From a candidate division WOR-3 bacterium (lineage in GTDB: Bacteria; Hydrothermota; Tepidihabitantia; SM23-42): 64,000 bases of DNA. Positions 1-64,000 of the stretch are shown in pieces. The stretch spans positions 62,001 to 126,000 of the forward strand of contig JAOUFJ010000001.1 in NCBI GenBank assembly GCA_029858255.1, written 5' to 3'. The position numbers and the translations under genes were made by a program. The number at the start of each line of letters is the position of its first letter. Position 1 is the stretch's first letter. The notes under the pieces were generated by a model that searched no databases, was not told where the DNA came from, and saw only the letters and a program-made list of their open reading frames with translations.

Positions 1-525
1 CTGGATTATGATACGCTCGCCTATCGCGCCGATGGTGGTACCTTCGCTTACGTCACCAGCGACAGCATATCAGGTAATACCTACTACTATACGATACAGA
101 GTTATCCGAGTTACACGCTGATCGAGTTCTATCTGTTCTGTCAGGATGCGTCGTGGTTCGTGAACACTGGTCAGGATCCGTTGACCGGTTACTATTCATT
201 CACGGTTACCGGTATCAACGAGAATAACTTTGTTGGAATGATCCCCGACCACGTGTTCCTCAATCAGAATCGCCCTAATCCTTTCAGCCAGTTGACACGG
301 GTCGAGTACGGCGTGCCGCAGAGCATGCATGTGAACATATCGGTTTACAATGCGGCCGGACAGCGGGTCAAGACACTGGTCGATGAGATCAAGGCACCGG
401 GTTATCATGTTGTGAACTGGCAGGGTACTGATAATCTTGGCCGCCGTCTTGCCGAGGGTGTCTACTTCATGCGGATAACGACCGAAGAACTGAAGGAAAC
501 GAAGAAGATCATCCACGTCCGGTAA
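1..525 (+). CDS. Secreted protein C-terminus with FlgD-like sorting tail (5' partial)
   Basis: The frame is open to the window edge, so this is only the 3' part of a larger gene. The last ~90 residues form a FlgD-Ig/type IX-style C-terminal tail: an NRPNPF motif, then VYNAAGQRVKTLVDE, a GYHVVNWQGTD strand and a final LAEGVYFMRI strand ending in a basic residue. In FCB-group bacteria such tails send proteins through the outer membrane and are cleaved on export. The upstream ~90 residues have no catalytic motif I recognise, so the cargo is unknown. A strong intrinsic terminator follows. The GTG at 160 is an internal codon, not the start. Confidence 0.85.
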   Translation: MDYDTLAYRADGGTFAYVTSDSISGNTYYYTIQSYPSYTLIEFYLFCQDASWFVNTGQDPLTGYYSFTVTGINENNFVGMIPDHVFLNQNRPNPFSQLTRVEYGVPQSMHVNISVYNAAGQRVKTLVDEIKAPGYHVVNWQGTDNLGRRLAEGVYFMRITTEELKETKKIIHVR

Positions 526-543
526 TCATTAAGATCTGCAGGC

Positions 544-576
544 AAAAGGGGCGGCTGAGGCCGCCCCTTTTTTTTC
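544..576 (+). terminator. Rho-independent terminator after the secreted protein gene
   Basis: A GC-rich 12-bp stem (core GGGGCGGC/GCCGCCCC) with a TGAG loop is followed by a run of eight T. It sits 19 bp after the stop codon. Confidence 0.9.
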
Positions 577-625
577 GTTGTGTTCGTTAATCTCGTTACT
601 ATCGCTATTCCCGTTATTATCGTTG
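576..625 (-). repeat. 9-bp array, 6 units
   Basis: CGTTA-type pentamers (CGTTG, CGTTA, CGCTA variants) begin at 576, 585, 594, 603, 612 and 621, exactly 9 bp apart, with variable tetramers between. On the minus strand the constant part reads TAACG. Confidence 0.85.
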
Positions 626-747
626 AACATATTCAATATCGATCTCCTTCACGAGGTCATTCAGCATCGTCGTAAGGCCTTAGCCTTTCGAATTCCTTCT
701 CGACTCACTTCGTTCGCTCGAAGAGTAATAGTCAATTACTGTTTGAT

Positions 748-813
748 CTTGTCGAGAAGTGCAGAACCGAAGTACGCGCCACGGAGCATTTAGTTTTTAA
801 CGTAGTAACGATA
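748..813 (+). repeat. Direct repeat, copy 1 (~66 bp)
   Basis: Runs from CTTGTCGAGAAGTGC through GCCACGGAGCA to the first units of a 9-bp array. It is nearly identical to 939-1005, with one substitution and one 1-bp indel. Confidence 0.85.
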
Positions 814-837
814 TTAGCGAACCTAACGAGATTAACG
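798..837 (+). repeat. 9-bp array, 5 units
   Basis: TAACG or TAGCG pentamers at 798, 806, 815, 824 and 833. The first step is 8 bp and the rest 9 bp. The array starts inside direct-repeat copy 1. Confidence 0.8.
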
Positions 838-938
838 AAATTATTGAGTTTGAAACCGTCGTGAGGTGAATGCTTTTTGTTCTCGATGCGTTTCTAACGA
901 AACTTACTCGAACAGTAATGATTTCGGTATTCTTCGAG

Positions 939-1005
939 CTTGTCGAGAAGTGCAGAACCGAAGTACGCGCCACGGAGCACTTAGTTTTTAACGGTAGTAA
1001 CGAAA
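939..1005 (+). repeat. Direct repeat, copy 2 (~67 bp)
   Basis: Second copy of the element at 748-813, 191 bp downstream in the same orientation. It also ends in a 9-bp array, so element and array appear to have been duplicated together. Confidence 0.85.
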
Positions 1006-1029
1006 TTAACGCAATTAACGGTATTAGAT
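989..1029 (+). repeat. 9-bp array, 5 units
   Basis: TAACG pentamers at 989, 998, 1007 and 1016, plus a diverged TAGAT at 1025. All steps are 9 bp. Confidence 0.8.
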
Positions 1030-1059
1030 TTCTTCGACCTTCATAGGCAGTCATCAATC

Positions 1060-1087
1060 TTGACATCGCTGTAAAAGTGTCTATCTT
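1060..1087 (+). promoter_or_regulatory. Promoter of the MFS gene, near-leaderless
   Basis: TTGACA (1060-1065), 16 bp, TATCTT (1082-1087). The ATG at 1097 is 9 nt after the -10 box, so the leader would be only a few nucleotides. No Shine-Dalgarno sequence fits between them. Confidence 0.6.
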
Positions 1088-1096
1088 TGATGATTC

Positions 1097-2527
1097 ATGT
1101 CTAATGCTGGTAAGTCATCCGAACTCCGCCATACAGTAAAATTCTCTGTCACCGAAGGTGTGTATACTCAGATCTATATTGCCCTGGCGAGTGCGGGTAG
1201 TGCCTTTGTTACACGATTCGCCCTCTTGCTCGGAGCCCTACCATACCATCTGGGACTGCTCGCGGCCATCGGTCAACTATCACTGGTTTTCCAACCTTTT
1301 GGCATCCTGATTACCAGAAGAGGAACATCCCGGAAGAAGATAATCGTCAAACTGGCGACCGCGGGACGGGCGCTCGCCCTGGTGTATGGGGTCCTGCCTT
1401 TCTTTTTTCCCCGCTACATTGCCATCTGGGTTTTCCTACTGCTGCTTTCACTGAGCACTTCTCTACATGCCATGGGTACGAATGCCTGGATAGCCTGGAT
1501 CTCGGATATGGTGCCGGACCGTGTAAGGGGACGTTTTTTCTCGTGGCGCTCCCGCTATTTTATGATCGGAGGTTTACTGATCGGCTACGTGCTCGGTGCT
1601 TTCGTTGACGTATTCGATCCAAAGACGGTGGGTTTGATCGAAAGGTTGTTTAGTATAACCAATGCAGGCATTTTTTCTGCCGGGCATTTCGAATATGTAT
1701 TTATTTTTGTATTTGTGATCGCTGCGATATTTGGATTCCTTGGTTTGACATTCCTGAAGCGTCAGCCAGAACGTCCAAGTAAAATAAAAAAAGAACACAT
1801 AGCCGCGATGTTAATAAAACCGATGCGTGACCGCAACTTCCGTAAATTCCTGATATACAGTTTGTGGTGGATGCTTGCACTGGGTATCGGGTCTCCGTTC
1901 TGGCAGCCTTTCATGATACAGAAATTGCACATGTCTTTGGTCAATATCCAGGTCTATGGTACGATCAGTGCGATCGCATCGATTCTCGCATTGCGGCCAT
2001 GGGGTATGATCATCGATCGGTTCGGTAACAAAGCGGCCATGCGCATCGCGATTATATTAGGTGGCATCAACCCGCTGGTATGGTTATTCGTCAATGTGAA
2101 CAATACCTGGATATTGTACCTGGAGGCGATGACATCGGGCATCATGTGGTCGGGGACCAACATCGTTGCCATGAATTTTGTCCTGGCGATCGCCCCGAGT
2201 GATAGGCGACAGATCTATTCGGGGATTCTTGGTGCTTTTTCCGGAACTGCGATGATAATCACAATGCTACTGTCCGGCTTCTTTCTACCAAGGTCCATGG
2301 AGATACTGGGTTTGTATCTACACCCTGAACAGGTTTTGTTCGGGCTCACCGGATTGTTGCGCTGGACCGCTCATGTTCCCTTGAGCTGGGTGGAGGAACC
2401 AAGGGGCCAGCCATTTGGCGCTCTCATGTATTATCTGAGGCAGTCGGCAAAGGTGCGTATTGCTCAGTTCGTCGGACTCATCGTCCGCAACGGCGGCAAC
2501 TACTCTGGCAGCGAGAATCGCCGCTGA
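1097..2527 (+). CDS. Major facilitator superfamily transporter
   Basis: A 476-residue polytopic inner-membrane protein with about 11-12 hydrophobic segments. The cytoplasmic loop sequence DMVPDRVRGRFFSWRSR near residues 136-152 matches the MFS loop signature (D-x-x-P-x-x-x-RGR). A second copy of the pattern, MIIDRFGNKAAMR near residue 305, opens the second half, as expected for the duplicated six-helix fold. The substrate cannot be told from sequence. The gene stands alone: repeats lie upstream, and the next gene has its own promoter. The start follows a near-leaderless promoter and lacks a Shine-Dalgarno sequence. Confidence 0.85.
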   Translation: MSNAGKSSELRHTVKFSVTEGVYTQIYIALASAGSAFVTRFALLLGALPYHLGLLAAIGQLSLVFQPFGILITRRGTSRKKIIVKLATAGRALALVYGVLPFFFPRYIAIWVFLLLLSLSTSLHAMGTNAWIAWISDMVPDRVRGRFFSWRSRYFMIGGLLIGYVLGAFVDVFDPKTVGLIERLFSITNAGIFSAGHFEYVFIFVFVIAAIFGFLGLTFLKRQPERPSKIKKEHIAAMLIKPMRDRNFRKFLIYSLWWMLALGIGSPFWQPFMIQKLHMSLVNIQVYGTISAIASILALRPWGMIIDRFGNKAAMRIAIILGGINPLVWLFVNVNNTWILYLEAMTSGIMWSGTNIVAMNFVLAIAPSDRRQIYSGILGAFSGTAMIITMLLSGFFLPRSMEILGLYLHPEQVLFGLTGLLRWTAHVPLSWVEEPRGQPFGALMYYLRQSAKVRIAQFVGLIVRNGGNYSGSENRR

Positions 2528-2611
2528 CCAATTACAGTTGACTTCAGTCGTCTGTCATTCGAACATCAACGATCTTATTATCCATTCTGGCAAGTGGGAA
2601 TTTTGTGTTTA

Positions 2612-2639
2612 TTGACAAATATATGATTATCCGTATAAT
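2612..2639 (+). promoter_or_regulatory. Consensus promoter of the ftsB-like/PSP1/mazG/rsmG run
   Basis: Perfect TTGACA (2612-2617), 16 bp, perfect TATAAT (2634-2639). The predicted transcript start is near 2645-2646, leaving at most about 12 nt before the ATG at 2657. Confidence 0.85.
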
Positions 2640-2656
2640 TTAATTTGTATACAGGC

Positions 2657-2953
2657 ATGAAGCGACGTCGCAAGCAGACTAAGCAGACATCGAAGCGATT
2701 CAGGCTATTAATTTTTGCTGCTGTTCTTGCGGTCCCGTTATTGTATTTGGGCAGAAGGATTTATCGATTTGCTGATGCGATCTTCGAAGAGAATAGCATG
2801 AATAGACAGCGAATAATACTCCGTGCCGAGAATGATGTTTTGAAACAAAGGATCGATGAATACAAGAAAGGCGGTCTAATTGAAACAAAGGCCAGGGAAG
2901 ACCTGGGAATGATCAAGAAAGGTGAGAAGGTCTATCTAATACGCAAGAAATGA
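2657..2953 (+). CDS. Septum formation initiator, DivIC/FtsB-like
   Basis: A ~98-residue bitopic division protein with a very basic cytoplasmic N-terminus (KRRRKQTKQTSKR), one membrane helix (about residues 17-35), a short coiled coil rich in E/N/R, and the family's closing pattern ETKAREDLGMIKKGEKVYLI. The family bridges early and late divisome proteins at the septum. The ATG at 2657 is chosen, but a TTG at 2645, four codons upstream in frame, lies exactly 5 nt after the -10 box as in the leaderless genes of this window, so initiation there is possible. Its stop overlaps the next ATG (ATGA). Confidence 0.85.
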   Translation: MKRRRKQTKQTSKRFRLLIFAAVLAVPLLYLGRRIYRFADAIFEENSMNRQRIILRAENDVLKQRIDEYKKGGLIETKAREDLGMIKKGEKVYLIRKK

Positions 2954-3618
2954 TTTATCAATTACTTATTACGCCTTTTCGTCTTGAATCCTGCCGCAGC
3001 GAGACCGGCTGCGCAGCAGGCGAATTCGTCTTACTGAAGAGCAAAGAAGGTATCGATATCGGCAAAGTGGTCGCGCTGCAGAAAGATGAAACGGGGAGCG
3101 TGTACGGGGAGATTTTGCGGGGGGTTACCCATGAGGACCTGCAGAAGCAGTGTGAACTGCAGGAGTATGAAGATTTCTGCCTGATTGAATTCAAGAAGGC
3201 CGTAGATGACTTCGGCGTGGCGATGAAGCCGGTATATTGTCATTGCCAGTTTGACGAAGAGCGGGTAATGTTCTATTTCACGGCCGAGAAGAGACTGGAA
3301 TTCCGCCGGTTGCACCGGCACATTTCCCAGAAATTGAACAAGCGTGTAGTTATCAAGCAGATAGGCGTTCGCGACTACTCCAAGCTCTTCGGCGGGATCG
3401 GTCCATGCGGCCGGAATCTTTGCTGTTCAGCATTCTTGAATGAATTGAAATCTATCTCCCTGCGAATGGCGAGAGAGCAGAAACTCTATGTCTCCCCGAG
3501 TAAAATTTCCGGTGTATGCGGCAAACTGCTCTGCTGCTTGAATTTCGAAGAAAATTTCTATACCGATTTTCAGGAGAGAAACCTCAGTCGCACGATGCAG
3601 GTCGATGAAGAAGAATAG
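2950..3618 (+). CDS. PSP1 domain protein, YaaT family
   Basis: A 222-residue cytoplasmic protein with the PSP1 C-terminal domain. Its cysteine signatures GGIGPCGRNLCCSAFL and GVCGKLLCCLNFE lie at about residues 149-164 and 192-205. In Firmicutes YaaT helps activate the phosphorelay and RNase Y complexes; the role in other bacteria is open. It is translationally coupled to the FtsB-like gene and precedes mazG by 32 nt. The gene name is not assigned because orthology of function is uncertain. The paired CC motifs could hold a metal or Fe-S cluster (inference). Confidence 0.85.
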   Translation: MIYQLLITPFRLESCRSETGCAAGEFVLLKSKEGIDIGKVVALQKDETGSVYGEILRGVTHEDLQKQCELQEYEDFCLIEFKKAVDDFGVAMKPVYCHCQFDEERVMFYFTAEKRLEFRRLHRHISQKLNKRVVIKQIGVRDYSKLFGGIGPCGRNLCCSAFLNELKSISLRMAREQKLYVSPSKISGVCGKLLCCLNFEENFYTDFQERNLSRTMQVDEEE

Positions 3619-3650
3619 ACCTGCGTCGAGCCCGAACCCCCAAAGTCGCT

Positions 3651-4376
3651 ATGAAGACAGATGATCTGTTTCGTCTTGTTAAGACCCTGCGGGAAAAGTG
3701 CCCATGGGATCGGTCTCAGACCCTTCAATCCTTAAAAGGGAAAGTGATCGAGGAATCCTACGAACTCGTCGAAGCGATCTCTGAAGACGATCTTGCCGCG
3801 ATCATGGAGGAGATCGGCGATGTCATGTTCCTTGCCATGTTTCTTGCTCGCATTCTGGAGGAGGATGGTAAGGTAGATTTTGATCAACTCATCGAGTCGA
3901 CGATAAAAAAATACCGTGCCAAACATCCGCATGTGTTTGAAGAAAAGGAACTCAAAGACGAAAATGCGGTCCTGGAATTCTGGCACAAGAGTAAGGAAGA
4001 TATCTTCGCAGGAATACCTGAAATCCTTCCGGCTCTTCTGGCGGCGAAGGTGATCCAGGAAAGGGCAGCAAGGCTCGGTTTTGACTGGCCCACACACGCA
4101 GGGCCTCTTGGTAAGGTTCGCGAAGAACTCAGTGAGATCGATAAGGGCCAGGGATCTGAGCGCCACGAGGAAATGGGTGATCTCTTATTTGCCTGTGTGA
4201 ACCTGGCACGCCATCTGAACATCGATCCCGAGGATGCCTTGAGGAACGCCAACAAGAAATTTGTCAGACGGTTCAGGAGGGTCCTGAAAGAATTGAAGAG
4301 TAGGGGCCGTGACATCGATAGCGTCGGTCTTGAAGAGATGGACGCGATATGGGATGAGATCAAAAGACAAGAATAG
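3651..4376 (+). CDS. mazG: Nucleoside triphosphate pyrophosphohydrolase MazG
   Basis: Hydrolyses (d)NTPs to monophosphate and pyrophosphate, cleaning the nucleotide pool. The 241 residues contain the two tandem MazG domains of the full-length enzyme. The first has the KCPWDRSQT opening, EESYELVEA and EEIGDVMFLAMF (the EExxD-type Mg site); the second has HEEMGDLLFACVNLAR and ends NKKFVRRFRRV...EEMDAIWDE. Length is close to the usual ~260. The ATG follows PSP1 by 32 nt, and the 3' end overlaps rsmG by 23 bp. Confidence 0.93.
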   Translation: MKTDDLFRLVKTLREKCPWDRSQTLQSLKGKVIEESYELVEAISEDDLAAIMEEIGDVMFLAMFLARILEEDGKVDFDQLIESTIKKYRAKHPHVFEEKELKDENAVLEFWHKSKEDIFAGIPEILPALLAAKVIQERAARLGFDWPTHAGPLGKVREELSEIDKGQGSERHEEMGDLLFACVNLARHLNIDPEDALRNANKKFVRRFRRVLKELKSRGRDIDSVGLEEMDAIWDEIKRQE

Positions 4377-5031
4377 CCAGTCAGAGAATATAGAGCGCGA
4401 AGTAGACGAACTCAGAACCGGTCTTGTGCAGCTCGGTATAGATTTCGATGCTGACGTGATCGCCCGCTTTACGGATTACGTTAGGATCCTTTATTCCTAT
4501 CACGGTAAGTTGCACCTCCTCTCTCACAGGGATTACGAACGCATAAGCAGGAGGCACTTTCTACCGTCATTGGCTGCCTTGCAGTATGTGAGGAATCATC
4601 GCCGGGTATGTGATGTCGGCGCAGGTGCCGGATTTCCTTCTATCCCCCTGAAAGCATTACTGCCCGCGATCGATCTGGTGATCTTTGAATCAGTGGCCAA
4701 GAAAGCGGACTTCCTGAGATTCTTGGTGGACGGAATTCGCCTTGAGGGAGTCGAGATAAGGAATGAACGAGCAGAGGAATATTCGGGTGAGGGATTTGAC
4801 CTGATGCTGTTCAGGGCGGTTGGGAAGGTCGCAAAATTGCTGAGGTTGGTTGACAAGTTACTTGTTCCGGGAGGCGAAGCGATCTTCTACAAATCGCAGC
4901 ATGTTAATACGGAGCTTCGGCAAGCTGAGACCGTGATGAAAAAGAAGGGTTATACGGCCAAGGTGATCACCGTATCGACACCCGTGGAGGGTCTGCCGCT
5001 CGCTCTGGTGATATTGAACAAGCCGTGTTGA
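4354..5031 (+). CDS. rsmG: 16S rRNA (guanine527-N7)-methyltransferase RsmG
   Basis: SAM-dependent methylation of G527 in the 16S rRNA 530 loop. The 225 residues show the RsmG Rossmann core: motif I VCDVGAGAGFPSIPLK, then LVIFESVAKKADFLRF, the acidic-pocket stretch ERAEEYSGEGFDLMLFRAV and the late strand PGGEAIFYKSQ. The ATG at 4354 inside the mazG 3' end is chosen because it gives the usual family N-terminus length; a longer in-frame extension to 4309 would lie wholly within mazG. It probably shares the promoter upstream of the FtsB-like gene. Confidence 0.92.
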   Translation: MRSKDKNSQSENIEREVDELRTGLVQLGIDFDADVIARFTDYVRILYSYHGKLHLLSHRDYERISRRHFLPSLAALQYVRNHRRVCDVGAGAGFPSIPLKALLPAIDLVIFESVAKKADFLRFLVDGIRLEGVEIRNERAEEYSGEGFDLMLFRAVGKVAKLLRLVDKLLVPGGEAIFYKSQHVNTELRQAETVMKKKGYTAKVITVSTPVEGLPLALVILNKPC

Positions 5032-5076
5032 AATATCGATAGAGATATTCAGCGTTCTCGTCGGAGTGGTACTCTC

Positions 5077-5104
5077 TTGACAGCCTGGTATAAATGAATA
5101 TACT
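5077..5104 (+). promoter_or_regulatory. Promoter of the ferredoxin gene
   Basis: TTGACA (5077-5082), 16 bp, TATACT (5099-5104). Unlike the leaderless genes, it is followed by a strong AAGGAGG before the ATG at 5129, so this is a leadered transcript. Confidence 0.8.
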
Positions 5105-5128
5105 CCGTGGAGTAAATAAGGAGGCAAC

Positions 5129-5335
5129 ATGGCATACAAAATTAATGATGAGTGCACTGCATGTGGGCTATGCGAGCCGGAGTGCCCGGTTCAGGCGATT
5201 GCGGCTGGCGATCCGATTTACGTCATCGACTTTGACAAATGCGTAGAGTGTGAAGGTCACTTTGATGAGCCTCAGTGTGCTGCGGTCTGTCCGGTAGATG
5301 CATGCGTTCCTGATCCGGATCATCCAAAGAAATAA
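5129..5335 (+). CDS. 2[4Fe-4S] ferredoxin
   Basis: A 68-residue cytoplasmic electron carrier. The first cluster motif is [12 protein letters not shown] (CxxCxxCxxxCP) at about residues 9-20. The second is [22 protein letters not shown], with an eight-residue insertion between its second and third cysteines, the arrangement of the YfhL/Alvin-type clade. Monocistronic: it has its own promoter, a strong Shine-Dalgarno and a strong terminator. Partner enzymes are not adjacent. Confidence 0.93.
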
Positions 5336-5360
5336 ATCCATATTTCGGGATTAAATGCGT

Positions 5361-5393
5361 AATGCGGTCGGAAAAACCGACCGCATTTTTTTT
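5361..5393 (+). terminator. Rho-independent terminator of the ferredoxin gene
   Basis: Perfect 11-bp stem AATGCGGTCGG/CCGACCGCATT with an AAAAA loop, followed by T-rich sequence. The A-rich flank could also serve the convergent lipoprotein gene. Confidence 0.93.
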
Positions 5394-5421
5394 GAAAAAA
5401 TACTGGGCTAAGACGTTTTAT

Positions 5422-6324
5422 CTATTTTGCCGCCAAAGTGAATTGTGCATCCAAGTAAGCGCCTTCGGCATCAGTGGCGCGCACAAACACCTCAAAAACC
5501 TCTGTTTGACCGGCAGTTCCATATATGACACCATTTTCCTTATCGATCATAATGCCAGAAGGTGCGTCCAGGAGTTCAAAGGAGAGGGGGTCTCCGTCGG
5601 GATCGAATATTGGGAGTGCGTAATAAACGCTGTCAGTGGCGCATTTTACCGAGTCGATCTTCATCTTGAAGGCGGGTGGAGAATTGGCAATGGTGATCTC
5701 AAAAGGGAAGGGTTCGGACCGGTCATCGCCGTCATCGGCAAAGGCGGCACCTGTTATCACGTCATTCTTCTTAAGCCCGAGAGAGCTGAGTTGGAGAACA
5801 TTAGAGGTGTTGGGTAACACTTCATCGTTTACCAGCCAATGAACGACCAGATCTATTTCATCCTGATCAGCATCTTCGAAGAGGGCGTTGAGCGTGATCT
5901 GGGGTGTTGTTACGTATACCATCTCAGGCATGACCGATACCGAGACGATCCTTGGCGCCATACCACCAATGGTCACTTCACCAGACCGCATGGTCTTTCC
6001 GTATGTCTTTCCGTCGTATGGCGTAACCTCGGCAAATATCTTATCTCCCTTCTTGATATCGGGGTAGGTGAAAGACATACCTTCACCGATCTCATCTTCG
6101 TTGACGAACCATTTTACGAGATAGGTGATCGGATCGCCATCCTTGTCCGAGGCAAGAATCCGTGCGGTTATTTCCGAACGAACGTTTGGATTCAACGGAA
6201 GGAGGGTCACGCTCTGCAGTACCGGTGCATCGTTGGATGAAATGGTTCCTTCCTCTTTCTTGCCGCCGCACGTGGTGACGAGCAGCACGATAACTAGCCA
6301 GAATGCGATGGTGTTTCTATTCAA
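5422..6324 (-). CDS. Lipoprotein with cadherin/Ig-like repeats
   Basis: A 300-residue cell-envelope lipoprotein. The TTG start is supported by GGAGGTG six nt upstream and a TTGACT-16-TATACT promoter. The N-terminus is a lipoprotein signal peptide with lipobox VTTC (Cys about residue 19). The mature part has three Ig/cadherin-like modules, recognisable by repeated SDKDGDP, EDADQDE and FDPDGDPLSFELLDAPSG calcium-type loops; the last resembles the putative-Ig (He_PIG) fold. No catalytic residues are evident, so a structural or binding role is inferred. It faces the ferredoxin gene across a shared terminator. Confidence 0.8.
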   Translation of the reverse strand: MNRNTIAFWLVIVLLVTTCGGKKEEGTISSNDAPVLQSVTLLPLNPNVRSEITARILASDKDGDPITYLVKWFVNEDEIGEGMSFTYPDIKKGDKIFAEVTPYDGKTYGKTMRSGEVTIGGMAPRIVSVSVMPEMVYVTTPQITLNALFEDADQDEIDLVVHWLVNDEVLPNTSNVLQLSSLGLKKNDVITGAAFADDGDDRSEPFPFEITIANSPPAFKMKIDSVKCATDSVYYALPIFDPDGDPLSFELLDAPSGIMIDKENGVIYGTAGQTEVFEVFVRATDAEGAYLDAQFTLAAK

Positions 6325-6343
6325 TTTTCACCTCCACTATAAG

Positions 6344-6371
6344 AGTATAGGCAATTTATCAGGCAAGTCAA
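6344..6371 (-). promoter_or_regulatory. Promoter of the Ig-like lipoprotein gene
   Basis: On the minus strand: TTGACT (6371-6366), 16 bp, TATACT (6349-6344). A leader with GGAGGTG follows. Confidence 0.75.
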
Positions 6372-6395
6372 TCTGTGTTTGTGCATGCGTTCGAT

Positions 6396-6431
6396 AGAGG
6401 GTCAGGACATCATTAAACGTCCTGACCCTCT
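6396..6431. terminator. Perfect inverted repeat, possible terminator of the pilus operon
   Basis: A 13-bp perfect stem (AGAGGGTCAGGAC/GTCCTGACCCTCT) with a 10-nt loop lies 15 bp beyond the stop of the last pilus-operon gene. Neither strand has a T run, so it is not a standard intrinsic terminator. It could stabilise the mRNA 3' end or bind a protein. Confidence 0.5.
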
Positions 6432-6445
6432 GCGAATACATAATC

Positions 6446-6751
6446 CTATTCTTTCGCGATTAGTCTGCCTTTTTTCACTTCGTACAAGCGTTCAACCCTG
6501 ACATAGGTCCTGGCTCCTACCCGGCTTTTCCTGTCACTAATGAGGGAGGCCGTAAAAGGAAAGGAGATGTTCTGTGCATCTTTGGGCATATTCTTGTATA
6601 CCAGCGATGCACGGGCATTCTGAACGTAGACCCTGAGACCATCGACCAGAACGAGTGAATCGCCTTCGATGCTATGGACCATACCTAGAAAAGTCTCTTC
6701 TGCAAACAGGCAGAGAGAAAATGTCAGTAGGAGTAGTATTATTGCTTTCAT
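6446..6751 (-). CDS. Small exported protein at the end of the pilus operon
   Basis: About 101 residues, with a clear Sec signal peptide (hydrophobic ILLLLTFSLCLF, cleavage near FAEE). The mature part is a small beta-rich domain (FLGMVHSIEGDSLVLVDGLRVYV...RVGARTYVRVERLYEV) that resembles an OB-like or SH3-like barrel. I do not recognise the family. It starts 11 nt after the PilY1-like stop with AAGGAGG, so it belongs to the pilus operon. The second of two adjacent ATGs is chosen for better spacing. A role in pilus assembly is inferred from position only. Confidence 0.7.
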   Translation of the reverse strand: MKAIILLLLTFSLCLFAEETFLGMVHSIEGDSLVLVDGLRVYVQNARASLVYKNMPKDAQNISFPFTASLISDRKSRVGARTYVRVERLYEVKKGRLIAKE

Positions 6752-6761
6752 CATGACCTCC

Positions 6762-9700
6762 TTATCTTCCTTTCCAGAGTATCACGCCACCTCTGGGAAG
6801 GCCAGGAATTCCTGTTTGTGGCGACACTATGACGCCGCCAACCTGGATGAATACCTTTGTTTGGTCAGCCGTGACGTAGAGTGCTGGTTCGGAAGGCATC
6901 CCCGAGCCAAGGCCAAGTGAGATGTTGTTGATGTTTCCAGTCGAGCCTAGGAATGGTTCAGTATACGCGGTGCCCGTTTGATAATAGAGGGCGTATAGTT
7001 TTGCCGTACCTCCATAAGAACAGATGTCGTTGGTCGGCCGGAAAGTTGTGAAGAGCACGGCGCCGCCCATGACCAGGGTCGATGTGAGGGTCCGTTCGCC
7101 AGCCGGTAGCCATCGGTACCACCCGAGCCGGTTGTTAACCAGGCTCTTCAAGGAATCAAAGGTGATGACCGAGGCACCCAGCAGCACATTGCCCAGTGTG
7201 TCGATATTCACATTAGTAACATTGTACAGCTGGAGCGGATCTGTTGTATGTACTGTATCATCACGGAAACCAACATAAAGCTGCTGTGTCGTTGTATCGG
7301 CGATATCGAATTCACTGAACAGCCGTCCCGAGCCGAAATAAACCCAGAGATGGTTATATTCATCCGTAGAGACACTGCCTTCCGCCGTGACCGGGCGTTG
7401 TGTATTCATGACCATGCTCAGAGTCCAGGTGTTGGGGTCTGGATTGTCGTTGGTCAAGATTCGGTAGATCCTTCCGCGCCATGCTTTTGTCGGAGGTCCT
7501 GCGTAGAATGCATCGCCAAAATACAGCCGGTCGACATTGTAGTCAATGCCCCAATCACACGCGAAGATATTGGTGATGAACGAAGCAGCGTCGGGCACGA
7601 TGATCGTGCGTAGGAGCGCTCCAGTCCGCAAATCGACTATGAATATTCGGGCATTCTGGGCGGATTCACCAGAGCAGCTCTGGGGGCCCGAACCGAATAC
7701 AAGGAACCACCTGTCCTGTACCTTAACCGCGGTGGAGTAGCATGCGGTCAACCCGAGGTCAGGCGCAGTGAATTCCCACAATGGTACTGGGTTTTCAGGA
7801 ACAGTAACGTCAATGGCAAAGTATGCGGAACTGAACGTATCGGCCGGTGTTGAGATCGGAAATCCACCAAGCCGCATGCCGCCGATGAGCAGGGTTCCCC
7901 AGCCACCCGGGTATTTCGGGTCAGCCGAATTGAATATCTGGGCGTCGGTGATATAGGCGCGCAGATCAACATAATACGTGTGGCAGTGGCGGTAGCGGAG
8001 ACTCTTCAACCATCTTAGATGGGGTAAGAGGTTATAAGGAATGTATGACCATAGTTCTTCTCCGAGATCATAGGGTGCAGGGTCGAGCGACATCGGGTTC
8101 ATTGCATCGTCCCCGACTTGCGCGATACCGGCATTGAAACAGTGGAGCATGCCGTCGTTACTACCGACGTAGACGACCTGACGTCGGCCACGGTACTCGT
8201 TGTAGTACTGGGCATAGGAAGCATCACCGTAGATGAAGTCGTAGCGCTCGATCGGGCGGCCGACCAGACCAGGACCAGAATTGATTATGTCGCCGAGTTT
8301 CCAGGTGTTGGTTCCGACAGTGCGGGTCCGTAAGTCCGGATAATCCTGCCCCATTATGTACCTTATTATGGTGTCGGCCTGGGCATCGGTCGCTGCACCG
8401 AGATAAGGGCGAAGCGTGGTTACATTGTCCGGTTCGAAATCGATCACTTCACCTACTTCCACGCTATGATTCTTGTTGGCGTCGACAAAAGTCTTTATGT
8501 TGCGGTCAGCAGGTAGTACATTCCAGAGCCAGTCGCCGGCGTCCCAGATCGGTACTAGGTCGTCAATATCTGCCATACCAACCGAATCGAGAGTCTGTCC
8601 ATTACCGTAGAGATCCCGGTACCTCACTATGGTCACGCCGGTTTGATGCGAGATCATATGGATGACATAGTCGTCCAACAGATTGAGCGTGGCATCGGTG
8701 TGAGTATCTTCCCGGAGCAGCCCGAACGGATCGAGCCACAGCGAATGAGTGGTGCCGAGCCAGTCGACGATCTCACCGTCGGGGAAGAACTTCACCTGGT
8801 AGAACTGGGACTGGACAGCCTGGCCGCCGGTCTTTGATCCCGTGGTCACGACCGCGACCGGTGAGGCCGAAGCGACGCGGGCCATCATCTCCATGATCGC
8901 CCGTATCAGTGCTTCTTCTAATGCATAACCATTCTCGGCATAGAAGTAATTGTCAGCGATATTGTCGAAATCGCTGTCCCATTCGATCTGCAGGTCGGGT
9001 CTGTTGTTTCCATTATTATCAGTGAATCCACCGAATTTGCAGGCCTGCTGCAATGTAGGGTTGCTTTCGAAAGCAGCAACGCCAAACAGCGAAACATTCT
9101 GAAAATCAGGTAGATTTCGGTCGCGCCACAGAGCGTTGCTCTGATCAACACTGTCAGGCCGGAGGTCGTTGATATTACCGTAATAGGCAAGATGAATGAG
9201 ATAATTAGAACCGAAACTGCTATACGCAGCTAAATTCGGTCCATTTGGTACTCCTGAACCTGCATACGTGGCATACGAACGGAGGTTCGTGGCATTGGGC
9301 ATGTCGATCAGGCTGTTATCCGGTACGTGGAGGTCCATAGTCGGTTCGCCATCAGTAATGAGTAGAATAAAACTCTTGCGGCATGGTGTCATTTTACTCC
9401 AGCCCGAGGGTCCTGGCAGTGATTTTTCATACCATGGATCCCTGACCGTTACCGGGCCGACTGAGTATTCAGCATTGGTGTAGAACGTCTGTGCCTGTGA
9501 GAAATACCGCAGCATTACCCAGTAGCACTCGCCAATCGGCGTCCATGTGTTGAAAACCACATTTCTGATGTCCTGATACAGATCAGTGAACAGGAAACCA
9601 CCGATATAACCGCTTCCACCTACCAGTTCCCCGCCATTGTCTTCGAATACACCGCTGCCTTCATTGAAGCCCTCCCAGAGACCGCCTGGCCCGTAACGAA

Positions 9701-10424
9701 AGCCGGCGAGGCCGAATCGCGGGGCATTTTCATCCCAGAAGCCGTCGCCATCTTTGTCTGCCAACTGGGCCATGATGCCGCCCCAGTTTGCCCTTGGGAC
9801 GTCTACCTTAACGTCATGTATCGGAGTGGTGGGCAACGGACCATTACCGATTCTTGTCACTGTCACCCGACTCAGCATGGGGTCGAGACTATGCGTAACA
9901 TCGATCCTGCTGTAGTTCTGGTCCTGGCCGAGGTTTGAACGGTAGTATACGGTCCAGCTACCCCTTCCTTCACTCTCCAATCTGACCGGATTGGGGTTGG
10001 ACATGGCAACGAAGGTTGAAGGTCCTCGGCCGCCGATCAATGCTTTTTTCGCGACATCCCCGCGGCTCATTATTGCCCAGTTCATGATATGGCCGGGCAT
10101 CGTTCCTGCCGGGTCCGCGCGCCAGCGATTGACATCCCATAAGTAGTTGCTGTCTGGATTGAAGTATCCGTAGTAGCTCACTGTATCATCTGCGGTGCCT
10201 TGCGTAATAGTTGTTGTAGTGTAGGCGCGGTCAGCCATGGAACCGGAATTGTCGAGTATGATCATTATGTTGGGCGTGGGTGTTTTCCAGGTAAAAGGCG
10301 GAAAACAGCAGAAAGCCGTGTCAATTAAGGTCGTGTCCTGCGCCTTGCCCAAGGTGGTGCATAGCAGCAATACGCTGACGAAGAATATGAGCGATGGTTT
10401 GTGATAACCTGCAATCTTGTGCAT
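6762..10424 (-). CDS. PilY1-like type IV pilus tip/assembly protein with VWA domain
   Basis: A 1220-residue exported protein. After a signal peptide (about 1-28) comes a von Willebrand A domain whose MIDAS begins D58-N-S60-G-S62. Later come the PilY1-type beta-propeller signatures (RRQVVYVGSNDGMLHCFNAG; EELWSYIPYNLLPHLRWL) and several D-rich loops of the kind that bind calcium (DKDGDGFWDEN, DANKNHSVEVGEV). In known systems PilY1 promotes pilus extension, adhesion and surface sensing. AAGGAGG places the start at 10424, not the longer frame. It follows four minor pilin genes, in the same order as fimT/pilV/pilW/pilX/pilY1 in Pseudomonas. Confidence 0.88.
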   Translation of the reverse strand: MHKIAGYHKPSLIFFVSVLLLCTTLGKAQDTTLIDTAFCCFPPFTWKTPTPNIMIILDNSGSMADRAYTTTTITQGTADDTVSYYGYFNPDSNYLWDVNRWRADPAGTMPGHIMNWAIMSRGDVAKKALIGGRGPSTFVAMSNPNPVRLESEGRGSWTVYYRSNLGQDQNYSRIDVTHSLDPMLSRVTVTRIGNGPLPTTPIHDVKVDVPRANWGGIMAQLADKDGDGFWDENAPRFGLAGFRYGPGGLWEGFNEGSGVFEDNGGELVGGSGYIGGFLFTDLYQDIRNVVFNTWTPIGECYWVMLRYFSQAQTFYTNAEYSVGPVTVRDPWYEKSLPGPSGWSKMTPCRKSFILLITDGEPTMDLHVPDNSLIDMPNATNLRSYATYAGSGVPNGPNLAAYSSFGSNYLIHLAYYGNINDLRPDSVDQSNALWRDRNLPDFQNVSLFGVAAFESNPTLQQACKFGGFTDNNGNNRPDLQIEWDSDFDNIADNYFYAENGYALEEALIRAIMEMMARVASASPVAVVTTGSKTGGQAVQSQFYQVKFFPDGEIVDWLGTTHSLWLDPFGLLREDTHTDATLNLLDDYVIHMISHQTGVTIVRYRDLYGNGQTLDSVGMADIDDLVPIWDAGDWLWNVLPADRNIKTFVDANKNHSVEVGEVIDFEPDNVTTLRPYLGAATDAQADTIIRYIMGQDYPDLRTRTVGTNTWKLGDIINSGPGLVGRPIERYDFIYGDASYAQYYNEYRGRRQVVYVGSNDGMLHCFNAGIAQVGDDAMNPMSLDPAPYDLGEELWSYIPYNLLPHLRWLKSLRYRHCHTYYVDLRAYITDAQIFNSADPKYPGGWGTLLIGGMRLGGFPISTPADTFSSAYFAIDVTVPENPVPLWEFTAPDLGLTACYSTAVKVQDRWFLVFGSGPQSCSGESAQNARIFIVDLRTGALLRTIIVPDAASFITNIFACDWGIDYNVDRLYFGDAFYAGPPTKAWRGRIYRILTNDNPDPNTWTLSMVMNTQRPVTAEGSVSTDEYNHLWVYFGSGRLFSEFDIADTTTQQLYVGFRDDTVHTTDPLQLYNVTNVNIDTLGNVLLGASVITFDSLKSLVNNRLGWYRWLPAGERTLTSTLVMGGAVLFTTFRPTNDICSYGGTAKLYALYYQTGTAYTEPFLGSTGNINNISLGLGSGMPSEPALYVTADQTKVFIQVGGVIVSPQTGIPGLPRGGVILWKGR

Positions 10425-10440
10425 CTTATCCTCCTTGAAA

Positions 10441-10917
10441 TTAATTAGCCTGTACGGTGTAGCGCTGCAGAGCCTCAACGCCGACTCTTTCACCGCCCCG
10501 GCCGACTATTGTCGCACTAATATAATATGTCCGGTAACTGCCTGATGCTGGCGTTGATCCCGGGCCCGACAGGGCGCGAGCGAATTTCATGGCTGTGCCG
10601 GACATCGTGATGACCTGTGCCGAGGTACGTTCGGCCGTAACAAAAGCTTTATACCCACCCAGTTGTACAGTATCATACATATAGGGGTTAGCATCCAGAA
10701 AGGTATTGAGGCTTTCTGCCTTTGCTTTGCCAATTTCGAGTGCGGCGATAGCCGCTTCATATGTTGTTTCGTACCTTAACTGTCCACGCGTAACACTCAT
10801 GCCGCGGATGACGATGTACAGGGCCATCGAGCCGACGATCAGGATGATGATCATGGTTCCTAACGCCGCTAACAGGGCGATACCTGATTCGTGATTCTTG
10901 ATTTTTCCGGTTTTCAT
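10441..10917 (-). CDS. PilX-like minor pilin
   Basis: 158 residues. A short basic leader is followed by SGIALLAALGTMIIILIVGSMALYIVI, a hydrophobic pilin-type helix. The usual FTLVE is replaced by GIALL, as in the PilX N-terminal domain family. The mature part (EAAIAALEIGKAKAESL...) is a typical PilX-like helix and beta tail. Minor pilins prime pilus assembly in the inner membrane. The ATG overlaps the stop of the preceding PilW-like gene (ATGA), so translation is coupled. Confidence 0.82.
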   Translation of the reverse strand: MKTGKIKNHESGIALLAALGTMIIILIVGSMALYIVIRGMSVTRGQLRYETTYEAAIAALEIGKAKAESLNTFLDANPYMYDTVQLGGYKAFVTAERTSAQVITMSGTAMKFARALSGPGSTPASGSYRTYYISATIVGRGGERVGVEALQRYTVQAN

Positions 10918-11906
10918 AATCCCTCCGGTGGTTGTAGGTTCTGAGGATAGACAATGCTGCTGAGTATCGCGCGTTTACTGCGTTTTTGATTAAAGTCGAG
11001 CGGGTAAGTGTATGGTGGATCGTTTTCAATGGTCACGGAATCTTCGAGTGTCTCGTATCCGGCCATGGCGTCAGATGACACGACCATGGTAAAACGTACT
11101 GCCCATTTGTTAACATAGTTCGCATTGAACGGCGGATTATTATTTGCACCCCAGGAATCGACTATGCCATCACCATCAGTATCGATACCATAACGGAACT
11201 GAATTGCTTCAACATTGGTCAAGAGCGCTTCATTGCCGCGCATCAGAGTGTCACCCGCTAGGTTGTATGTCAGTCCGGTGTTGTACGTATCAGAGTTACG
11301 TCTAAAGACCATGAGCCCGGCACGTGCGGTTATTGAAGGTCCGATATGCAGACGGAATCCATGGGTCGGGGTGTTCCATATCGGGTCGTAATATGTGAAT
11401 GTGTCTATACCCGTGATGATCAAACCCTGGTACATTGCCTTGCGTACTTCGTTTATTACAATTATCGTATCACCGATCTGAAAATTGGCGAGGCTATCGT
11501 CCCATCTCCGTACCGGCAGGGTCGAACCATCGACATTGTCGAGCAGATAACTCCACTGTGTGCGATTCATCTCGAAACCGAGGCCAACTCCCTTGAGTGT
11601 GGCATCTGAACCAACGTTCGCCAATTGCAGTGCATCCTGTAGCTCGTATGGATAACCAAGCCCGGCGAGCAGCAGATCCCACTTCACAAGCGTGAATGCA
11701 ACCTGTGCATCGGTCTGTAGTACAGTGGTCCGCGTTACCTGAATGGATTTTGTTTGTTGCAGGTTGAGAATCGAATAGACTGCACCAAGAACTATCATCA
11801 GAATGACCAGGGAGACCATCAACTCAACAAGTGTCATGCCGGACCTGCGATCCTTTTGTGTGAAATTCTTATTCGAAGTTCTCAAATGATGGTTGAAAAA
11901 TTGCAT
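10914..11906 (-). CDS. PilW-like minor pilin
   Basis: About 331 residues. The prepilin peptidase site follows a basic leader (RRSG|MTLVELMVSLVILMIVLGAVYSI), with the conserved Glu at mature position 5. The large C-terminal part is PilW-like (QTDAQVAFTLVKWDLLLAGLGYP; EAIQFRYGIDTDGDGIVDSW, a calcium-type loop). It is processed and assembled in the pilus base or tip complex with the neighbouring minor pilins. Of two adjacent ATGs the second (11906) is chosen because AGGAGG lies 4 nt away. It is coupled to the PilX-like gene. Confidence 0.85.
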   Translation of the reverse strand: MQFFNHHLRTSNKNFTQKDRRSGMTLVELMVSLVILMIVLGAVYSILNLQQTKSIQVTRTTVLQTDAQVAFTLVKWDLLLAGLGYPYELQDALQLANVGSDATLKGVGLGFEMNRTQWSYLLDNVDGSTLPVRRWDDSLANFQIGDTIIVINEVRKAMYQGLIITGIDTFTYYDPIWNTPTHGFRLHIGPSITARAGLMVFRRNSDTYNTGLTYNLAGDTLMRGNEALLTNVEAIQFRYGIDTDGDGIVDSWGANNNPPFNANYVNKWAVRFTMVVSSDAMAGYETLEDSVTIENDPPYTYPLDFNQKRSKRAILSSIVYPQNLQPPEGL

Positions 11907-11914
11907 CATTCCTC

Positions 11915-12367
11915 CTAGTAACGTTTTATCAAATCCGAAGAGACCGGCCGTGCCGCCTGCATCCACAATACGTGGATCCGGACCGTTTTGAAACGCGGGT
12001 CTGGCACCGAGACGATCATGCTGTCAGCAATGTTCCACAGAACACGAAACGGGCCGCCGCCTACTACCTCGGATATTTCGTAATCAGGGGTGATGGTATC
12101 ATCAAGGCCAGCTGATGCGATATAGCGAAGTATCGAGTCGTTCGTCGGGAGCCCCATTAATTCTTCATGGTGGCGGTTCAGCACATCTCTTGCGTACATG
12201 CGGCGATTCATGAGCGTGCTGGTCCGTATCCCCATCACCGTGAGCCTTGAAACCGCAAGCACGCCTATGGCTAAGACGACGATCGCTACGAGTACCTCGA
12301 CAAGAGTGAACCCCTTACGGCCTGCAGCATTTTTCTTCGCGGAATTTTTCCTGAGAATCTTGTTCAT
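11915..12367 (-). CDS. PilV-like minor pilin
   Basis: About 150 residues. Basic leader (RKNSAKKNAAGRK) and class III prepilin site G|FTLVEVLVAIVVLAIGVLAVSRL, including the LAIGVLA pattern typical of PilV/GspI. The helix then carries the MNRRMYARDVLNRHHEEL extension, with a short beta domain after it. AGGAGG 5 nt before the ATG at 12367 decides the start over a GTG six nt upstream. Eight bp separate it from the PilW-like gene in the same operon. Confidence 0.85.
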   Translation of the reverse strand: MNKILRKNSAKKNAAGRKGFTLVEVLVAIVVLAIGVLAVSRLTVMGIRTSTLMNRRMYARDVLNRHHEELMGLPTNDSILRYIASAGLDDTITPDYEISEVVGGGPFRVLWNIADSMIVSVPDPRFKTVRIHVLWMQAARPVSSDLIKRY

Positions 12368-12378
12368 CTCCACCTCCT

Positions 12379-12921
12379 CTACGGATTCCAGGTACCACCT
12401 GCATACTCGTAGGTGGCGACCTTACCTACTCGGTTAACACCAACCGCATAATTATCTATTCCGTCGGTAATATAAGCGACACCGCTCGTTGCTCCACCAC
12501 GCGCGTCGATCAAGAGCACACCGGTGGGAAAATCGATGCCGTTAACACCTGGTGCGACCATGCTCGCTTCGGGTGGCTGGTTCGCAACATTAGCACCACC
12601 AAAGCGGACCTGTCCCGCATCGGTGTCTCCTAATCTGAAATCTACGGTCATTCCGTCTGGGCGCTGCAAGCGATAGTGGCGGGCGTCGGGAAAAGAGAAT
12701 AGGTAGTTTCCACTCGATGCAATAGCCCTCTCCCTTATCATCTTGATGTGCTGTGCCAGCTTTTGCGCCGCGCTGCGTGTTCGTGCCCTCCGTTGCATAC
12801 TGGCGAAATTTGGTACGACGAGCAACGCAATAATACCTATGATCCCAATGACGACCATCAATTCGACGAGCGTGAAACCATGCCTGTGTGATGATCGCCT
12901 CATTTGTGAATTCTTTCCCAT
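12379..12921 (-). CDS. FimT/GspH-type minor pilin
   Basis: About 180 residues; first gene of the pilus operon. The prepilin motif RHG|FTLVELMVVIGIIGIIALLVVPNFASM is classic, followed by RRARTRSAAQKLAQHIKMIRERAIA and a beta domain with a GspH-like ending (VGVNRVGKVATYEYAGG). FimT/FimU-type pilins initiate the minor-pilin complex, and some bind DNA. GGAGGT upstream sets the start at 12921. The motor ATPases, prepilin peptidase and secretin are not in this window. Confidence 0.87.
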   Translation of the reverse strand: MGKNSQMRRSSHRHGFTLVELMVVIGIIGIIALLVVPNFASMQRRARTRSAAQKLAQHIKMIRERAIASSGNYLFSFPDARHYRLQRPDGMTVDFRLGDTDAGQVRFGGANVANQPPEASMVAPGVNGIDFPTGVLLIDARGGATSGVAYITDGIDNYAVGVNRVGKVATYEYAGGTWNP

Positions 12922-12950
12922 AATACCTCCATTCTCCGCTGTATTATGTA

Positions 12951-12964
12951 GCAAAATCCATTCC
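12951..12964 (-). promoter_or_regulatory. Possible sigma-54 type promoter of the pilus operon
   Basis: On the minus strand GG (12964-12963) and GC (12952-12951) are 10 bp apart, the latter inside TTGCT. Transcription would start near 12939, 18 nt before the first ATG, with the Shine-Dalgarno in between. The -24 element is otherwise poor (AGGAAT, not TGGCAC). Pilin genes are often sigma-54 dependent, but this site is weak. Confidence 0.3.
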
Positions 12965-13150
12965 TGTTATCTTTGTTGAAAGCAATGAAATTTAAGGCAT
13001 TTTGTTAGAAAACAATGACGGATGGGGATTTTTCTCCATATATTGGGTAAATCTTTACCCAGTTGTCATTACGCAAACAAGTCTGGTTTTTAACTGGAAT
13101 CGTGCGTGTGCTGTACAATAGCGGAGACTTCCTTGAAAAAATCAGGGACG

Positions 13151-13178
13151 TTGACAGTGCGACTTGCTTACGTATAAT
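13151..13178 (+). promoter_or_regulatory. Leaderless promoter of the M6 protease gene
   Basis: TTGACA (13151-13156), 16 bp, TATAAT (13173-13178), five nt, then ATG at 13184. There is no room for a Shine-Dalgarno sequence downstream of the expected transcript start. Confidence 0.88.
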
Positions 13179-13183
13179 AGGGT

Positions 13184-14848
13184 ATGCTGGTGCTCAGCCT
13201 TTTGGTTTTTTTCATGCCTCCCAATCCCTATACAGAGCTGAGAAACATCCCGCCGCGGTATCCTTATTTAATGAATGCGGGGATCACGCGCCTGCCCAAG
13301 CCGATCGGGGAAAAAAGGGCGCTGGTCCTGCTCGTTGATTTTCCAGATAACCAACACCAGTATGCAAGCATGTCTTTTGATTCGCTCATTTATTTTGACA
13401 ATACCGCTTCACTCAGAGATTATTACCGGGAAGTGTCCTACGGCAGATTCACGATAAGTCAGTCGAGTGAGGTCAGCGACTGGTATCGCATACCCGGGGA
13501 TTATTCGTACTACGTGGGCGATTCATTTGGCTTTTACCCGGGGACCTTTCCCAGGAATGCGCAGGGAATCGTCTGGGCAGCATGCAGTCTTGCTGATCCT
13601 TCAGTAGACTTCACCCAGTTTGATGAAGATGGGAATGATACTGTTGATATCTTGTTCGTCGTTCATTCGGGCCCCGGAGCAGAGGAAGGATTTCCAGGCT
13701 ACACCTCGCACATCTGGTCCCATCAGTGGCAGCTTTCGAACACTGGTACTGGGTGCCCTTCTGCATACCTGACCGATGACGGAGTTTATGTAGACTATTA
13801 TTCGATGGAGCCGGAGAGATTCGAGCTGTATACCAGCCGTATTACGGTCGGTGTCTTTGCTCATGAATTTGGACATATTCTCGGTTTGCCTGATCTTTAT
13901 GATACTGATTATTCCACTTTTGGCATTGGCCTTTTCGGTCTTATGGGTGCTGGATCGTGGGGAAGGGGAGACGATCGTCAGATCCCGGGTTCGTCCCCGT
14001 CCCATCTGTGCGCCTGGTCCAAGTATCAATTGGGATTTCTCGTGCCCCTGGCGGTTGATAGAATTGGTGTTTCCAGATACGAACATCAAAGTGTTCCTTG
14101 TGCGTCATGCAGCCCATTTGCGGTCAGGCTTCTTGAAGACCCCGATGGTCCGAATTGGGAATATCCCGGAACAATTGGTGAATATTTTCTGGTTGAAAAC
14201 AGAATGCGTCGCGGGTTTGACCAGAGCCTGCCAGGCGACGGTCTCCTGATATTGCACGTCGATGACGCAAAGGGTAGTAATAGCGATGAAAATCATCCCC
14301 TGGTTGGCGTTATGCAGGCAGACGGTGATCTTCGATTCCTTTTGCCTGACACTGGAAGTATGGCCGATCTCTGGAAGAACCGCGAATACGGCTTTGGAGA
14401 TACGTCGCGGCCAGCGAGCCTCGATTATGCAGGCAATCCGACCGGAGTTTGGGTATATGACATTGGCCCGGCCGATTCGGTCATGACCGCATCGTTCTGG
14501 GTAACACCTGTTCTCCTCGGTAATATTTACTCGCTGCCCAACCCTTACCGTGCCGATCGACCACCGTCGTGGGGCGAGAGAGTCATCATCTCGTACGTGC
14601 CTTCTGATACCGTTGAGCTGGGCAGTCAGTTCCCCGAATTCAAGGTTACCCTCTATAATATAGCCGCGGAGCGGGTGAGAGTACTCGACACCGAACCCTA
14701 CGAGATCGACCGATTTGCCCGAAGGGCTTTCTGGGATTTGAAAAACGACCGGGACGAAGATGTGGTGAGCGGCATGTATTTGTACGTCATCGAGATCCGC
14801 GGTGATAAGGTAGAAAGACGGACGGGTCGTTTGACCATAATAAGGTAA
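13184..14848 (+). CDS. Secreted M6-family metalloprotease with C-terminal sorting tail
   Basis: A 554-residue exported zinc protease. A short N-terminal hydrophobic segment serves as signal. An immune-inhibitor-A-like catalytic domain follows, with HEFGHILGLPD (H227, E228, H231, D237), the M6 pattern HExxHxxGxxD, and a downstream GLMGAGSWG. The N-terminal sequence RALVLLVDFPDNQ is also typical of the family. The last ~110 residues form a FlgD-like tail (LPNPYR...VTLYNIAAERVRVL...VVSGMYLYVIEIRG) for outer-membrane export. It is transcribed from a leaderless promoter and faces away from the pilus operon. The 52-bp gap to the kinase may allow read-through. Confidence 0.88.
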   Translation: MLVLSLLVFFMPPNPYTELRNIPPRYPYLMNAGITRLPKPIGEKRALVLLVDFPDNQHQYASMSFDSLIYFDNTASLRDYYREVSYGRFTISQSSEVSDWYRIPGDYSYYVGDSFGFYPGTFPRNAQGIVWAACSLADPSVDFTQFDEDGNDTVDILFVVHSGPGAEEGFPGYTSHIWSHQWQLSNTGTGCPSAYLTDDGVYVDYYSMEPERFELYTSRITVGVFAHEFGHILGLPDLYDTDYSTFGIGLFGLMGAGSWGRGDDRQIPGSSPSHLCAWSKYQLGFLVPLAVDRIGVSRYEHQSVPCASCSPFAVRLLEDPDGPNWEYPGTIGEYFLVENRMRRGFDQSLPGDGLLILHVDDAKGSNSDENHPLVGVMQADGDLRFLLPDTGSMADLWKNREYGFGDTSRPASLDYAGNPTGVWVYDIGPADSVMTASFWVTPVLLGNIYSLPNPYRADRPPSWGERVIISYVPSDTVELGSQFPEFKVTLYNIAAERVRVLDTEPYEIDRFARRAFWDLKNDRDEDVVSGMYLYVIEIRGDKVERRTGRLTIIR

Positions 14849-14900
14849 AACATCATATGCACAAAATACACGGACAACGCGTGCCGACCGGAGATGTGTC

Positions 14901-16193
14901 ATGAAACTGCGTGGATCATACCCGCGTGACATCGGTGCGATCGCAACTGTTTTCATAATACTCATTCTCTTTGTAGCAGTTTTTAATCTCTATATCAGTT
15001 TTCAGTTCAGGAATGAGTTCGTGAATTATGGAAGGAATAATGTCCTGGCGATTTCAAATATTTGCCGCGATTATTTGCGAAGCGGTTACGATAGTCGTGA
15101 ACTGAGCACTCTTTTCAAGAGCCTGTCCCGCTCTTTCAATCTCGATCATCTTGTTATCGCTGACACGCTCGGCAACCGCGTGTACGATTCATGGACCCAT
15201 TTTGGCATCATGACCGCCACGAACAGGTTCGAGTTCCCCGGCGGCTTTGAGAGAGTACCGGCCGTTCAGGAAATCGTTCAAAAAGATAACGAATTCCTGT
15301 ACAGGAGTGCTGATCCACCAGCGTATGTCTACATATCGCTCATCCCCACCTATTCAGTCATCTTCGGTAATATTTTCCGCTGGCATATTTTTTATATAAC
15401 GATCTCACTGGTCTTTACTGGTTTCCTCGGGGTCTTTCTTATTCGTAATCTTTTCCTCCCAATGCGTTATGTGGCCAACCTTGCACACGACTTTGGTATT
15501 GAAATGAAGCGCGAAGATTTTGTCTCGACGACTTTCAATGAAGTGTACCGAAAACTCAGACTGCGGGAACAAATGCTCGTTGAATTTTCGGCGTATATTG
15601 CTCATGAGTTCAGAAATTCGCTGGGCGCTATAATCGGTCTGGCGCGGCTCGTGGAGAAAGGCAAGAAGCCTGGTTCAGAAATAGTGAAGGAATGCCGCAA
15701 CATGGAGCAATTGATCGTGCGCATACTCGAGTATTCAAAGCCAGTGAGGCTCAATCTCTCCGTTGTAAGCTTGAACAAAGTGGTGGATGATGCATTTGAA
15801 AGAGTTTCGATGCCGAAGAGGATAAGCATTGTCAAAGAAAGTGCACCTGATATTATGCGTGTTCAGGGCGATCACGAACTCCTTGCTGTTGCTGTCAGCA
15901 ATTTACTCAAGAACGCGAAGGAAGCGATAAAGAACAAGGGACACATTGAACTCGTAATCGGCCGTAAGGATGAATTCGTTTTTCTTTCGATCGCAGATAG
16001 TGGCGTGGGTGTTGAAGAACGTGAATTGGAGATGATCTTCAACCCCTTCTTTTCAAGGAAGGCAGAGGGCATGGGTTTGGGGTTGGCTTATGTCAAGAAA
16101 ATAGTTGAGGAACATGGCGGCCGGATCGAGGTCGCTTCAAAGAAGGGTAAGGGTACGACATTTACTCTGGAGTTTCCAGTTCATGAAAAATGA
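14901..16193 (+). CDS. Membrane sensor histidine kinase, NtrB-like
   Basis: 430 residues. Two membrane helices (about 13-35 and 155-178) flank a ~120-residue periplasmic sensor domain. A linker leads to a HisKA domain with H-box AHEFRNSLG (H235) and a HATPase domain: N-box VAVSNLLKNAKEA, G1 ADSGVGV, G2 GMGLGLAYVKKIVEEHGG. The compact H-box and N-box resemble kinases that pair with NtrC-type regulators. No response regulator gene is adjacent; the only one in the window lies ~45 kb away with its own kinase. GGAG upstream supports the ATG. Confidence 0.85.
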   Translation: MKLRGSYPRDIGAIATVFIILILFVAVFNLYISFQFRNEFVNYGRNNVLAISNICRDYLRSGYDSRELSTLFKSLSRSFNLDHLVIADTLGNRVYDSWTHFGIMTATNRFEFPGGFERVPAVQEIVQKDNEFLYRSADPPAYVYISLIPTYSVIFGNIFRWHIFYITISLVFTGFLGVFLIRNLFLPMRYVANLAHDFGIEMKREDFVSTTFNEVYRKLRLREQMLVEFSAYIAHEFRNSLGAIIGLARLVEKGKKPGSEIVKECRNMEQLIVRILEYSKPVRLNLSVVSLNKVVDDAFERVSMPKRISIVKESAPDIMRVQGDHELLAVAVSNLLKNAKEAIKNKGHIELVIGRKDEFVFLSIADSGVGVEERELEMIFNPFFSRKAEGMGLGLAYVKKIVEEHGGRIEVASKKGKGTTFTLEFPVHEK

Positions 16194-16219
16194 AGTAGGA
16201 TGGGTTTTCCATATCTGTC

Positions 16220-16247
16220 TTGATTTTGGCAATAAATTGAATATATT
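16220..16247 (+). promoter_or_regulatory. Promoter of tldD
   Basis: TTGATT (16220-16225), 16 bp, TATATT (16242-16247). A short leader with AAAGGAG before the ATG at 16266. Confidence 0.55.
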
Positions 16248-16265
16248 AATGCAAAGGAGTTTTTG

Positions 16266-17693
16266 ATGGATCAATTTGCCAGGCGTGTTGCCGATAGTCT
16301 GAGAGCAAAGAAGGTTGAGTACGGTGATGTACGGGTCGTGCAGCGGGAATCCGAATCGATAGTGTTGAAGAACGGGATCATTGAGTCTATCACGCGTAAT
16401 TCTGATGTTGGCTTTGGGGTACGCGTTCTGAAGAATTCGGCCTGGGGTTTTGCTTCGTCGAACGAGATAAAGAAGAGTGTTGCCAACAAGATTGTGAAGG
16501 ATGCTTTGAATATTGCACTTGCATCGGCAACCGTCAGGTCAAAAGGCGTTGAATTGACTTCCTTGCCGGCACAGCAGGGGAATTACAGCACAAAGGTAAA
16601 GATCGATCCCATGGAAATTCCGCTCAGCGAAAAGATCGACATGCTGCTTTCGTGTGACAAGGCGATGCGCAAGGACAAGAGAATAAAACATAGTGAGGCG
16701 TCGCTTAGATTTCAGAGGAATAGAGTTTATTTTGCGTCAACGAACGATTCGTTCGTAACACAGGAATTCTTGTTCTCCGGCGGCAACATCAAGGCGTATG
16801 CCATGGATAAGGGAGAGATCCAATTCCGGTCCTATGGCGATTACGCGCAAAAAGGGTTTGAATTCATAAAATCGATGGAATACTTGAAGAATGCGCCGAG
16901 GGTCGCCGACGAAGCGCTGATGTTACTTACCGCTGAACAGTGCCCGCAAATGGAGACGACGGTAATCATCAACGATGACCAGATGGTTTTGCAGGTGCAT
17001 GAATCATGCGGACATCCTGCCGAACTCGATCGGGTACTCGGTACCGAGGCTTCGTACGCCGGGACCAGTTTCTTGACCACGGATAAGCTCGGTAAGTTCA
17101 GGTACGGGTCGGATGTGGTCAGCATCGTTGCTGATGCGACCGTACCGGGGGGTCTCGGTACTTTTGGCTGGGATGATGAAGGCGTGCCGGGACAGCGCGT
17201 TTACCTTGTCAAAAATGGTATGTTTGTTGGATATCTGACTTCTCGGGAGACTGCGGGTATAGTCAATAGCAAATCGAGTGGGGCGATGCGGGCTGATGGC
17301 TGGAACAGAATCCCCTTGATCCGTATGACCAATATCAATCTCGAACCAGGTAAGTGGAAGCTTGCAGATATGATCGCGGATACGAATGACGGTGTCTTTC
17401 TGGAAACAAACAAATCATGGTCAATAGATGATAAACGCCTTAATTTTCAATTCGGCTGTGAAATAGCGAGGAAGATCGAAAATGGTAAGTTGACGAGAGT
17501 CTACAAGAATCCAACTTATGCAGGAATAACTCCCCAGTTCTGGAAGAATTGTGATGCAGTTGCCGACAAGGGTTCCTGGCGTATGCATGGAACGCCGAAT
17601 TGCGGCAAGGGTGAGCCGGGTCAGATCATGTTTGTGGGGCACGGTACTACGCCGGCGAGATTTCGGGGTGTGCAGATCGGAATTGCCAAATAA
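16266..17693 (+). CDS. tldD: TldD family metalloprotease
   Basis: 475 residues, the usual length. TldD carries the zinc site of the TldD/TldE (PmbA) heterodimer that degrades unfolded peptides. The HESCGH motif (H245, E246, H250) gives the HExxxH signature, and further conserved stretches are TLGTFGWDDEGVPGQRVYLVKNG and a C-terminal PNCGKGEP near CxHGTTPARF-like sequence. The ATG at 16266, with AAAGGAG, is preferred over a TTG one codon upstream. No tldE lies next to it, so the partner must be elsewhere or the protein acts alone. Confidence 0.93.
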   Translation: MDQFARRVADSLRAKKVEYGDVRVVQRESESIVLKNGIIESITRNSDVGFGVRVLKNSAWGFASSNEIKKSVANKIVKDALNIALASATVRSKGVELTSLPAQQGNYSTKVKIDPMEIPLSEKIDMLLSCDKAMRKDKRIKHSEASLRFQRNRVYFASTNDSFVTQEFLFSGGNIKAYAMDKGEIQFRSYGDYAQKGFEFIKSMEYLKNAPRVADEALMLLTAEQCPQMETTVIINDDQMVLQVHESCGHPAELDRVLGTEASYAGTSFLTTDKLGKFRYGSDVVSIVADATVPGGLGTFGWDDEGVPGQRVYLVKNGMFVGYLTSRETAGIVNSKSSGAMRADGWNRIPLIRMTNINLEPGKWKLADMIADTNDGVFLETNKSWSIDDKRLNFQFGCEIARKIENGKLTRVYKNPTYAGITPQFWKNCDAVADKGSWRMHGTPNCGKGEPGQIMFVGHGTTPARFRGVQIGIAK

Positions 17694-17756
17694 GGGATCC
17701 GGAACATGGATACCCCGTTTGAGCAGATGGCTAAGTGAAACGCGTTAGAGGTTTTT

Positions 17757-19106
17757 TTGAGAGAGCTGAAAGAAGATAGCCACAAAATCAACGTCGTATC
17801 GACGGTGTTCTTCATTTGTGCTGCCATCATAGTACTTTCGTCCTGTGCTTATTTCAATACTGTATACAATGCTAAAAATTATTACCGCGAAGGCAGAAAG
17901 TCCGTCAAGCATGATACACTTGTAACCGATTCGGAGAACTTCAGCAAGACAATTGAGAAATCGACATCGATAATCGTGAAATATCCGGGTACGCGATGGA
18001 TTGATGATGCGCTTTTCATGATGGGTGCGTCTTACTATTATAAGGGCGACTATTCGCGGAGTCTGGAGAAGTTGGATTTCTTGATCCAAAACTATCCCGG
18101 CTCGAGTTATCAATACGAGGCGTTGTATCTTGTCGGATTGGCAAACTACAAGCTCAAGAGATATGGTTCGGCGGTTGTTGCGCTCACTGAAGCAATGAAC
18201 TCCAAAAAATACAGGAAGAAGTCATTGATCGCGCTGCTCTACGTGTACTACGGTGACGCCAACTATTCGGATCTCTATGAGATCGCGGACACCTTGAAGG
18301 CAGGTTCGCTGAGTTACGATGAAAGGCGTACTGTTCTAAGGTTCGTGAGCATGGCGCAATTTAGTGAGCAGCGCTATGAGGAGGCGCTCGAAACGGCAAC
18401 ACAGCTGCTTTCCATTACTAGGGATGAGAACGAACGGCGAGACCTCAAATTACGGATCGCGGAGATATATCTTGAGATCGGCGAGTTCGATCTATGCAAG
18501 GAATTTCTGCTGGGTGAGACAGATCCTGAATTCAGGGACCTCCTCGCCGATCTGTATCTGAGAACAGGAAATATTGCCGAGGCCAAAGACATATGCATAG
18601 AGCTCTCGCAGAATAGAACGCCCGAGGTGGCGGCTGAGGCTTTCTACGAGATCGCGCAGCTGCACGAGAATGAGGATAGTATTGACCTCGCGGTTGCCAG
18701 CTACGACAGTGCCCTGATCAAAGCACCTAATAGTGAATACGGTCTGAAGGCGAGAAAGAGATCGGAAGTGCTCAAGCGGGTCCAGACCCTGACCGCCGAG
18801 ACTGAAGACGAAGTGCGTTCACAATTTCTGCTGGCCGAGATTTACTTTGCAGATCTAAACGACCTTCCGAAAGCCCTTGAGGGATACCAGAAGGTCTACA
18901 ACGATTTTCCGAATAGCAAGTGGGCACCGAAGGCATTGTATGCCCATTTGTGGATAGCGTCTAACGTATATGGTGATGACACGCTGGCAACCAGACTTGC
19001 GCGTTCTTTGATCGGCTCCTACCCCCGCACTGAATACGCGATGAGCGCACAGCAGATCCTGGAGGCCGTAGAATTGGATTCCGTGGAAGTCATTCCGGAA
19101 CGATAG
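17757..19106 (+). CDS. TPR-repeat lipoprotein, BamD/YbgF-like
   Basis: 449 residues. TTG start: no ATG or GTG exists between the upstream in-frame stop at 17736 and the signal peptide, and AGAGG lies 5 nt upstream. Lipobox LSSC (Cys about residue 30) follows a hydrophobic stretch. The remainder is helical tandem repeats of TPR type (YPGTRWIDDALFMMGASYYYKGDYSRSLEKLDFLI and later copies), with YPGS/FPNSKWAPKAL boundaries as in BamD and outer-membrane assembly lipoproteins. A role in envelope assembly is inferred. It lies just before the pyr genes (3 nt) and may be co-transcribed with them. Confidence 0.8.
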   Translation: MRELKEDSHKINVVSTVFFICAAIIVLSSCAYFNTVYNAKNYYREGRKSVKHDTLVTDSENFSKTIEKSTSIIVKYPGTRWIDDALFMMGASYYYKGDYSRSLEKLDFLIQNYPGSSYQYEALYLVGLANYKLKRYGSAVVALTEAMNSKKYRKKSLIALLYVYYGDANYSDLYEIADTLKAGSLSYDERRTVLRFVSMAQFSEQRYEEALETATQLLSITRDENERRDLKLRIAEIYLEIGEFDLCKEFLLGETDPEFRDLLADLYLRTGNIAEAKDICIELSQNRTPEVAAEAFYEIAQLHENEDSIDLAVASYDSALIKAPNSEYGLKARKRSEVLKRVQTLTAETEDEVRSQFLLAEIYFADLNDLPKALEGYQKVYNDFPNSKWAPKALYAHLWIASNVYGDDTLATRLARSLIGSYPRTEYAMSAQQILEAVELDSVEVIPER

Positions 19107-19109
19107 GCC

Positions 19110-19856
19110 ATGGTTTTGCACAGACTCAGCATCATAAAGAAGCGATGGTTTACCACAAGCATATTTGGGCTTGAATTCAGGTTGCCAGGGATCCGTCCGT
19201 TACCGGGACAGTTCTTCCAGGTCCAGGTAGATGAAGGGGTGGATCCTTTTCTCAACAGGCCGATCAGCATTGCTTCCTACGTGAATGCCAGGCTACTAAT
19301 TGTAGTAAAAGTCGTTGGCAGGGGAACAAGAATACTCGGCATGAAAGAACCCGGTGAATTTGTGAAAATGCTCGGTCCTTTTGGCCGTAGATTCAGACCG
19401 CCGAAGAGGAAGAGTTTGATCGTTGCAGGCGGCATCGGCATTGCACCTCTGCACTTCATGGCTGAACATTTATTCAGAAACAAGATCAGCTTTGACGTGC
19501 TCTACGGAGTGCGAAGGAAGGATGAATTCATTTTTAGGGATGAACTGGCAAAGATGTCTGAACGGTCTGTTTTCGTGGCCGAAAGAGGTTACAAGAAGCA
19601 GGAAACAGTAGTTTCAAAAATACAGAAGATGGACCTTGGTGATTACGGCGCCGCCTACGCGTGCGGGCCGAGAGAAATGTTCATTGCTCTCCAGGAGCTG
19701 AATCTTCCGATGCCGATCTACGCGTTCTGCGAGGACTTCATGGGCTGTGGGTGTGGTCTATGTCTGGGTTGTGCCATAATGTACAAGAACGAGTATCACA
19801 GAATATGCACTGACGGCCCCGTTCTCGAACTTGGAGAAATAGTATTTGAAGTGTAG
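19110..19856 (+). CDS. pyrK: Dihydroorotate dehydrogenase electron transfer subunit PyrK
   Basis: 248 residues. An FAD- and [2Fe-2S]-binding protein that passes electrons from PyrD to NAD+. The N-terminal ferredoxin-reductase barrel contains NRPISIASY (FAD-binding RPxS type), then an NAD-binding domain with VAGGIGIAPLHFMAE. The C-terminal cluster motif is CEDFMGCGCGLCLGCAI. It is in the standard pyrK-pyrD order, and its 3' end overlaps the start of pyrD by 11 bp, matching a type 1B dihydroorotate dehydrogenase complex. Confidence 0.95.
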   Translation: MVLHRLSIIKKRWFTTSIFGLEFRLPGIRPLPGQFFQVQVDEGVDPFLNRPISIASYVNARLLIVVKVVGRGTRILGMKEPGEFVKMLGPFGRRFRPPKRKSLIVAGGIGIAPLHFMAEHLFRNKISFDVLYGVRRKDEFIFRDELAKMSERSVFVAERGYKKQETVVSKIQKMDLGDYGAAYACGPREMFIALQELNLPMPIYAFCEDFMGCGCGLCLGCAIMYKNEYHRICTDGPVLELGEIVFEV

Positions 19857-20676
19857 TATCTTTGGTGTTGATTTCAAGAACCCGGTGTTTCTTGCGTCGG
19901 GGACGTTTGAGTATGGCTTGATATACAAGCGTGTTACAAATAAAGCGGGCGCGATCTTCACGAAGGGGATTACGGCGCGGCCCCGCGGTGGTAATCCATC
20001 CCCCCGGGTCTATGAAACAGCATGCGGTTTGATAAATTCGGTCGGACTAGAAAACCCCGGAGTCGAGATTTTCTGCAAGGATATCTTACCGAAGATGCGT
20101 AAGCTCAAGACTCGGATATTCGTGAACGTGGCCGGGTTCAGCGTGAATGATTTCGTGCAGATTGTTGGCGAGATAGGCACCGAGGTCGACGGTTTCGAAC
20201 TCAATGTCTCCTGCCCCAATGTTGAAGGAGGGGGAGTCGCGTTTGGTCGTGACCCTGAAGTTTGCTCCCGCGTCGTCGCCGAGGTGCGTAAGGTAACGAA
20301 GCTTCCGGTAATAGTGAAGCTGACCGCAAATTTTTGTGACCCGTTGGTTATCGGGAGAAGGTGCGTTGAAGCAGGTGCCGATGGCATATCGCTTATTAAT
20401 ACGCTACATGCCATGGCCTTTGATATCAATAAGAGGAAGGTTATGATAAAGGGAGGACTCTCCGGCCCTGCAATCAAACCGTTTGCTCTATACTGTGTAA
20501 ATTATTTGAAGGATCTGGAAGTTCCTATCATCGGCGTTGGCGGGATCATGTCAGGTCGTGACGTCTATGAATTTCTGCTAGCCGGTGCTTCTGCAGTTGA
20601 GATCGGATCAGCAACGCTGCGCGATCCATACGCACCGCTCAGGATTATCAAGGAACTGGAAAGTTATACGGGTTGA
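19846..20676 (+). CDS. pyrD: Dihydroorotate dehydrogenase, catalytic subunit, class 1B
   Basis: 276 residues. Oxidises dihydroorotate to orotate with FMN in pyrimidine synthesis. Landmarks are FLASGTFEYG near the N-terminus, GLINSVGLENPG, the FELNVSCPNVEGGG stretch containing the class 1B catalytic cysteine, VKLTANFCDP, and the FMN-phosphate loop IIGVGGIMSGRDVYEFLLAGASAVEIGSA (split here as IIGVGG and GASAVEIG). The start is TTG within the pyrK end, giving MKCSIFGVDFKNPV, with GGAG upstream. It is coupled to pyrK. Confidence 0.95.
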   Translation: MKCSIFGVDFKNPVFLASGTFEYGLIYKRVTNKAGAIFTKGITARPRGGNPSPRVYETACGLINSVGLENPGVEIFCKDILPKMRKLKTRIFVNVAGFSVNDFVQIVGEIGTEVDGFELNVSCPNVEGGGVAFGRDPEVCSRVVAEVRKVTKLPVIVKLTANFCDPLVIGRRCVEAGADGISLINTLHAMAFDINKRKVMIKGGLSGPAIKPFALYCVNYLKDLEVPIIGVGGIMSGRDVYEFLLAGASAVEIGSATLRDPYAPLRIIKELESYTG

Positions 20677-20742
20677 GGACGCGATGCCACTGTCCAGCCT
20701 TCCAACCCATTAACCTGTGACCATATGTTAGAAGGGGGTTTG

Positions 20743-21480
20743 ATGAAGGAAAGATTGATCGTGTCGCTGGATATGACCGATAGTTCGGAAATAAAGGCGC
20801 TGGTCGATAATCTCGGTGACCGTGTGATATATTACAAGATAGGCGCAATACCATTTACTTTCTTCGGTCCAGAAATCGTTACATATTTGAAGAAGCATGA
20901 CAAGAAGATCATGTTCGACTTGAAATATCATGATATACCAAACACCGTTGCCCGTGCCTGCGACGGGGCGATCATGATGGAGGTTGACCTGATAACGATC
21001 CATACAAGTGGTGGGTTCTCCATGTTGGAGGAAGCGGTGAAGGCGGTGCTAAGTGGCGCTGGTCAGAACGGTAGAGAAAAACCAAAGCTACTTGGAATCA
21101 CCGTACTTACCAGCATTGATGAGGCGTATTTTAATGACCTTTTCGGTAATGTCGAAAGAACCCTTGCCGAGCAGGTGTTATTTCTTGCGCAATTGGCGCG
21201 GAGTGCTGGCCTCGACGGTGCCGTGGCATCACCCAGGGAGATAGTGCCCATTCGTCAGTGCTGTGGTGACGATTTCTTGATCGTGACGCCTGGTATCAGA
21301 CCGGCAGGGAGCGGCGTTATGGATGATGATCAGGCGAGGATCACGTCGCCTGGGCAGGCAATTAAGGCTGGTGCGGATTATCTGGTGGTCGGACGTCCGA
21401 TCGTCAAGGCGGCAGATCCGGTCGCGGCTGTAGAAGCAATTCTGGAGGAGATGGAAAATGGATATCGAGAAATTACTTAG
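20743..21480 (+). CDS. pyrF: Orotidine 5'-phosphate decarboxylase
   Basis: 245 residues. Decarboxylates OMP to UMP, the last step of UMP synthesis. The motif MFDLKYHDIPNTV (DxKxxDIPxT) holds the catalytic Asp-Lys-Asp residues, and VTPGIRPAGSG and GADYLVVGRPI form the phosphate-binding end. The ATG at 20743 is chosen because AAGGGGG sits 5 nt upstream; a longer reading from 20725 has no ribosome-binding site. Its 3' end overlaps pyrE by 23 bp. Confidence 0.95.
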   Translation: MKERLIVSLDMTDSSEIKALVDNLGDRVIYYKIGAIPFTFFGPEIVTYLKKHDKKIMFDLKYHDIPNTVARACDGAIMMEVDLITIHTSGGFSMLEEAVKAVLSGAGQNGREKPKLLGITVLTSIDEAYFNDLFGNVERTLAEQVLFLAQLARSAGLDGAVASPREIVPIRQCCGDDFLIVTPGIRPAGSGVMDDDQARITSPGQAIKAGADYLVVGRPIVKAADPVAAVEAILEEMENGYREIT

Positions 21481-22006
21481 GGAATCAATGGTGTTGCAGG
21501 AGGGTCATTTCCTCCTCAACTCGGGATTGCACAGCAAATTCTATTTTCAAAAATTCAGAATATTGGAAAACCCTGATGCTACGTCCCGTTTGTGCAAAAT
21601 CATCGTAGATAAATACGCACAAGACAACATCGAGTGGGTCATTGGTCCCACAACCGGAGGAATAATAATCGCATTCGAAGTCGCACGGCAATTGGGTGTA
21701 TATTCGGGTTTTGCAGAGGAAAGAGAAGGCAAACGCGTTGTAGGCCGGGGTTTTGAGATCAGGGGCAGGCGTGTTCTCCTGGTCGATGATGTGCTGACTA
21801 CCGGCAGATCGATAGTCGAGACGCTCGATGCGATCCGCCAGATGGGCGGGGAAGTTGCCGACGTTGCCGTGCTCATTGACCGTTCAGTTGAAGAACTTTC
21901 TTTTGCTCCGTTTTCAGTTTATAAAAAGAGGGTTGAGAATTTCGATCCCCAAAAATGCCCGTTGTGTAAGAGCGGTATACAGTTACAGAAATTGGGCGGT
22001 GTGTAG
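21458..22006 (+). CDS. pyrE: Orotate phosphoribosyltransferase
   Basis: 182 residues. Converts orotate and PRPP to OMP. The PRPP-binding loop is VLLVDDVLTTGRSIVE, and the N-terminal HFLLNSGLHSKFYFQ carries the family's substrate-side motif. A C-terminal extension contains CPLCKSG, a possible small metal-binding knuckle that many OPRTs lack. It completes pyrK-pyrD-pyrF-pyrE; the earlier steps (carAB, pyrB, pyrC) are not in the window. Confidence 0.94.
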   Translation: MDIEKLLRESMVLQEGHFLLNSGLHSKFYFQKFRILENPDATSRLCKIIVDKYAQDNIEWVIGPTTGGIIIAFEVARQLGVYSGFAEEREGKRVVGRGFEIRGRRVLLVDDVLTTGRSIVETLDAIRQMGGEVADVAVLIDRSVEELSFAPFSVYKKRVENFDPQKCPLCKSGIQLQKLGGV

Positions 22007-22028
22007 TATTCGGAAGTAGCCCTGGAAG

Positions 22029-22568
22029 CTAAAGTTTCCAGAACCCCAGACCGGCAAGCAGGATGAAACCTGCACCGGCTATTATTGCTCCAAGCCATCC
22101 GAGCAGGCACAGGCTGCTCACTATTACCCCTGCGATGAAGACGCCGATAGCTATGACCAGTAGTGATTTCTTGAAGTCAAGCCCGAACAGGAATGCGATC
22201 AGAGCGCCGGTCCAGGCCCCTGTGCCTGGCAGCGGTATCGCAACGAATGCCATGAGTCCAATTTCCTTGTATCTTTCTATCATCTTGTTGCTTTTCTTTC
22301 GCGTGCGGTCAAAGAGCCAGGAGAAGAAGCGTTCGAGAATTCTTATCTTTGATAGCAGCCGGACCGCGGGGGCCAGGAGCCAGAGAATGAACGGTGCAGG
22401 TATCATGTTACCGATATAGGCTATGAGAAAAGCCTTTGGCCAGTTGATGTTGAATACGTTGATTGCGAGAGGCAAAGCGCCGCGTAATTCGATGATCGGA
22501 AGCATCGAGGTGAGAAACACGGCAATTTCTGGGGTCAGTCCCCTTGAAACAAGGTCTTGCGGATTCAT
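22029..22568 (-). CDS. Small multidrug-export-type membrane protein (COG2426)
   Basis: About 179 residues with 4-5 membrane helices. The family signature is visible: LPIIELRGALPLAI near the N-terminus, then PLPGTGAWTGALIAFLFGL. These proteins are annotated as small multi-drug export proteins (PF06695), but transport activity is poorly shown and they may act in the envelope like DedA proteins. The ATG at 22568 overlaps the stop of the VWA-like gene (ATGA), so the two are coupled. It converges with pyrE. Confidence 0.85.
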   Translation of the reverse strand: MNPQDLVSRGLTPEIAVFLTSMLPIIELRGALPLAINVFNINWPKAFLIAYIGNMIPAPFILWLLAPAVRLLSKIRILERFFSWLFDRTRKKSNKMIERYKEIGLMAFVAIPLPGTGAWTGALIAFLFGLDFKKSLLVIAIGVFIAGVIVSSLCLLGWLGAIIAGAGFILLAGLGFWKL

Positions 22569-24493
22569 GTGATGCCTCGGCGCCGGCGCAGCACCCAATC
22601 GATGGCGAGCATGAGGAAAACCAGAAGATAGGTTAGGGGCGAATTGAAGTTGATTACTTTGCTGACCTTCTGTCTGCCGCTCTGGGGCGGTACGATATTC
22701 TCGAGTTCCTCGAGCAGAAAGAATTTACCATTTGTGCCGGCCGCGATGCGCTCGAGCAGATTCAGATTGAGCCGTTGTTCGGTCTCTATCGGACGCGAGG
22801 TGATGTTGACCTCGATTTTATTACTGGTCAATGTCTCGCCGTTCAGATTCCCTTGTGCGGCAAGCTGGTGCTTGCCGGGATTCTCGAAAATAACACTCGT
22901 TTCGTAAGATCCATGTTTTGTTTCATAGAACGGGATGTTAGCATCCTCAGTAATGAGAAAGAAATCTCCGCCGCCTGTGCGGCGCAAATTTCTATCATAA
23001 CTCTGCAAAGTCAAATTCACTGTTTCGCCAATAGCATAATCTTCCATTTGGGCGGCGAGCACGAGCCGGTCGTGTTGGCCGAAGTGGGACAGGAATCTGA
23101 TGATGTCGCCTATGAATCGGCCGAGTAGATCTCTGCCCTTGATTCCACGCTGTACGAAATCCCAAGTGGCAAGATCAATTATCGATATCTGATATACAAC
23201 TCCTTGGCCTTCACGGCGGTAGCCGATAACAGGCAGATTGCCTGCATAAGCAACTATTATTGCATCCTCTTTTGAACCTACGGCACGGCCGATCATCCTC
23301 AAAGGTGGATATTCTTCATCTATTAGGACTGAAAACGGTTCCTTGACCAGGACCCGGTGAGTTCCAGCTATTACACCACCTGTGGTATTTATCGGTAATA
23401 CACGCTGCCAGTTTTCATTGATACCTTCTATCGCGCCGATCAAGATCAGCCCTTTACCCTGTTTCACATGTTCGGGCATATTTGACCAGGGCGGTCTGCC
23501 GATGTTTACATTGTCGAGGATTATGACGTCATAGGTTGCGGGGTCTGGTAATCCAGTAATTTCCGTTGTCTGCTCGATGTTGAGAAATTTGCCGGCCCCG
23601 CGTCTGGCAAATGATGATACGGACAGATTATCGTCCTGTTTTAATTGTTGTCTGAGGAATTTTGTGTTGAATGATATATGATCGGTGTAGTATAGGACCT
23701 TGATTTTATCCCTGATCACGTTGAGAGAAACCGAGTATTTGTTGTTATCGTAAGATATTTCTCCGGGTACCGGCAAGACATTTGCCTCGATGTGCAATTC
23801 ACCAATTACGTCCGTGATATATTTGAATTTCAGTGAACGTCTCGCTCGACTTTCACTCAAGAGCACAGTTTGCGCCGCCACATTCTTGCCGGAGGACAAA
23901 TCGATGTTGACTTGAGCTTCACCAGATGGGAAACCGCTTGATTCCACGACGACATCGATTTGGATCGAATCACCCAGGTACGCGTATGCCGGTGTCTCAG
24001 CATCGATGACGGCAACGTCCCTGATCTTGTCTGCGCCGGCACCGCATACATAAACCGGCGTCATCATATCCTTGAGTATGGTAAGCGGCGATACGCCTGA
24101 ATTATGATTGCCATCCGTTATCAAAATGATTGCGGATGAGTGTAGTCTATCAGATTCCCTGAGGGCTCTGGTAATATTCGTATAGGAGCCGAGTCTATCT
24201 GGTTTGTTCTCTGTGATAAGACTTTCTTGAAAGAAGAAGGACTGGTGGGGGAAATCAAGTTGTGAAGCCGTTTCGATGATTCGCGGAAGATTATGTTCCA
24301 TGCTCGCCGAGTGGTCGATGAGGACAGTCGGAACCTGTGGTGATGCGCCGATATTTATGCGCAGCATGTAGTTGCTAATAAGCAAGTATATGAGGACTAC
24401 CGCAGCAGCACGCAGGATAAACTGCAAGGGCTTTTTCCTGTAGACAAAGAAAGCCGCGACAATGGCCAGCAGGCTAATCGATAAGAGAATCAA
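22565..24493 (-). CDS. Membrane protein with VWA-like and glutamine-amidotransferase-like domains
   Basis: 642 residues. Two N-terminal helices (about 1-20 and 25-45), a VWA-like domain starting with VPTVLIDHSASM (D-x-S-x-S-type MIDAS written DHSAS), a long beta-rich periplasmic region, a YDVIILDNVNIG/GKGLILIGAIEG segment typical of the GATase1-like domain in such proteins, and a final helix with an RRRR tail. The layout matches membrane proteins found next to BatA/aerotolerance genes, but no MoxR ATPase is present. It sits between an Ig-like lipoprotein and a COG2426 protein, coupled to both. Function unknown. Confidence 0.8.
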   Translation of the reverse strand: MILLSISLLAIVAAFFVYRKKPLQFILRAAAVVLIYLLISNYMLRINIGASPQVPTVLIDHSASMEHNLPRIIETASQLDFPHQSFFFQESLITENKPDRLGSYTNITRALRESDRLHSSAIILITDGNHNSGVSPLTILKDMMTPVYVCGAGADKIRDVAVIDAETPAYAYLGDSIQIDVVVESSGFPSGEAQVNIDLSSGKNVAAQTVLLSESRARRSLKFKYITDVIGELHIEANVLPVPGEISYDNNKYSVSLNVIRDKIKVLYYTDHISFNTKFLRQQLKQDDNLSVSSFARRGAGKFLNIEQTTEITGLPDPATYDVIILDNVNIGRPPWSNMPEHVKQGKGLILIGAIEGINENWQRVLPINTTGGVIAGTHRVLVKEPFSVLIDEEYPPLRMIGRAVGSKEDAIIVAYAGNLPVIGYRREGQGVVYQISIIDLATWDFVQRGIKGRDLLGRFIGDIIRFLSHFGQHDRLVLAAQMEDYAIGETVNLTLQSYDRNLRRTGGGDFFLITEDANIPFYETKHGSYETSVIFENPGKHQLAAQGNLNGETLTSNKIEVNITSRPIETEQRLNLNLLERIAAGTNGKFFLLEELENIVPPQSGRQKVSKVINFNSPLTYLLVFLMLAIDWVLRRRRGIT

Positions 24494-25400
24494 TGTCGAT
24501 TCGTTCCTTTTTCAACCTGACTGTATTATCACTCCCAGGCAGGGCTGTGATTGAACCTGAGTACTCCCCTGCGATTACCGTTATGGTATGGGCCAGTGAA
24601 TCTCTCACGCTGAATGAAAAGTCGCCGTCCGTAATCACGGAGATGCCGATGATTTTTTCTCTGGACAGCAGCGCAAAGCCGCCTTTGACGCGCACAGTGT
24701 CAACTAACGCTCTGCCGGTCAAGTTGATGCCGTCGTAGGCCGTATCCGGCGTGACTGATGTTACGAATGGGCTTGATTCATTGCCGCTGATATCGCGGGC
24801 GGTTTTAAGAAGGAGATAATAAGTGGTGTCGAATTTCATAGATTCATCTTCAGAGACGGGCAGGAACTTTGCGTATCTATGATTGGTCCAATTGGCAGCG
24901 AAGTTTCTTCTGGGGATAACTGCGAATGATGCGCTTGTGGTGTCCATTGCTTCGGAGAATTGCAGAAAAAATTCGTGCTTGTTCCTGCCTTCTGAATAGG
25001 ATGTTATCCAGGGTGTGATAGTATCCGGGGAAGTCGAACCCTGGAAACCGCTTTTGAACAATCCTCTATTCTCGGCTTTGTCAAAAACCGTTCCGGTAAT
25101 CTCGTAGCTTACATTCTTCATTGGTTCGGTGGCGGTAATGATCTCGGAAGCAGATAGAGAAGGATACAAGAGCAGTACCCTTAGTGTTTCATTCTCCGAA
25201 GTGATAAGTATGCTGTCCGGGACAAGTGCCAGGGTGTCAATTTCTTCAGTGAAGGTGAGCTGTATCTGCCGGTTATTGATGACAGATACTTTGGTCAGTC
25301 TGGGATTAAGCCTGTCCTTGGCTAGCGGTGGTGCCTTGTGGGCACATGCAGCTACGAGCACAAACATAAGGGTGACAATACGTGCTGGTCCATTCCACAT
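24474..25400 (-). CDS. Ig-like domain lipoprotein
   Basis: About 308 residues. The ATG at 25400 is supported by a promoter whose -10 box (TAGAAT) ends 5 nt before it, and by the lipobox VAAC at about residue 18 that this start creates. The mature protein begins with an SbsA/Big_5-type Ig-like domain (PRLTKVSVINNRQIQLTFTEEID...), followed by a second similar module and a carboxypeptidase-regulatory-like ending (INLTGRALVDTVRVKGG). It is probably anchored in the envelope facing the periplasm. It overlaps the VWA-like gene by 20 bp. Confidence 0.78.
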   Translation of the reverse strand: MWNGPARIVTLMFVLVAACAHKAPPLAKDRLNPRLTKVSVINNRQIQLTFTEEIDTLALVPDSILITSENETLRVLLLYPSLSASEIITATEPMKNVSYEITGTVFDKAENRGLFKSGFQGSTSPDTITPWITSYSEGRNKHEFFLQFSEAMDTTSASFAVIPRRNFAANWTNHRYAKFLPVSEDESMKFDTTYYLLLKTARDISGNESSPFVTSVTPDTAYDGINLTGRALVDTVRVKGGFALLSREKIIGISVITDGDFSFSVRDSLAHTITVIAGEYSGSITALPGSDNTVRLKKERIDIDSLID

Positions 25401-25405
25401 GCCCA

Positions 25406-25433
25406 ATTCTACGGCGAATACAGGAAAAGTCAA
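25406..25433 (-). promoter_or_regulatory. Leaderless promoter of the Ig-like lipoprotein operon
   Basis: Minus strand: TTGACT (25433-25428), 16 bp, TAGAAT (25411-25406), five nt, ATG at 25400. No Shine-Dalgarno sequence. Confidence 0.75.
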
Positions 25434-25622
25434 CAAGAACAGACTCGGTTTGGTTTGGCGGTAACGATGCCCGATCGATAGAACACAAGCACTAAGCACT
25501 AAATCCTAAATACTATTCCGCAAATACTCAAATCTCTGATTTGATTGTATATGCGAGAATGCCCGCAAGGGTGAACAACTTCCAAATCTCAAATTCCAAT
25601 TCCAAAACAGGGTGCAAGTCAT
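25434..25622. repeat. AT-rich degenerate intergenic repeats
   Basis: Contains loose repeats of the type AAATCCTAAATACT and AAATCTCAAATTCCAATTCC, with CACTAAGCACTAAAT, and no gene-like frame. Similar AT-rich text recurs at 31055-31225 and 37220-37330, so it is a dispersed family distinct from the 9-bp arrays. Confidence 0.55.
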
Positions 25623-25699
25623 TAACGGCAATAGCAATAATAACGGGAGTAACGAACCCAACGAAATTAACGAGCCTGGCGGTATTAACGATAATAACG
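25623..25699 (+). repeat. 9-bp array, 9 units (left arm of a composite element)
   Basis: TAACG-like pentamers at 25623, 25632, 25641, 25650, 25659, 25668, 25677, 25686 and 25695, each exactly 9 bp apart. Variants are TAGCA, CAACG and TGGCG. The tetramers between them vary. Confidence 0.9.
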
Positions 25700-25747
25700 T
25701 CTTGTAGTAATTTCGCATTTCGCAACTCGAATTTCGAAATTTCTTTT
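25700..25747 (+). repeat. 48-bp core of composite element, copy 1
   Basis: Begins TCTTGTAGTAATTTCGCA and includes the palindrome AATTTCGAAATT. It differs from 48162-48209 at two positions, and both copies are flanked by 9-bp arrays at the same distance. Confidence 0.85.
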
Positions 25748-25806
25748 CAGCGGTATTAACGATAATAGCGATATTAACGAAATTAACGAGCCTGGCGGTC
25801 TTAGCG
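25748..25806 (+). repeat. 9-bp array, 7 units (right arm), running into a gene end
   Basis: Pentamers at 25748, 25757, 25766, 25775, 25784, 25793 and 25802, all 9 bp apart. The last unit overlaps the stop codon and final Arg codon of the minus-strand DUF2520 gene. Confidence 0.88.
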
Positions 25807-26625
25807 CAGCAGTTTCTTCAGCTCTCGCTTCTGTTTGCCTTCGATCAGGGTGTCGACGATGGTTCTTGAGAGGGCTTTGTATATTTCAAGGAGATTCTTG
25901 TCTTTTCTGAGGGCGCGGAGGTGTTTCCTTATCACCTCAACGTCGCCGCGCCGGAGTGGACCGCTCAAGGAGTTTTGTACACCAAGAATCTTAATGTTGG
26001 TAGTTGTTTCTTCGATCATTGGGATGATCATTTGCTCGAGTTCTTGCCGGCGCCAGCCGATCTTGGCAGCAAGTTCATTGATTGACGCAACGAGTCCAAC
26101 GAGCAAGTTAGAGGAGAATACGCCTATGAGATGGTATATTGGCTTATTTTCTTTTTTGATCTTTCTGAGCGTAAAATGTCTCTCGTGAAAAATCATGCGT
26201 GCAACACGTATGGCCTGCGGGTCACCCTCTATGGAAAGAAAGAAGTGTTGCCTTCCAGCGGCTGCGGGTTTTTTGGGAAAGGTGGCAAAAGGGTGCACAG
26301 AGGCGCGGTGGATGTTCTTTTTTTTGGGTATTATATCTGCTGGTAGGCTGCCACTGAAATGAAAAACATATTTGGTCCCTGTGATGGATTTTATCATCTT
26401 CTTGCATACTTGAGGAATTATATCGTCAGGCGTGGCGATCAGAAGCACTTCGCTTTGGTCAATCAATTTCCAGTAATCGGGGTTGTTGGTTATGTTGAGC
26501 AATTTGACTGCTTGTCTTTGTTTTCCTTTGTTTCTGTCGTACATACCAACAATCTGGTTATTGTACTTGAGCAAACGGGTGATCGAAACGCCTACCCGGC
26601 CGCAGCCAATAAGACCAATGCGCAT
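25801..26625 (-). CDS. Rossmann-like and DUF2520 domain protein
   Basis: 274 residues. The N-terminal NAD(P)-binding Rossmann fold starts IGLIGCGRVGVSITRLL (GxGxxG) and includes LLIATPDDIIPQV. The C-terminal helical DUF2520 domain contains HPFATFP and IYHLIGVFSSNLLVGL. The architecture resembles 6-phosphogluconate dehydrogenase/ProC-type reductases, but the substrate is not established. It is expressed from a leaderless promoter (5 nt between -10 and ATG). The 3' end overlaps the last unit of a 9-bp array. Confidence 0.88.
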   Translation of the reverse strand: MRIGLIGCGRVGVSITRLLKYNNQIVGMYDRNKGKQRQAVKLLNITNNPDYWKLIDQSEVLLIATPDDIIPQVCKKMIKSITGTKYVFHFSGSLPADIIPKKKNIHRASVHPFATFPKKPAAAGRQHFFLSIEGDPQAIRVARMIFHERHFTLRKIKKENKPIYHLIGVFSSNLLVGLVASINELAAKIGWRRQELEQMIIPMIEETTTNIKILGVQNSLSGPLRRGDVEVIRKHLRALRKDKNLLEIYKALSRTIVDTLIEGKQKRELKKLLR

Positions 26626-26630
26626 CTCTT

Positions 26631-26658
26631 ATTATAATCTGTTAAGAATATGCGTCAA
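26631..26658 (-). promoter_or_regulatory. Leaderless promoter of the DUF2520 gene
   Basis: Minus strand: TTGACG (26658-26653), 16 bp, TATAAT (26636-26631), five nt, ATG at 26625. Confidence 0.88.
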
Positions 26659-26704
26659 GTTTTGTGGCAAGTATCAGCGGTCAGACTTCAGCTGGTGCTG
26701 ACTT

Positions 26705-28081
26705 TTAGATACTCACCGTGGTAAGGCTTTGTGGTATATCTGCCTGGAGACCAAGTTCGCGTATTCTTTGCTGTAATGCTTGTGATTCTTCGATCTCACC
26801 ATGCACGAGGAATACTTTTCTCAGCCGGCTGTCTTGTGCTGCTTTCACGTACTCAATTAGGTCATCGCCGTCCGCATGAGCCGAGAGTCCACCCATGAAA
26901 TATGTCTTCGCTCGTACTTCAAACTCATCTTGGAAAATCGTGACCTTTGGCATACGTTCGAGTATCTTCCTACCCAGCGTGCCACGTGCTTGAAATCCGG
27001 TGATCACTATGATATTTCGGTCGTCCGTGATAGTGTGGATCAGGTGATGTGTTACCCGCCCGCCCTCACACATGCCCGAGGCGGACATGATGATCATGGG
27101 GCCGTCTTTGTCATTAAGTGATTTAGACTCTTCGGCGTCGGCAACATAATGGAGGTTCGGAAAGTTGAACGGGTCGCCTTCGGCAAAGATCTTGGTGGTT
27201 TCGGCATCAAAACATTCTGGATGCCGGCGGAAGACTTCAGTTACATTTGACGCGAGTGGACTGTCAACGTAAACTGGAACATCTTTCAAACATCCTTCAT
27301 CATAAAGATTTTTCAATATAGTGACCAGCAGCTGGGTGCGTTCCACGGCGAATGCAGGGATCACCATCTTGCTTCTTTTTTTCTTTGCTTCTTCGATGAT
27401 CTTCTTTAATTCCTGCTGCATACTATCAAATGATTCGTGTTGCCGGCCGCCGTACGTCGATTCGAGTATCATGTAGTCAACCGTATCTACATTTACGGGG
27501 TCCCTTATTATTGGCATGTTTTTGCGCCCAAGGTCGCCGCTGAAGAGAATGCGCTTCCCTTCAGCCTCAACCAGAATGACCGATGATCCGAGGATATGCC
27601 CGGCGTCATACAGCGTGACCTTTACACCGGGGATGGGTTCGAACGTGTTGCGATAATCGACTGCGTGGAGTTGCTTGATGGTATTCTCAGCGTCGGTTAT
27701 CGTATAAAGCGGTTCTTTTGGCAACAATCCTTTTTCTGCGCGTTTTTTGTTCAGGTATTTGAAGTCATACTCCTGTATTTTTGCAGAATCCAAAAGGAGC
27801 AGCGATGCGATATCTTTGGTGGCACTCGTGCAGAATATCGGCCCGGTGAAGCCACGTCGCGCAAGATTTGGCAAATTCCCCGAATGGTCGATGTGGGCGT
27901 GGGAGAGTATTACCGCTTTGATGTCCTTGGGTTTGAAAGGAAAAGTGCTGTTGATGCGTTCCGCTTCTTCACGATGCCCCTGGAAAACACCACACTCGAG
28001 CAGAAATTTTTGTTTTTTATATTCGAAGAGGTGTAGTGAACCGGTTACTGTACGCGCAGCACCAACGAATGTAACGTCCAT
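26705..28081 (-). CDS. MBL-fold RNA-processing nuclease, beta-CASP family
   Basis: 458 residues. The metallo-beta-lactamase core has SHAHIDHSGNLP (HxHxDH motif 2, about residues 59-64), YDAGHILGSSVILVE (motif 3 His) and LFSGDLGRK (motif 4 Asp). The beta-CASP insert follows with ESTYGGR, IPAFAVERTQ and SASGMCEGGRVTHHL, and a late GGLSAHADGDDL (motif C). This is the CPSF-73/Ysh1-like bacterial group, acting as an exo- or endonuclease on RNA. It has its own leaderless promoter downstream of the anti-sigma gene. Confidence 0.92.
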   Translation of the reverse strand: MDVTFVGAARTVTGSLHLFEYKKQKFLLECGVFQGHREEAERINSTFPFKPKDIKAVILSHAHIDHSGNLPNLARRGFTGPIFCTSATKDIASLLLLDSAKIQEYDFKYLNKKRAEKGLLPKEPLYTITDAENTIKQLHAVDYRNTFEPIPGVKVTLYDAGHILGSSVILVEAEGKRILFSGDLGRKNMPIIRDPVNVDTVDYMILESTYGGRQHESFDSMQQELKKIIEEAKKKRSKMVIPAFAVERTQLLVTILKNLYDEGCLKDVPVYVDSPLASNVTEVFRRHPECFDAETTKIFAEGDPFNFPNLHYVADAEESKSLNDKDGPMIIMSASGMCEGGRVTHHLIHTITDDRNIIVITGFQARGTLGRKILERMPKVTIFQDEFEVRAKTYFMGGLSAHADGDDLIEYVKAAQDSRLRKVFLVHGEIEESQALQQRIRELGLQADIPQSLTTVSI

Positions 28082-28086
28082 GTAGT

Positions 28087-28114
28087 ATTATAACCGACAC
28101 TACAACGCTGTCAA
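28087..28114 (-). promoter_or_regulatory. Leaderless promoter of the beta-CASP nuclease gene
   Basis: Minus strand: perfect TTGACA (28114-28109), 16 bp, perfect TATAAT (28092-28087), five nt, ATG at 28081. The clearest leaderless case in the window. Confidence 0.92.
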
Positions 28115-28121
28115 CCGTTAC

Positions 28122-28589
28122 CTACTGGCCGTAGCGTTGATTGATGATTTTTATGAATTCTTCTTGTTGCTCAGGGGTCAATTCATAAACTTCTTCAAAT
28201 TGGTCACCCTGGTACTGAGGAGCTTGTTCTTGAGCGATTATCTCGGGCTCTGGTCGAATGAACAGAAAGTAGCCGATGCCGAATGCTACAAGCGCCGAAG
28301 CGACCACGGGGATAACAACACGGAAGGAAAATTTTCTCTCGAACTTTTCGTGAGATATTTTTTCGTGTATCGAAAAGACAAATTCCTCCCAGTATGTTTC
28401 CTGGAACTTGCACTGACAGGTTTCGGTTTCGGCCGGGGTGCAGAGCTGAAGGCACTCGTGTAGGAATTGGTATTCCTGGCGACAGATCGAGCAGTTTCTG
28501 ATATGCTCCAGCACAGCCGTGTGATCCTCTGCAGAGAGTTCGCCGCAGAGCATTGATATGATATTATCTTGAACGTCGAAGCATTTCAT
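28122..28589 (-). CDS. Anti-sigma factor with zinc-finger (zf-HC2) domain
   Basis: 155 residues. An N-terminal anti-sigma zinc finger, VLEHIRNCSICRQEY (H-x3-C-x2-C, about residues 28-36), is followed by a linker and one membrane helix (VIPVVASALVAFGIGYFLFI, about 92-111), then a short periplasmic tail ending in an acid/glutamine-rich ELTPEQQEEF segment. It should bind the adjacent sigma factor at the membrane and release it on an envelope signal. Its ATG overlaps the sigma stop (ATGA). Confidence 0.87.
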   Translation of the reverse strand: MKCFDVQDNIISMLCGELSAEDHTAVLEHIRNCSICRQEYQFLHECLQLCTPAETETCQCKFQETYWEEFVFSIHEKISHEKFERKFSFRVVIPVVASALVAFGIGYFLFIRPEPEIIAQEQAPQYQGDQFEEVYELTPEQQEEFIKIINQRYGQ

Positions 28590-29224
28590 ATTATTTCCTT
28601 CATGTGATTCCTTAGATTCTTGACAGCGAGATGGTGATTGACCTTCACCGTACTAATAGGTTTTTTCAATATTTCACTCACTTCCTGGTACGACATATCC
28701 TCAAGTGTTCTCAGGGTGAAGACCGCTCTCTGCACGGTCGGTAATTTTTCCACTGCACTATATATCATTTCTCTCAGTTTCTTGCTCCTATATCGTTCGA
28801 CCGGGTCGTCTTTGCCGCCGCTCATCATCTCTTCGTATATTTCTTCGGTCGGACGTTGTTTCTTCAGATAGTTCAAGCAATTGTTGACCGCGATTCGGTA
28901 TAGCCAGGTCGAGAATTTGGATCGCCCGTCAAATTTCTTTATTTTACGATACGCTTTTATGAATGTTTCCTGAGCCATATCCCGAGCATCGTCGTAATTG
29001 CGCAATATTTTGTAACAAAGATCATGTATCTTAACACTATGACGCCGGACCAGTTCATCAAAAGGCTCCGGTTCACCACCCTTGACCAACTGAACAAGCT
29101 CAATATCGCTCAGCTGCCGATATTTAGACAGCTTTTCGACGAAGGAGTTTACCCCGTTGGACCCGGTTTTTTTGTCGGGTATTCTTCTGCTTTGCTTTGT
29201 CCGCGTGGATCTAGCCGATTTCAT
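28586..29224 (-). CDS. ECF-type RNA polymerase sigma factor
   Basis: 212 residues with sigma-2 (FDELVRRHSVKIHDLCYKILRN and DARDMAQETFIKAYRKIKKFDGRSKFSTWLYRIAVNNCLNYL) and sigma-4 (LPTVQRAVFTLRTLEDMSYQEVSEILKKPISTVKVNHHLAVKNL) regions. It has a ~30-residue basic N-terminal extension (KSARSTRTKQSRRIPDKKT) that ECF factors usually lack. It is coupled by ATGA overlaps to larC upstream and the anti-sigma gene downstream. Targets are unknown. Confidence 0.92.
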   Translation of the reverse strand: MKSARSTRTKQSRRIPDKKTGSNGVNSFVEKLSKYRQLSDIELVQLVKGGEPEPFDELVRRHSVKIHDLCYKILRNYDDARDMAQETFIKAYRKIKKFDGRSKFSTWLYRIAVNNCLNYLKKQRPTEEIYEEMMSGGKDDPVERYRSKKLREMIYSAVEKLPTVQRAVFTLRTLEDMSYQEVSEILKKPISTVKVNHHLAVKNLRNHMKEII

Positions 29225-30375
29225 CCTATGTATTCTACGTGCTTTTTTCTGACAAGTTTCATGATCTCATTACGTACTTCGCCAAGTGATTTACCCCGTG
29301 TCTTCGCGATTCGCATGAGGTCGCGATATTCGAGAGAACACCTTTTCTTGCCGCCATATTCGATTACTTTAATGCTTACTTTACCATAAGGTGATTCGAT
29401 CTTTTTGATTTGACGGTGGAACTTGATTCTCTGCGTGTTGCTCACCCGGAAACCTATTGACGTCGTGTGTTCAAAGAGCATATCCATCATGTGGTTGATG
29501 CTGCCTTTACATAGTACGGTCAGAAGAATGCCGGGTCTTGAGCGTTTCATTATTGTAGGCGTGAGGAAGACATCAATCGCTCCGCCTGAGTAGAGTTTCT
29601 CGAACAGCATTTCATAATCCTGTGGGTTCATGTCGTCGATGTTAGTCTGGATCACGGTGCATTCATCAGTAAAATGATGATGAGATTCGGTGAGGAAAAC
29701 ACGCAGTAAGTTTGGATAATCCTTGATCGTCCTCGATCCTGCGCCCAGACCCACTCGCTCAATTTTAGAAACAACAAGGTCTTCAGCAGGTGTGGCAACG
29801 CTGCTTAGAATAGCGGCTCCGGTAGGTGTTGTCAGCTCGGCAGCGACGGGCACGAAGTGGACCGGAAAACCTTTCAATAGCTCGGCCGTCGCGAAGTTGA
29901 AGGCAGGCATGTTACCCTCGACAGTTTTGATGAAACCATCACCAGCCTTTACTGGTTTGGAGAAGACCTTTTCCACGGCAAGGAATTCGATCGCCGAGAG
30001 CACGCCGACGATGTCGAGCAGCGTATCAGCATCAGCCAGTTCGTGCAGGTGCAGATGCTGCGTGTGGTGTACTTTTCTCTCGGCCGCGAAGATCCTTTCA
30101 ATGATGTCGATGGCCTGAGTCTTGATTCGTGAGGGTAATTTGCTTCTCTTGATGAGTGGGATGAATTGCTTTTCTCCGATTTTTCTCGTAATTGTAAATC
30201 TGACCGTGCGCGCGCTAACACCCTGACGATTGACACGGCCGACCTTCATTTCCGCGCCGGGTATAAAACTGAGTGTCTCTTTCAGGTAATCCCGGTTTAC
30301 ACCGAGGTCGATCAAGGCGGCGAGCATCATATCGCCGCTCGCGCCGAGGATCGGATCGAAGTATAACACCTTCAT
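29221..30375 (-). CDS. larC: Nickel pincer cofactor biosynthesis protein LarC
   Basis: 384 residues. LarC inserts nickel into the pyridinium bis-thiocarboxylate pincer of lactate racemase-type enzymes, using CTP. Signs are the N-terminus YFDPILGASGDMMLAALIDLG, the histidine-rich HTQHLHLHELADADTLLDIVG, VELTTPTGAAIL-like sequence and the C-terminal ETNIDDMNPQ-type stretch (IQTNIDDMNPQDYE). In some bacteria larC is split by a programmed frameshift; here it is one frame. It is coupled to larB and to the sigma factor. larA and larE are absent from the window. Confidence 0.93.
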   Translation of the reverse strand: MKVLYFDPILGASGDMMLAALIDLGVNRDYLKETLSFIPGAEMKVGRVNRQGVSARTVRFTITRKIGEKQFIPLIKRSKLPSRIKTQAIDIIERIFAAERKVHHTQHLHLHELADADTLLDIVGVLSAIEFLAVEKVFSKPVKAGDGFIKTVEGNMPAFNFATAELLKGFPVHFVPVAAELTTPTGAAILSSVATPAEDLVVSKIERVGLGAGSRTIKDYPNLLRVFLTESHHHFTDECTVIQTNIDDMNPQDYEMLFEKLYSGGAIDVFLTPTIMKRSRPGILLTVLCKGSINHMMDMLFEHTTSIGFRVSNTQRIKFHRQIKKIESPYGKVSIKVIEYGGKKRCSLEYRDLMRIAKTRGKSLGEVRNEIMKLVRKKHVEYIG

Positions 30376-31049
30376 AGCTGATTGATGGTTGATGCGATGT
30401 AGCCTGCGCCAAATCCGTTATCGATGTTGACTACCGCAACCCCTGGCGCGCATGAATTGAGCATGGTGAGCAGAGGGGTTATGCCTTGAAGATTCAAGCC
30501 GTATCCGACGCTGGTAGGCACAGCGATGATAGGTTTTGAGAATAATCCGCCAGCCACCGACGGCAGAACACCATCCATGCCCGCGATAACGATTAAAACT
30601 CTTGATTTCTCGATCGTTTCACGGAATGCCAGCAGGCGGTGGACACCCGCGACACCAACGTCGTAGATGCGCTGCACCTTGCTGCCCATTATCTCAGCGG
30701 TTACCGCCGCTTCCTCGGCAACGGGAATGTCTGCCGTTCCGCCGGTCAGGACCGATATCAATCCCGTCTTCTTTCGCAACTTTCCCATGTGAAAAATCCG
30801 TGCTTTGGCGCTGTATTTGCCTTTTGGGAATTTTCTTTTCAACGCTCTACCTACGTTGTCATTCACTCTTGTCAACATCACCACATCATTCGCCCTGCGT
30901 ATCTTCGCAGCTATTGCAAGGATTTGCTTTTTTGTCTTGCCCTGGCAAAAGACAACCTCTGGAAAACCTTTTCTTTTCGCACGATGCAGATCGATCTTTG
31001 CATAACCCATGTCGGCGAATGGTTCGATATAGATCTTTTCTTTTTTCAT
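30372..31049 (-). CDS. larB: Nickel pincer cofactor biosynthesis protein LarB
   Basis: About 225 residues. LarB carboxylates and hydrolyses nicotinic acid adenine dinucleotide, the first step of the pincer cofactor. The C-terminal two-thirds is the AIR-carboxylase (PurE)-like domain: VLTGGTADIPVAEEAA, YDVGVAGVHRLLAF, VIAGMDGVLPSVAGGL and AVPTSVGYG. The N-terminus has DLHRAKRKGFPEVVFCQGKT, the region of the covalently modified substrate-binding Cys. The ATG at 31049 (MKKEKIYIEP) is preferred over a 10-residue longer frame. It overlaps larC (ATGA). Confidence 0.93.
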   Translation of the reverse strand: MKKEKIYIEPFADMGYAKIDLHRAKRKGFPEVVFCQGKTKKQILAIAAKIRRANDVVMLTRVNDNVGRALKRKFPKGKYSAKARIFHMGKLRKKTGLISVLTGGTADIPVAEEAAVTAEIMGSKVQRIYDVGVAGVHRLLAFRETIEKSRVLIVIAGMDGVLPSVAGGLFSKPIIAVPTSVGYGLNLQGITPLLTMLNSCAPGVAVVNIDNGFGAGYIASTINQL

Positions 31050-31054
31050 AAATC

Positions 31055-31225
31055 CTAATATCGAAATTTGAAACCCCAAATAATCTCTAAATCCAAAATT
31101 CGAATATTTAAAGCAGCGATACTATTATTTATCCGCCGCAAAGTGTGAGTAATCATGGGTTTTGTATTTTGTATTCGGGGTATTTTTATTCGTTTAGTAT
31201 TTAGTATTTCGGATTTAGTGTTTTC
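31055..31225. repeat. AT-rich degenerate intergenic repeats
   Basis: Loose repeats such as TTTAGTATTTAGTATTTCGG and CCCAAATAATCTCTAAATCC, with no 9-bp register and no gene. It separates larB from the exported Memo-AMMECR1 gene. No clear promoter for larB is visible in it. Confidence 0.5.
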
Positions 31226-31249
31226 AGCGATTCTGTGCATTTTCCGTGT

Positions 31250-32695
31250 TCAGAAGACCTCTGCAGAAAATCGGTAGATTTCAGTATCCTTAGACTTGAG
31301 TGCGTCAGTGGACAGGCCAGCTTTGTAGCATGTCTGGGTAAGGAATTCGTCGACGGTCCATCCGTATTCTGCTGCCACCTGGGGTAGGAGTAGGCCGCTG
31401 TACACGCCCCTGCGGATGTAAAGACCGTCGCGGCCGACAACTATTTCGTCCGTGTTCATTACTCTCCTCATTGGTGTTAGTATGGAGATTTCTATTTCCA
31501 GATCACTCAATTCGTCTTCCGTCACCTGGGGGAATCTTGGATCTTCAAGTGCCGCAGCGCGTGCCATTTGCTGGCAGGACAAATACAATGGTTGGTCACC
31601 GATGATGCGACCAATGCAGCCGCGCAGGTTGCCATGTTTGTTAATGGTAACGAATATCCCGTAGGGCTCCTTCAGTTTCTTGGTTATCCCGGTGGGCGTA
31701 GTAGTCTTTTTTCCTCGTACTACTGCCTCGATCGTTTCACGCGCAATAGTCTTGAGTTTCTCTTTTTCTTTTTTGCTGAAACCGAGGTCGACTCCGACTT
31801 TCATTTCCTGCTCTTTATAGAATGCGGCTGCCATGTAACCAACTACCTGTGCGCGATCACCCGTGATATCACCGCTTGTAGCGTAGTAAAGTGGTTTTGA
31901 CTTGTCTGCACCCAGCTGCCTTGCTACGAGCATAGCAGTGATCATAGGACCACCTCCACATGCTTCGCAGCTGTCGGTCTTGAGTCTATTATACAGCAGC
32001 TCGGGGTCGAATTTAGCCATCGCTTCGACGACCATATTATCCAGACGCTCTGCATCCGTCTGCGAATGGTAGTGGGAGAGATCGGAGCTGGCAATGATCA
32101 GTATCTTTCGTCCTTTTGTTGCTTTAACGATTGCCTGGCTCAGGCTTTCGCAGGTTTTGCGATCCTGTGTTCCCATGATGATCTCTACTGCCTTGAAACT
32201 TTTGATGCTGTATTGGACAAAGGGCATCTGTATCTCTACCGAGTGCTCGGCAGCATGCGCAGCGGGTTCGTAGCCTATGCTCTGATCTGCAGCGATAATC
32301 TTTTTTGCGATGTCAGTGTCGTAATCGATCTTACCTAAGGGTGTCTGCCGTCCGGCTAAGGTGTCAACCGAAGCGCCGTAGAACCCATGGCGGTGGCTGG
32401 GGCCGATGACGATTACATCATCGAATTCCATGCCGTGCACGGTTTTGTAGGCAAATGCTGCAACCGGGCCCGAATATATATATCCTGCATGTGGTGATAC
32501 TAACCCGAATATCTCACCATGCACCTTAGCCCTGGCATTTTCCATGAAGCCGGCTATAGATTGCCTCAATTGCGCTTCATCGCCCGGGTACCAGCTCCCG
32601 GCATGCGGGGATGCGCGGAATTCTTTTCCTTCACAGTTCTGTGCCATAAAAAATACTCCTATGATTAAAATTCTTAAAAAATGTTTCTTTAGCAT
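31250..32695 (-). CDS. Exported Memo-AMMECR1 fusion protein (AmmeMemoRadiSam proteins B and A)
   Basis: 481 residues. A signal peptide (about 1-23) is followed by a Memo domain: ASPHAGSWYPGD, GLVSPHAGYIYSGPVAA, GPSHRHGFYG, AAEHSVEIQMPFVQY and IASSDLSHYH, keeping the metal-type His residues of the dioxygenase-like fold. An AMMECR1 domain follows from about residue 300: PYGIFVTINKHGNLRGCIGRI, QMARAAALEDPRFPQVTEDEL and LPQVAAEYGWTVDEFL. In the usual AmmeMemoRadiSam set a radical SAM enzyme accompanies these two domains; none is here. Export is inferred from the signal sequence. It overlaps the Mth938-like gene by 7 bp. Confidence 0.88.
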   Translation of the reverse strand: MLKKHFLRILIIGVFFMAQNCEGKEFRASPHAGSWYPGDEAQLRQSIAGFMENARAKVHGEIFGLVSPHAGYIYSGPVAAFAYKTVHGMEFDDVIVIGPSHRHGFYGASVDTLAGRQTPLGKIDYDTDIAKKIIAADQSIGYEPAAHAAEHSVEIQMPFVQYSIKSFKAVEIIMGTQDRKTCESLSQAIVKATKGRKILIIASSDLSHYHSQTDAERLDNMVVEAMAKFDPELLYNRLKTDSCEACGGGPMITAMLVARQLGADKSKPLYYATSGDITGDRAQVVGYMAAAFYKEQEMKVGVDLGFSKKEKEKLKTIARETIEAVVRGKKTTTPTGITKKLKEPYGIFVTINKHGNLRGCIGRIIGDQPLYLSCQQMARAAALEDPRFPQVTEDELSDLEIEISILTPMRRVMNTDEIVVGRDGLYIRRGVYSGLLLPQVAAEYGWTVDEFLTQTCYKAGLSTDALKSKDTEIYRFSAEVF

Positions 32696-33027
32696 GTGAG
32701 ATGTATACAGGCAATAACTTTCTTCTGCAGTTCTATTTTGTTGTATTCCTTACATGCATGCTCAGTTGGCATGATTATCGTTTCGATATCCATATCATTT
32801 ATTGTGTTTACCGTCTTGCTGGTTACCTTCATTAAACCTGGTTGACCCGTTCCGAAGACAATGACTTCGGGCTTTGCCGCGATAACTTCCCTGATATCGT
32901 CAATATCCAGTGAATGGCTTTCTTTTCTCCACCATTGTGAATTAACATGATCAGGATAGATTATGACATCGTTTTGATAAATCTTGCCGCGGACTTTTAT
33001 CTCACCGAACTTATATGCTTCAATCAC
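32689..33027 (-). CDS. Mth938-like (DUF498/AAMDC) domain protein
   Basis: 112 residues, a whole single domain. Typical marks are the N-terminal FGEIKVRGKIYQNDVIIYPD, WWRKESHSL, EVIVFGTGQPGLM and the C-terminal METIIMPTEHACKEYN-type run (IETIIMPTEHACKEYNK). The family (archaeal Mth938, mammalian AAMDC) has a MTH938-like fold and no settled function. GTG start, 6 nt after a -10 box, with no Shine-Dalgarno: probably leaderless. It forms an operon with the Memo-AMMECR1 fusion. Confidence 0.85.
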   Translation of the reverse strand: MIEAYKFGEIKVRGKIYQNDVIIYPDHVNSQWWRKESHSLDIDDIREVIAAKPEVIVFGTGQPGLMKVTSKTVNTINDMDIETIIMPTEHACKEYNKIELQKKVIACIHLTC

Positions 33028-33033
33028 ATACCT

Positions 33034-33061
33034 ATATTACGGATAATCTCATTACTGTCAA
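33034..33061 (-). promoter_or_regulatory. Leaderless promoter of the Mth938-like gene
   Basis: Minus strand: TTGACA (33061-33056), 16 bp, TAATAT (33039-33034), six nt, GTG at 33027. Confidence 0.82.
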
Positions 33062-33077
33062 GATATTGAACAAGAGA

Positions 33078-33145
33078 CGTTACGGCCGCTAGTATCGTTA
33101 TTCTCGCTAATTTCGTTAATATCGCTATTATCGTTAGTCCCGCTA
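33078..33145 (-). repeat. 9-bp array, 8 units
   Basis: CGTTA/CGCTA pentamers at 33078, 33087, 33096, 33105, 33114, 33123, 33132 and 33141, every step 9 bp. It lies between two divergent leaderless promoters. It reads as TAACG/TAGCG on the minus strand. Confidence 0.9.
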
Positions 33146-33180
33146 AAAAGAAATATCGAAATTAGGGTTTCGGATTTCGT
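33146..33180 (-). repeat. Diverged inverted copy of the composite core
   Basis: Read on the minus strand this gives an A/T-rich core with TTTCGATATTTCTTTTTAGC joined to the array, matching the right half of the cores at 25700 and 48162 (TTTCGAAATTTCTTTTCAGC). The left half is replaced by GAAATCCGAAACCCTAA. Confidence 0.6.
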
Positions 33181-33214
33181 GACTGTAAAACGTTACGGAG
33201 GATATATGAGCCGC

Positions 33215-33243
33215 TTGACAGTCGCAGGCTATCCGTATACGAT
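33215..33243 (+). promoter_or_regulatory. Leaderless promoter of lpxD
   Basis: TTGACA (33215-33220), 17 bp, TACGAT (33238-33243), five nt, GTG at 33249. An alternative TATACG box gives 15-bp spacing. Confidence 0.72.
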
Positions 33244-33248
33244 AGGTC

Positions 33249-34190
33249 GTGAAATTGGCCGACATCGGAGGTATTATTCATGGGAGGGTCTATGGCAACA
33301 GTGAACTCATCGTGCAGAATGTATTACCGCCTGAGGATGCTTTACAGTCCGATTTGACCTTTCTTTTCGATGCTTCCGTCAAGACCGGTGCCGGGGTAGT
33401 TGTGAGTCAGGAAGAGATCATGGGCAAAAGCGGCATCGTTGTTAAAGACATAAAGGAAGCGATGTTCCTCCTGTTAAACGTCCTGGCTAAGGCGGAAAAA
33501 GCTTTGGGCGTATCGGCACATTCGGTAGTCGATGCGGGTGCCGCAATATCAGAATCCTGTACGATTGAACCTTTTGCGGTTATCCGGAATAGAGCACGTA
33601 TCGGTGCCAGAACCTATATCGGAGCACAATGCTTTATCGATGAAGGCGTTGTGGTCGGTGATAACTGTAAGATATATCCGAATACTTGTATTTACAGGCA
33701 CACCCAGATTGGTGATTTTGTCATTATAGAATCCAACACGGTGATTGGCAAGGAGGGTTTTGGTTATATCAAGAGAGAACGGTATGAAAGGATCAGGCAC
33801 ATCGGTGGTGTTATTATTGGTAATTATGTGGAGATCGGAAGCGGTGTAACCGTGGATCGGGGAACGATTGGCAATACGGTGATCGGGGAAGGTACGAAGA
33901 TAGACAGTCAGGTCCATGTCGCGCATAATGTCCGAATCGGTAGGAATTGCATAATCATGGGGCAATCTGGTATTGCTGGGTCTTCAAGGATCGGCAACAA
34001 TGTCATTATTTGCGGACAGGTAGGGATCAGCGATCACCTGGAGATCGCCGATGATGTCATTGTCTACGCAAAGAGCGGTGTTTTCAAGCCGCTCAAGAAA
34101 GGTATGAAATACTCGGGCATACCGGCACGCGAACACAACGCAGTGCTGAGAGCGATCGCGCGTTTGTACAGCGAAACAAAGAATGGCTAA
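33249..34190 (+). CDS. lpxD: UDP-3-O-acylglucosamine N-acyltransferase LpxD
   Basis: 313 residues. Adds the N-linked acyl chain in lipid A synthesis. The N-terminal uridine-binding domain (LADIGGIIHGRVYGNSELIV...EDALQSDLTFLF) leads into about ten hexapeptide (left-handed beta-helix) turns, such as IGARTYIGAQCFID and IGNTVIGEGTKID. The catalytic His lies in QVHVAHNVRIGRNC. GTG start set by family N-terminus and leaderless promoter. It overlaps lpxC by 8 bp. The lengths and order show an intact lipid A locus segment. Confidence 0.95.
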   Translation: MKLADIGGIIHGRVYGNSELIVQNVLPPEDALQSDLTFLFDASVKTGAGVVVSQEEIMGKSGIVVKDIKEAMFLLLNVLAKAEKALGVSAHSVVDAGAAISESCTIEPFAVIRNRARIGARTYIGAQCFIDEGVVVGDNCKIYPNTCIYRHTQIGDFVIIESNTVIGKEGFGYIKRERYERIRHIGGVIIGNYVEIGSGVTVDRGTIGNTVIGEGTKIDSQVHVAHNVRIGRNCIIMGQSGIAGSSRIGNNVIICGQVGISDHLEIADDVIVYAKSGVFKPLKKGMKYSGIPAREHNAVLRAIARLYSETKNG

Positions 34191-34971
34191 GGTCAGATTT
34201 ACAGGGTCCTGTTTGAGCGGTGGTAATAGTGTTGTTGAGATCGAAGATGGAGAAGGATTCGGTCTGTACATGCACCAGGACTCCACCACGCCAGTGAACA
34301 TACCGTATGATATTGGCAGTATCCGCGTTAGTAACCACTCGGTGACGATCGGTGAGCGAAACCAGCTTCATGTTGTCGAGCATCTTTTCTCAGCACTTTT
34401 CGGTTTGAGCATTTATGGCGTCCGGATTGATGTACACGGTAATGAAATACCTTTTTTCGACGGCTCGAGCCAGGATTTTGTGCGCTCCCTGGTAGATCTG
34501 GACTACGACCGCGGGCTAGGCGTTCGACCTCCAAATCGCGTTGAAGTCGCGGCAGGGAATGGCAGTATTTCATATGTTCCGCTGGAAACGGACGATCTGA
34601 TAATCGAGATGTCGTTGACCCATCCTCATATCGGTACGCAGAAGATCGTGCTCAATATCGACCGGGATACGTACTGTAAAGAGGTCGCTCCGGCACGGAC
34701 CTTTGTCTTCACTGATGACGACGACCAGCGCCTCCGGAAATTGCCGCCTTACGGCATGGGCATCACCGGTAACAGGGTATATTCAACATCGCCGCCGCGT
34801 TTTCCCGACGAGCCGGTGAGACACAAGCTATTAGACTTGCTTGGTGACCTTTATGTGCTCAGGAAACGGCTCAGCGGAAGAATAACTGCTGTGAACACAT
34901 CGCATCAATTGAACGTTAAGTTCGCCAGTGAACTATTACGCTCCCTGGAGGGTGTACATGAGAAAAAATAA
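34183..34971 (+). CDS. lpxC: UDP-3-O-acyl-N-acetylglucosamine deacetylase LpxC
   Basis: 262 residues, somewhat shorter than the usual ~300. Zn-dependent deacetylation, the committed step of lipid A synthesis. The first domain has HVVEHLFSALFGL, with the zinc-binding His. The second domain has FVFTDDDDQRLRK and VRHKLLDLLGDLYVL, whose His and Asp complete the zinc site. The shortening is mainly at the N-terminus (FTGSCLSGGNSVVEIE instead of a longer opening). It overlaps lpxD upstream and the oligopeptidase gene downstream. Confidence 0.92.
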   Translation: MAKVRFTGSCLSGGNSVVEIEDGEGFGLYMHQDSTTPVNIPYDIGSIRVSNHSVTIGERNQLHVVEHLFSALFGLSIYGVRIDVHGNEIPFFDGSSQDFVRSLVDLDYDRGLGVRPPNRVEVAAGNGSISYVPLETDDLIIEMSLTHPHIGTQKIVLNIDRDTYCKEVAPARTFVFTDDDDQRLRKLPPYGMGITGNRVYSTSPPRFPDEPVRHKLLDLLGDLYVLRKRLSGRITAVNTSHQLNVKFASELLRSLEGVHEKK

Positions 34972-37081
34972 TCTGGTTTTTCTATTCTTATTCTCCTTGA
35001 GCATATTTCGATATGGCGTTGAGGCAGCGGATATTCATATTCCAGATACCCCTGTGGCAAGCATAAAACCGCATATAGACACGGTGCACGGGGATATTAG
35101 AGTTGACAATTATTACTGGCTCAGACAAAAGGACGACCCCGCGGTGATCGATTATCTTCGTGCAGAGAACGAATACACTTCGGCGATGATGAAAGACACC
35201 GAATCGTTGCAGGATAGTCTGTACCGGGAAATGCTTTCGCGTATCAGAGAAACCGATCTTTCTGTTCCTGTGAGATTGGATGATTACTACTACTATTCGC
35301 GAACCGAAGAAGGTATGGAATATCCAGTCTACTGCCGGAAAAAAGTGAGCCTCGATAGCACTGAACAGATCTTACTCGATATGAATGAGCTGGCAGAAGC
35401 GTACGCATATCTGGAACTGGGTGTATATGAGATCAGCCCCAGCCACAGATATCTTGCTTACTCAATAGACACGAGCGGAGCCGAACTGTACACCCTGCAC
35501 ATTAAGGATCTGGATAAGAATACTCTGTTGGGTGAGACGGTCGACAACGTGGGTTATCAGGCGGCGTGGGCAAACGATGACCAGACCATCTACTACACCG
35601 TCCTTGATGAGGCGAAACGATCCTACGAGTTATGCAGACACACGCTGGGCACGGAATCAAGCCTGGACAGCGTAATATACCATGAGGAAGACGAGGCGTT
35701 CTGGGTGGATGTAAGAAAAACAAAGAGCGAGCAGTATGTGCTAATGAATACGAGCAGTCATACGACGACCGAATTCTATTATCTTGATGCAGATGCACCG
35801 CAGCTTGGCTTTACCATATTCAGACCACGCGAGCCGGGGGTCGAATACTACATAGATCACCGCGATGAAAAGTTCTATATCATGACGAACGATAGTGCAT
35901 TGAATTTCAAGTTGATGGAAACCTCTGTTGGGGAACCCTCAATGATAAATTGGCGGGAAGTCATTCCCCCTCGAGATTCGGTGATGATTACCGATTTTGA
36001 CGTTTTTGAAAAATATCTTGTAGTATATGAGAGGAAAGATGGTTTGGAGAGGATTAGAGTATTGGATGTAGCCGGAAATGTTGATTACTACATTGAGTTC
36101 TCTGAGCCTGTTTATACTTTGTGGACTGTCAGGAACCCTGAGTACAGGACCGATTTGCTGCGTTTCGAGTACACGTCGTTGATAACACCGAGAACGGTGT
36201 TCGATTACAATATAACGACTCGCTCTCGAGAGATGAAAAAGCAATACGAGGTCCTGGGTGGATACGATTCGGGAAAGTACATTAGTGAAAGGATTTTTGC
36301 ACGGGCCGGAGATGGAACGATGATCCCGATATCGATGGTATATCGAAATGGGATAGAGAGAACCGGTGACAACCCGTTTTTGTTGACCGCATATGGCGCG
36401 TATGGTTATAGTTCTGAAGCGTATTTTTCGTCTAATCGCCTCAGCCTGTTGGACCGAGGGATAATTTATGCGATCGCCCATGTACGGGGCGGTGGTGAGA
36501 TGGGCAAGTCGTGGCATAGACAAGGACAGTTTCTTAACAAAATAAATACCTTCACTGATTTCATTTCCTGCGCCCGGCACTTGATTGAAAAAAGGTATAC
36601 TTCAAACAACCGTCTTGTAATATCGGGCGGAAGTGCGGGCGGCTTGCTGATGGGTGCGGTCGTCAATATGCATCCGGAACTGTTCAAGGCCGTTGTTGCT
36701 GATGTACCGTTCGTTGATGTCATCAACACGTTGTTGGATTCTACGATCCCTCTGACCGTCGTTGAATATACGGAGTTGGGGAGTCCCTTTGAAAAGGAAT
36801 TCTATGAGTACATGAAATCCTACTCGCCGTACGACAATGTTGCGGCCATGGATTACCCGGATATGTTGATCGTTGCCGGTTTCAATGACCCGCGGGTTCA
36901 ATACTGGGAACCGGCAAAGTGGGTGGCAAAATTGCGTGCTCTAAAAACAGACGATAATCTCTTGCTGCTGAAGATCAATATGGATGCCGGGCACATTGGT
37001 GCATCAGGCAGATACGGCTATTTGAGGTATGTGGCGTTCGAGTTCGCGTTTGTAATGAAGGTACTCGGGATCAACGAATAG
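34958..37081 (+). CDS. Exported oligopeptidase B-like S9 serine peptidase
   Basis: About 707 residues. GGAGG before the ATG at 34958 fixes the start and gives a signal peptide (KNNLVFLFLFSLSIFRYGVEAA). The N-terminal beta-propeller of prolyl oligopeptidases follows (DNYYWLRQKDDPAVIDYLRAEN). The C-terminal alpha/beta hydrolase has GGSAGG (S559), GFNDPRV (D644) and MDAGHIGASGR (H679). Oligopeptidase B cleaves after basic residues and is usually cytosolic; this copy appears periplasmic. It overlaps lpxC by 14 bp, so it is expressed with lipid A genes. Confidence 0.92.
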   Translation: MRKNNLVFLFLFSLSIFRYGVEAADIHIPDTPVASIKPHIDTVHGDIRVDNYYWLRQKDDPAVIDYLRAENEYTSAMMKDTESLQDSLYREMLSRIRETDLSVPVRLDDYYYYSRTEEGMEYPVYCRKKVSLDSTEQILLDMNELAEAYAYLELGVYEISPSHRYLAYSIDTSGAELYTLHIKDLDKNTLLGETVDNVGYQAAWANDDQTIYYTVLDEAKRSYELCRHTLGTESSLDSVIYHEEDEAFWVDVRKTKSEQYVLMNTSSHTTTEFYYLDADAPQLGFTIFRPREPGVEYYIDHRDEKFYIMTNDSALNFKLMETSVGEPSMINWREVIPPRDSVMITDFDVFEKYLVVYERKDGLERIRVLDVAGNVDYYIEFSEPVYTLWTVRNPEYRTDLLRFEYTSLITPRTVFDYNITTRSREMKKQYEVLGGYDSGKYISERIFARAGDGTMIPISMVYRNGIERTGDNPFLLTAYGAYGYSSEAYFSSNRLSLLDRGIIYAIAHVRGGGEMGKSWHRQGQFLNKINTFTDFISCARHLIEKRYTSNNRLVISGGSAGGLLMGAVVNMHPELFKAVVADVPFVDVINTLLDSTIPLTVVEYTELGSPFEKEFYEYMKSYSPYDNVAAMDYPDMLIVAGFNDPRVQYWEPAKWVAKLRALKTDDNLLLLKINMDAGHIGASGRYGYLRYVAFEFAFVMKVLGINE

Positions 37082-37362
37082 ATTAAACCCCCTTTTCGTA
37101 CTATCCTGAAGACACATCCGCTGTGCGGATTGAAGACATGCTTACGCTGCAGTCATCTCGCTTCGCTCCTGAAGACACGCTGCGCTGAAGAAACGAACGA
37201 ACAGATAGGTTACGTTCGACGGTAACGAAACCCGATCATAAGAACGCAAACACGAAATCCGAAACCCTAAATTCGAATACCAAAATACAAATGACCAAAA
37301 CAGCCATATTTCACTCCAACGTCCTTTTTGTCAAATTCGCAATACGCAATTCGAAATGTTTT
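37082..37362. repeat. Gap with dispersed palindromic and AT-rich repeats
   Basis: No gene is visible. 37106-37150 (CTGAAGACACATCCGC ... GGATTGAAGACA ... ACGCTG) matches 46047-46092 in inverted orientation. About 37170-37192 repeats CTGAAGACACGCTGCGCTGAAG. From 37220 the text becomes AT-rich degenerate repeat (AAATCCGAAACCCTAAATTC). Confidence 0.65.
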
Positions 37363-37401
37363 TAGCGGTATTAACGAACCAAACGAATTACGATAATAAC
37401 G
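37363..37401 (+). repeat. 9-bp array, 5 units with a 2-bp slip (left arm)
   Basis: Pentamers at 37363, 37372, 37381, 37388 and 37397. One step is 7 bp, the others 9. Confidence 0.8.
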
Positions 37402-37435
37402 TCTTGTAGTAATTTCGCAATACGCAATTTCTTTT
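37402..37435 (+). repeat. Shortened core of composite element, copy 2 (34 bp)
   Basis: Same start (TCTTGTAGTAATTTCGCA) and end (AATTTCTTTT) as the 48-bp core, with an internal 14-bp loss that removes the palindrome. Confidence 0.8.
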
Positions 37436-37485
37436 CAGCGATATTAACGAGATTAACGAAAGTAACGAACCTAACGACAGTGGCT
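37436..37485 (+). repeat. 9-bp array, 6 units (right arm)
   Basis: Pentamers at 37436, 37445, 37454, 37463, 37472 and 37481, each 9 bp apart. It ends 32 bp from the stop of the convergent minus-strand gene. Confidence 0.85.
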
Positions 37486-37517
37486 AACCAGTCAGTGGCG
37501 TCTCGAAGTAGATCGAG

Positions 37518-38309
37518 TTAGAACAATTTCAGAACATAGGACAAAGTTATGAATAGGTATTGGTTGACATCCGTCACGGCACCTTCATCATGTGCCGTTT
37601 CGAACACGTATTGAGCAGATATTATGATGGTGGGCGTTATTCTGTATTGAAGACCAGCATATACCCTGTTCAACCTGAAGCCGCTGGGCCAAAAACCAAT
37701 CGGGTTTGGCGGTGCCTGTCCGTCTTCGATCGTTCCAAAAAAGGGTTCGTCCGCGAGGATCACAGTTGTCCGTTCGTCTATTTCATGGGCGATCTGGAGT
37801 AGCTGTCGGATGACGAGCGAATATCCACTGCGCATTTCCGGTGTTTGGTAAACACTGGCGTAGACTGTGTTATGGAATATTGTTCGGCTCGTGAGTGTCG
37901 TTCTGCCAAGCCGATAACTCAGGATCGGGAGGATTTCGATATTATGGGAATAGAAATATGTGCCTTCAGAAGGAAATCCCATGTAGTAGTACCAGACGGG
38001 TAACTTGAAAGTGAATGCGCCGGATGTCTTTGTGAAGACAGGACCGATGAAAAATTCATAGAAGTACACACCTTTGGCCGGCAGCATGTTCGGGTCGTCG
38101 CTTCGGGCAAATTCGTAGCGAAAGCCCGGCATTGTGACAATTGCCCATTTCGGGCTGATCAATGATGTTACGTTGAAATACGACCAGAACCTGCCGGTCG
38201 CTGATGCGCTGCCTAAATTGGGTAGAAGCAGCAATATCACGCACAGAATCAGGGCAGCACATGCAAAATTGACCGGGTTTTCCCGTTTACCGGGTGGATA
38301 TCGTGGCAC
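37518..38309 (-). CDS. Outer-membrane beta-barrel-like protein, DUF2490 type
   Basis: About 263 residues from a GTG at 38309; earlier in-frame ATGs (38351, 38381) would overlap the upstream kinase gene. The N-terminus is a signal-like segment (FACAALILCVILLLLPNLGSASA). The rest is amphipathic strands with aromatic girdles (FWSYFNVTSLISPKWAIVTMPGFRYEFARS ... VYAGLQYRITPTIIISAQYVFE), ending in ITLSYVLKLF with a C-terminal aromatic residue as in barrel proteins. It resembles the DUF2490 family. Function unknown; the start is uncertain. Confidence 0.65.
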   Translation of the reverse strand: MPRYPPGKRENPVNFACAALILCVILLLLPNLGSASATGRFWSYFNVTSLISPKWAIVTMPGFRYEFARSDDPNMLPAKGVYFYEFFIGPVFTKTSGAFTFKLPVWYYYMGFPSEGTYFYSHNIEILPILSYRLGRTTLTSRTIFHNTVYASVYQTPEMRSGYSLVIRQLLQIAHEIDERTTVILADEPFFGTIEDGQAPPNPIGFWPSGFRLNRVYAGLQYRITPTIIISAQYVFETAHDEGAVTDVNQYLFITLSYVLKLF

Positions 38310-38316
38310 GCGGGAC

Positions 38317-38799
38317 TTATAGCTTATAACCGATTTTTCTAAGGAAATCATAACGTTCCTTGCGTGCTTTTTCATCTTCAATGCCCTTTGGAGTGTAGCC
38401 GTCGATTACGCCGATGACACCTCTGCCTTGGTTACCCTCGACGATGATAATCTCGATCGGGTTTGCGGTTGCACAGAAGATATTGACCACCTCGGGGCAT
38501 GCTTTGATCGAGCCGAGGACATTGATGGGAAATGCGTTTTTTATGAATACGATGAAAAAATGACCTGCGCCCACCTCGAGGGCATACTTTTGTGCCATCT
38601 GGACGAGATCGGGATCATTGCCTTCAAAGCGCACAAGGCAAGCGCTCGAAGCTTCGCAGAATGCGATTCCGAACGCAATCTGTGCCGAAGAGTTGATCAG
38701 CGCTTCGTAGAGATCTTCGGCGGTCTTTATGAAATGTGCATGTCCGCAGATCAAATTAATGCCTTCGGGGATCTCAATCCCTATTTTTTTTATCTCCAT
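38317..38799 (-). CDS. Adenosine-specific kinase-like protein (COG1839)
   Basis: 160 residues, full length. Strong family marks are GHAHFIKTAEDLYEAL, FGIAFCEASSACLVRFEGND, the central GAGHFFIVFIKNAFPINVL and CATANPIEIIIVEGNQGRGVIGVIDG. The archaeal structure (PAE2307) bound adenosine, giving the family name, though the in vivo reaction is not firmly set. It lies 37 nt after era, with AAGGAGG before the ATG. Confidence 0.9.
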   Translation of the reverse strand: MEIKKIGIEIPEGINLICGHAHFIKTAEDLYEALINSSAQIAFGIAFCEASSACLVRFEGNDPDLVQMAQKYALEVGAGHFFIVFIKNAFPINVLGSIKACPEVVNIFCATANPIEIIIVEGNQGRGVIGVIDGYTPKGIEDEKARKERYDFLRKIGYKL

Positions 38800-38836
38800 A
38801 AAACCTCCTTGGATATGACTGACAGTCGGATCCAGG

Positions 38837-39703
38837 TCAGTAACCCAATTCTTTCAGGAATTTCTTGTTCTTCCTCCATTTCTCTTTGACTTTAACCCAC
38901 AGCTCGAGATATACGGTCCGCCCCAGGAAGCTTTCAATCTCACGCCGCGCTTTTTCTCCTACTTTCTTCAGAGCGTTACCTTTTTTGCCGATCAAAATCG
39001 CTTTCTGTGAGTTACGTTCAACGTAGATGACTGCCCGGATATAATCTTTACCTTTCTCGCGTTCCTTAAAATCATCGATGAGCACGCAACTCGCATACGG
39101 TATCTCTTTTTTGAAGGTCTCGAAGATCTTCTCACGGATGAGGTCGGCGACGAAGAATCGTTCCGGTGCGTCAGAAATATCTTCTTCTGGGTAGAAAAAC
39201 TCGGCTTCCGGTAGGGCTGCAAATATTAATTCTTTCAGGTGTTCAATACCGTCGCCATTCAGTGCCGATACGGGTATTATGTCTTTGATCTTCCTTGATT
39301 TGAAGCTTTCTATTAGCGGCAACAACGTATTCTTTGATACAAGATCGATTTTGTTGATCGCAACGATCAACGGGATATTTTCAGCGAGACCGGTGAATTG
39401 CCAGTATGAGCGTTCATTCTTGAACCATGGGTCGATCATCAATATCAAAACATCGGCGTCGGCTATCGCACTCTTTATCTGTCCGACCATATTTTGCTGC
39501 AATTCATATTCGGGTTTTATTATGCCGGGCGTGTCAATAAAACATGCCTGGTTTTCGTTCTCGGTTAGGATTCCAAGGATACGGTTTCTGGTCGTCTGCG
39601 GCTTGGATGTTACGGCCGAGATCTTTGTCCCTAACAATCGGTTGAGCAATGTTGACTTGCCTACATTAGGTTTGCCTATTATGGTTACATAGCCGGCTTT
39701 CAT
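38837..39703 (-). CDS. era: GTPase Era
   Basis: 288 residues. An essential GTPase for 16S rRNA 3'-end maturation and 30S assembly. G1 GKPNVGKSTLL, switch TTRNRILG, G3 DTPGI, G4 NKID and G5 VSALNGDGI are all present. The C-terminal KH domain has REKIFETFKKEIPYASCV and KKVGEKARREIESFLGRTVYLELWVKVKEKWR. An intrinsic terminator separates it from the upstream membrane protein gene, so its promoter must lie in the short gap. Confidence 0.95.
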   Translation of the reverse strand: MKAGYVTIIGKPNVGKSTLLNRLLGTKISAVTSKPQTTRNRILGILTENENQACFIDTPGIIKPEYELQQNMVGQIKSAIADADVLILMIDPWFKNERSYWQFTGLAENIPLIVAINKIDLVSKNTLLPLIESFKSRKIKDIIPVSALNGDGIEHLKELIFAALPEAEFFYPEEDISDAPERFFVADLIREKIFETFKKEIPYASCVLIDDFKEREKGKDYIRAVIYVERNSQKAILIGKKGNALKKVGEKARREIESFLGRTVYLELWVKVKEKWRKNKKFLKELGY

Positions 39704-39731
39704 CGATTTCCCTGTTGGAATGTTTCATAAT

Positions 39732-39772
39732 AAAAATACGCCAGGAGGGTTAGATTGGCCCATCCTGGCGTA
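39732..39772 (-). terminator. Rho-independent terminator before era
   Basis: A 10-bp stem (TACGCCAGGA/TCCTGGCGTA) with a 16-nt loop. On the minus strand it is followed by TTTTT. It ends the upstream membrane protein transcript. Confidence 0.8.
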
Positions 39773-39793
39773 GGACTAAATATTCCCAGTATG

Positions 39794-40996
39794 CTACCTG
39801 GTTCTCTTGGTTTTCTTTCTCGTCCGTCTCGGCTTCTTTGCAGCCGGTTTCTTCGGTTCTTCTTTCTTTTCCTCTGGTTTCTTCTCTTCTTCGAATGGTT
39901 CTTCTTTGATTTCAAGAAGATTCTTGTCATCCTTCTTCTTGACGAGCACTGTGAATATCACCGTGTTGCCCGCCCAGAAGATAGCCATGGCGAGAGATTT
40001 AACAAAGAGAACAATGAAGTAATAGACTACGCCAAGTATAAAAGAGGTGATGGCTCCAGCCCAACTCTCGTATGCTGGTAAATATTCGGGTGGGTATAAG
40101 AGATTCGTCATACCGATGGATTCAAGGTAACCGGCGAAGAAACTATGCCACGACTCTGGTAGTACTGGAGGAATAGTGATTTTGACGTAGTGGGCGGCAT
40201 TGGTCAGCAAGTTGTCAAGTTTATCGGCAGGCACGATTAAACCAATGACATCCTGGCCGAGGAAGATCGCCTTGGCCGAGAACAATCCGAGTAATCCTAC
40301 GCCGATCATTACCACGAGTATTAGTAGAAATTCGTAGACAACGAATCTCCATGGCTGGTCGTTGACAACTGAGAAAGATTCGAAAAGCGTGTCGAAAGTG
40401 TCGTTTCCTGTTTCGCCGACTATAGACGGTCCTATTATCAGAGATACGACTGTCACGATCATCAAATAGATGATGAAAAGACAGACTGCGAATGCGAGTA
40501 TTGACATGACAGCGAAGAACAACTGTCCGAAGTATGGAACCCAAGTTATGAGGGCGAGGATGATACCCATGAGGATCAGGGCAACCATGAATAGCACTAA
40601 AACTATTGGTGCAAGAATTGCAGACTTGCCGCTCTTCAAAGCGAATTTGATCGCTTCTTTTATTTCGAAGAACTCGTCGCCCTTGAGTTGTTCATAGGTG
40701 ACTTTCGATATTGCGACACCGGCCAGCAGAGCAATGATGAGATACCAGAGAAATGCGATTATCCAGAAGACCCATGAAAACCATGGGAGCCCGGTTGGAT
40801 ACATGGGCATGAGTCGGTACACTTCCCATATTTCACCGATTTCAATACCGCCGACAACAAAGGCGAGATAGGAGAATATGCCATATCCGACATGAGCAAT
40901 CAGAAGACCCAAGAAAGCGATCCATATCTTCTTCGCACTGAAACCAAGTCTCCCGGCTCTGAAAACATCTTTGTAATTAAAATGTAAATTAGTCAC
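39794..40996 (-). CDS. Polytopic membrane protein with acidic-basic C-terminal tail
   Basis: 400 residues; family not recognised. About six to eight hydrophobic helices (for example IWIAFLGLLIAHVGYGIF, ILAPIVLVLFMVALILMGIILALITWV, FVVYEFLLILVVMIGVGLLGLF) with amphipathic stretches between. The last ~60 residues are low-complexity: an E/K-rich acidic part, then a lysine/arginine-rich tail like KKPAAKKPRRTRKKTKRTR, similar in composition to histone H1 tails and probably cytoplasmic. GTG start with AAGGAGG 4 nt upstream. It has its own promoter and terminator. Confidence 0.8.
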   Translation of the reverse strand: MTNLHFNYKDVFRAGRLGFSAKKIWIAFLGLLIAHVGYGIFSYLAFVVGGIEIGEIWEVYRLMPMYPTGLPWFSWVFWIIAFLWYLIIALLAGVAISKVTYEQLKGDEFFEIKEAIKFALKSGKSAILAPIVLVLFMVALILMGIILALITWVPYFGQLFFAVMSILAFAVCLFIIYLMIVTVVSLIIGPSIVGETGNDTFDTLFESFSVVNDQPWRFVVYEFLLILVVMIGVGLLGLFSAKAIFLGQDVIGLIVPADKLDNLLTNAAHYVKITIPPVLPESWHSFFAGYLESIGMTNLLYPPEYLPAYESWAGAITSFILGVVYYFIVLFVKSLAMAIFWAGNTVIFTVLVKKKDDKNLLEIKEEPFEEEKKPEEKKEEPKKPAAKKPRRTRKKTKRTR

Positions 40997-41018
40997 CTCA
41001 CCTCCTTGATTCGTTCGT

Positions 41019-41046
41019 ATTATAATCACCACTAAAACCTTGTCAA
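41019..41046 (-). promoter_or_regulatory. Promoter of the acidic-basic tail membrane protein gene
   Basis: Minus strand: TTGACA (41046-41041), 16 bp, TATAAT (41024-41019). A short leader carrying AAGGAGG. Confidence 0.88.
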
Positions 41047-41135
41047 TACCTTTGGCTTTGGACCGCGCTGGTGATTACTTTATTGTAAAACATGTAATTG
41101 CGCGGGACTCTGAGGAAGCAGGAATAATATTATGG

Positions 41136-41163
41136 TTGACATTTTTTGTGATTTTAGTATAAT
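41136..41163 (+). promoter_or_regulatory. Promoter of tatA
   Basis: TTGACA (41136-41141), 16 bp, TATAAT (41158-41163). A leader of about 10 nt with AGAGGT before the ATG at 41180. Confidence 0.88.
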
Positions 41164-41179
41164 TTCGAAAGAGGTAATT

Positions 41180-41371
41180 ATGAATATTGGTTGGCAGGAA
41201 ATTCTACTAATATTACTCATTGCCCTGTTGCTGTTCGGTGCGAAAAAAATCCCTGATCTCGCGCGTGGGTTGGGCAAGGGTATTAGAGAATTCAAAAAAG
41301 GCCTGAGCGAAATCGACAAACCATTAGAACCAGGAAAGGACGAGGAAACAAAAAGCGCGAAGGAGGATTAG
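41180..41371 (+). CDS. tatA: Sec-independent translocase subunit TatA
   Basis: 63 residues. The pore-forming subunit of twin-arginine export. N-terminal helix [23 protein letters not shown] with the conserved FG-K-P hinge, then the amphipathic helix [19 protein letters not shown] and a short acidic tail. The ATG at 41180 is right because an upstream extension to 41132 would run through the promoter. TatB and TatC are not nearby. TatA and TatB cannot always be told apart, but length and the FGAKK hinge favour TatA. Confidence 0.92.
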
Positions 41372-41407
41372 TCTTCCTTCGGTGTTCCCCATAGATAAAG
41401 GCATGGT

Positions 41408-41496
41408 GGAGAGGTGTCCGAGCGGCCTAAGGAGCACGACTGGAAATCGTGTATCCGCCGAGAGGTGGATCGCGGGTTCAAATCCCGCCCTCTCCG
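41408..41496 (+). tRNA. tRNA-Ser (anticodon GGA)
   Basis: Acceptor GGAGAGG pairs with CCTCTCC at the 3' end. D arm GTGTCCGAGCGGCCTAAGGAGC, anticodon loop CTGGAAA with GGA at 41442-41444, the long class II variable arm and a T arm with GGGTTCAAATCCC are all present. The 3' CCA is not encoded (GGACT follows). Length 89 nt fits serine tRNA. Reads UCC and UCU. Confidence 0.97.
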
Positions 41497-41542
41497 GACT
41501 AAGATGGTAAGAAACAAGAACACAAAGTGAGAAAGGAGAAAC

Positions 41543-42271
41543 ATGTACTATAATGGCACGAGGATCTTTCTGGTTTCTTTCTTTGTTTCGCTACTCACTT
41601 CAGTTGTCGTCTGCGCAGTCTTCTTTTTTGTGCTTCCTTTTGCGGGAAGAGGTGCAGATAAGGTAGTCCCCGATGTGATTGGTTCAAATCAGGAACAAGC
41701 GCGGGTCATAGCGGAATCACGTGATTTGTTGCTTGTTGTCGGTGGACAAGAGGAAAACGAAGAAGTACCTCCTAATCTGATCTGCCGGCAGACACCACTG
41801 CCTGGGTCGGTAGTCAAAAACAGGTCGACCATTACCGTGTTTTTGTCGAAAGGATCGAGCCAAATAGTCCTACCGGACTTACGCGGTGAGGGTTTGAGCG
41901 AAGCTACGGTACGGCTGACAGAACTGGGATTGAATATCGGGGAAGTGAAGAGTGAGGAGAATGCTGAGATTCAGAAAGATAGAATAATCTCAACAATACC
42001 GGCTGCAGGTACTAAGGTCAGAAGAGGTGAAAAGATCGCCGTTATACTCAGTCGAGGTGTGCAGACCGCGGAAGTGCCGAGGTGTATTGGGAAATCCTTT
42101 TCGTCTGCCAAGAGAATAATCGAAAGCAGCGGTTTTGTAGTAGGTAATGTCAGATACGAGGTCAGTACAGAATTCAATGTGGGCATAGTGATGAGCCAGA
42201 ACCCGGCAGCGGGAAGGCAGGCAAGCAAGGGGTCGGCTGTCGACCTGGTTGTAGCTACGGTTCTCGAATGA
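41543..42271 (+). CDS. PASTA-domain membrane protein 1
   Basis: 242 residues. One N-terminal membrane helix (about 6-34), then three extracytoplasmic PASTA domains: KVVPDVIGSNQEQARVIAES, IVLPDLRGEGLSEATVRL and AEVPRCIGKSFSSAKRII, each ending in the QTPLPGS/TIPAAGT/QNPAAGR turn. PASTA domains bind muropeptides or beta-lactams. No kinase or transpeptidase domain is attached. AAAGGAG supports the ATG. It is coupled by ATGA to a paralogue and lies in an operon with rpe and ffh. Confidence 0.9.
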   Translation: MYYNGTRIFLVSFFVSLLTSVVVCAVFFFVLPFAGRGADKVVPDVIGSNQEQARVIAESRDLLLVVGGQEENEEVPPNLICRQTPLPGSVVKNRSTITVFLSKGSSQIVLPDLRGEGLSEATVRLTELGLNIGEVKSEENAEIQKDRIISTIPAAGTKVRRGEKIAVILSRGVQTAEVPRCIGKSFSSAKRIIESSGFVVGNVRYEVSTEFNVGIVMSQNPAAGRQASKGSAVDLVVATVLE

Positions 42272-42972
42272 GAAGAGCAGTAATCTACTCTGCTATCATC
42301 CTTGCTTTTTTCATAGTCGGTATACTCCTTGCGAATTTTCTGATTATGCCGCTTTTGGTCGGGAGAGGCGAAGAAGTTGTTGTTCCCAACGTCTGTAATC
42401 TTCCCTTGGACGGTGCTATCGATGAGCTAAAGAGCGCTGGACTGGAAGGTGTGGTTGTCGAGCGGAGATTTGACCGCATTATTGAAGAAGGAAATACTAT
42501 CATTCAGGAACCGCTTCCCGATGCACGTGTGAAGAAAGGGCGGATAATAAATCTTACGGTCAGCCTGGGGGCTGAGACCATAAGTGTGCCCTACCTATCG
42601 GGAGTCAATTATGAACAGGGCGTTTCGATCATCAGGAAGATCGGTCTAGTTGTCGCGAAAGTGGATTCCGTTTTTTCAGATTCGATGGAGATCGGCAAGA
42701 TCATCGAGACGATTCCGGAAGCTGATGCAGAAGTGAAGAAGGGTGATGGTATCAGAGTAGTTCTCAGCAAGGGATTGATAAAGAGAATGCCAAACATCGT
42801 TGGTCAACAATTGAGCCGCGCGCAGGTGATCCTGGAAAGAATTGGACTTGTCATCGGTAAGATAGAAGAAGTCCAGGGGAGTGGCGGCAAAGGTACGATT
42901 ATCGTTCAGAGCCCCGAGCCTGAGCGTATTGTAGAAAGCGGGGACACGGTAACACTCATAGTGATCAAGTGA
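42268..42972 (+). CDS. PASTA-domain membrane protein 2
   Basis: 234 residues, a diverged tandem paralogue of the previous gene. N-terminal helix (AVIYSAIILAFFIVGILLANFLI), then PASTA domains starting VVVPNVCNLPLDGAIDEL, ISVPYLSGVNYEQGVSII and KRMPNIVGQQLSRAQVIL, with QEPLPDA/TIPEADA/QSPEPER turns. Again only sensor-type domains and no catalytic part. Its start overlaps the first PASTA gene (ATGA), and its end overlaps rpe (GTGA). Confidence 0.9.
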   Translation: MRRAVIYSAIILAFFIVGILLANFLIMPLLVGRGEEVVVPNVCNLPLDGAIDELKSAGLEGVVVERRFDRIIEEGNTIIQEPLPDARVKKGRIINLTVSLGAETISVPYLSGVNYEQGVSIIRKIGLVVAKVDSVFSDSMEIGKIIETIPEADAEVKKGDGIRVVLSKGLIKRMPNIVGQQLSRAQVILERIGLVIGKIEEVQGSGGKGTIIVQSPEPERIVESGDTVTLIVIK

Positions 42973-43619
42973 AAGTTGCGCCTTCAATAATCGCCGCAAA
43001 GTTCACTGATTTCCAGAACGAAATAAGAAGCGTACAAGAGGCTGGTGCTGATCTGTTGCATCTGGATGTTATGGATGGTGTGTTTGTACCCAACATTACT
43101 TTCGGTCCGATGGTAGTTGAGGCAATAAATGAACTAACTCAGCTTGAGCTGGATGCACATCTGATGATAACGAAGCCGGAAAATTATCTGAAACAGTTCA
43201 TCGATGCCGGTCTGGACTGGATATCCTTTCACTGTGAAGCCACAGATAAAACCAAGCACTGCATTGAATACATTGGGGGGCGGAAGGTGAAAGCGGGACT
43301 TGCTATAAACCCGGGGACGAAATTCGAGGCAGTCAGGGGTTATGTGGAGATGCTCGACTATCTGCTGATCATGACCGTAAACCCTGGTTTCTATGGTCAG
43401 AAATTCATGCCAGATGTGTTGCCTAAGATCAAAGAGGCAAAAAAATGGATCACTAAACACAAATTCCATTGTCTTGTCGAAGTGGACGGCGGTATTAATG
43501 ATGTGAACGCGACGCAGGTCTGCAGTGCAGGTGCAGATATAGTTGTTGCCGGTGCAGGGATTTTTAAAGCCCCCGATTATGCAAAGGCCATTGAGGTATT
43601 AAGATGTTCGAAGGGTTAA
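42969..43619 (+). CDS. rpe: Ribulose-phosphate 3-epimerase
   Basis: 216 residues. Interconverts ribulose 5-phosphate and xylulose 5-phosphate. TIM-barrel landmarks: VAPSIIAAKF, LLHLDVMDGVFVPNITFGP, DAHLMITKPENYL, ISFHCEA, LLIMTVNPGFYGQKFMP and the last-strand VEVDGGINDVNA with GADIVVAGAGIF. All metal- and catalytic-type Asp/His positions are present. GTG start overlapping the upstream PASTA stop. Its 3' end overlaps ffh by 16 bp. Confidence 0.95.
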   Translation: MKVAPSIIAAKFTDFQNEIRSVQEAGADLLHLDVMDGVFVPNITFGPMVVEAINELTQLELDAHLMITKPENYLKQFIDAGLDWISFHCEATDKTKHCIEYIGGRKVKAGLAINPGTKFEAVRGYVEMLDYLLIMTVNPGFYGQKFMPDVLPKIKEAKKWITKHKFHCLVEVDGGINDVNATQVCSAGADIVVAGAGIFKAPDYAKAIEVLRCSKG

Positions 43620-44899
43620 TAGATCGCTTCCAGATCGTTAAGCGTAAGATCCTCGGTTACGGCAGGATCACCAGCCAGGAACTCGATGGCGTTTTCAAGG
43701 AGATCAGAATTGCGCTGCTTGAAGCGGATGTGAATTACCGGGTGGTAAAAGATTTCATCGCCGGGCTTGGAGAGAAGACAAAAGGGCTCGAGTTGTCCAA
43801 GAGCTTGAAGCCGGGCGACCTTGTCATTAAGGCAGTATACGAAGAATTGGTGGAGTTCCTGGGTAAGACAACAAGACACATTGAGTTTGAAAAGGATGGG
43901 TTTACCGTTATAAGCCTGATCGGTTTGCAGGGTGTGGGCAAAACCACCACCGCTGCGAAGCTGGCGGCAAAGTACCGTAACCGGAATCCATTGCTCGTCC
44001 CCGCCGATACGAAAAGGCCGGCCGCGGTTCAGCAACTGAAGCTTCTTGCCCAGCGAGCTAATGCACCGATGATCCCTCTTGAGAAAGATAGTGCTGTCGC
44101 AACCGTCAAAAGGGCAAAGGAACTTGCAGGGGAGAAGGGATACGGTGTTATCATAATTGATACGGCCGGAAGATTACATATTGACGAACCGCTCATTGAA
44201 GAGATACGGGACATCCATCGAGCGCTCAAACCGCATCTTCGGTTATTGGTTGCCGATGGTATGAGCGGGCAGGATGCGGTCAATCAGGCTAGCATGTTCA
44301 ATGAAAAACTCGGGTTGGATGGCGCAATATTAACGAAAATGGATGGCGACGCCCGTGGCGGCGCGGCGCTATCTATTATGCGCGTGGCAGATGTTCCAAT
44401 TTTCTTTGTCGGCACCAGCGAGAAACTGGACGGACTCGAGGATTTCCATCCCGATCGCATGGCGCAGCGCATTTTGGGCATGGGTGATGTGATGAGTCTG
44501 GTCGAGAAAGTGAAGACAGTAGAGGCAGAAATAGATCAGGAGAAGATAAAGAAGAAGGTGATGACAGGGGAACTGAATCTGGAAGACTTTCTCGAGCAAC
44601 TCGGTGCGGTCAAAAAACTTGGGCCTCTTTCAAAGATCGCTGCGATGATGCCTGGCGTAAAGGAGAGCGATATTGATGAGGCGCAGTTCAAGCGAATGGA
44701 GGCAATGATCAATTCCATGACCCGCCGGGAGCGGCTTCATCCAGAAGTCATCGATGGTTCACGCAAGCGAAGGATCGCCGCGGGCAGCGGTACGACCGTT
44801 GCGGATGTGAACAAAATGCTGAAGGAATTCTTCCTTGCCCGTGATATGCTCAAGAAGTTCGGCAAGGGCATGCCCATGAAGATGCCTTTTAAGATATAA
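43604..44899 (+). CDS. ffh: Signal recognition particle protein Ffh
   Basis: 431 residues. N domain, then the G domain with GLQGVGKTTTAAKLA, DTKRPAAVQQLK, DTAGR, LTKMDGDARGGAAL and the closing GTSEKLDGLEDFHPDRMAQRILGMGD. The C-terminal M domain (about 325-431), with DFLEQLGAVKKLGPLSKIAAMMPG, is rich in Met and binds SRP RNA and signal peptides. It ends with GKGMPMKMPFKI, a short tail. Last gene of the PASTA-rpe operon, followed by a strong terminator. Confidence 0.95.
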   Translation: MFEGLIDRFQIVKRKILGYGRITSQELDGVFKEIRIALLEADVNYRVVKDFIAGLGEKTKGLELSKSLKPGDLVIKAVYEELVEFLGKTTRHIEFEKDGFTVISLIGLQGVGKTTTAAKLAAKYRNRNPLLVPADTKRPAAVQQLKLLAQRANAPMIPLEKDSAVATVKRAKELAGEKGYGVIIIDTAGRLHIDEPLIEEIRDIHRALKPHLRLLVADGMSGQDAVNQASMFNEKLGLDGAILTKMDGDARGGAALSIMRVADVPIFFVGTSEKLDGLEDFHPDRMAQRILGMGDVMSLVEKVKTVEAEIDQEKIKKKVMTGELNLEDFLEQLGAVKKLGPLSKIAAMMPGVKESDIDEAQFKRMEAMINSMTRRERLHPEVIDGSRKRRIAAGSGTTVADVNKMLKEFFLARDMLKKFGKGMPMKMPFKI

Positions 44900-44901
44900 A
44901 G

Positions 44902-44930
44902 AAAAAGGGGAGCGTGTGCTCCCCTTTTTT
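44902..44930 (+). terminator. Rho-independent terminator after ffh
   Basis: Stem AAAGGGGAGC/GCTCCCCTTT with a GTGT loop, followed by a T run. It lies between convergent genes and its A-rich flank could serve both strands. Confidence 0.92.
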
Positions 44931-44947
44931 TGTTTGGACTCATAGAT

Positions 44948-45775
44948 CTATTGACCGATCATGTATGGCAGTAGCCATCCGTTGAAATCATAAGGTCCTT
45001 CTTCAGTGAAGATCGTTGAATGGGATATTAGGTCGAAGATAGCAAAGCGCGGGATCGCGACGAGTTGGGCATTCCATGTCCCCTGATACACGCCGCCACC
45101 CATGTTGGTGAAAGGCAGGCGCACATAGAATGGCCAGGCCAATATGAAAGTATGGAGAAATGCGTGTCCGTCTTCAACATTAGTGTAGAGGGTCAGAGTA
45201 ACCTGTTCACCGGACTGAAATGTTATGAGTTCATCAAGAGCGAAGTAAGTGTTCAGGGGATCAGTAATCAGAACGTCAACTGCCTCGGTCATAGTGGTGA
45301 CGCGCAGGCTGTCGATCGCTACCGTACTGACGGTATTCGACTGCCCAAAAGCCAGGGAGATCTTGTCGAGTTCCCAGCCCCGGTTTTCGTCGGATTCTTC
45401 ACCGGTGCGCATAAAGACCGCACGCACTTGCGCCGTCTCTGATAGATTCTTGTCCCAGAGTACCCAAGGCATGGTATCGATTTTCGCGAGAGAGTAGAAG
45501 TGCCCGAAGTTCCCACGGCTGTACGATACCCATGCCGAATCTCCGGTGATCTGGATCTCGATGATCGGATCATCGTGGGTTTGCGCGCCGCGCCACCAGA
45601 TGACCAGGGTGTCCCGATCACCACCAGAGGTTGAATCCACTTCGCTGTTCGGATTGAACCATATCGTATCTTCCTCAATCAGATTCATTATCGCATCTTC
45701 ATCCGTTTCTTTTGAGCACTGGCTGATGACAACTGCCATGACCAGAACCATCGCAACAAACAATTTTCGCTTCAT
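44948..45775 (-). CDS. Lipoprotein of unknown function
   Basis: 275 residues. Lipoprotein signal peptide with VISQC (Cys at about residue 20). The mature protein has a short acidic linker and then beta-rich sequence (DTLVIWWRGAQTHDDPIIEIQITGDSAWVSYSRGNFG ... TYFALDELITFQSGEQVTLTLYTNVEDGHAFLH), suggesting an Ig-like sandwich. I recognise no family. AAAGGAGG supports the ATG, and it has its own promoter. Confidence 0.75.
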   Translation of the reverse strand: MKRKLFVAMVLVMAVVISQCSKETDEDAIMNLIEEDTIWFNPNSEVDSTSGGDRDTLVIWWRGAQTHDDPIIEIQITGDSAWVSYSRGNFGHFYSLAKIDTMPWVLWDKNLSETAQVRAVFMRTGEESDENRGWELDKISLAFGQSNTVSTVAIDSLRVTTMTEAVDVLITDPLNTYFALDELITFQSGEQVTLTLYTNVEDGHAFLHTFILAWPFYVRLPFTNMGGGVYQGTWNAQLVAIPRFAIFDLISHSTIFTEEGPYDFNGWLLPYMIGQ

Positions 45776-45801
45776 TGTGCCTCCTTTCGAAACTTAAGTC
45801 T

Positions 45802-45829
45802 ATTGTATACATCTATTCTGTTTTGTCAA
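45802..45829 (-). promoter_or_regulatory. Promoter of the unknown lipoprotein gene
   Basis: Minus strand: TTGACA (45829-45824), 16 bp, TACAAT (45807-45802). A leader with AAAGGAGG follows. Confidence 0.85.
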
Positions 45830-45843
45830 GCACAAACTTGAGA

Positions 45844-45902
45844 CGCTATATGCGTTATTCCCGTTACTTTCGTTAATTTCGTTAGTATCGTTAATCCCGT
45901 TA
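45844..45902 (-). repeat. 9-bp array, 7 units
   Basis: CGCTA/CGTTA pentamers at 45844, 45853, 45862, 45871, 45880, 45889 and 45898, all 9 bp apart. It begins 15 bp beyond the -35 box of the lipoprotein promoter. Confidence 0.9.
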
Positions 45903-45918
45903 ATATTGCGTACTTGCG

Positions 45919-46006
45919 GAGATTACCGCGTCCTGCTACGCAGGACTCGCAATGAAAGCTGGACGTGGAGATTGCTGCATCCGCCTGCGGCTTCCTCGCA
46001 ATGACG
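45919..46006. repeat. Two palindromic intergenic repeats (GAGATT...CGCAATGA)
   Basis: 45919-45955 and 45968-46006 both run from GAGATT(A/G)C to CTCGCAATGA, with internal inverted repeats (GTCCTGCTACGCAGGAC; CATCCGCCTGCGGCTTCC). They look like dispersed REP-type palindromes. Confidence 0.7.
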
Positions 46007-46046
46007 GATTGCGTGGAGCGGCAGGGCTGGATTCCCCGCTCCATTT

Positions 46047-46092
46047 CTTCAGCGTAGCGTGTCTTCAATCCCTACTGCGGATGTGTCTTCAG
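46047..46092 (-). repeat. Dispersed repeat, inverted match to 37106-37150
   Basis: On the minus strand it reads CTGAAGACACATCCGC ... GGATTGAAGACACGCTACGCTGAAG-like text in pieces, with about 80 percent agreement by eye to the plus-strand copy near 37.1 kb. Confidence 0.65.
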
Positions 46093-46109
46093 TATTGTAC
46101 GTGGGACGA

Positions 46110-46904
46110 CTATCCCGAACGCTTCAGCTTGCCTTTTTTCTTTGCGTAGTACTCTGCACGGCTAAAGACCAACATGCCAACCGGAATGAGTAACAATCCA
46201 GTTACCAGAAGAAGCAGGATAACCGGCAACAGTTCGCCGAATCCGGCGCCGTCCAATAGTGCGGCCCGCATTGATCGAAGTGTGTAGGTGGCTGGTGAAA
46301 GATAGCTCAATGGACGAATCCAGACCGGCAACACGTCAATCTCGTAATAAACACCGGAGATGAGAAGCAGCCCGGCTTCCATGATATGAGTCGCATAAGC
46401 GCCTTTTTCAGTAGAGAGCAGGGGTAGCACTGCAGCAATAAGCCCCAGACCAACAAACGACAATCCGGAGACAATCAGGACAACAAGCAAGCCCGGCAGG
46501 TTTGCACCCTTGATCGAAATACCGAAGAACAATACGATGATTATCAGTATGAGGCTGCTGCGAATTACGCCGTATACAACCGCCCAGAGACAGTTGCCGA
46601 TCAAATGTGTAAAGCGGCTGATCGGTGCCATAAAAGTATACTCTATCGTACCTTCCCAGCGCTCCCAGGCGATCGACTCGGATATTTCGTGGAACAGAAT
46701 GGAAAGAAATCCCCAGACCATTGCGCCTACCACAAGATACATGACCATTTCTTTTCCGATGCGTGCGCCAATCAGTCCGATCGCAAGAGCATTCACGACG
46801 TTATAGGACAGGAATACGGCTTCCCAACCGATGTAACGCCGCACCAGCGCAAAATTGCGCTCCACAAAAGCGATCGATCCATATGTATGAGTTCTAATAT
46901 TCAT
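46110..46904 (-). CDS. ABC-2 type transporter permease
   Basis: 264 residues with six predicted helices (for example VFLSYNVVNALAIGLIGARIG, VVYGVIRSSLILIIIVLFFGISI, LLVVLIVSGLSFVGLGLIAAVLPLL, LPVILLLLVTGLLLIPVGMLVF). Carries the ABC-2 pattern ISESIAWERWEGTIEYTFMAPISRFTHLIG and LSPATYTLRSMRAALLDGAG. It forms an export-type ABC transporter with the adjacent ATPase, whose end it overlaps by 11 bp. Substrate unknown; the leader RNA upstream of the operon may sense it. Confidence 0.88.
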   Translation of the reverse strand: MNIRTHTYGSIAFVERNFALVRRYIGWEAVFLSYNVVNALAIGLIGARIGKEMVMYLVVGAMVWGFLSILFHEISESIAWERWEGTIEYTFMAPISRFTHLIGNCLWAVVYGVIRSSLILIIIVLFFGISIKGANLPGLLVVLIVSGLSFVGLGLIAAVLPLLSTEKGAYATHIMEAGLLLISGVYYEIDVLPVWIRPLSYLSPATYTLRSMRAALLDGAGFGELLPVILLLLVTGLLLIPVGMLVFSRAEYYAKKKGKLKRSG

Positions 46905-47667
46905 CCTCTATCTCCTTCCATTCACGCCCGGTAAGGTCAAGAAAGACATCCTCGAGAGCCGGTTTCCCGTAATTGTTCCTTAATTGCAGTGGGCTGCCCA
47001 GGGTGACAAAACGGCCATCAATGATAATCGCAACACGGTCGCACAGCACCTCGGCCTCTCGCATATCGTGGGTAGTAAGAATGATCGTCAAATCATTTCC
47101 GCTGCCAGTCATTGACTCACGAACATAGTTCTGTACATCCAGTTTGGAGCGCGGGTCGAGGCCGGTTGTCGGTTCGTCCAGAAGCAATAACATTGGCGCC
47201 GTGAAGAATGCCCGTGCGATCGCTACCTTCTGCTGCATACCGCGCGACAGATCTTCAAGTGGCTCGTGTAGCCGTTTCTCGGCAAACCCGAGCCTGCCCA
47301 GGATGTCAAGTGACCGCTCTTTTGCATCCTTTTTTCCTAATCCATACAGGCGTGCAGCGTAACGTAGATTCTCCCAGGCTGAAATGCCCTTGAAGAAAGC
47401 CGCATCGACACTTACTCTGTTGATGAGTCGACGGACTGCACCGTATTCGCGCACGACGTCATGGCCGAATATGTGAGCACTTCCAGCGTCCGGGATCAGC
47501 AGTGTAGAAAGAATGCGGATGAGCGTGCTCTTACCCGAACCATTTGGTCCGACAATACCGAACACTTCTCTTCTCTTGACCGCGAAACTTATGCGGTTGA
47601 CTGCCGAGATCTTACGCCCGTTCTTGCCAAAGGTTTTAACCAAACCCTCACACTTTACAGCTTCCAT
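46894..47667 (-). CDS. ABC transporter ATP-binding protein
   Basis: 257 residues. Walker A GPNGSGKST, signature LSRGMQQKVAIARAF (LSxGxxQ type), Walker B LLLLDEPTTGLDPRSK and the switch histidine in TTHDMREAE are all present, matching the DrrA/CcmA-like ABC-2 export class. The ending LEDVFLDLTGREW is typical of this class. AAGGAGG sets the ATG at 47667. A terminator hairpin stands 22 bp upstream, so expression probably depends on read-through. Confidence 0.92.
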   Translation of the reverse strand: MEAVKCEGLVKTFGKNGRKISAVNRISFAVKRREVFGIVGPNGSGKSTLIRILSTLLIPDAGSAHIFGHDVVREYGAVRRLINRVSVDAAFFKGISAWENLRYAARLYGLGKKDAKERSLDILGRLGFAEKRLHEPLEDLSRGMQQKVAIARAFFTAPMLLLLDEPTTGLDPRSKLDVQNYVRESMTGSGNDLTIILTTHDMREAEVLCDRVAIIIDGRFVTLGSPLQLRNNYGKPALEDVFLDLTGREWKEIEDEY

Positions 47668-47689
47668 ATACCTCCTTCCTCACTTCGTG

Positions 47690-47723
47690 AAAAAAAAACG
47701 CCGTGGGGGAAGCCCACGGCGTT
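47690..47723 (-). terminator. Intrinsic terminator (attenuator) upstream of the ABC operon
   Basis: Minus strand: 11-bp stem AACGCCGTGGG/CCCACGGCGTT with a 5-nt loop, then nine T. It lies between the promoter at 47872-47845 and the ATPase Shine-Dalgarno, so it would stop transcripts before the genes unless antitermination occurs. Confidence 0.88.
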
Positions 47724-47744
47724 CGAAAAAAATATATCGACAAC

Positions 47745-47837
47745 TCAGGTGGACTTCACCCCCTGATAAAAAGCAGTAGCGAGAGATTGGGTACAGATAC
47801 CCGTCTCGCTTCCGCAATTTGCCGTCCAATTTCTCAT
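47745..47837 (-). CDS. Possible 30-residue leader peptide in the ABC operon leader
   Basis: ATG 7 nt after the -10 box, 30 codons, stop TGA at 47747-47745, ahead of the attenuator. The peptide begins MRNWTANCGSETG and ends QGVKST, with two Cys and one Trp but no codon run that would suggest classic amino-acid attenuation. The whole hairpin at 47773-47815 lies inside it, so translating ribosomes would disrupt that structure. It may be chance. Confidence 0.3.
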   Translation of the reverse strand: MRNWTANCGSETGICTQSLATAFYQGVKST

Positions 47838-47844
47838 AGTCTTC

Positions 47845-47872
47845 ATTATAACGAAAAAATGTTGATTGTCAA
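47845..47872 (-). promoter_or_regulatory. Promoter of the ABC operon leader
   Basis: Minus strand: TTGACA (47872-47867), 16 bp, TATAAT (47850-47845). Confidence 0.9.
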
Positions 47873-48039
47873 GATATGACATGCTTGAAGACGCCGACAG
47901 AAAAGCGGTATAGGACCTGCAGTCGGTTTGAGCGCTCCGCGCGGTGGGGCGCTGAAGACACTCATCTGAGAATCGGTGAATCGGAGAAACGGAGAAGGGC
48001 AGAAGTTGAGAAGATAAGATACTAAGAACGTGAGAAAAG
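47873..48039. other. Intergenic region with low-complexity repeat text
   Basis: No gene seen. Contains GCTTGAAGACGCC ... GGGGCGCTGAAGACACTC, similar to the repeats at 37.1 and 46.0 kb, followed by AATCGGTGAATCGGAGAAAC and purine-rich sequence leading into a long 9-bp array. Confidence 0.5.
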
Positions 48040-48161
48040 GAACGGCAATAGCGGGAATAACGGGGATAACGAGAATAACGAACCGAACGAAAACAACGGT
48101 ATTAGCGGGACTAACGGTATTAACGAAATTAGCGATAATAACGACACTGACGATAATAACG
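48040..48161 (+). repeat. 9-bp array, 14 units (left arm), longest in the window
   Basis: Pentamers (TAACG, TAGCG, GAACG, CAACG, TGACG) start at 48040 and every 9 bp up to 48157 without a break in register. The tetramers between differ (GCAA, GGAA, GGGA, AGAA, AACC, AAAA, GTAT, GGAC, GTAT, AAAT, ATAA, ACAC, ATAA). Confidence 0.93.
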
Positions 48162-48209
48162 TCTTGTATTAATTTCGCATTTCGCAATTCGAATTTCGAA
48201 ATTTCTTTT
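48162..48209 (+). repeat. 48-bp core of composite element, copy 3
   Basis: Begins TCTTGTATTAATTTCGCA and includes the palindrome AATTTCGAAATT. Two differences from the core at 25700-25747. The distance from the last left-arm unit to the first right-arm unit is 53 bp in both places. Confidence 0.9.
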
Positions 48210-48304
48210 CAGCACCACTAACGATATTAGCGAGAATAACGAACCAAACGACATTAACGGGATTAACGAAGTTAGCGATAATAACGAGCTAAACGAAACG
48301 AACG
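48210..48304 (+). repeat. 9-bp array, 11 units (right arm)
   Basis: Pentamers from 48210 in 9-bp steps to 48300 (CAGCA, TAACG, TAGCG, AAACG, GAACG forms). It ends 9 bp before the -35 box of the symporter promoter. Confidence 0.9.
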
Positions 48305-48313
48305 GTTTCGTGG

Positions 48314-48342
48314 TTGACAACGGATACCGCTCCATGTATCAT
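48314..48342 (+). promoter_or_regulatory. Promoter of the symporter operon
   Basis: TTGACA (48314-48319), 17 bp, TATCAT (48337-48342). A leader with GGAGG before the ATG at 48370. Confidence 0.75.
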
Positions 48343-48369
48343 TGCATGATCATTCAACGGAGGTGAAAG

Positions 48370-48489
48370 ATGGGACCGTTCAACACACCCTGGCTGACTT
48401 TCATTGCATGGATTGTAGCATTTGGATGCGTATTGTTCAGTATTATCTGGGCGATCTGGATCTTCAAACCTGGAGACGAAGATGAGTGA
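48370..48489 (+). CDS. Symporter small accessory protein (39 residues)
   Basis: A very short gene: ATG with CGGAGG 8 nt upstream, 39 codons, TGA at 48487-48489. The product has one membrane helix (FIAWIVAFGCVLFSIIWAIW) between a short MGPFNTPWLT opening and an acidic PGDEDE tail. Tiny single-helix proteins of this form occur directly before sodium:solute symporter genes in many bacteria and are annotated as symporter small accessory proteins. Its stop overlaps the symporter start by 8 bp, so translation is coupled. Confidence 0.85.
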   Translation: MGPFNTPWLTFIAWIVAFGCVLFSIIWAIWIFKPGDEDE

Positions 48490-49915
48490 GCCCCTGGTAT
48501 ACACATTGATACTCCTTGCATATCTTGCGGTACTCGTGCTGGTTGGTTTTATCACCGGCCGCAGGACGAAAAGCGTGGAGGATTTCTACATTGGTGGGCG
48601 TCAGATTGGCCCGTGGGTGACCGCACTCTCTTTTGTCGCTGCGTACTTCAGTTCGGTTGTGATCATCGGCGGCGGTGGTTTCGGATACATGTTCGGCATG
48701 TCGACACTCTGGATCGGTGCGATCAATGTTCTGTTGGGTTGTACCGTAGCCTGGATCGTGCTCGGCCCCAGAATAAGAATATTTACTCAGCGTCTGAAAA
48801 CAATGACTATTCCCGGTTTTATCGGCGAACGTTTCCAGTCGGATTTTGCATGTATCTTCTCGGCCATCATCATCGTTCTTTTCATGATCATTTACAATGT
48901 AAGCATACTCAAAGGCATGGGGCATATCTTTGAAGTGCTCATGAACATCCCTTATGTCTACGGTGTTCTGATATCGTGTATCATCATCTTGTTCTATGTG
49001 TCTATCGGCGGCTATCTTGCTGTCGTCTGGACGAGTTTCATTCAGGCCTGGGTCATGGGTATCGGGTTGATCGTGCTTACCGTGTTTGCAGTACAAAGGG
49101 TAGGTGGGATTGCCGCGGCAAACAGCGCCCTGGCCTCAATTGATCCCGGTCTGTTACAAACCCCTGGTGTCTGGGGCTGGCCCGGGCTGCTTTCATTTGC
49201 TTTGATCGTGAGTTTCGGAGTATGGGGCATGCCGCAGCTCGTTGTACGGTTCTATTCGATAAAAAATTTGAAAGTATTAAAGATCGGTACGGTTGTAGCT
49301 ACTGTCGGTACATGCATGGCGCTACTTCCGTATTTCAATGGAGCTATTGCCCGTACTTTATTCCCATCGCTCTCGAACCCGGACCTTGCGATTCCCACCC
49401 TGGTCAAGACGATTCTTTCTCCCTTCGGTGCAGCGATCGTTCTTGCGGGTGTCGTTGCTGCCGGGATGTCGACTTTTTCGTCGGTATTGATCATTCTTTC
49501 GAGCTCGATGGTTCAAGACCTTATCAAGAAAGGCATAAGAAAGGACGTCGCCAAGGAGACGAGTCTTTTCTGGGGTAAAATAGGCAGCGTCGTTATTGGA
49601 TTCGTTTCATTGGTCATTGCGTTGAGGCCACCGGCACTCGTTTTAACGCTGACCGCTTTTGCCTGGGCAGTGATCGCCTCGACAACCCTCTGGCCGATCC
49701 TTTTCGGGATATATTGGAGAGGAGCGACTAAATGTGGCTGTGTTGCCTCTATGGTCGGCGGTTGTGTGACCGCTCTTTTCTGGATGATCGCCGGCAACCC
49801 TTTTGGCGTTCATGGTTTTATTCCTGGAATCATCGTTGGATTTCTGCTGATGGTTCTGGTCAGCCATGCCACGCCCAAACTCTCTGCAGAACACATCAGC
49901 CGGATCTGGGGATGA
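48482..49915 (+). CDS. Sodium:solute symporter family protein
   Basis: About 477 residues, some 13 membrane helices. The SSS fold is clear: YLAVLVLVGFITGRRTKSVEDFYIGGRQIGPWVTALSFVAAYFSSVVIIGGGGFGY in parts, then the family stretch YNVSILKGMGHIFEVL, GGYLAVVWTSFIQAWVMG and GMPQLVVRFYSIKN. The substrate (acetate, amino acid, pantothenate type) cannot be told. The ATG at 48482 lies inside the accessory gene end; a longer frame from 48422 would overlap that gene entirely. Confidence 0.92.
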   Translation: MSEPLVYTLILLAYLAVLVLVGFITGRRTKSVEDFYIGGRQIGPWVTALSFVAAYFSSVVIIGGGGFGYMFGMSTLWIGAINVLLGCTVAWIVLGPRIRIFTQRLKTMTIPGFIGERFQSDFACIFSAIIIVLFMIIYNVSILKGMGHIFEVLMNIPYVYGVLISCIIILFYVSIGGYLAVVWTSFIQAWVMGIGLIVLTVFAVQRVGGIAAANSALASIDPGLLQTPGVWGWPGLLSFALIVSFGVWGMPQLVVRFYSIKNLKVLKIGTVVATVGTCMALLPYFNGAIARTLFPSLSNPDLAIPTLVKTILSPFGAAIVLAGVVAAGMSTFSSVLIILSSSMVQDLIKKGIRKDVAKETSLFWGKIGSVVIGFVSLVIALRPPALVLTLTAFAWAVIASTTLWPILFGIYWRGATKCGCVASMVGGCVTALFWMIAGNPFGVHGFIPGIIVGFLLMVLVSHATPKLSAEHISRIWG

Positions 49916-50199
49916 CGACCACCGAGAAGATAGGAAATTCAGAAGATACGAGGTTGAGACTTTTGGCAACTTCTTTGTTCTCGACTACGCTCGAACAATA
50001 ACGCGCCTATATTCTTCGAGCGAGCGCAGCGAGTCGAGAAGCATCTTACGGCACGAAACCCAACCCGTATTTCAACAACGTACCGCTTTTCGAAACCGAA
50101 AAACGTAATACGAATGCGATGTCACGCAAGAGTGCGAGTTGCCCGAATACGAAGAACGAAATATGATTACGAATGCGTTCGAAATGGCCCGGTCATCGC
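49916..50199. other. Intergenic region with palindrome and degenerate repeats
   Basis: No gene seen. 50012-50041 (TTCTTCGAGCGAGCGCAGCG then AGTCGAGAAG) is an inverted relative of the palindrome near 695-725. From about 50085 loose repeats of the form AACGTAATACGAATGCG occur, a third repeat type, and extend into the end of the next gene. Confidence 0.55.
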
Positions 50200-52350
50200 T
50201 CAGAAATATATAAGATATTTTGCCTTGATCGCGCCGATCTGGTATGACGGCTGCAAATTGCCAAATTCATCCTGCACGCGGTGGTCGTTCAGGGCTATGT
50301 ATATCCATGATTTGGGCATAAAATTCCAGGAGAAAAGAACACCGATACGGTTCCAGAGATATTCCAGTTCACCCAAATCCGAACCCGGTGTCTGGGTGAC
50401 GATCTCGTCAAAGATACGCAGGTTCATGTCCGCATTGAACGCAATGTCAATGTTTGGCCTGAAAATAGGCCAGATCGCTTCTACCTGATTGTCAGGATCC
50501 CATTCGATCCACAAATACGATGTAAGGCCCAGTCGAACCTGCGGGATTAGTGAGTAGTTATACGTTAATCTGTTTTCACCTTGATAGCCGAGATAGCCAC
50601 GTGAGTAGTTCCACCCGTATGAATAGTTGAAATCAAAGTCTATGTTCTGGTTAAATAGTCGTCCCCAGAACGACGAGTTAAATTCGCGTGAGAAATAACT
50701 TATCACCGTATCCATAGGCGCTTCATAATGCCGTCCGGCGTTAACGCCAATATCAAATCCCCAATCTCTGCGGAACTGCAAATTGCACTCGACGATACCG
50801 GCCAATGACCAATCTGAAACGCCCGGTTCCTGAGTTGCCACGATGCCCGGGACGATGAAGAAATTGCTGATCGCTCCTCTCTGGTATTGTTTATAAGGGC
50901 CGGTCATCAACATTAGCCGTTTCTCACCGACCCATGGTACGAATCCAATATGGCTGACGTCAAAAGAATCCTGGACCACTCGCGCCGAGGTAAAAACAAT
51001 GAAGTTTTTGACAAAACCAAAATACCCGGCATCAAATGCCCATCCGGATTTGTCGCGCAGCGAATCTTTTCTACTGCTCACCGCACCTTGAACTACTAAT
51101 TGATTCGCTCCCTTGAGATAAGCGCCATCGAGGCCGAACGCGTAATTGTGATCGTCCTTGTCCGCGGCCATGCCGCTGAACAATGCGCCGATGTGTGAAT
51201 TCTCGAGAACCGCGTGTTTTGCTCTCATTACTGCAAACCAGCGATTTGGTTCGTCGATATTGTGAAGCACCGTATCCAGATACGAATCTGTGTAGGCACC
51301 CAGCATTCCGAGGTTCCAGTCCCGGGATTTGCTGGTGACTTTGAGCCCGCCCAGGATCGGCACGGCATCGTCATTCACGGATTTGCCGATCCTCCGGGAA
51401 TAGAATATCTCAAGCGGATCGAAGAATCCCATGTCTCCAAAATCCGCCATTCTGAATATTTCCTGTCCTTCCAGAAAGAAAGGTCGTCTTTCATCCAGAT
51501 AGATCGGGTACCGTGATAGGTTGAGGGAGAATGGATCTGATTCGATTTGCGCGAAGTCGGGAAGGACTGTGGCGTTGATAGTTGCCTGTGGCGTGACGTC
51601 CCATTTGAGGTTAAGACTAACGCTCGGTTTTTTGTGGGTCGCTACTGAATCACCTTCATAGTATTGCCGATCGATCCTTAAGTACGCCTCCGGATATAGC
51701 TCGAAATAATATCCAACTGCCTGGGGATCTATGCTCTTCAGGGTACCGTATTTTGAAACCTTAACATCTTCTTTCTGGAGATGTTCATTCCAGGCGCTAA
51801 TCTCACGGTTCTGTGCCATATAACGGGCAAACTCAATGCCCCACTCGTCAAGGCCTTTCTTGTACCGTATGGACTTGAACGGTATTTTGACCTCAACTTC
51901 CCATCGGTCATCGTATAGTTTCAGCGCCTTGTACCAGACGCCTTCCCATGAGTCATCAAAGGTACGCCCGTCATCGAGCACCCAACCATCATGGTAAATC
52001 TCACTTGCAAAGAGTTGAAAATAGTAGGCGGCGTTCTTGCTGCCGAACGTATCGATGCCGATCCTTATGTCATCTTCATCCGCGGTCAAACAGGCGATAG
52101 GTTTTATGCTGTCCGCATAGCATCGAAATGCAATATACAGGTTATCCTTATCCTGCAATACATATACGACCGTTCTTTCAGTCGGTGCGGTTTTCTCATA
52201 GGGCATAAATTGCACAAAGTCGTAAGCCGAATCAGCTGCCATCCATGTTTCTTCAATGAATCCGTCGATCTGGGGTGCAATCTCTGTATAGCGCACCTCA
52301 ACCGATTTTCTTTCCGCGAAGATAAGAAAGAACATTAGCACATAGTGCAT
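50200..52350 (-). CDS. Outer-membrane protein with CBM9-like and DUF5916 domains
   Basis: 716 residues. Short signal peptide (HYVLMFFLIFA). The N-terminal ~190 residues are a CBM9-like beta sandwich (IAPQIDGFIEETWMAAD ... DKDNLYIAFRCYAD ... WEVEVKIPFKSIRYKKG). The rest is DUF5916-type, with the marker DFAQIESDPFSLNLSRYPIYLDERRPFFLEGQEIF and many alternating beta strands to the C-terminal aromatic residue, suggesting an outer-membrane barrel. Role probably in carbohydrate or surface binding, not proven. GGAGG before the ATG; a divergent promoter lies about 140 bp upstream. Confidence 0.85.
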   Translation of the reverse strand: MHYVLMFFLIFAERKSVEVRYTEIAPQIDGFIEETWMAADSAYDFVQFMPYEKTAPTERTVVYVLQDKDNLYIAFRCYADSIKPIACLTADEDDIRIGIDTFGSKNAAYYFQLFASEIYHDGWVLDDGRTFDDSWEGVWYKALKLYDDRWEVEVKIPFKSIRYKKGLDEWGIEFARYMAQNREISAWNEHLQKEDVKVSKYGTLKSIDPQAVGYYFELYPEAYLRIDRQYYEGDSVATHKKPSVSLNLKWDVTPQATINATVLPDFAQIESDPFSLNLSRYPIYLDERRPFFLEGQEIFRMADFGDMGFFDPLEIFYSRRIGKSVNDDAVPILGGLKVTSKSRDWNLGMLGAYTDSYLDTVLHNIDEPNRWFAVMRAKHAVLENSHIGALFSGMAADKDDHNYAFGLDGAYLKGANQLVVQGAVSSRKDSLRDKSGWAFDAGYFGFVKNFIVFTSARVVQDSFDVSHIGFVPWVGEKRLMLMTGPYKQYQRGAISNFFIVPGIVATQEPGVSDWSLAGIVECNLQFRRDWGFDIGVNAGRHYEAPMDTVISYFSREFNSSFWGRLFNQNIDFDFNYSYGWNYSRGYLGYQGENRLTYNYSLIPQVRLGLTSYLWIEWDPDNQVEAIWPIFRPNIDIAFNADMNLRIFDEIVTQTPGSDLGELEYLWNRIGVLFSWNFMPKSWIYIALNDHRVQDEFGNLQPSYQIGAIKAKYLIYF

Positions 52351-52486
52351 GAAACCTCCCTGAAACTAGTGTCACAGCGAAAAATACAGAAAATTATGCT
52401 TTCTCCTGCTGGTCATAACCCTGGATGTTGACGCAGGACCAACCATACCCTTCAGGCAAGAGAATCATTTATAATTAATACGCATG

Positions 52487-52516
52487 AAATGTACAAATGT
52501 TTCACCCTTATGTCAA
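52487..52516 (-). promoter_or_regulatory. Possible promoter of the DUF5916 gene
   Basis: Minus strand: TTGACA (52516-52511), 18 bp, TACATT (52492-52487). It would give a leader of about 130 nt; no hairpin stands out in it. Confidence 0.5.
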
Positions 52517-52542
52517 GTTAGATCGAACCGCTCTTATGTATG

Positions 52543-52570
52543 TTGACATGGTCACGGCAGTCCATATACT
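52543..52570 (+). promoter_or_regulatory. Promoter of the M1 aminopeptidase gene
   Basis: TTGACA (52543-52548), 16 bp, TATACT (52565-52570). A leader of about 40 nt with AAGGAGG. Confidence 0.85.
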
Positions 52571-52617
52571 CTTTTTTGATAACTCGTTTGTGTTACTCAT
52601 AAATTTAAGGAGGATAT

Positions 52618-54549
52618 ATGGTTTTTTTGCTCTTTGTCATAGCCCAGTGGGGTGTTGATAATGTCGAGGGAAAGTGTTTTCATCCTGAAGTTTACCGTCA
52701 AGTTGCGCGTGCCGAGTCGATACATGCTTACGATGTGCTGAAATACGATCTCGACATCACCGTTCCCATGACCGAGCGCAGCATGCAGGGAGTCAATACG
52801 ATTTCGTGCCGGAGCACGGAGAATGGTCTGAGTACTGCTATTTTACACAGCTACACACTGTCCATTGATTCGATTTTTGTCGACGGGGTTGCTGCTACCT
52901 ATTCGGCAGCAGGAGAATCGTTGGCTATAAACTTGCCCCAGACCTATAACATGGGCGACTCGTTCGATATTTTGGTGGGTTATCACGGTTCGTGGAGCGT
53001 TACCTATTCTCAGACCGGGTTCGTCTATTATCCAAGAAACTACAACTCGAACACCCTCCATGCTTTGGCGTATACTCTTGGTGAACCATGGGATGCCCGG
53101 CGCTGGATGCCGTGCTATGATGAACCTTACGACAAGGCGGACTACGGTTGCATCTTTTCGGTGACAGTACCTGATACATTTGTGGTTTGTGCCAACGGCG
53201 AGCTCACCGGTGTTGTGAATAATCCGAATAACACGAAGACGTACACGTGGCAGGAGGACTATCCAGTGAGTACCTACCTCATGCATTTCGGTGTCTCCAA
53301 TTATGCACAGTGGTCAGACTGGTATTACAGCAACTCGGGCGACACGGTGGAGATAAGACATTTCATGTGGCCCGAAGACTCGGCTTTTTCAATGGTGTCA
53401 TTTCAATACTTGCCCGATGCAATGTATCTCTTCGATTCGCTCTACGGAGCGTATCCCTTCGACCGGTACGGTCAGGACGTGGTGTATCCGTATGCCTGGG
53501 GCGGCATGGAACATCAGGAACTGTCCACTATCCATCGGACATGGTTATTGAATCAATCAGAAAGGGGCATGGCCCACGAACTGTCTCATATGTGGTGGGG
53601 CGATATGGTAACGTGTATTGATTTCCGCGACATCTGGCTGAACGAGGGTTACGCGACCTACAGTGACGCGAACTACATCTGGTATCGGTTCGGGCATAAT
53701 GATTTCTTGAGTCTGATGGCGAGCCGCGCTCAGAATTATTTCCAGTCAGACCAGCAGTGGCGCCATCCGCTGTATGACCCCCCGCTGAGCGAATTATTCG
53801 ATTATGGCTATACCTACTGCAAAGCATCATGGGTAATGCACATGCTCCGTTACCTCGATCAGGATGCGTACTGCCCAGCAATTGCTGTTTACCGGGATTC
53901 TTTTGAGTATGGTAACGCAAGTACTGACGATTTGAATGCCGTTTTTTCTTTTGTGTATGGAACTGACTTGACCTGGTTCTTCGATGAATGGATCTACGGC
54001 CAGGGACATCCAGAATATCGTGTTTACTGGCAATGCGAGCCGGATGGAAGCGATTATGAAACTACAATATTGATACATCAGGTGCAGAATAACGCACCGA
54101 TCTTCCACATGCCGGTCGAGATCATGCTTCACGTTTCTGGCTCTGATACCATCGTTACGGTACCGGTCAATACTGCTCCGCAGAGTTACTCGGTCACACT
54201 TCCTGATTCCGTGACATCGATAGAGGTCGATCCAGACCTGTGGTTACTCAAGACGTGTCAAGTTTTTGTGGGTGTGAATGAATTGACGGGAACAATGCCA
54301 CTTAGTGAATTCTCTTTTGCCGCCAACCCGGCGCGCAACCCGGTTCTGAATGTTACTCTTAATCGCAGCACAGAGGTAAAGATATCTGTCTATGACGTTG
54401 GCGGCAGGTTGGTGAGCGTGGTCGAGGCCGGAAATCGAACGCCGGGTAGTCATGAAATTGAGATCGGCGGACTTCGTGCCGGGGTCTATTTCTGCCGGTT
54501 GAAAACCGACCATGATGACATCGTCAAGAAGTTAATTGTCGTGAAGTAG
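52618..54549 (+). CDS. Secreted M1-family aminopeptidase with C-terminal sorting tail
   Basis: 643 residues. M1 architecture: N-terminal saddle domain (YDLDITVPMTERSMQGVNTISCR), substrate motif GGMEH (variant of GAMEN), zinc site HELSHMWWGD (H320, H324) with E343 in LNEGYATY, and a helical section ending near residue 470. After a beta domain the last ~85 residues form a FlgD-like sorting tail (NPARNPVLNVTLNRSTEVKI, YDVGGRLVSVVE, LRAGVYFCRLKTD). The signal peptide is short (VFLLFVIAQWG). AAGGAGG supports the ATG. Confidence 0.92.
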   Translation: MVFLLFVIAQWGVDNVEGKCFHPEVYRQVARAESIHAYDVLKYDLDITVPMTERSMQGVNTISCRSTENGLSTAILHSYTLSIDSIFVDGVAATYSAAGESLAINLPQTYNMGDSFDILVGYHGSWSVTYSQTGFVYYPRNYNSNTLHALAYTLGEPWDARRWMPCYDEPYDKADYGCIFSVTVPDTFVVCANGELTGVVNNPNNTKTYTWQEDYPVSTYLMHFGVSNYAQWSDWYYSNSGDTVEIRHFMWPEDSAFSMVSFQYLPDAMYLFDSLYGAYPFDRYGQDVVYPYAWGGMEHQELSTIHRTWLLNQSERGMAHELSHMWWGDMVTCIDFRDIWLNEGYATYSDANYIWYRFGHNDFLSLMASRAQNYFQSDQQWRHPLYDPPLSELFDYGYTYCKASWVMHMLRYLDQDAYCPAIAVYRDSFEYGNASTDDLNAVFSFVYGTDLTWFFDEWIYGQGHPEYRVYWQCEPDGSDYETTILIHQVQNNAPIFHMPVEIMLHVSGSDTIVTVPVNTAPQSYSVTLPDSVTSIEVDPDLWLLKTCQVFVGVNELTGTMPLSEFSFAANPARNPVLNVTLNRSTEVKISVYDVGGRLVSVVEAGNRTPGSHEIEIGGLRAGVYFCRLKTDHDDIVKKLIVVK

Positions 54550-54778
54550 CGGCACGGTTGGGCGTCTTGAAATAATCGGAATTGCGGTAAGTCTTATCGA
54601 GCACTCCATCGTCGCACAGAGTAAAGATTTTTGTCCATCCCGCCTAGGTCAATTCATAGTTTTGTCAATTGCTAAAACAATGAAATGATGCCAGTACGAA
54701 ATGTATTTCAATTATCTTTACAGGGTAGAAGATAGTGTCTGCTGATTCGTGCCTGAAGCCGGAAACCGGGCTTACCGT

Positions 54779-55936
54779 CTAACAGGAGACGTTGATCAGG
54801 GGCACGTGCATTTCTTCTCTGCTCACTCCGCCGTGGTTTGCCTTAAGGAAATGCTCGGTTTCACCCAGGATAAAATCCTTAATAATGTACTTGTTCTTCA
54901 TTATCAAGACATAGTCGCCAACGCGGTCGAGGAGTTTTGCATTCGGTTGGTGAAGACCGAAGAAGTTCTTTCTGACCAATCCTTGACTGCTGTGCAAGGT
55001 GCAGAAACGTGAAAGCTTCGCGGAGACATATTCACGGAATCTCCTGACGCGTGATGGGTGGACGTAGCAGTAAGCGACCCGTGGTTCACCGCACAGTGGC
55101 AGTGTGAGCGTGGCGGCAAGGTCTGGATGTTCGTTGAGGTTTATGAAGTCTTCTGGTTCCGTGTCGATCAATCCATGATCTGATGTTACCAACATCGTGG
55201 TTCTTGAGCCTTTGAGTGCACGAATGAGTTTGTCGATGTTCCTTTCCAGTTCTTTGAAGTGGGTGCTTGCCTCAGGGCTCCCGACACCGAAGCTATGGCA
55301 TATCGTGTCCAATTCCGGCCAGTAAACATACAGAAACTTCTTTCTTCTATTGTCTTTGACTGTTTTGGCGATATTGGCCAGGCAATCTGACAGTGAGTCG
55401 TAAGCGATCATTTCCGCTCCTCTCGAGGTTGCACGCGTGTAGGCTGACCCATGCAGATAATGAGGGAAAAAAAAGAAATTATCCGCACGGATCATTGATG
55501 ATACTGGATCGCATTCCAAAATGCTTTGCATGCTGGTGTCTGTAAATCCCGGAGCGCGGTCGCTCTGGCGTGGAGTGAATGGCAGTATCTTGACCACGGA
55601 CCCCATTTCTTTGAGGTGCATGAACCAGCCGGTGATCGCATGCTGTTGCGGCGCCAGTCCGGTCGCAAAAGTGGTGATCGCAGTTGCGGTCGTTGAGGGG
55701 AACACAGACGTGACTTTCTGCTTCGGATATTTGTTTAGAACACTGTTTTTGCCGTGCTGCATAAGGAATTCGTAGCCCAGCCCATCGATGACGAACAGGA
55801 TGATGTTCGTCGATCGTTTCAGGGCTTCGACATCCAGATTTTTTAGAGGTCTGTATGTAGGGTCTTCGCCATATGCTTTGAGGATCGAACTCATCAGATT
55901 AACAATGCTACCATTTTTGTAGTTAGGCAAATGCAT
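54779..55936 (-). CDS. Alkaline phosphatase/nucleotide pyrophosphatase-like family protein
   Basis: 385 residues of the type I phosphodiesterase superfamily. Metal and nucleophile site: LFVIDGLGYEFL (Asp) and VTSVFPSTTATAITTFATGLAPQQHAITGWFM, with the Thr/Ser nucleophile. Further metal ligands are in YWPELDTICHSFGVGSPEA and LVTSDHGLIDTE, and a late NHGGVSREEMHVPL holds the last His. No signal peptide, so cytoplasmic. The substrate is unknown (phosphodiester, sulfate or phosphonate monoester are family options). It follows the DUF1028 gene by 47 nt on the same strand. Confidence 0.88.
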   Translation of the reverse strand: MHLPNYKNGSIVNLMSSILKAYGEDPTYRPLKNLDVEALKRSTNIILFVIDGLGYEFLMQHGKNSVLNKYPKQKVTSVFPSTTATAITTFATGLAPQQHAITGWFMHLKEMGSVVKILPFTPRQSDRAPGFTDTSMQSILECDPVSSMIRADNFFFFPHYLHGSAYTRATSRGAEMIAYDSLSDCLANIAKTVKDNRRKKFLYVYWPELDTICHSFGVGSPEASTHFKELERNIDKLIRALKGSRTTMLVTSDHGLIDTEPEDFINLNEHPDLAATLTLPLCGEPRVAYCYVHPSRVRRFREYVSAKLSRFCTLHSSQGLVRKNFFGLHQPNAKLLDRVGDYVLIMKNKYIIKDFILGETEHFLKANHGGVSREEMHVPLINVSC

Positions 55937-55983
55937 TTCTGTTACTGGTTATCTATTTCGAAAATGTTTGATATCCGTTCCTA

Positions 55984-57021
55984 TTATTTCTTTTCGGATA
56001 GCGCTTTCTTATATTTCTCTAACTGCCCAAGAAAAAATGCGTTCTCGGGCTCAATTTTTAGTGCATTTGCTTCCCATTTTACCGCTTCTTCATAATTGCC
56101 GGCAGCGTAGTATGCTTCAGCCAAAGTATCCATTATGTTGGCATCATCAGGTGCTAAGGCGTGTGCTTTTTTCGCAGCCTGAAGTGTTTCTTCTGGATAT
56201 TTCTTGAGCAGTGCAAACTCCCATGCAAGACTGTTGTACACTTCGGGTGATTCAAGCTCACTCTGCAATGCCTTGGTTAGGAGCGCGTGGGTTTTTTTTA
56301 GAAACAGGTCTTCTTTGTCCTTTTGTTCATCGGCGAGTCTGAGGTATGCAGGTGCCATGAAGGCATACTGCCACAACTCGTATTGACGGCGCAATTCCTG
56401 AACCGGTTCCTGATGGTCGACGACCTTCAGATCGACCAGGCGGTCATCAGCACCCAGGTAGCCGCCACGGTTCGTCACGACGACGAGCGATGCGGATTGC
56501 TTACCCCGGCTGTCGCCGCCCGCCTTTTCTCCAGCTTCAAGAGCTGAGAGCAGACGTTCGGCGAGTGGGCCTTCGGTTCGTGTATAGACGGCAAACATGC
56601 TGTCAACGACCTCGGGGCCGGTCAGTATGTTACCTTGCACGGCAACGTTGGGTCCGTTTCTGTGTCCGGCCCATACCGTCGTGTTGGCACCGGTATGTGA
56701 AACGGATTGACCATTCTTGTCCACGATGCCTATCTGACGGTCCTCGGGCAGAGTATCCTTCTCGAGAATAGCACGCATTGCCTCGGCCGCCGATTTCCCT
56801 TTGGATAATTCTTCAAGCGCCCATGGTCCGAAATAAGGATTTGAATATGCCTGCGTCGCCACCGCGCCGACATCGGCTTCCACCCACGGCACGATATATC
56901 CCACGTCAAGCACTCTCGATGCCACGGCGACACCGAACTCATTGGTCTCTGGATCCATGGCGACGATTGAAAACGTTCCATAACCAGATAAGCAGATTAT
57001 TAATATTGCCACATTCAGCAT
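55984..57021 (-). CDS. DUF1028 (Ntn-hydrolase-like) protein with TPR tail
   Basis: 345 residues. A short N-terminal hydrophobic stretch (LNVAILIICLSGYG) may be a signal peptide. If cleaved after GYG it would expose the TFSIVAMDPETNEFGVAVASR opening, where Ntn hydrolases have their N-terminal nucleophile Thr. The DUF1028 core continues with VGAVATQAYSNPYFGPWAL, VDKNGQSVSHTG and VAVQGNILTGPEVVDSM. From about residue 235 come two to three TPR repeats (PEVYNSLAWEFALLKKYPEETLQAAKKAHALAPDD, ANIMDTLAEAYYAAGNYEEAVKWEANALKIEPEN). Substrate unknown. Confidence 0.87.
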   Translation of the reverse strand: MLNVAILIICLSGYGTFSIVAMDPETNEFGVAVASRVLDVGYIVPWVEADVGAVATQAYSNPYFGPWALEELSKGKSAAEAMRAILEKDTLPEDRQIGIVDKNGQSVSHTGANTTVWAGHRNGPNVAVQGNILTGPEVVDSMFAVYTRTEGPLAERLLSALEAGEKAGGDSRGKQSASLVVVTNRGGYLGADDRLVDLKVVDHQEPVQELRRQYELWQYAFMAPAYLRLADEQKDKEDLFLKKTHALLTKALQSELESPEVYNSLAWEFALLKKYPEETLQAAKKAHALAPDDANIMDTLAEAYYAAGNYEEAVKWEANALKIEPENAFFLGQLEKYKKALSEKK

Positions 57022-57036
57022 ATGACCTCCTGTATA

Positions 57037-57064
57037 ATGTTAGCGGTGTGCGGTTCTTTGTCAA
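57037..57064 (-). promoter_or_regulatory. Promoter of the DUF1028 gene
   Basis: Minus strand: TTGACA (57064-57059), 16 bp, TAACAT (57042-57037). A short leader with AGGAGG before the ATG at 57021. Confidence 0.78.
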
Positions 57065-57139
57065 TGGTTATGCGGAAGGAATTGATAGTGCGGCAAACGG
57101 GCCGGAGCTGTCTAATGTTCTAAGTCTACAAGTTACGCA

Positions 57140-58084
57140 CTACTCCCATTTGCCGCACCTGCTGCCATAACGGGTGATGATCTTATCGTCCCTGACCATC
57201 TCTACGATTTCGCACTGGTTCGGGCAATCGTGACATTCGAACCCGCGCGATTCGAATTCCTGCTCGAGGCAACGGTCGAATCCCGGGAATTTCGTTTCGC
57301 CATTCGATCTTGTGCATGAGAGTATAGCGGCACCAATCGCGCCCATGACGAGAAAATGCCTGGGGACTTCTATGTTCAGACCGAGTGCTTTTTCGAATGC
57401 AACCCTGACTCCCTCATTTGCGGCAACACCTCCTTGAAAGAGAATACGTGGTACTATCTCTTTGCCCTTGGCTAGTACATTCAGGTAATTCCGTACTATT
57501 GCAGCACACAGTCCGGCTACTATATCATTGCGCTCGATGCCAAGTTGGGTTTTGTGTATCATGTCACTTTCAGCAAATACCGTGCAACGCGAAGCAATGT
57601 GCACCCGATTCTTTGCTGCCAAGGCTAGTTTCCCGAATTTTTCAATGGGTAAGCCGAGACGGATCGCCTGGTGATCCAAAAAAGACCCCGTTCCGGCCGC
57701 ACAAACTGTGTTCATGGCAAAATCCACGGGGATCGATTCCCGGATTATTATCAATTTTGAGTCCTGTCCACCTATTTCGATTATTGTATTTACATCTTCG
57801 AAAAAGTGGCACGCGGCAATTGCGTGGGCAATGATCTCATTCTTCACTACATCCGCGTCTAGCATTACGCCTGCGAGACGGCGCGCCGAACCTGTAGTGC
57901 CGACACCGGCGATATGAAAACAACTGGAAGTCTCTGTTTTGATTTGATCGAGCACTTTTTTTATTGATTCGATCGGACGCCCCAGGGTCCTCAGATAGCA
58001 TTCAGCAACTACGTCGTATTCTTCATCAATGATCACTCCTTTTGCCGAGATGGAACCAACATCAACACCCAGGTAATATTTCAT
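57140..58084 (-). CDS. Acyl-CoA dehydratase activase (BadF/BcrA/HgdC type ATPase)
   Basis: About 314 residues. ASKHA-fold ATPase that, with a [4Fe-4S] cluster at its dimer interface, injects an electron into 2-hydroxyacyl-CoA dehydratases or benzoyl-CoA reductases. Marks: YYLGVDVGSISAKGVIID (phosphate 1), IIEIGGQDSKLI, NTVCAAGTGSFLDHQAIRLG with the cluster Cys, SRCTVFAESDMIHKTQ with the second Cys, and FQGGVAANEGVRVAFE. The C-terminal CHDCPNQCEIV adds a Cys-rich tail beyond HgdC. AAGGAG fixes the ATG at 58084. Third gene of a three-gene operon. Confidence 0.9.
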   Translation of the reverse strand: MKYYLGVDVGSISAKGVIIDEEYDVVAECYLRTLGRPIESIKKVLDQIKTETSSCFHIAGVGTTGSARRLAGVMLDADVVKNEIIAHAIAACHFFEDVNTIIEIGGQDSKLIIIRESIPVDFAMNTVCAAGTGSFLDHQAIRLGLPIEKFGKLALAAKNRVHIASRCTVFAESDMIHKTQLGIERNDIVAGLCAAIVRNYLNVLAKGKEIVPRILFQGGVAANEGVRVAFEKALGLNIEVPRHFLVMGAIGAAILSCTRSNGETKFPGFDRCLEQEFESRGFECHDCPNQCEIVEMVRDDKIITRYGSRCGKWE

Positions 58085-58085
58085 C

Positions 58086-59198
58086 TTATGCTCCTTTGCG
58101 GATTCCTGCAGCTCTGTTGCGGCGATGTAGTAGCATATCAACGAATGCCTCTATTCTGGTCCTTACTCCCGTGGTGCTGGTGTGTTCATCGAGTGAAATG
58201 TTGAGAAGCGGTAGTGAATATGATTTGGATATTCTTTCGAATACCGGCAAGGCCGCAGTTTCGGGCATACAACTAAAAGGCATAAGGTGAACCACACCAT
58301 CGAATCCTCTTTTCGCCGCCATTATTGTGTACCCAATGCTGAGTTGGTCTTCGCCTCCGGCGTTATATGCCCAAACTGGCTGAGCAAGAGATTTGGCTTC
58401 CTTGCGCGGAAGACCATGGTCGTCATTTATTCTCATCGTGTGATAGAAAAGCCACCGGTGAGCAGTCAGGAATGGTTCGGCTTGAACCCGGAGGTTGCCG
58501 AGATTTTCAATGATGTCGAAATTCACAAATGGTTCAATCACACAATAAGATTCACCGACGACCATGACGCGTGGTGGTACATAGGCTTCAATCATTTCGA
58601 TACTGTCGAAATCTTCTTGGATCTCTTTTCGCATTTTTCTAAGTCTCAAAATACTGCTTTCCACGCGGATTTTTCTTAGATGCGTGCGTTCAAGCGCCGT
58701 ACACTCGCCCCCGGTTTTTTCAAGCGGCCTTATTTGCCGGGCAAGGGATTCGACCTGATCGACCAGTTTTGATTTGTGCCAGGCAACCGCAAAACCTCGG
58801 GTCCATTTTCTGAGTGCCGTTGTCCAGCTGTCATGGTTCAGATGGAGTATCTCTGATATCACGAATTTGACATCTTGATGTCCCACGAAAATGCTTCTGA
58901 AAGTGAATCCGAGGCGGCGGAGGATGGAACACTGTATCCTGCCGTAGTATCCGTACCGGCAAGACCAGTTACCACCGCCAATGAATAGTAAGGTGTCAGC
59001 GCCCTGCTCGAGCGCACCGAACATATCTCCCAGGGTCACCTTGAAAGGCAGGCACACCAATTCTGGAGCGTAGCGCACACCGATGTCGAGTGATTTCTTG
59101 TTAGGCCTGGGTCCCTGGAGAACTTCACACCCCAGGTTTGTGAGCAGGGCAGTTAGGGTAATGTTCAGATTCCCCATGTGCTGAAATCCTACTTTCAT
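58086..59198 (-). CDS. 2-hydroxyacyl-CoA dehydratase-like protein, HgdB/activase-associated
   Basis: 370 residues. Resembles the CoA-substrate-specific enzyme activase-associated domain found in large fused activases: VGFQHMGNLNITLTALLTNLGCEV, PELVCLPFKVTLGDMFGALEQGADTLLFIGG, GRIQCSILRRLGF, VVGESYCVIEPFVNFDIIENLG and the conserved GFDGVVHLMPFSCMPETAALPVFERISK. Several Cys (CLPFK, MPFSCMPE) could ligate an Fe-S cluster as in HgdB. It ends LDEHTSTTGVRTRIEAFVDML, a motif shared with its upstream neighbour. Coupled by ATGA overlap at 59195-59198. Confidence 0.85.
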   Translation of the reverse strand: MKVGFQHMGNLNITLTALLTNLGCEVLQGPRPNKKSLDIGVRYAPELVCLPFKVTLGDMFGALEQGADTLLFIGGGNWSCRYGYYGRIQCSILRRLGFTFRSIFVGHQDVKFVISEILHLNHDSWTTALRKWTRGFAVAWHKSKLVDQVESLARQIRPLEKTGGECTALERTHLRKIRVESSILRLRKMRKEIQEDFDSIEMIEAYVPPRVMVVGESYCVIEPFVNFDIIENLGNLRVQAEPFLTAHRWLFYHTMRINDDHGLPRKEAKSLAQPVWAYNAGGEDQLSIGYTIMAAKRGFDGVVHLMPFSCMPETAALPVFERISKSYSLPLLNISLDEHTSTTGVRTRIEAFVDMLLHRRNRAAGIRKGA

Positions 59199-60139
59199 AA
59201 CTTTTTTTCTCTTTTCAGATTGACCATATCCACGAATGATTCAATTCGGGTCATTATTCCGGTTTCTCCTGTGTGCTCGTCGAGGACGATCTTTAGAAAG
59301 TGCGTTGAATGCTGGGGAGCTATCTCGAGTTCAATGATTTCGTGAGTGATCGACGCCGCGCCGCAGCCGAAGCTGCACAAGTATATTATGCCCGAGATGC
59401 TTATGTCGTCATAGAAATACTTTGCTGCGTTCAGTATGTGGTTTTCGAAATACCAACTCAATGGTTTGACGCTGTTCGTCAGAGGTTCGATGTTGTCGTC
59501 TGGCAGATCATGGCAGCTAATGATTTGTGCTCCGGTTTCGCGGATCTTCTTCTTCAGGTGGAGATTCAAGAAATCGTCCTCGAGCAAATAAGCATGGCCC
59601 ATCAGGCCGATGACCAGATCGTCCTTCGCGGTCGTGGTCAAGCGCGCGGCCGCTATCCTTTCTTCCTGCTGTTTGAGAGACACTGCAATACCATGTTCGT
59701 ACGCGATCTGTGCACGTCGTTCAGAGAAGCCCAGTTTTCTTGCCAAATTCACATAAGATGCCTCTTCACTCTCCTGTCTTAGATCGATATCCATTGTCAC
59801 GACAGGTGCCTCGGGCACCAATGCTTTTGTCATGTCGGGCAGGCCGATCATTTTGGGGCAGCCGAGCCTGATCCCGGGTTGCCTGCTAAGGCACACCAAT
59901 CGCGGCACGAATATGCAATCGGCTTTGTCTGTCAGCGAAATGAGGTGCCCCAAATAGCATTTCAATGGTAGGCAAGTTTCGCCTGGAGCAATATTTATCC
60001 CGCTATCCAGCTTGTTCCGGTCGGTTTGTCCGCTCGTGACTACTTGACACTGGAGGTCATCAAAGAAAGTAGTCCATAGCGGTTGGTAGTAGTAATAACC
60101 GAGTGCTTGCGGTATGCCGATAGTCATTCCTGATTTCAT
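59195..60139 (-). CDS. DUF2229 activase-associated protein
   Basis: 314 residues. Starts with the DUF2229 pattern MTIGIPQALGYYYYQPLWTTFFDDL, then PGETCLPLKCYLGHLISLTDKADCIFVPRLVCLSR and LGCPKMIGLPD. The C-terminal part repeats the HgdB-like LCSFGCGAASITHEIIE and ends LDEHTGETGIMTRIESFVDMVN. In many bacteria this region, the activase and the previous protein are fused in one ~1400-residue polypeptide; here they are three genes. First gene of the operon, with no clear promoter found. Electron-transfer role is inferred from the family. Confidence 0.83.
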   Translation of the reverse strand: MKSGMTIGIPQALGYYYYQPLWTTFFDDLQCQVVTSGQTDRNKLDSGINIAPGETCLPLKCYLGHLISLTDKADCIFVPRLVCLSRQPGIRLGCPKMIGLPDMTKALVPEAPVVTMDIDLRQESEEASYVNLARKLGFSERRAQIAYEHGIAVSLKQQEERIAAARLTTTAKDDLVIGLMGHAYLLEDDFLNLHLKKKIRETGAQIISCHDLPDDNIEPLTNSVKPLSWYFENHILNAAKYFYDDISISGIIYLCSFGCGAASITHEIIELEIAPQHSTHFLKIVLDEHTGETGIMTRIESFVDMVNLKREKKL

Positions 60140-60344
60140 CTATCTTTCTTAGTTGCAATATCGGTGCCCAGGCAAGTCGAGACGGCATGTTCTATTTTTA
60201 TTTGATATTCCGAGTATTTTATCTACAACATGACAAGACGATGTGCAAATTTGTGCGCACTATGAGTACCAAACCGTGCATCGCATTTCACATTTATCCT
60301 TCCTTGTTGCTACGTAATGATCTACAATATACCGCTTCGGCGAT
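60140..60344. other. Intergenic gap, nothing recognised
   Basis: About 205 bp of AT-rich sequence between two minus-strand genes. I see no TTGACA-type promoter, array, terminator or gene. The promoter of the three-gene activase operon should be in it, but it does not match the pattern seen elsewhere in the window. Confidence 0.4.
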
Positions 60345-61676
60345 CTACGTCATATTGTACTGTTTTATTTTATTTATTATTGTCCTCCTTGATATTCCCA
60401 ATTTCTTTGCAGCTTTACTCCTGTTGCCATTACATTCTCTTAGGGCGTTGGCGATCGCCTGCTTTTCGACCTCCTGTGTCGTTGAGCGCAGAGAATCTCG
60501 CAGGCTCTTGCTTTCTTCTGTGATGGGTTTAGACAAACCCGGAATTTCTATTTCAATTGCGCGATCTTTGGAGAGGACGACCGCGCGTTCGATCGTATTC
60601 TCCAGTTCCCTTACATTTCCGGGCCAGTCGTAAGCCAGTAGTTGAGTCATAGACTCCGGCGCGATCGTCTGGACCGGTCGATTGTCCCTTTTAGTGTAGT
60701 GCTCGATGAAGTAATGCGCGATATCCGGTATGTCTTCTTTGTGTTCACGGAGTGGGGGGATTCTGATGTTCAGGACATTTATGCGATAATACAGGTCCTG
60801 CCGGAATTGCTCTTCATGACAGGCTCTTTCAATATCCTTGTTCGTTGAGGCAATGATACGCACAGCGATCTCGTTAGACTCCGTACCACCCAGCCGGGTA
60901 ACCATTTTGTCCTGCAAGACCCTGAGCAGTTTGGTCTGCATGAGCAGGCTCATGTCTCCAATTTCGTCGAGCAGGATAGTTCCACCGTGAGCTAGTTCAA
61001 ACCTGCCTGGTTTTGAATTGATGGCTCCGGTGAAAGCGCCTTTCTCGTAGCCGAACAGCTCTGATTCGAGCAGTGTGTCAGGTAGTGCTGCACAGTTAAC
61101 GCAGATGAAAGGTCCTTCACCCCGTGAACTTCGGCGGTGGATTTCACGCGCGACCAATTCCTTGCCCGTGCCAGTCTCACCGCTGATCAGAACAGTTCCC
61201 ATGCTGTCCGCTATTTTGTCCACTAATTCGTAGATGCGCGTCATTTTTTCGCTGGTGCCGATCAAGAGGTTTCCAGACGCGCCACGATACCATTTGCACC
61301 GACGGAAATCATTGGAGGAAATCGCCTTCTTGACTACAAACAGAATTTCATCGTTGTCGAATGGTTTGAGCACATAGTCGTATGCACCTTTTTTCATGGC
61401 CGCTACGGCCGTTTCGATCGTTCCGTATGCGGTGAGCATGATCACGGGCATCGATGGGTCGGTATCCTTCAATGCGATCAACAGTTGCATGCCATCGGTC
61501 CCCGGCATAACGAGATCGGTTATCGTTAAGGCGACGGCGTGTTTGTTAACTAGTTTCATTGCTTCTGCTGCGCCTGCGGCAGTCAGTACGGCATATCCTG
61601 CCGAAGTCAATAACCGTGCAAGAATTGAGCGCATATTTTCTTCATCATCGACTATGAGAATTTGGTCCTTTGTCAC
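60345..61676 (-). CDS. NtrC-family sigma-54 response regulator
   Basis: 443 residues. Receiver domain (ILIVDDEENMRSILARLLTSAGY; phosphoacceptor Asp in LTITDLVMPGTDG; VIMLTAYG; YVLKPF), AAA+ domain with Walker A GETGTGKELVA, sigma-54 contact loop GAFTGA, Walker B GGTILLDEIGDM and R-finger region, then a Fis-type HTH (CNGNRSKAAKKLGISRRTIINKIKQYN). It activates sigma-54 promoters after phosphorylation. GTG at 61676 with GGAGG upstream overlaps the kinase stop (GTGA); an ATG five codons upstream is less well placed. Confidence 0.93.
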   Translation of the reverse strand: MTKDQILIVDDEENMRSILARLLTSAGYAVLTAAGAAEAMKLVNKHAVALTITDLVMPGTDGMQLLIALKDTDPSMPVIMLTAYGTIETAVAAMKKGAYDYVLKPFDNDEILFVVKKAISSNDFRRCKWYRGASGNLLIGTSEKMTRIYELVDKIADSMGTVLISGETGTGKELVAREIHRRSSRGEGPFICVNCAALPDTLLESELFGYEKGAFTGAINSKPGRFELAHGGTILLDEIGDMSLLMQTKLLRVLQDKMVTRLGGTESNEIAVRIIASTNKDIERACHEEQFRQDLYYRINVLNIRIPPLREHKEDIPDIAHYFIEHYTKRDNRPVQTIAPESMTQLLAYDWPGNVRELENTIERAVVLSKDRAIEIEIPGLSKPITEESKSLRDSLRSTTQEVEKQAIANALRECNGNRSKAAKKLGISRRTIINKIKQYNMT

Positions 61677-63724
61677 TTTTCTTTCCTCCATTTGGGGAGT
61701 TTCAGCGTTACGATACAACCTCTGTGTGGAAGCGATTCTATAGACATGGATCCGCAATTGAGTTCAATTAAGCGGTTAGTGATCGGCAGGCCGAGACCTA
61801 TCCCTCCGGGTTTTGTTGTGTAAAAAGGACGGTAAATATCACCTTTGTCTAGGTGACTAATTCCCGGTCCGTTGTCGGAAATAGCCACCTTTATATGGCT
61901 ATTTTCTTCAGAAATCTTTATATCGATCTCTCCATCTGGGGGGGCAGCTTCTATTGCGTTGAGCAGAAGGTTGTCCAATACCTGCCTTAAGTGATCCTCA
62001 TCGAACCTTATCCTGTAATATTTTGACGGACAATTGATTGATAATTTCAGTTGTTTCGATTCACAAGAACGTATCATCTCCTTTGATCTCTTATTCACTT
62101 CTTCTGCGATGTTGATGCAGCGCGGAACCGGCTTTGCTGCTTTGGAGAAGTCGAGCATCCGTGTGATTACACGGTTGAGCCGGTCACATTCTTCAATAAT
62201 AATGCGTGATCCTTTGAAGTCATTGTTGCCAGATTCTATGATTTGTGCCGAGGAGCGAATGATTGTCAGAGGGTTCTTTACCTCGTGGGCGACGTATGCT
62301 GCCATTTCACCCAAGGTAGCGAGTTGTTCCAGTTGCCGCATTCTCTCGAGCATTTTGAGATGCTGAAACCGCAACACGCAATTGTATGAAAGGAGTTTGA
62401 TAAAACGAATGTCAGACCCCGTAAATACCTGCCCATTCGTCTTTTCACCGAGGCACATCACGCCCTCGAATCGGTTATCGAGCGCAAAAGGTGCATATAC
62501 TTCATATCCGAGCGTTTTCATATCGGCAATAACTTGTGCGATCTTCCTCCTGTCAATTTGAGTTTGTTCTCCAAAACGCATGGTGTGCAGAAGTTCGTCG
62601 TATACCAGTGGCTCGTCCGTGTGACGCCTGGCAATCCAGGTGGTCAGATCATTAAAGGATCGGGATTTTACCATACGATCAATGTCCGTAGCTGGCGGCC
62701 AGTAATACTGATATTGCCCGGTGATTTCGTTCCTTCCTATGCAGATGCACCTGTTGACTCCCATGTTCTCCATGACTATATCGACCGAGGTCCTAAGAAG
62801 GTCGTTTATGCCGCGCGCCTCGTCAAGGGCATAGCGTATCTCGTCGACTGTCTGAGACAGGTACTTGGATTTCCCGAACAGAATTTTCTCGACTGAGATC
62901 ATGAGTCTCCTTGCGAACAGAAGCAGCAATAATGCGGTGATGAAGATATAGACGTAGGGCAGAGGAATCAGGGGATGCAAGATAACCGAGAGGAGATAAG
63001 AACCGGCAAAAAGCAGCGCCGTCACGAGAGCGAAGCTGAGCGTTCGCCTTGTCGTCACCTGTATGTCGAAGAGCCGATGGCGAAACAAGCAAGTTGCCAC
63101 AAGCAGTGAATATGCAGCGTTTGCGATATTACCCAATCCACCTACATTGACCCCTGAGGCGGTCATGATATCTTCAGCGATAGCGCCGGTAACACCGATC
63201 GAGCCGGCAGTGAGTAGAATAGCCAGTCGCGTACGTTCTAGGGGTCGCTGCGAGCGGAGGTATGCTCTTCCTATCAGTAAAAATGACGCAACAAATAACG
63301 GTAAAGTGAACATCCATAATATGTAGTCATACGCCGTTGCCGATAATATCTCCAGCGCATAGATGATCGATAAACAAAATGCAGTAAGGTAGGTGATTCT
63401 CACGGCGTTGAAGATGTACTTTGATTCAAGTCCAATAAAAGCGGCAGTGAATTGGAGTGTGGCTACTGGTAATACATAAAGACAAGCCGTCGCCGACATA
63501 TAGAAGATATGCATGATAAGAATCGCGTAGATCGGATTCGCATCGCTGACCTGGAAATTTCGCGATACGATGACTCTTATATTCCATACGAAAAGACAAA
63601 AACATATCAGTAAGAAGGATCGATACAATATGTGACGGCGATTATGCAGTGAAACGAAGATGATGAGTATCAGATTTATTACAGCGCTTAAGATAGCAGC
63701 CAGTACTTTTACGTCAAGTTCCAT
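61673..63724 (-). CDS. Sensor histidine kinase with 7TM-like N-terminus and GAF-like domain
   Basis: 683 residues. About eight N-terminal helices (up to residue ~280), a GAF-like cytoplasmic domain (about 300-455), then HisKA with VAHEVKNPLTIIRSS (H480) and HATPase with DNLLLNAIEA, DNGPGISHLD and GGIGLGLPITNRLIE. The arrangement resembles the PrsK type kinases of exosortase systems, but no exosortase genes are here. It pairs with the NtrC-type regulator, to which it is coupled. It has its own promoter. Confidence 0.9.
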   Translation of the reverse strand: MELDVKVLAAILSAVINLILIIFVSLHNRRHILYRSFLLICFCLFVWNIRVIVSRNFQVSDANPIYAILIMHIFYMSATACLYVLPVATLQFTAAFIGLESKYIFNAVRITYLTAFCLSIIYALEILSATAYDYILWMFTLPLFVASFLLIGRAYLRSQRPLERTRLAILLTAGSIGVTGAIAEDIMTASGVNVGGLGNIANAAYSLLVATCLFRHRLFDIQVTTRRTLSFALVTALLFAGSYLLSVILHPLIPLPYVYIFITALLLLLFARRLMISVEKILFGKSKYLSQTVDEIRYALDEARGINDLLRTSVDIVMENMGVNRCICIGRNEITGQYQYYWPPATDIDRMVKSRSFNDLTTWIARRHTDEPLVYDELLHTMRFGEQTQIDRRKIAQVIADMKTLGYEVYAPFALDNRFEGVMCLGEKTNGQVFTGSDIRFIKLLSYNCVLRFQHLKMLERMRQLEQLATLGEMAAYVAHEVKNPLTIIRSSAQIIESGNNDFKGSRIIIEECDRLNRVITRMLDFSKAAKPVPRCINIAEEVNKRSKEMIRSCESKQLKLSINCPSKYYRIRFDEDHLRQVLDNLLLNAIEAAPPDGEIDIKISEENSHIKVAISDNGPGISHLDKGDIYRPFYTTKPGGIGLGLPITNRLIELNCGSMSIESLPHRGCIVTLKLPKWRKEK

Positions 63725-63745
63725 TTACTCTACTCCGTTTTTACT

Positions 63746-63773
63746 AGTCTATCCGGTTGATCTTTTTTGTCAA
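63746..63773 (-). promoter_or_regulatory. Promoter of the histidine kinase/NtrC operon
   Basis: Minus strand: TTGACA (63773-63768), 16 bp, TAGACT (63751-63746). A short leader with GGAG before the ATG at 63724. Confidence 0.8.
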
Positions 63774-63804
63774 GAGGACCAGATTACTGGTGCTGGAACG
63801 TTTC

Positions 63805-64000
63805 TCATTTCTTTTGAAACGGATATTTTTGCAGTAGTATTCCACTTACAATGAATGCAAGCCCGATTACTGTGGATGCAAGAATTCTTTCTCCGACGAA
63901 GAGATTTATGAATACGAGGGCGAAAAAAGGCGTTAGGTATATGAGATTGCTGACCTGGGCAGTCGTTCTCGAAAGACGGAGGGCCTTCAACCATAAGACG
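63805..64000 (-). CDS. EamA/DMT-family transporter, C-terminal part (5' partial)
   Basis: About 65 residues at the window edge, open to the boundary. They match the end of the second EamA domain: WLKALRLSRTTAQVSNLIYLTPFFALVFINLFVGERI, with the P-F-A-x-x-F and GE positions of the family, then a last helix STVIGLAFIVSGILLQKY and a basic tail. Drug/metabolite exporters of ~300 residues carry two such domains. The rest of the gene lies outside the window. Confidence 0.85.
   Translation of the reverse strand, partial: VLWLKALRLSRTTAQVSNLIYLTPFFALVFINLFVGERILASTVIGLAFIVSGILLQKYPFQKK

Follow-up and report, generated by a model that had tools for sequence, protein, structure and literature searches.

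Slippage is the usual explanation for short-period repeats in bacterial intergenic DNA. STRR sequences and other bacterial VNTRs consist of near-identical units expanded by this process, and REP/BIME and CATTGCGAG-type repeats form dispersed, intergenic and lineage-specific families that adjoin gene ends. TAACTGA direct repeats, which have identical 7-bp units located mostly just upstream of start codons, are known from Beggiatoaceae, Cyanobacteria, and Bacteroidetes (PMC4679880). A protein that reads direct repeats of variable number is represented by BldC of Streptomyces, each protomer of which binds a 9-bp direct repeat, AATTXXXX(C), in a directional, head-to-tail manner (PMC5859096).

Here we report the analysis of intergenic arrays of a 9-bp unit, TARCG-N4, in a window of 64,000 nucleotides (G000:C1:62001-126000) from the 2.72-Mb draft genome of an uncultured bacterium of candidate division WOR-3 (G000, 82 contigs), as well as in related genomes and in other phyla. 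Like the TAACTGA repeats, these arrays are abundant short intergenic direct repeats with a patchy occurrence in distant lineages (PMC4679880), but their units are 9 bp long with variable linkers, and they have a gene-facing polarity that is alike at starts and stops, half of them facing gene ends. They share with STRR sequences and VNTRs a short-period intergenic organization and variable copy number; however, identical neighbours are avoided. Dispersal, intergenic location, lineage specificity, and adjacency to gene ends are features held in common with REP/BIME and CATTGCGAG-type repeats, whereas the units, unlike those of REP/BIME, are not palindromic and are lined up as direct repeats, 3-15 per array, in a fixed polarity. 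With BldC tracks, the arrays share 9 bp per protomer or unit, a constant part followed by four free bases, direct repetition in varying number, and directionality. They differ in having a TARCG core instead of the AATT..C consensus, and in their occurrence at tens to hundreds per genome without a BldC-like gene that tracks them. No paper on WOR-3 intergenic repeats or on the core-plus-linker layout was found in the literature.

The arrays combine a signature opposite to that of slippage with a positional rule that depends on which gene end is nearest and not on the direction of transcription. Should they have a protein reader, they would constitute a boundary track spanning the genome in a group without genetics; should they be the tails of elements, they would bring to light a mobile family whose end is unusual. 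Comparable arrays in other phyla allow the rule to be tested in tractable hosts. The polarity, the non-repetition of units, the long module-rich spacers, the fast turnover, and the counterparts in Firestonebacteria are new with respect to the original prediction, which was made from the window alone.

Arrays in the window and the structure of the unit

A scoring scan of the window detected 10 arrays with 74 TARCG-N4 units, and a regular-expression scan added an 11th, short array of 3 units on the + strand (37363-37389). All predicted array positions were found in place, and the predicted eleven arrays correspond to these ten plus the short one, while the expected total of about 83 units is replaced by 74 units in 10 arrays. 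Of the 25 units predicted at about 48.0-48.3 kb, 14 + 10 were found on the + strand (48040-48308). They are split by a 53-bp period-7 TTCG module (48166-48218, + strand) into the main array of 14 units (48040-48165) and a following array of 10 units (48219-48308). The main array ends with TAACGTCTT, as does the 9-unit array at 25623-25703 (+ strand); both were found by the scans, as was the 4-unit array at 806-841 (+ strand).

The same scoring scan applied to 20 dinucleotide-preserving shuffles of the window found 0 arrays, and 353 exact three-unit matches across the whole draft genome (142 + 211) compare with 1 match of the reversed pattern, in agreement with the earlier statement that the arrays are not AT-rich noise. 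The exact 9-bp register was likewise confirmed: successive TARCG cores in spacers are separated by 9 bp in 399 cases, by 18 bp in 54, and by 27 bp in 6, and off-register distances are rare (8 bp in 4 cases and 10 bp in 1, that is, 399 pairs versus 5). The unit profile, [A/G][A/G/T]A[N]-TA[A/G]CG, has a degeneracy like that of a binding-site matrix and is almost identical in three species (131 arrays in three genomes); each genome sample contained 53-62 distinct linkers. The terminal unit deviates from this profile by a T-rich linker (TCTT, TTTT), as if it marked the edge of a module. Array lengths range from 3 to 15 direct units, with tens to hundreds of arrays per genome.

Intergenic confinement was also upheld, since only 3 of the 131 arrays from three genomes lie within genes called by a simple codon-usage caller built for this analysis, despite a coding density of about 90%. 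A coding origin was rejected: the arrays can be read as (ARC)(GRD)(ANT) codons, yet they lie outside called genes. At 48.04 kb, a stop just upstream closes this frame, as judged by eye. Nor do the arrays represent CRISPR, as their unit is a 5-bp core with a 4-bp linker and not a repeat of at least 23 bp with unique spacers of about 30 bp. Assembly artefacts were considered in the original prediction. Two other array-bearing genomes, G003 and G007, judged to correspond to CP070686.1 (bin65) and CP070802.1 (bin1351), respectively, are single-contig chromosomes; therefore, the arrays are not assembly artefacts.

Arrays point toward the nearer gene

Statistics were collected from 450 kb of G000, 400 kb of G003, 800 kb of G007, and 400 kb of G004, in stretches sampled partly around known arrays. 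In this material, 109 of 127 arrays have their 3' end, in the TAACG reading, directed toward the gene that lies nearer, and the bias is seen in all four gene-orientation classes (47/50, 30/36, 22/29, and 10/12). When scored by relative position in the spacer, 104/119 arrays point outward (p = 1e-17). The polarity is significant in each of three genomes when only single-array spacers are considered (17/20, 26/31, and 26/28), and the rule is obeyed by 10/10 arrays of the window. Where a spacer holds more than one array, neighbours are arranged as 8 outward and 22 tandem pairs, with 0 facing each other. The occurrence of arrays in both orientations, noted originally, is correct; the orientation is, however, non-random.

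Arrays face the starts of genes about as often as the stops. Because the polarity is the same at both, it does not represent promoter regulation as such, and an array strand set by gene direction or promoter alone was ruled out. In the window, the 6-unit array at 572-625 (- strand) is directed toward the 3' end of the gene at 181-525 and adjoins its terminator, the 5-unit array at 37436-37480 (+ strand) toward the 3' end of the gene at 37518-38351 (- strand), and the 7-unit array at 25748-25810 (+ strand) overlaps the stop codon of the gene at 25801-26625 (- strand). Where the faced gene end is a start, the polarity places promoters after arrays: sigma-70-like promoters, called as consensus matches, occur within 130 bp after the array on the same strand in 37 of 131 cases against a background of 1.9%, and never before the array on its strand in the same 131 arrays. 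Thus, the predicted abutment on promoters holds for about 28% of arrays, and gene ends are faced as often as starts. The window provides four examples: the 4-unit array at 989-1024 (+ strand), with TTGACA (1060-1065) of an MFS gene promoter 35 bp on; the 8-unit array at 33074-33145 (- strand), with TTGACA of a - strand promoter 12 bp on; the 7-unit array at 45840-45902 (- strand), 10 bp before TTGACA (45829-45824) of the gene at 44948-45775; and the array at 48219-48308, 5 bp before TTGACA (48314-48319), with TATCAT at 48337-48342.

Gene-relative polarity at both starts and stops would also be expected of a function at the RNA level, in which transcripts leaving a gene carry a phased pyrimidine-rich track, NUHYCGYUA, that is Rho-utilisation-like or bound by an RNA-binding protein and acts against readthrough and antisense transcription. 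The outward strand is indeed 63% pyrimidine, but C barely exceeds G (21% vs 17%), single arrays are devoid of RNA structure (z -0.7, 0.1, and 0.8), many arrays stand immediately upstream of a promoter, and intrinsic terminators are not scarcer at genes facing arrays (3/47 vs 43/570), which makes this function quite improbable. The replacement of intrinsic terminators by arrays was rejected on the same lack of difference between array-facing and other genes.

A replichore polarity was also rejected, with no clear pattern in the G007 sample. In G003, the region C1:835000-895000 (L364-L366) has many spacers with + strand arrays, almost all of its genes being on the - strand, and many of these arrays come after CATTGCGAG..CAATCTCAGCAGTT elements.

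Units within arrays avoid repetition

When linkers were shuffled among arrays, 21.6 identical adjacent linkers were expected and 6 were observed; duplicate linkers within arrays numbered 37 against 63.4 expected, and 0 of 4000 shuffles were as low. Units inside one array are less alike than units from different arrays. As the units avoid repetition, the arrays were not made by slippage, and a slippage VNTR was ruled out by the avoidance of identical neighbouring units, in line with the earlier view that they are not simple slippage of one sequence. In the simplest reading, identical units in an array would be lost by recombination or slippage, so that mixed arrays persist. Bacteroidales loci fetched with the same pattern illustrate the slippage signature, the opposite of that of the WOR-3 arrays, with 23% of adjacent units identical vs 3% between arrays. 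The perfect 9-bp tandem repeats of TAACGGATG observed in Microcoleus/Tychonema (L059, L069, L120, L124, and L136) look like products of slippage as well, in contrast to the WOR-3 arrays.

Turnover of arrays among related genomes

Within the genus, arrays are abundant in G000, G003, and G007 and nearly absent in G001, G002, G004, G005, and G006; a few are found outside the genus, in other genera and in a further family of the same order (G009, G010, and G025). The core of the symporter promoter at 48.3 kb of the window is retained in G003, G007, G004, and G005, and the 14 + 10 units next to it are present in the window genome only. In G007, G004, and G005 the promoter is thus preserved with the 48219-48308 array missing, and the G007 locus has the same upstream gene followed by an unrelated, array-free spacer. 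The promoter next to the array at 45840-45902 has a counterpart with an array in G003 (L356:7955) and one without in G004.

At other loci, an array occupies the same position and strand in two species. The array at 572-625 has a G003 ortholog (L357:12477-12521) of 5 units with both end units retained. At L347/L358, eight units match one to one, and G000 has seven more (63 bp), in register. In the remaining orthologous arrays, end units are mostly retained and inner linkers differ. Changes between clearly orthologous units, aligned by eye, affect 4/100 core sites and 9/80 linker sites, a difference that falls short of significance (p = 0.08); it is suggestive, though not proof, of constraint on the core. 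We conclude that the arrays turn over quickly.

Such turnover, the lack of start or stop preference, and the in-register gain of 7 units between G000 and G003 would be natural for a neutral minisatellite, an old tandem repeat that was dispersed and is decaying with no reader. Yet its neighbouring units should not be less alike than units of other arrays, which is the reverse of slippage, decay should blur core and register equally, and the polarity is left unexplained. We regard this origin as unlikely.

Composite spacers and the possibility of an element tail

Spacers that bear arrays are 2.4 times longer than others (median 358 vs 150 bp), and the 5' flanks of arrays are enriched in dispersed modules, namely period-7 TTCG-NAW, period-8 AGAAG-N3, and CATTGCGAG..CAATCTC. 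The main rival to a protein-bound track is a non-autonomous element, mobile or dispersed, that inserts in spacers, carries varied 5' modules, and has the array as its 3' tail. The polarity would then come for free, as the rest of the element on the other side puts the tail nearer the gene, and the long spacers and the module-enriched flanks would be expected. Further points in its favour are that array-free orthologous spacers are shorter in several pairs (187 vs 476 bp and 50 vs 324 bp) and that G003 loci share a few blocks of 3-4 units. Nevertheless, no common 5' end and no target duplication were observed, and inspection of orthologous spacers for insertion junctions revealed several that are array-free and shorter, with no clean junctions. 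No partner transposase tracks the arrays: Y1_Tnp is present nearly everywhere, and a REP-associated Y1 transposase was dismissed as it was found in nearly all relatives. Moreover, the lack of facing pairs (0 against 8) is left unexplained, and copying of a tail does not account for a greater difference within than between arrays. On balance, an element tail seems possible, if somewhat doubtful.

Several features of the modules were recorded. The TTCG-NAW module occurs at 25704-25747, 48166-48218, 37317-37362, and 37410-37435, often between or before TAACG arrays, and has near-identical copies at non-orthologous sites of G003; the copy at 25704-25747 (+ strand) separates two arrays and has near copies at 48166-48218 and in G003 L356. 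The purine-rich AGAAG-N3 / GGAGA module located upstream of the main array (47964-48039, + strand) is dispersed in other G000 spacers, likewise consists of a core with a variable linker, and, read along its own strand, is located in the 5' half of spacers (1 against 11 in G000). A partly palindromic dispersed repeat, TTGGTTNTTGGGTTTGGCTGCC..., is found in G007 spacers where G000 or G003 has arrays (G007 L306:10720-11190, L322:14480-14900, and L313:760-1100; G000 L342:600-660). In G003 L367:10532-10645, back-to-back arrays with partly complementary linkers fold into a long hairpin (z -3.2), which suggests an inverted duplication of an array.

A candidate polar track read by a protein

As the best explanation, held tentatively, we propose that the arrays form a polar DNA track that binds one protein protomer per 9 bp in a BldC-like manner. 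Register, core/linker profile, polarity, non-repetition, and turnover are its observed part. The arrays would represent a repeat module that is polar, restricted to certain lineages, and positioned at that rim of composite intergenic DNA which faces a gene. Its TA(A/G)CG core in strict 9-bp register is most likely the recognition unit, read head-to-tail by a putative protein with one protomer per 9 bp. The directional track may end where the spacer meets the gene and act as a boundary there. Four-base linkers would be under loose constraint only, and arrays with identical linkers would shrink through deletion, leaving survivors with differing linkers. We favour this track because of the register (399 vs 5), the matrix-like degeneracy, the polarity, and the low linker repetition, and because orthologous arrays are conserved in position, strand, and end units but vary in their inner linkers. 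Several observations count against it: HTH_17 and MerR_1 yielded no candidate reader, the about equal facing of starts and stops does not look like single-gene regulation, the symporter promoter is retained without an array, sister species have no arrays, and the difference in change between cores and linkers is not significant.

The original prediction of a protein that reads one pentamer per 9 bp fits the register and the BldC precedent (PMC5859096), but no reader was found. HTH_17 has no match in the array-rich G007 and is found in G000 and G003 only within a 611-612-aa frame; MerR_1 has one match in every genome with or without arrays, and hence does not co-occur with them. A BldC-like reader is therefore not supported by co-occurrence. 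As the consensus differs and the BldC-like families do not follow the arrays, membership in the BldC system is not claimed.

The alternative suggestion of a template-driven expansion gained no support. A reverse transcriptase or telomerase-like enzyme that realigns on the core and miscopies the linker would be expected to produce just such a constant core and variable linker in exact register; however, RVT_1 has no match in G000, G003, G007, G009, and G025, and a DGR or telomerase-like writer was rejected on this absence; synthesis of this kind is highly improbable. Both a reverse-transcriptase writer and an RNA-level role are less likely than a polar track or an element tail.

Arrays of this type in other phyla

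Many genomes have exact matches to four units, and these are often perfect tandem repeats. Arrays with diverse linkers were found in Firestonebacteria (223 three-unit matches vs 0 in controls in one genome) and in a Lake Pavin 'Proteobacteria' MAG (13 matches vs 0 in controls), and they also occur in Omnitrophica, in a sample that is not unbiased because the loci were fetched by the pattern itself. The Lake Pavin MAG has the linker words atat, aaat, atac, aacc, and agat in common with WOR-3. The TAACGTTNN arrays of Firestonebacteria avoid identical neighbours (8.7% vs 17.6%), and their polarity is strict with a sense opposite to that in WOR-3, the 5' end being at the gene in 34/38. A new class of polar intergenic element is conceivable, although we would not expect it: a non-repetitive core-plus-linker array at the gene-facing rim of the spacer that arose separately in two phyla or more (WOR-3 and Firestonebacteria) and has its own reader or writer. 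At Firestonebacteria L070, L158, L160, L161, and L163, TAACGTTNN arrays form inverted pairs at both rims of short spacers, so that the whole spacer is an imperfect inverted repeat.
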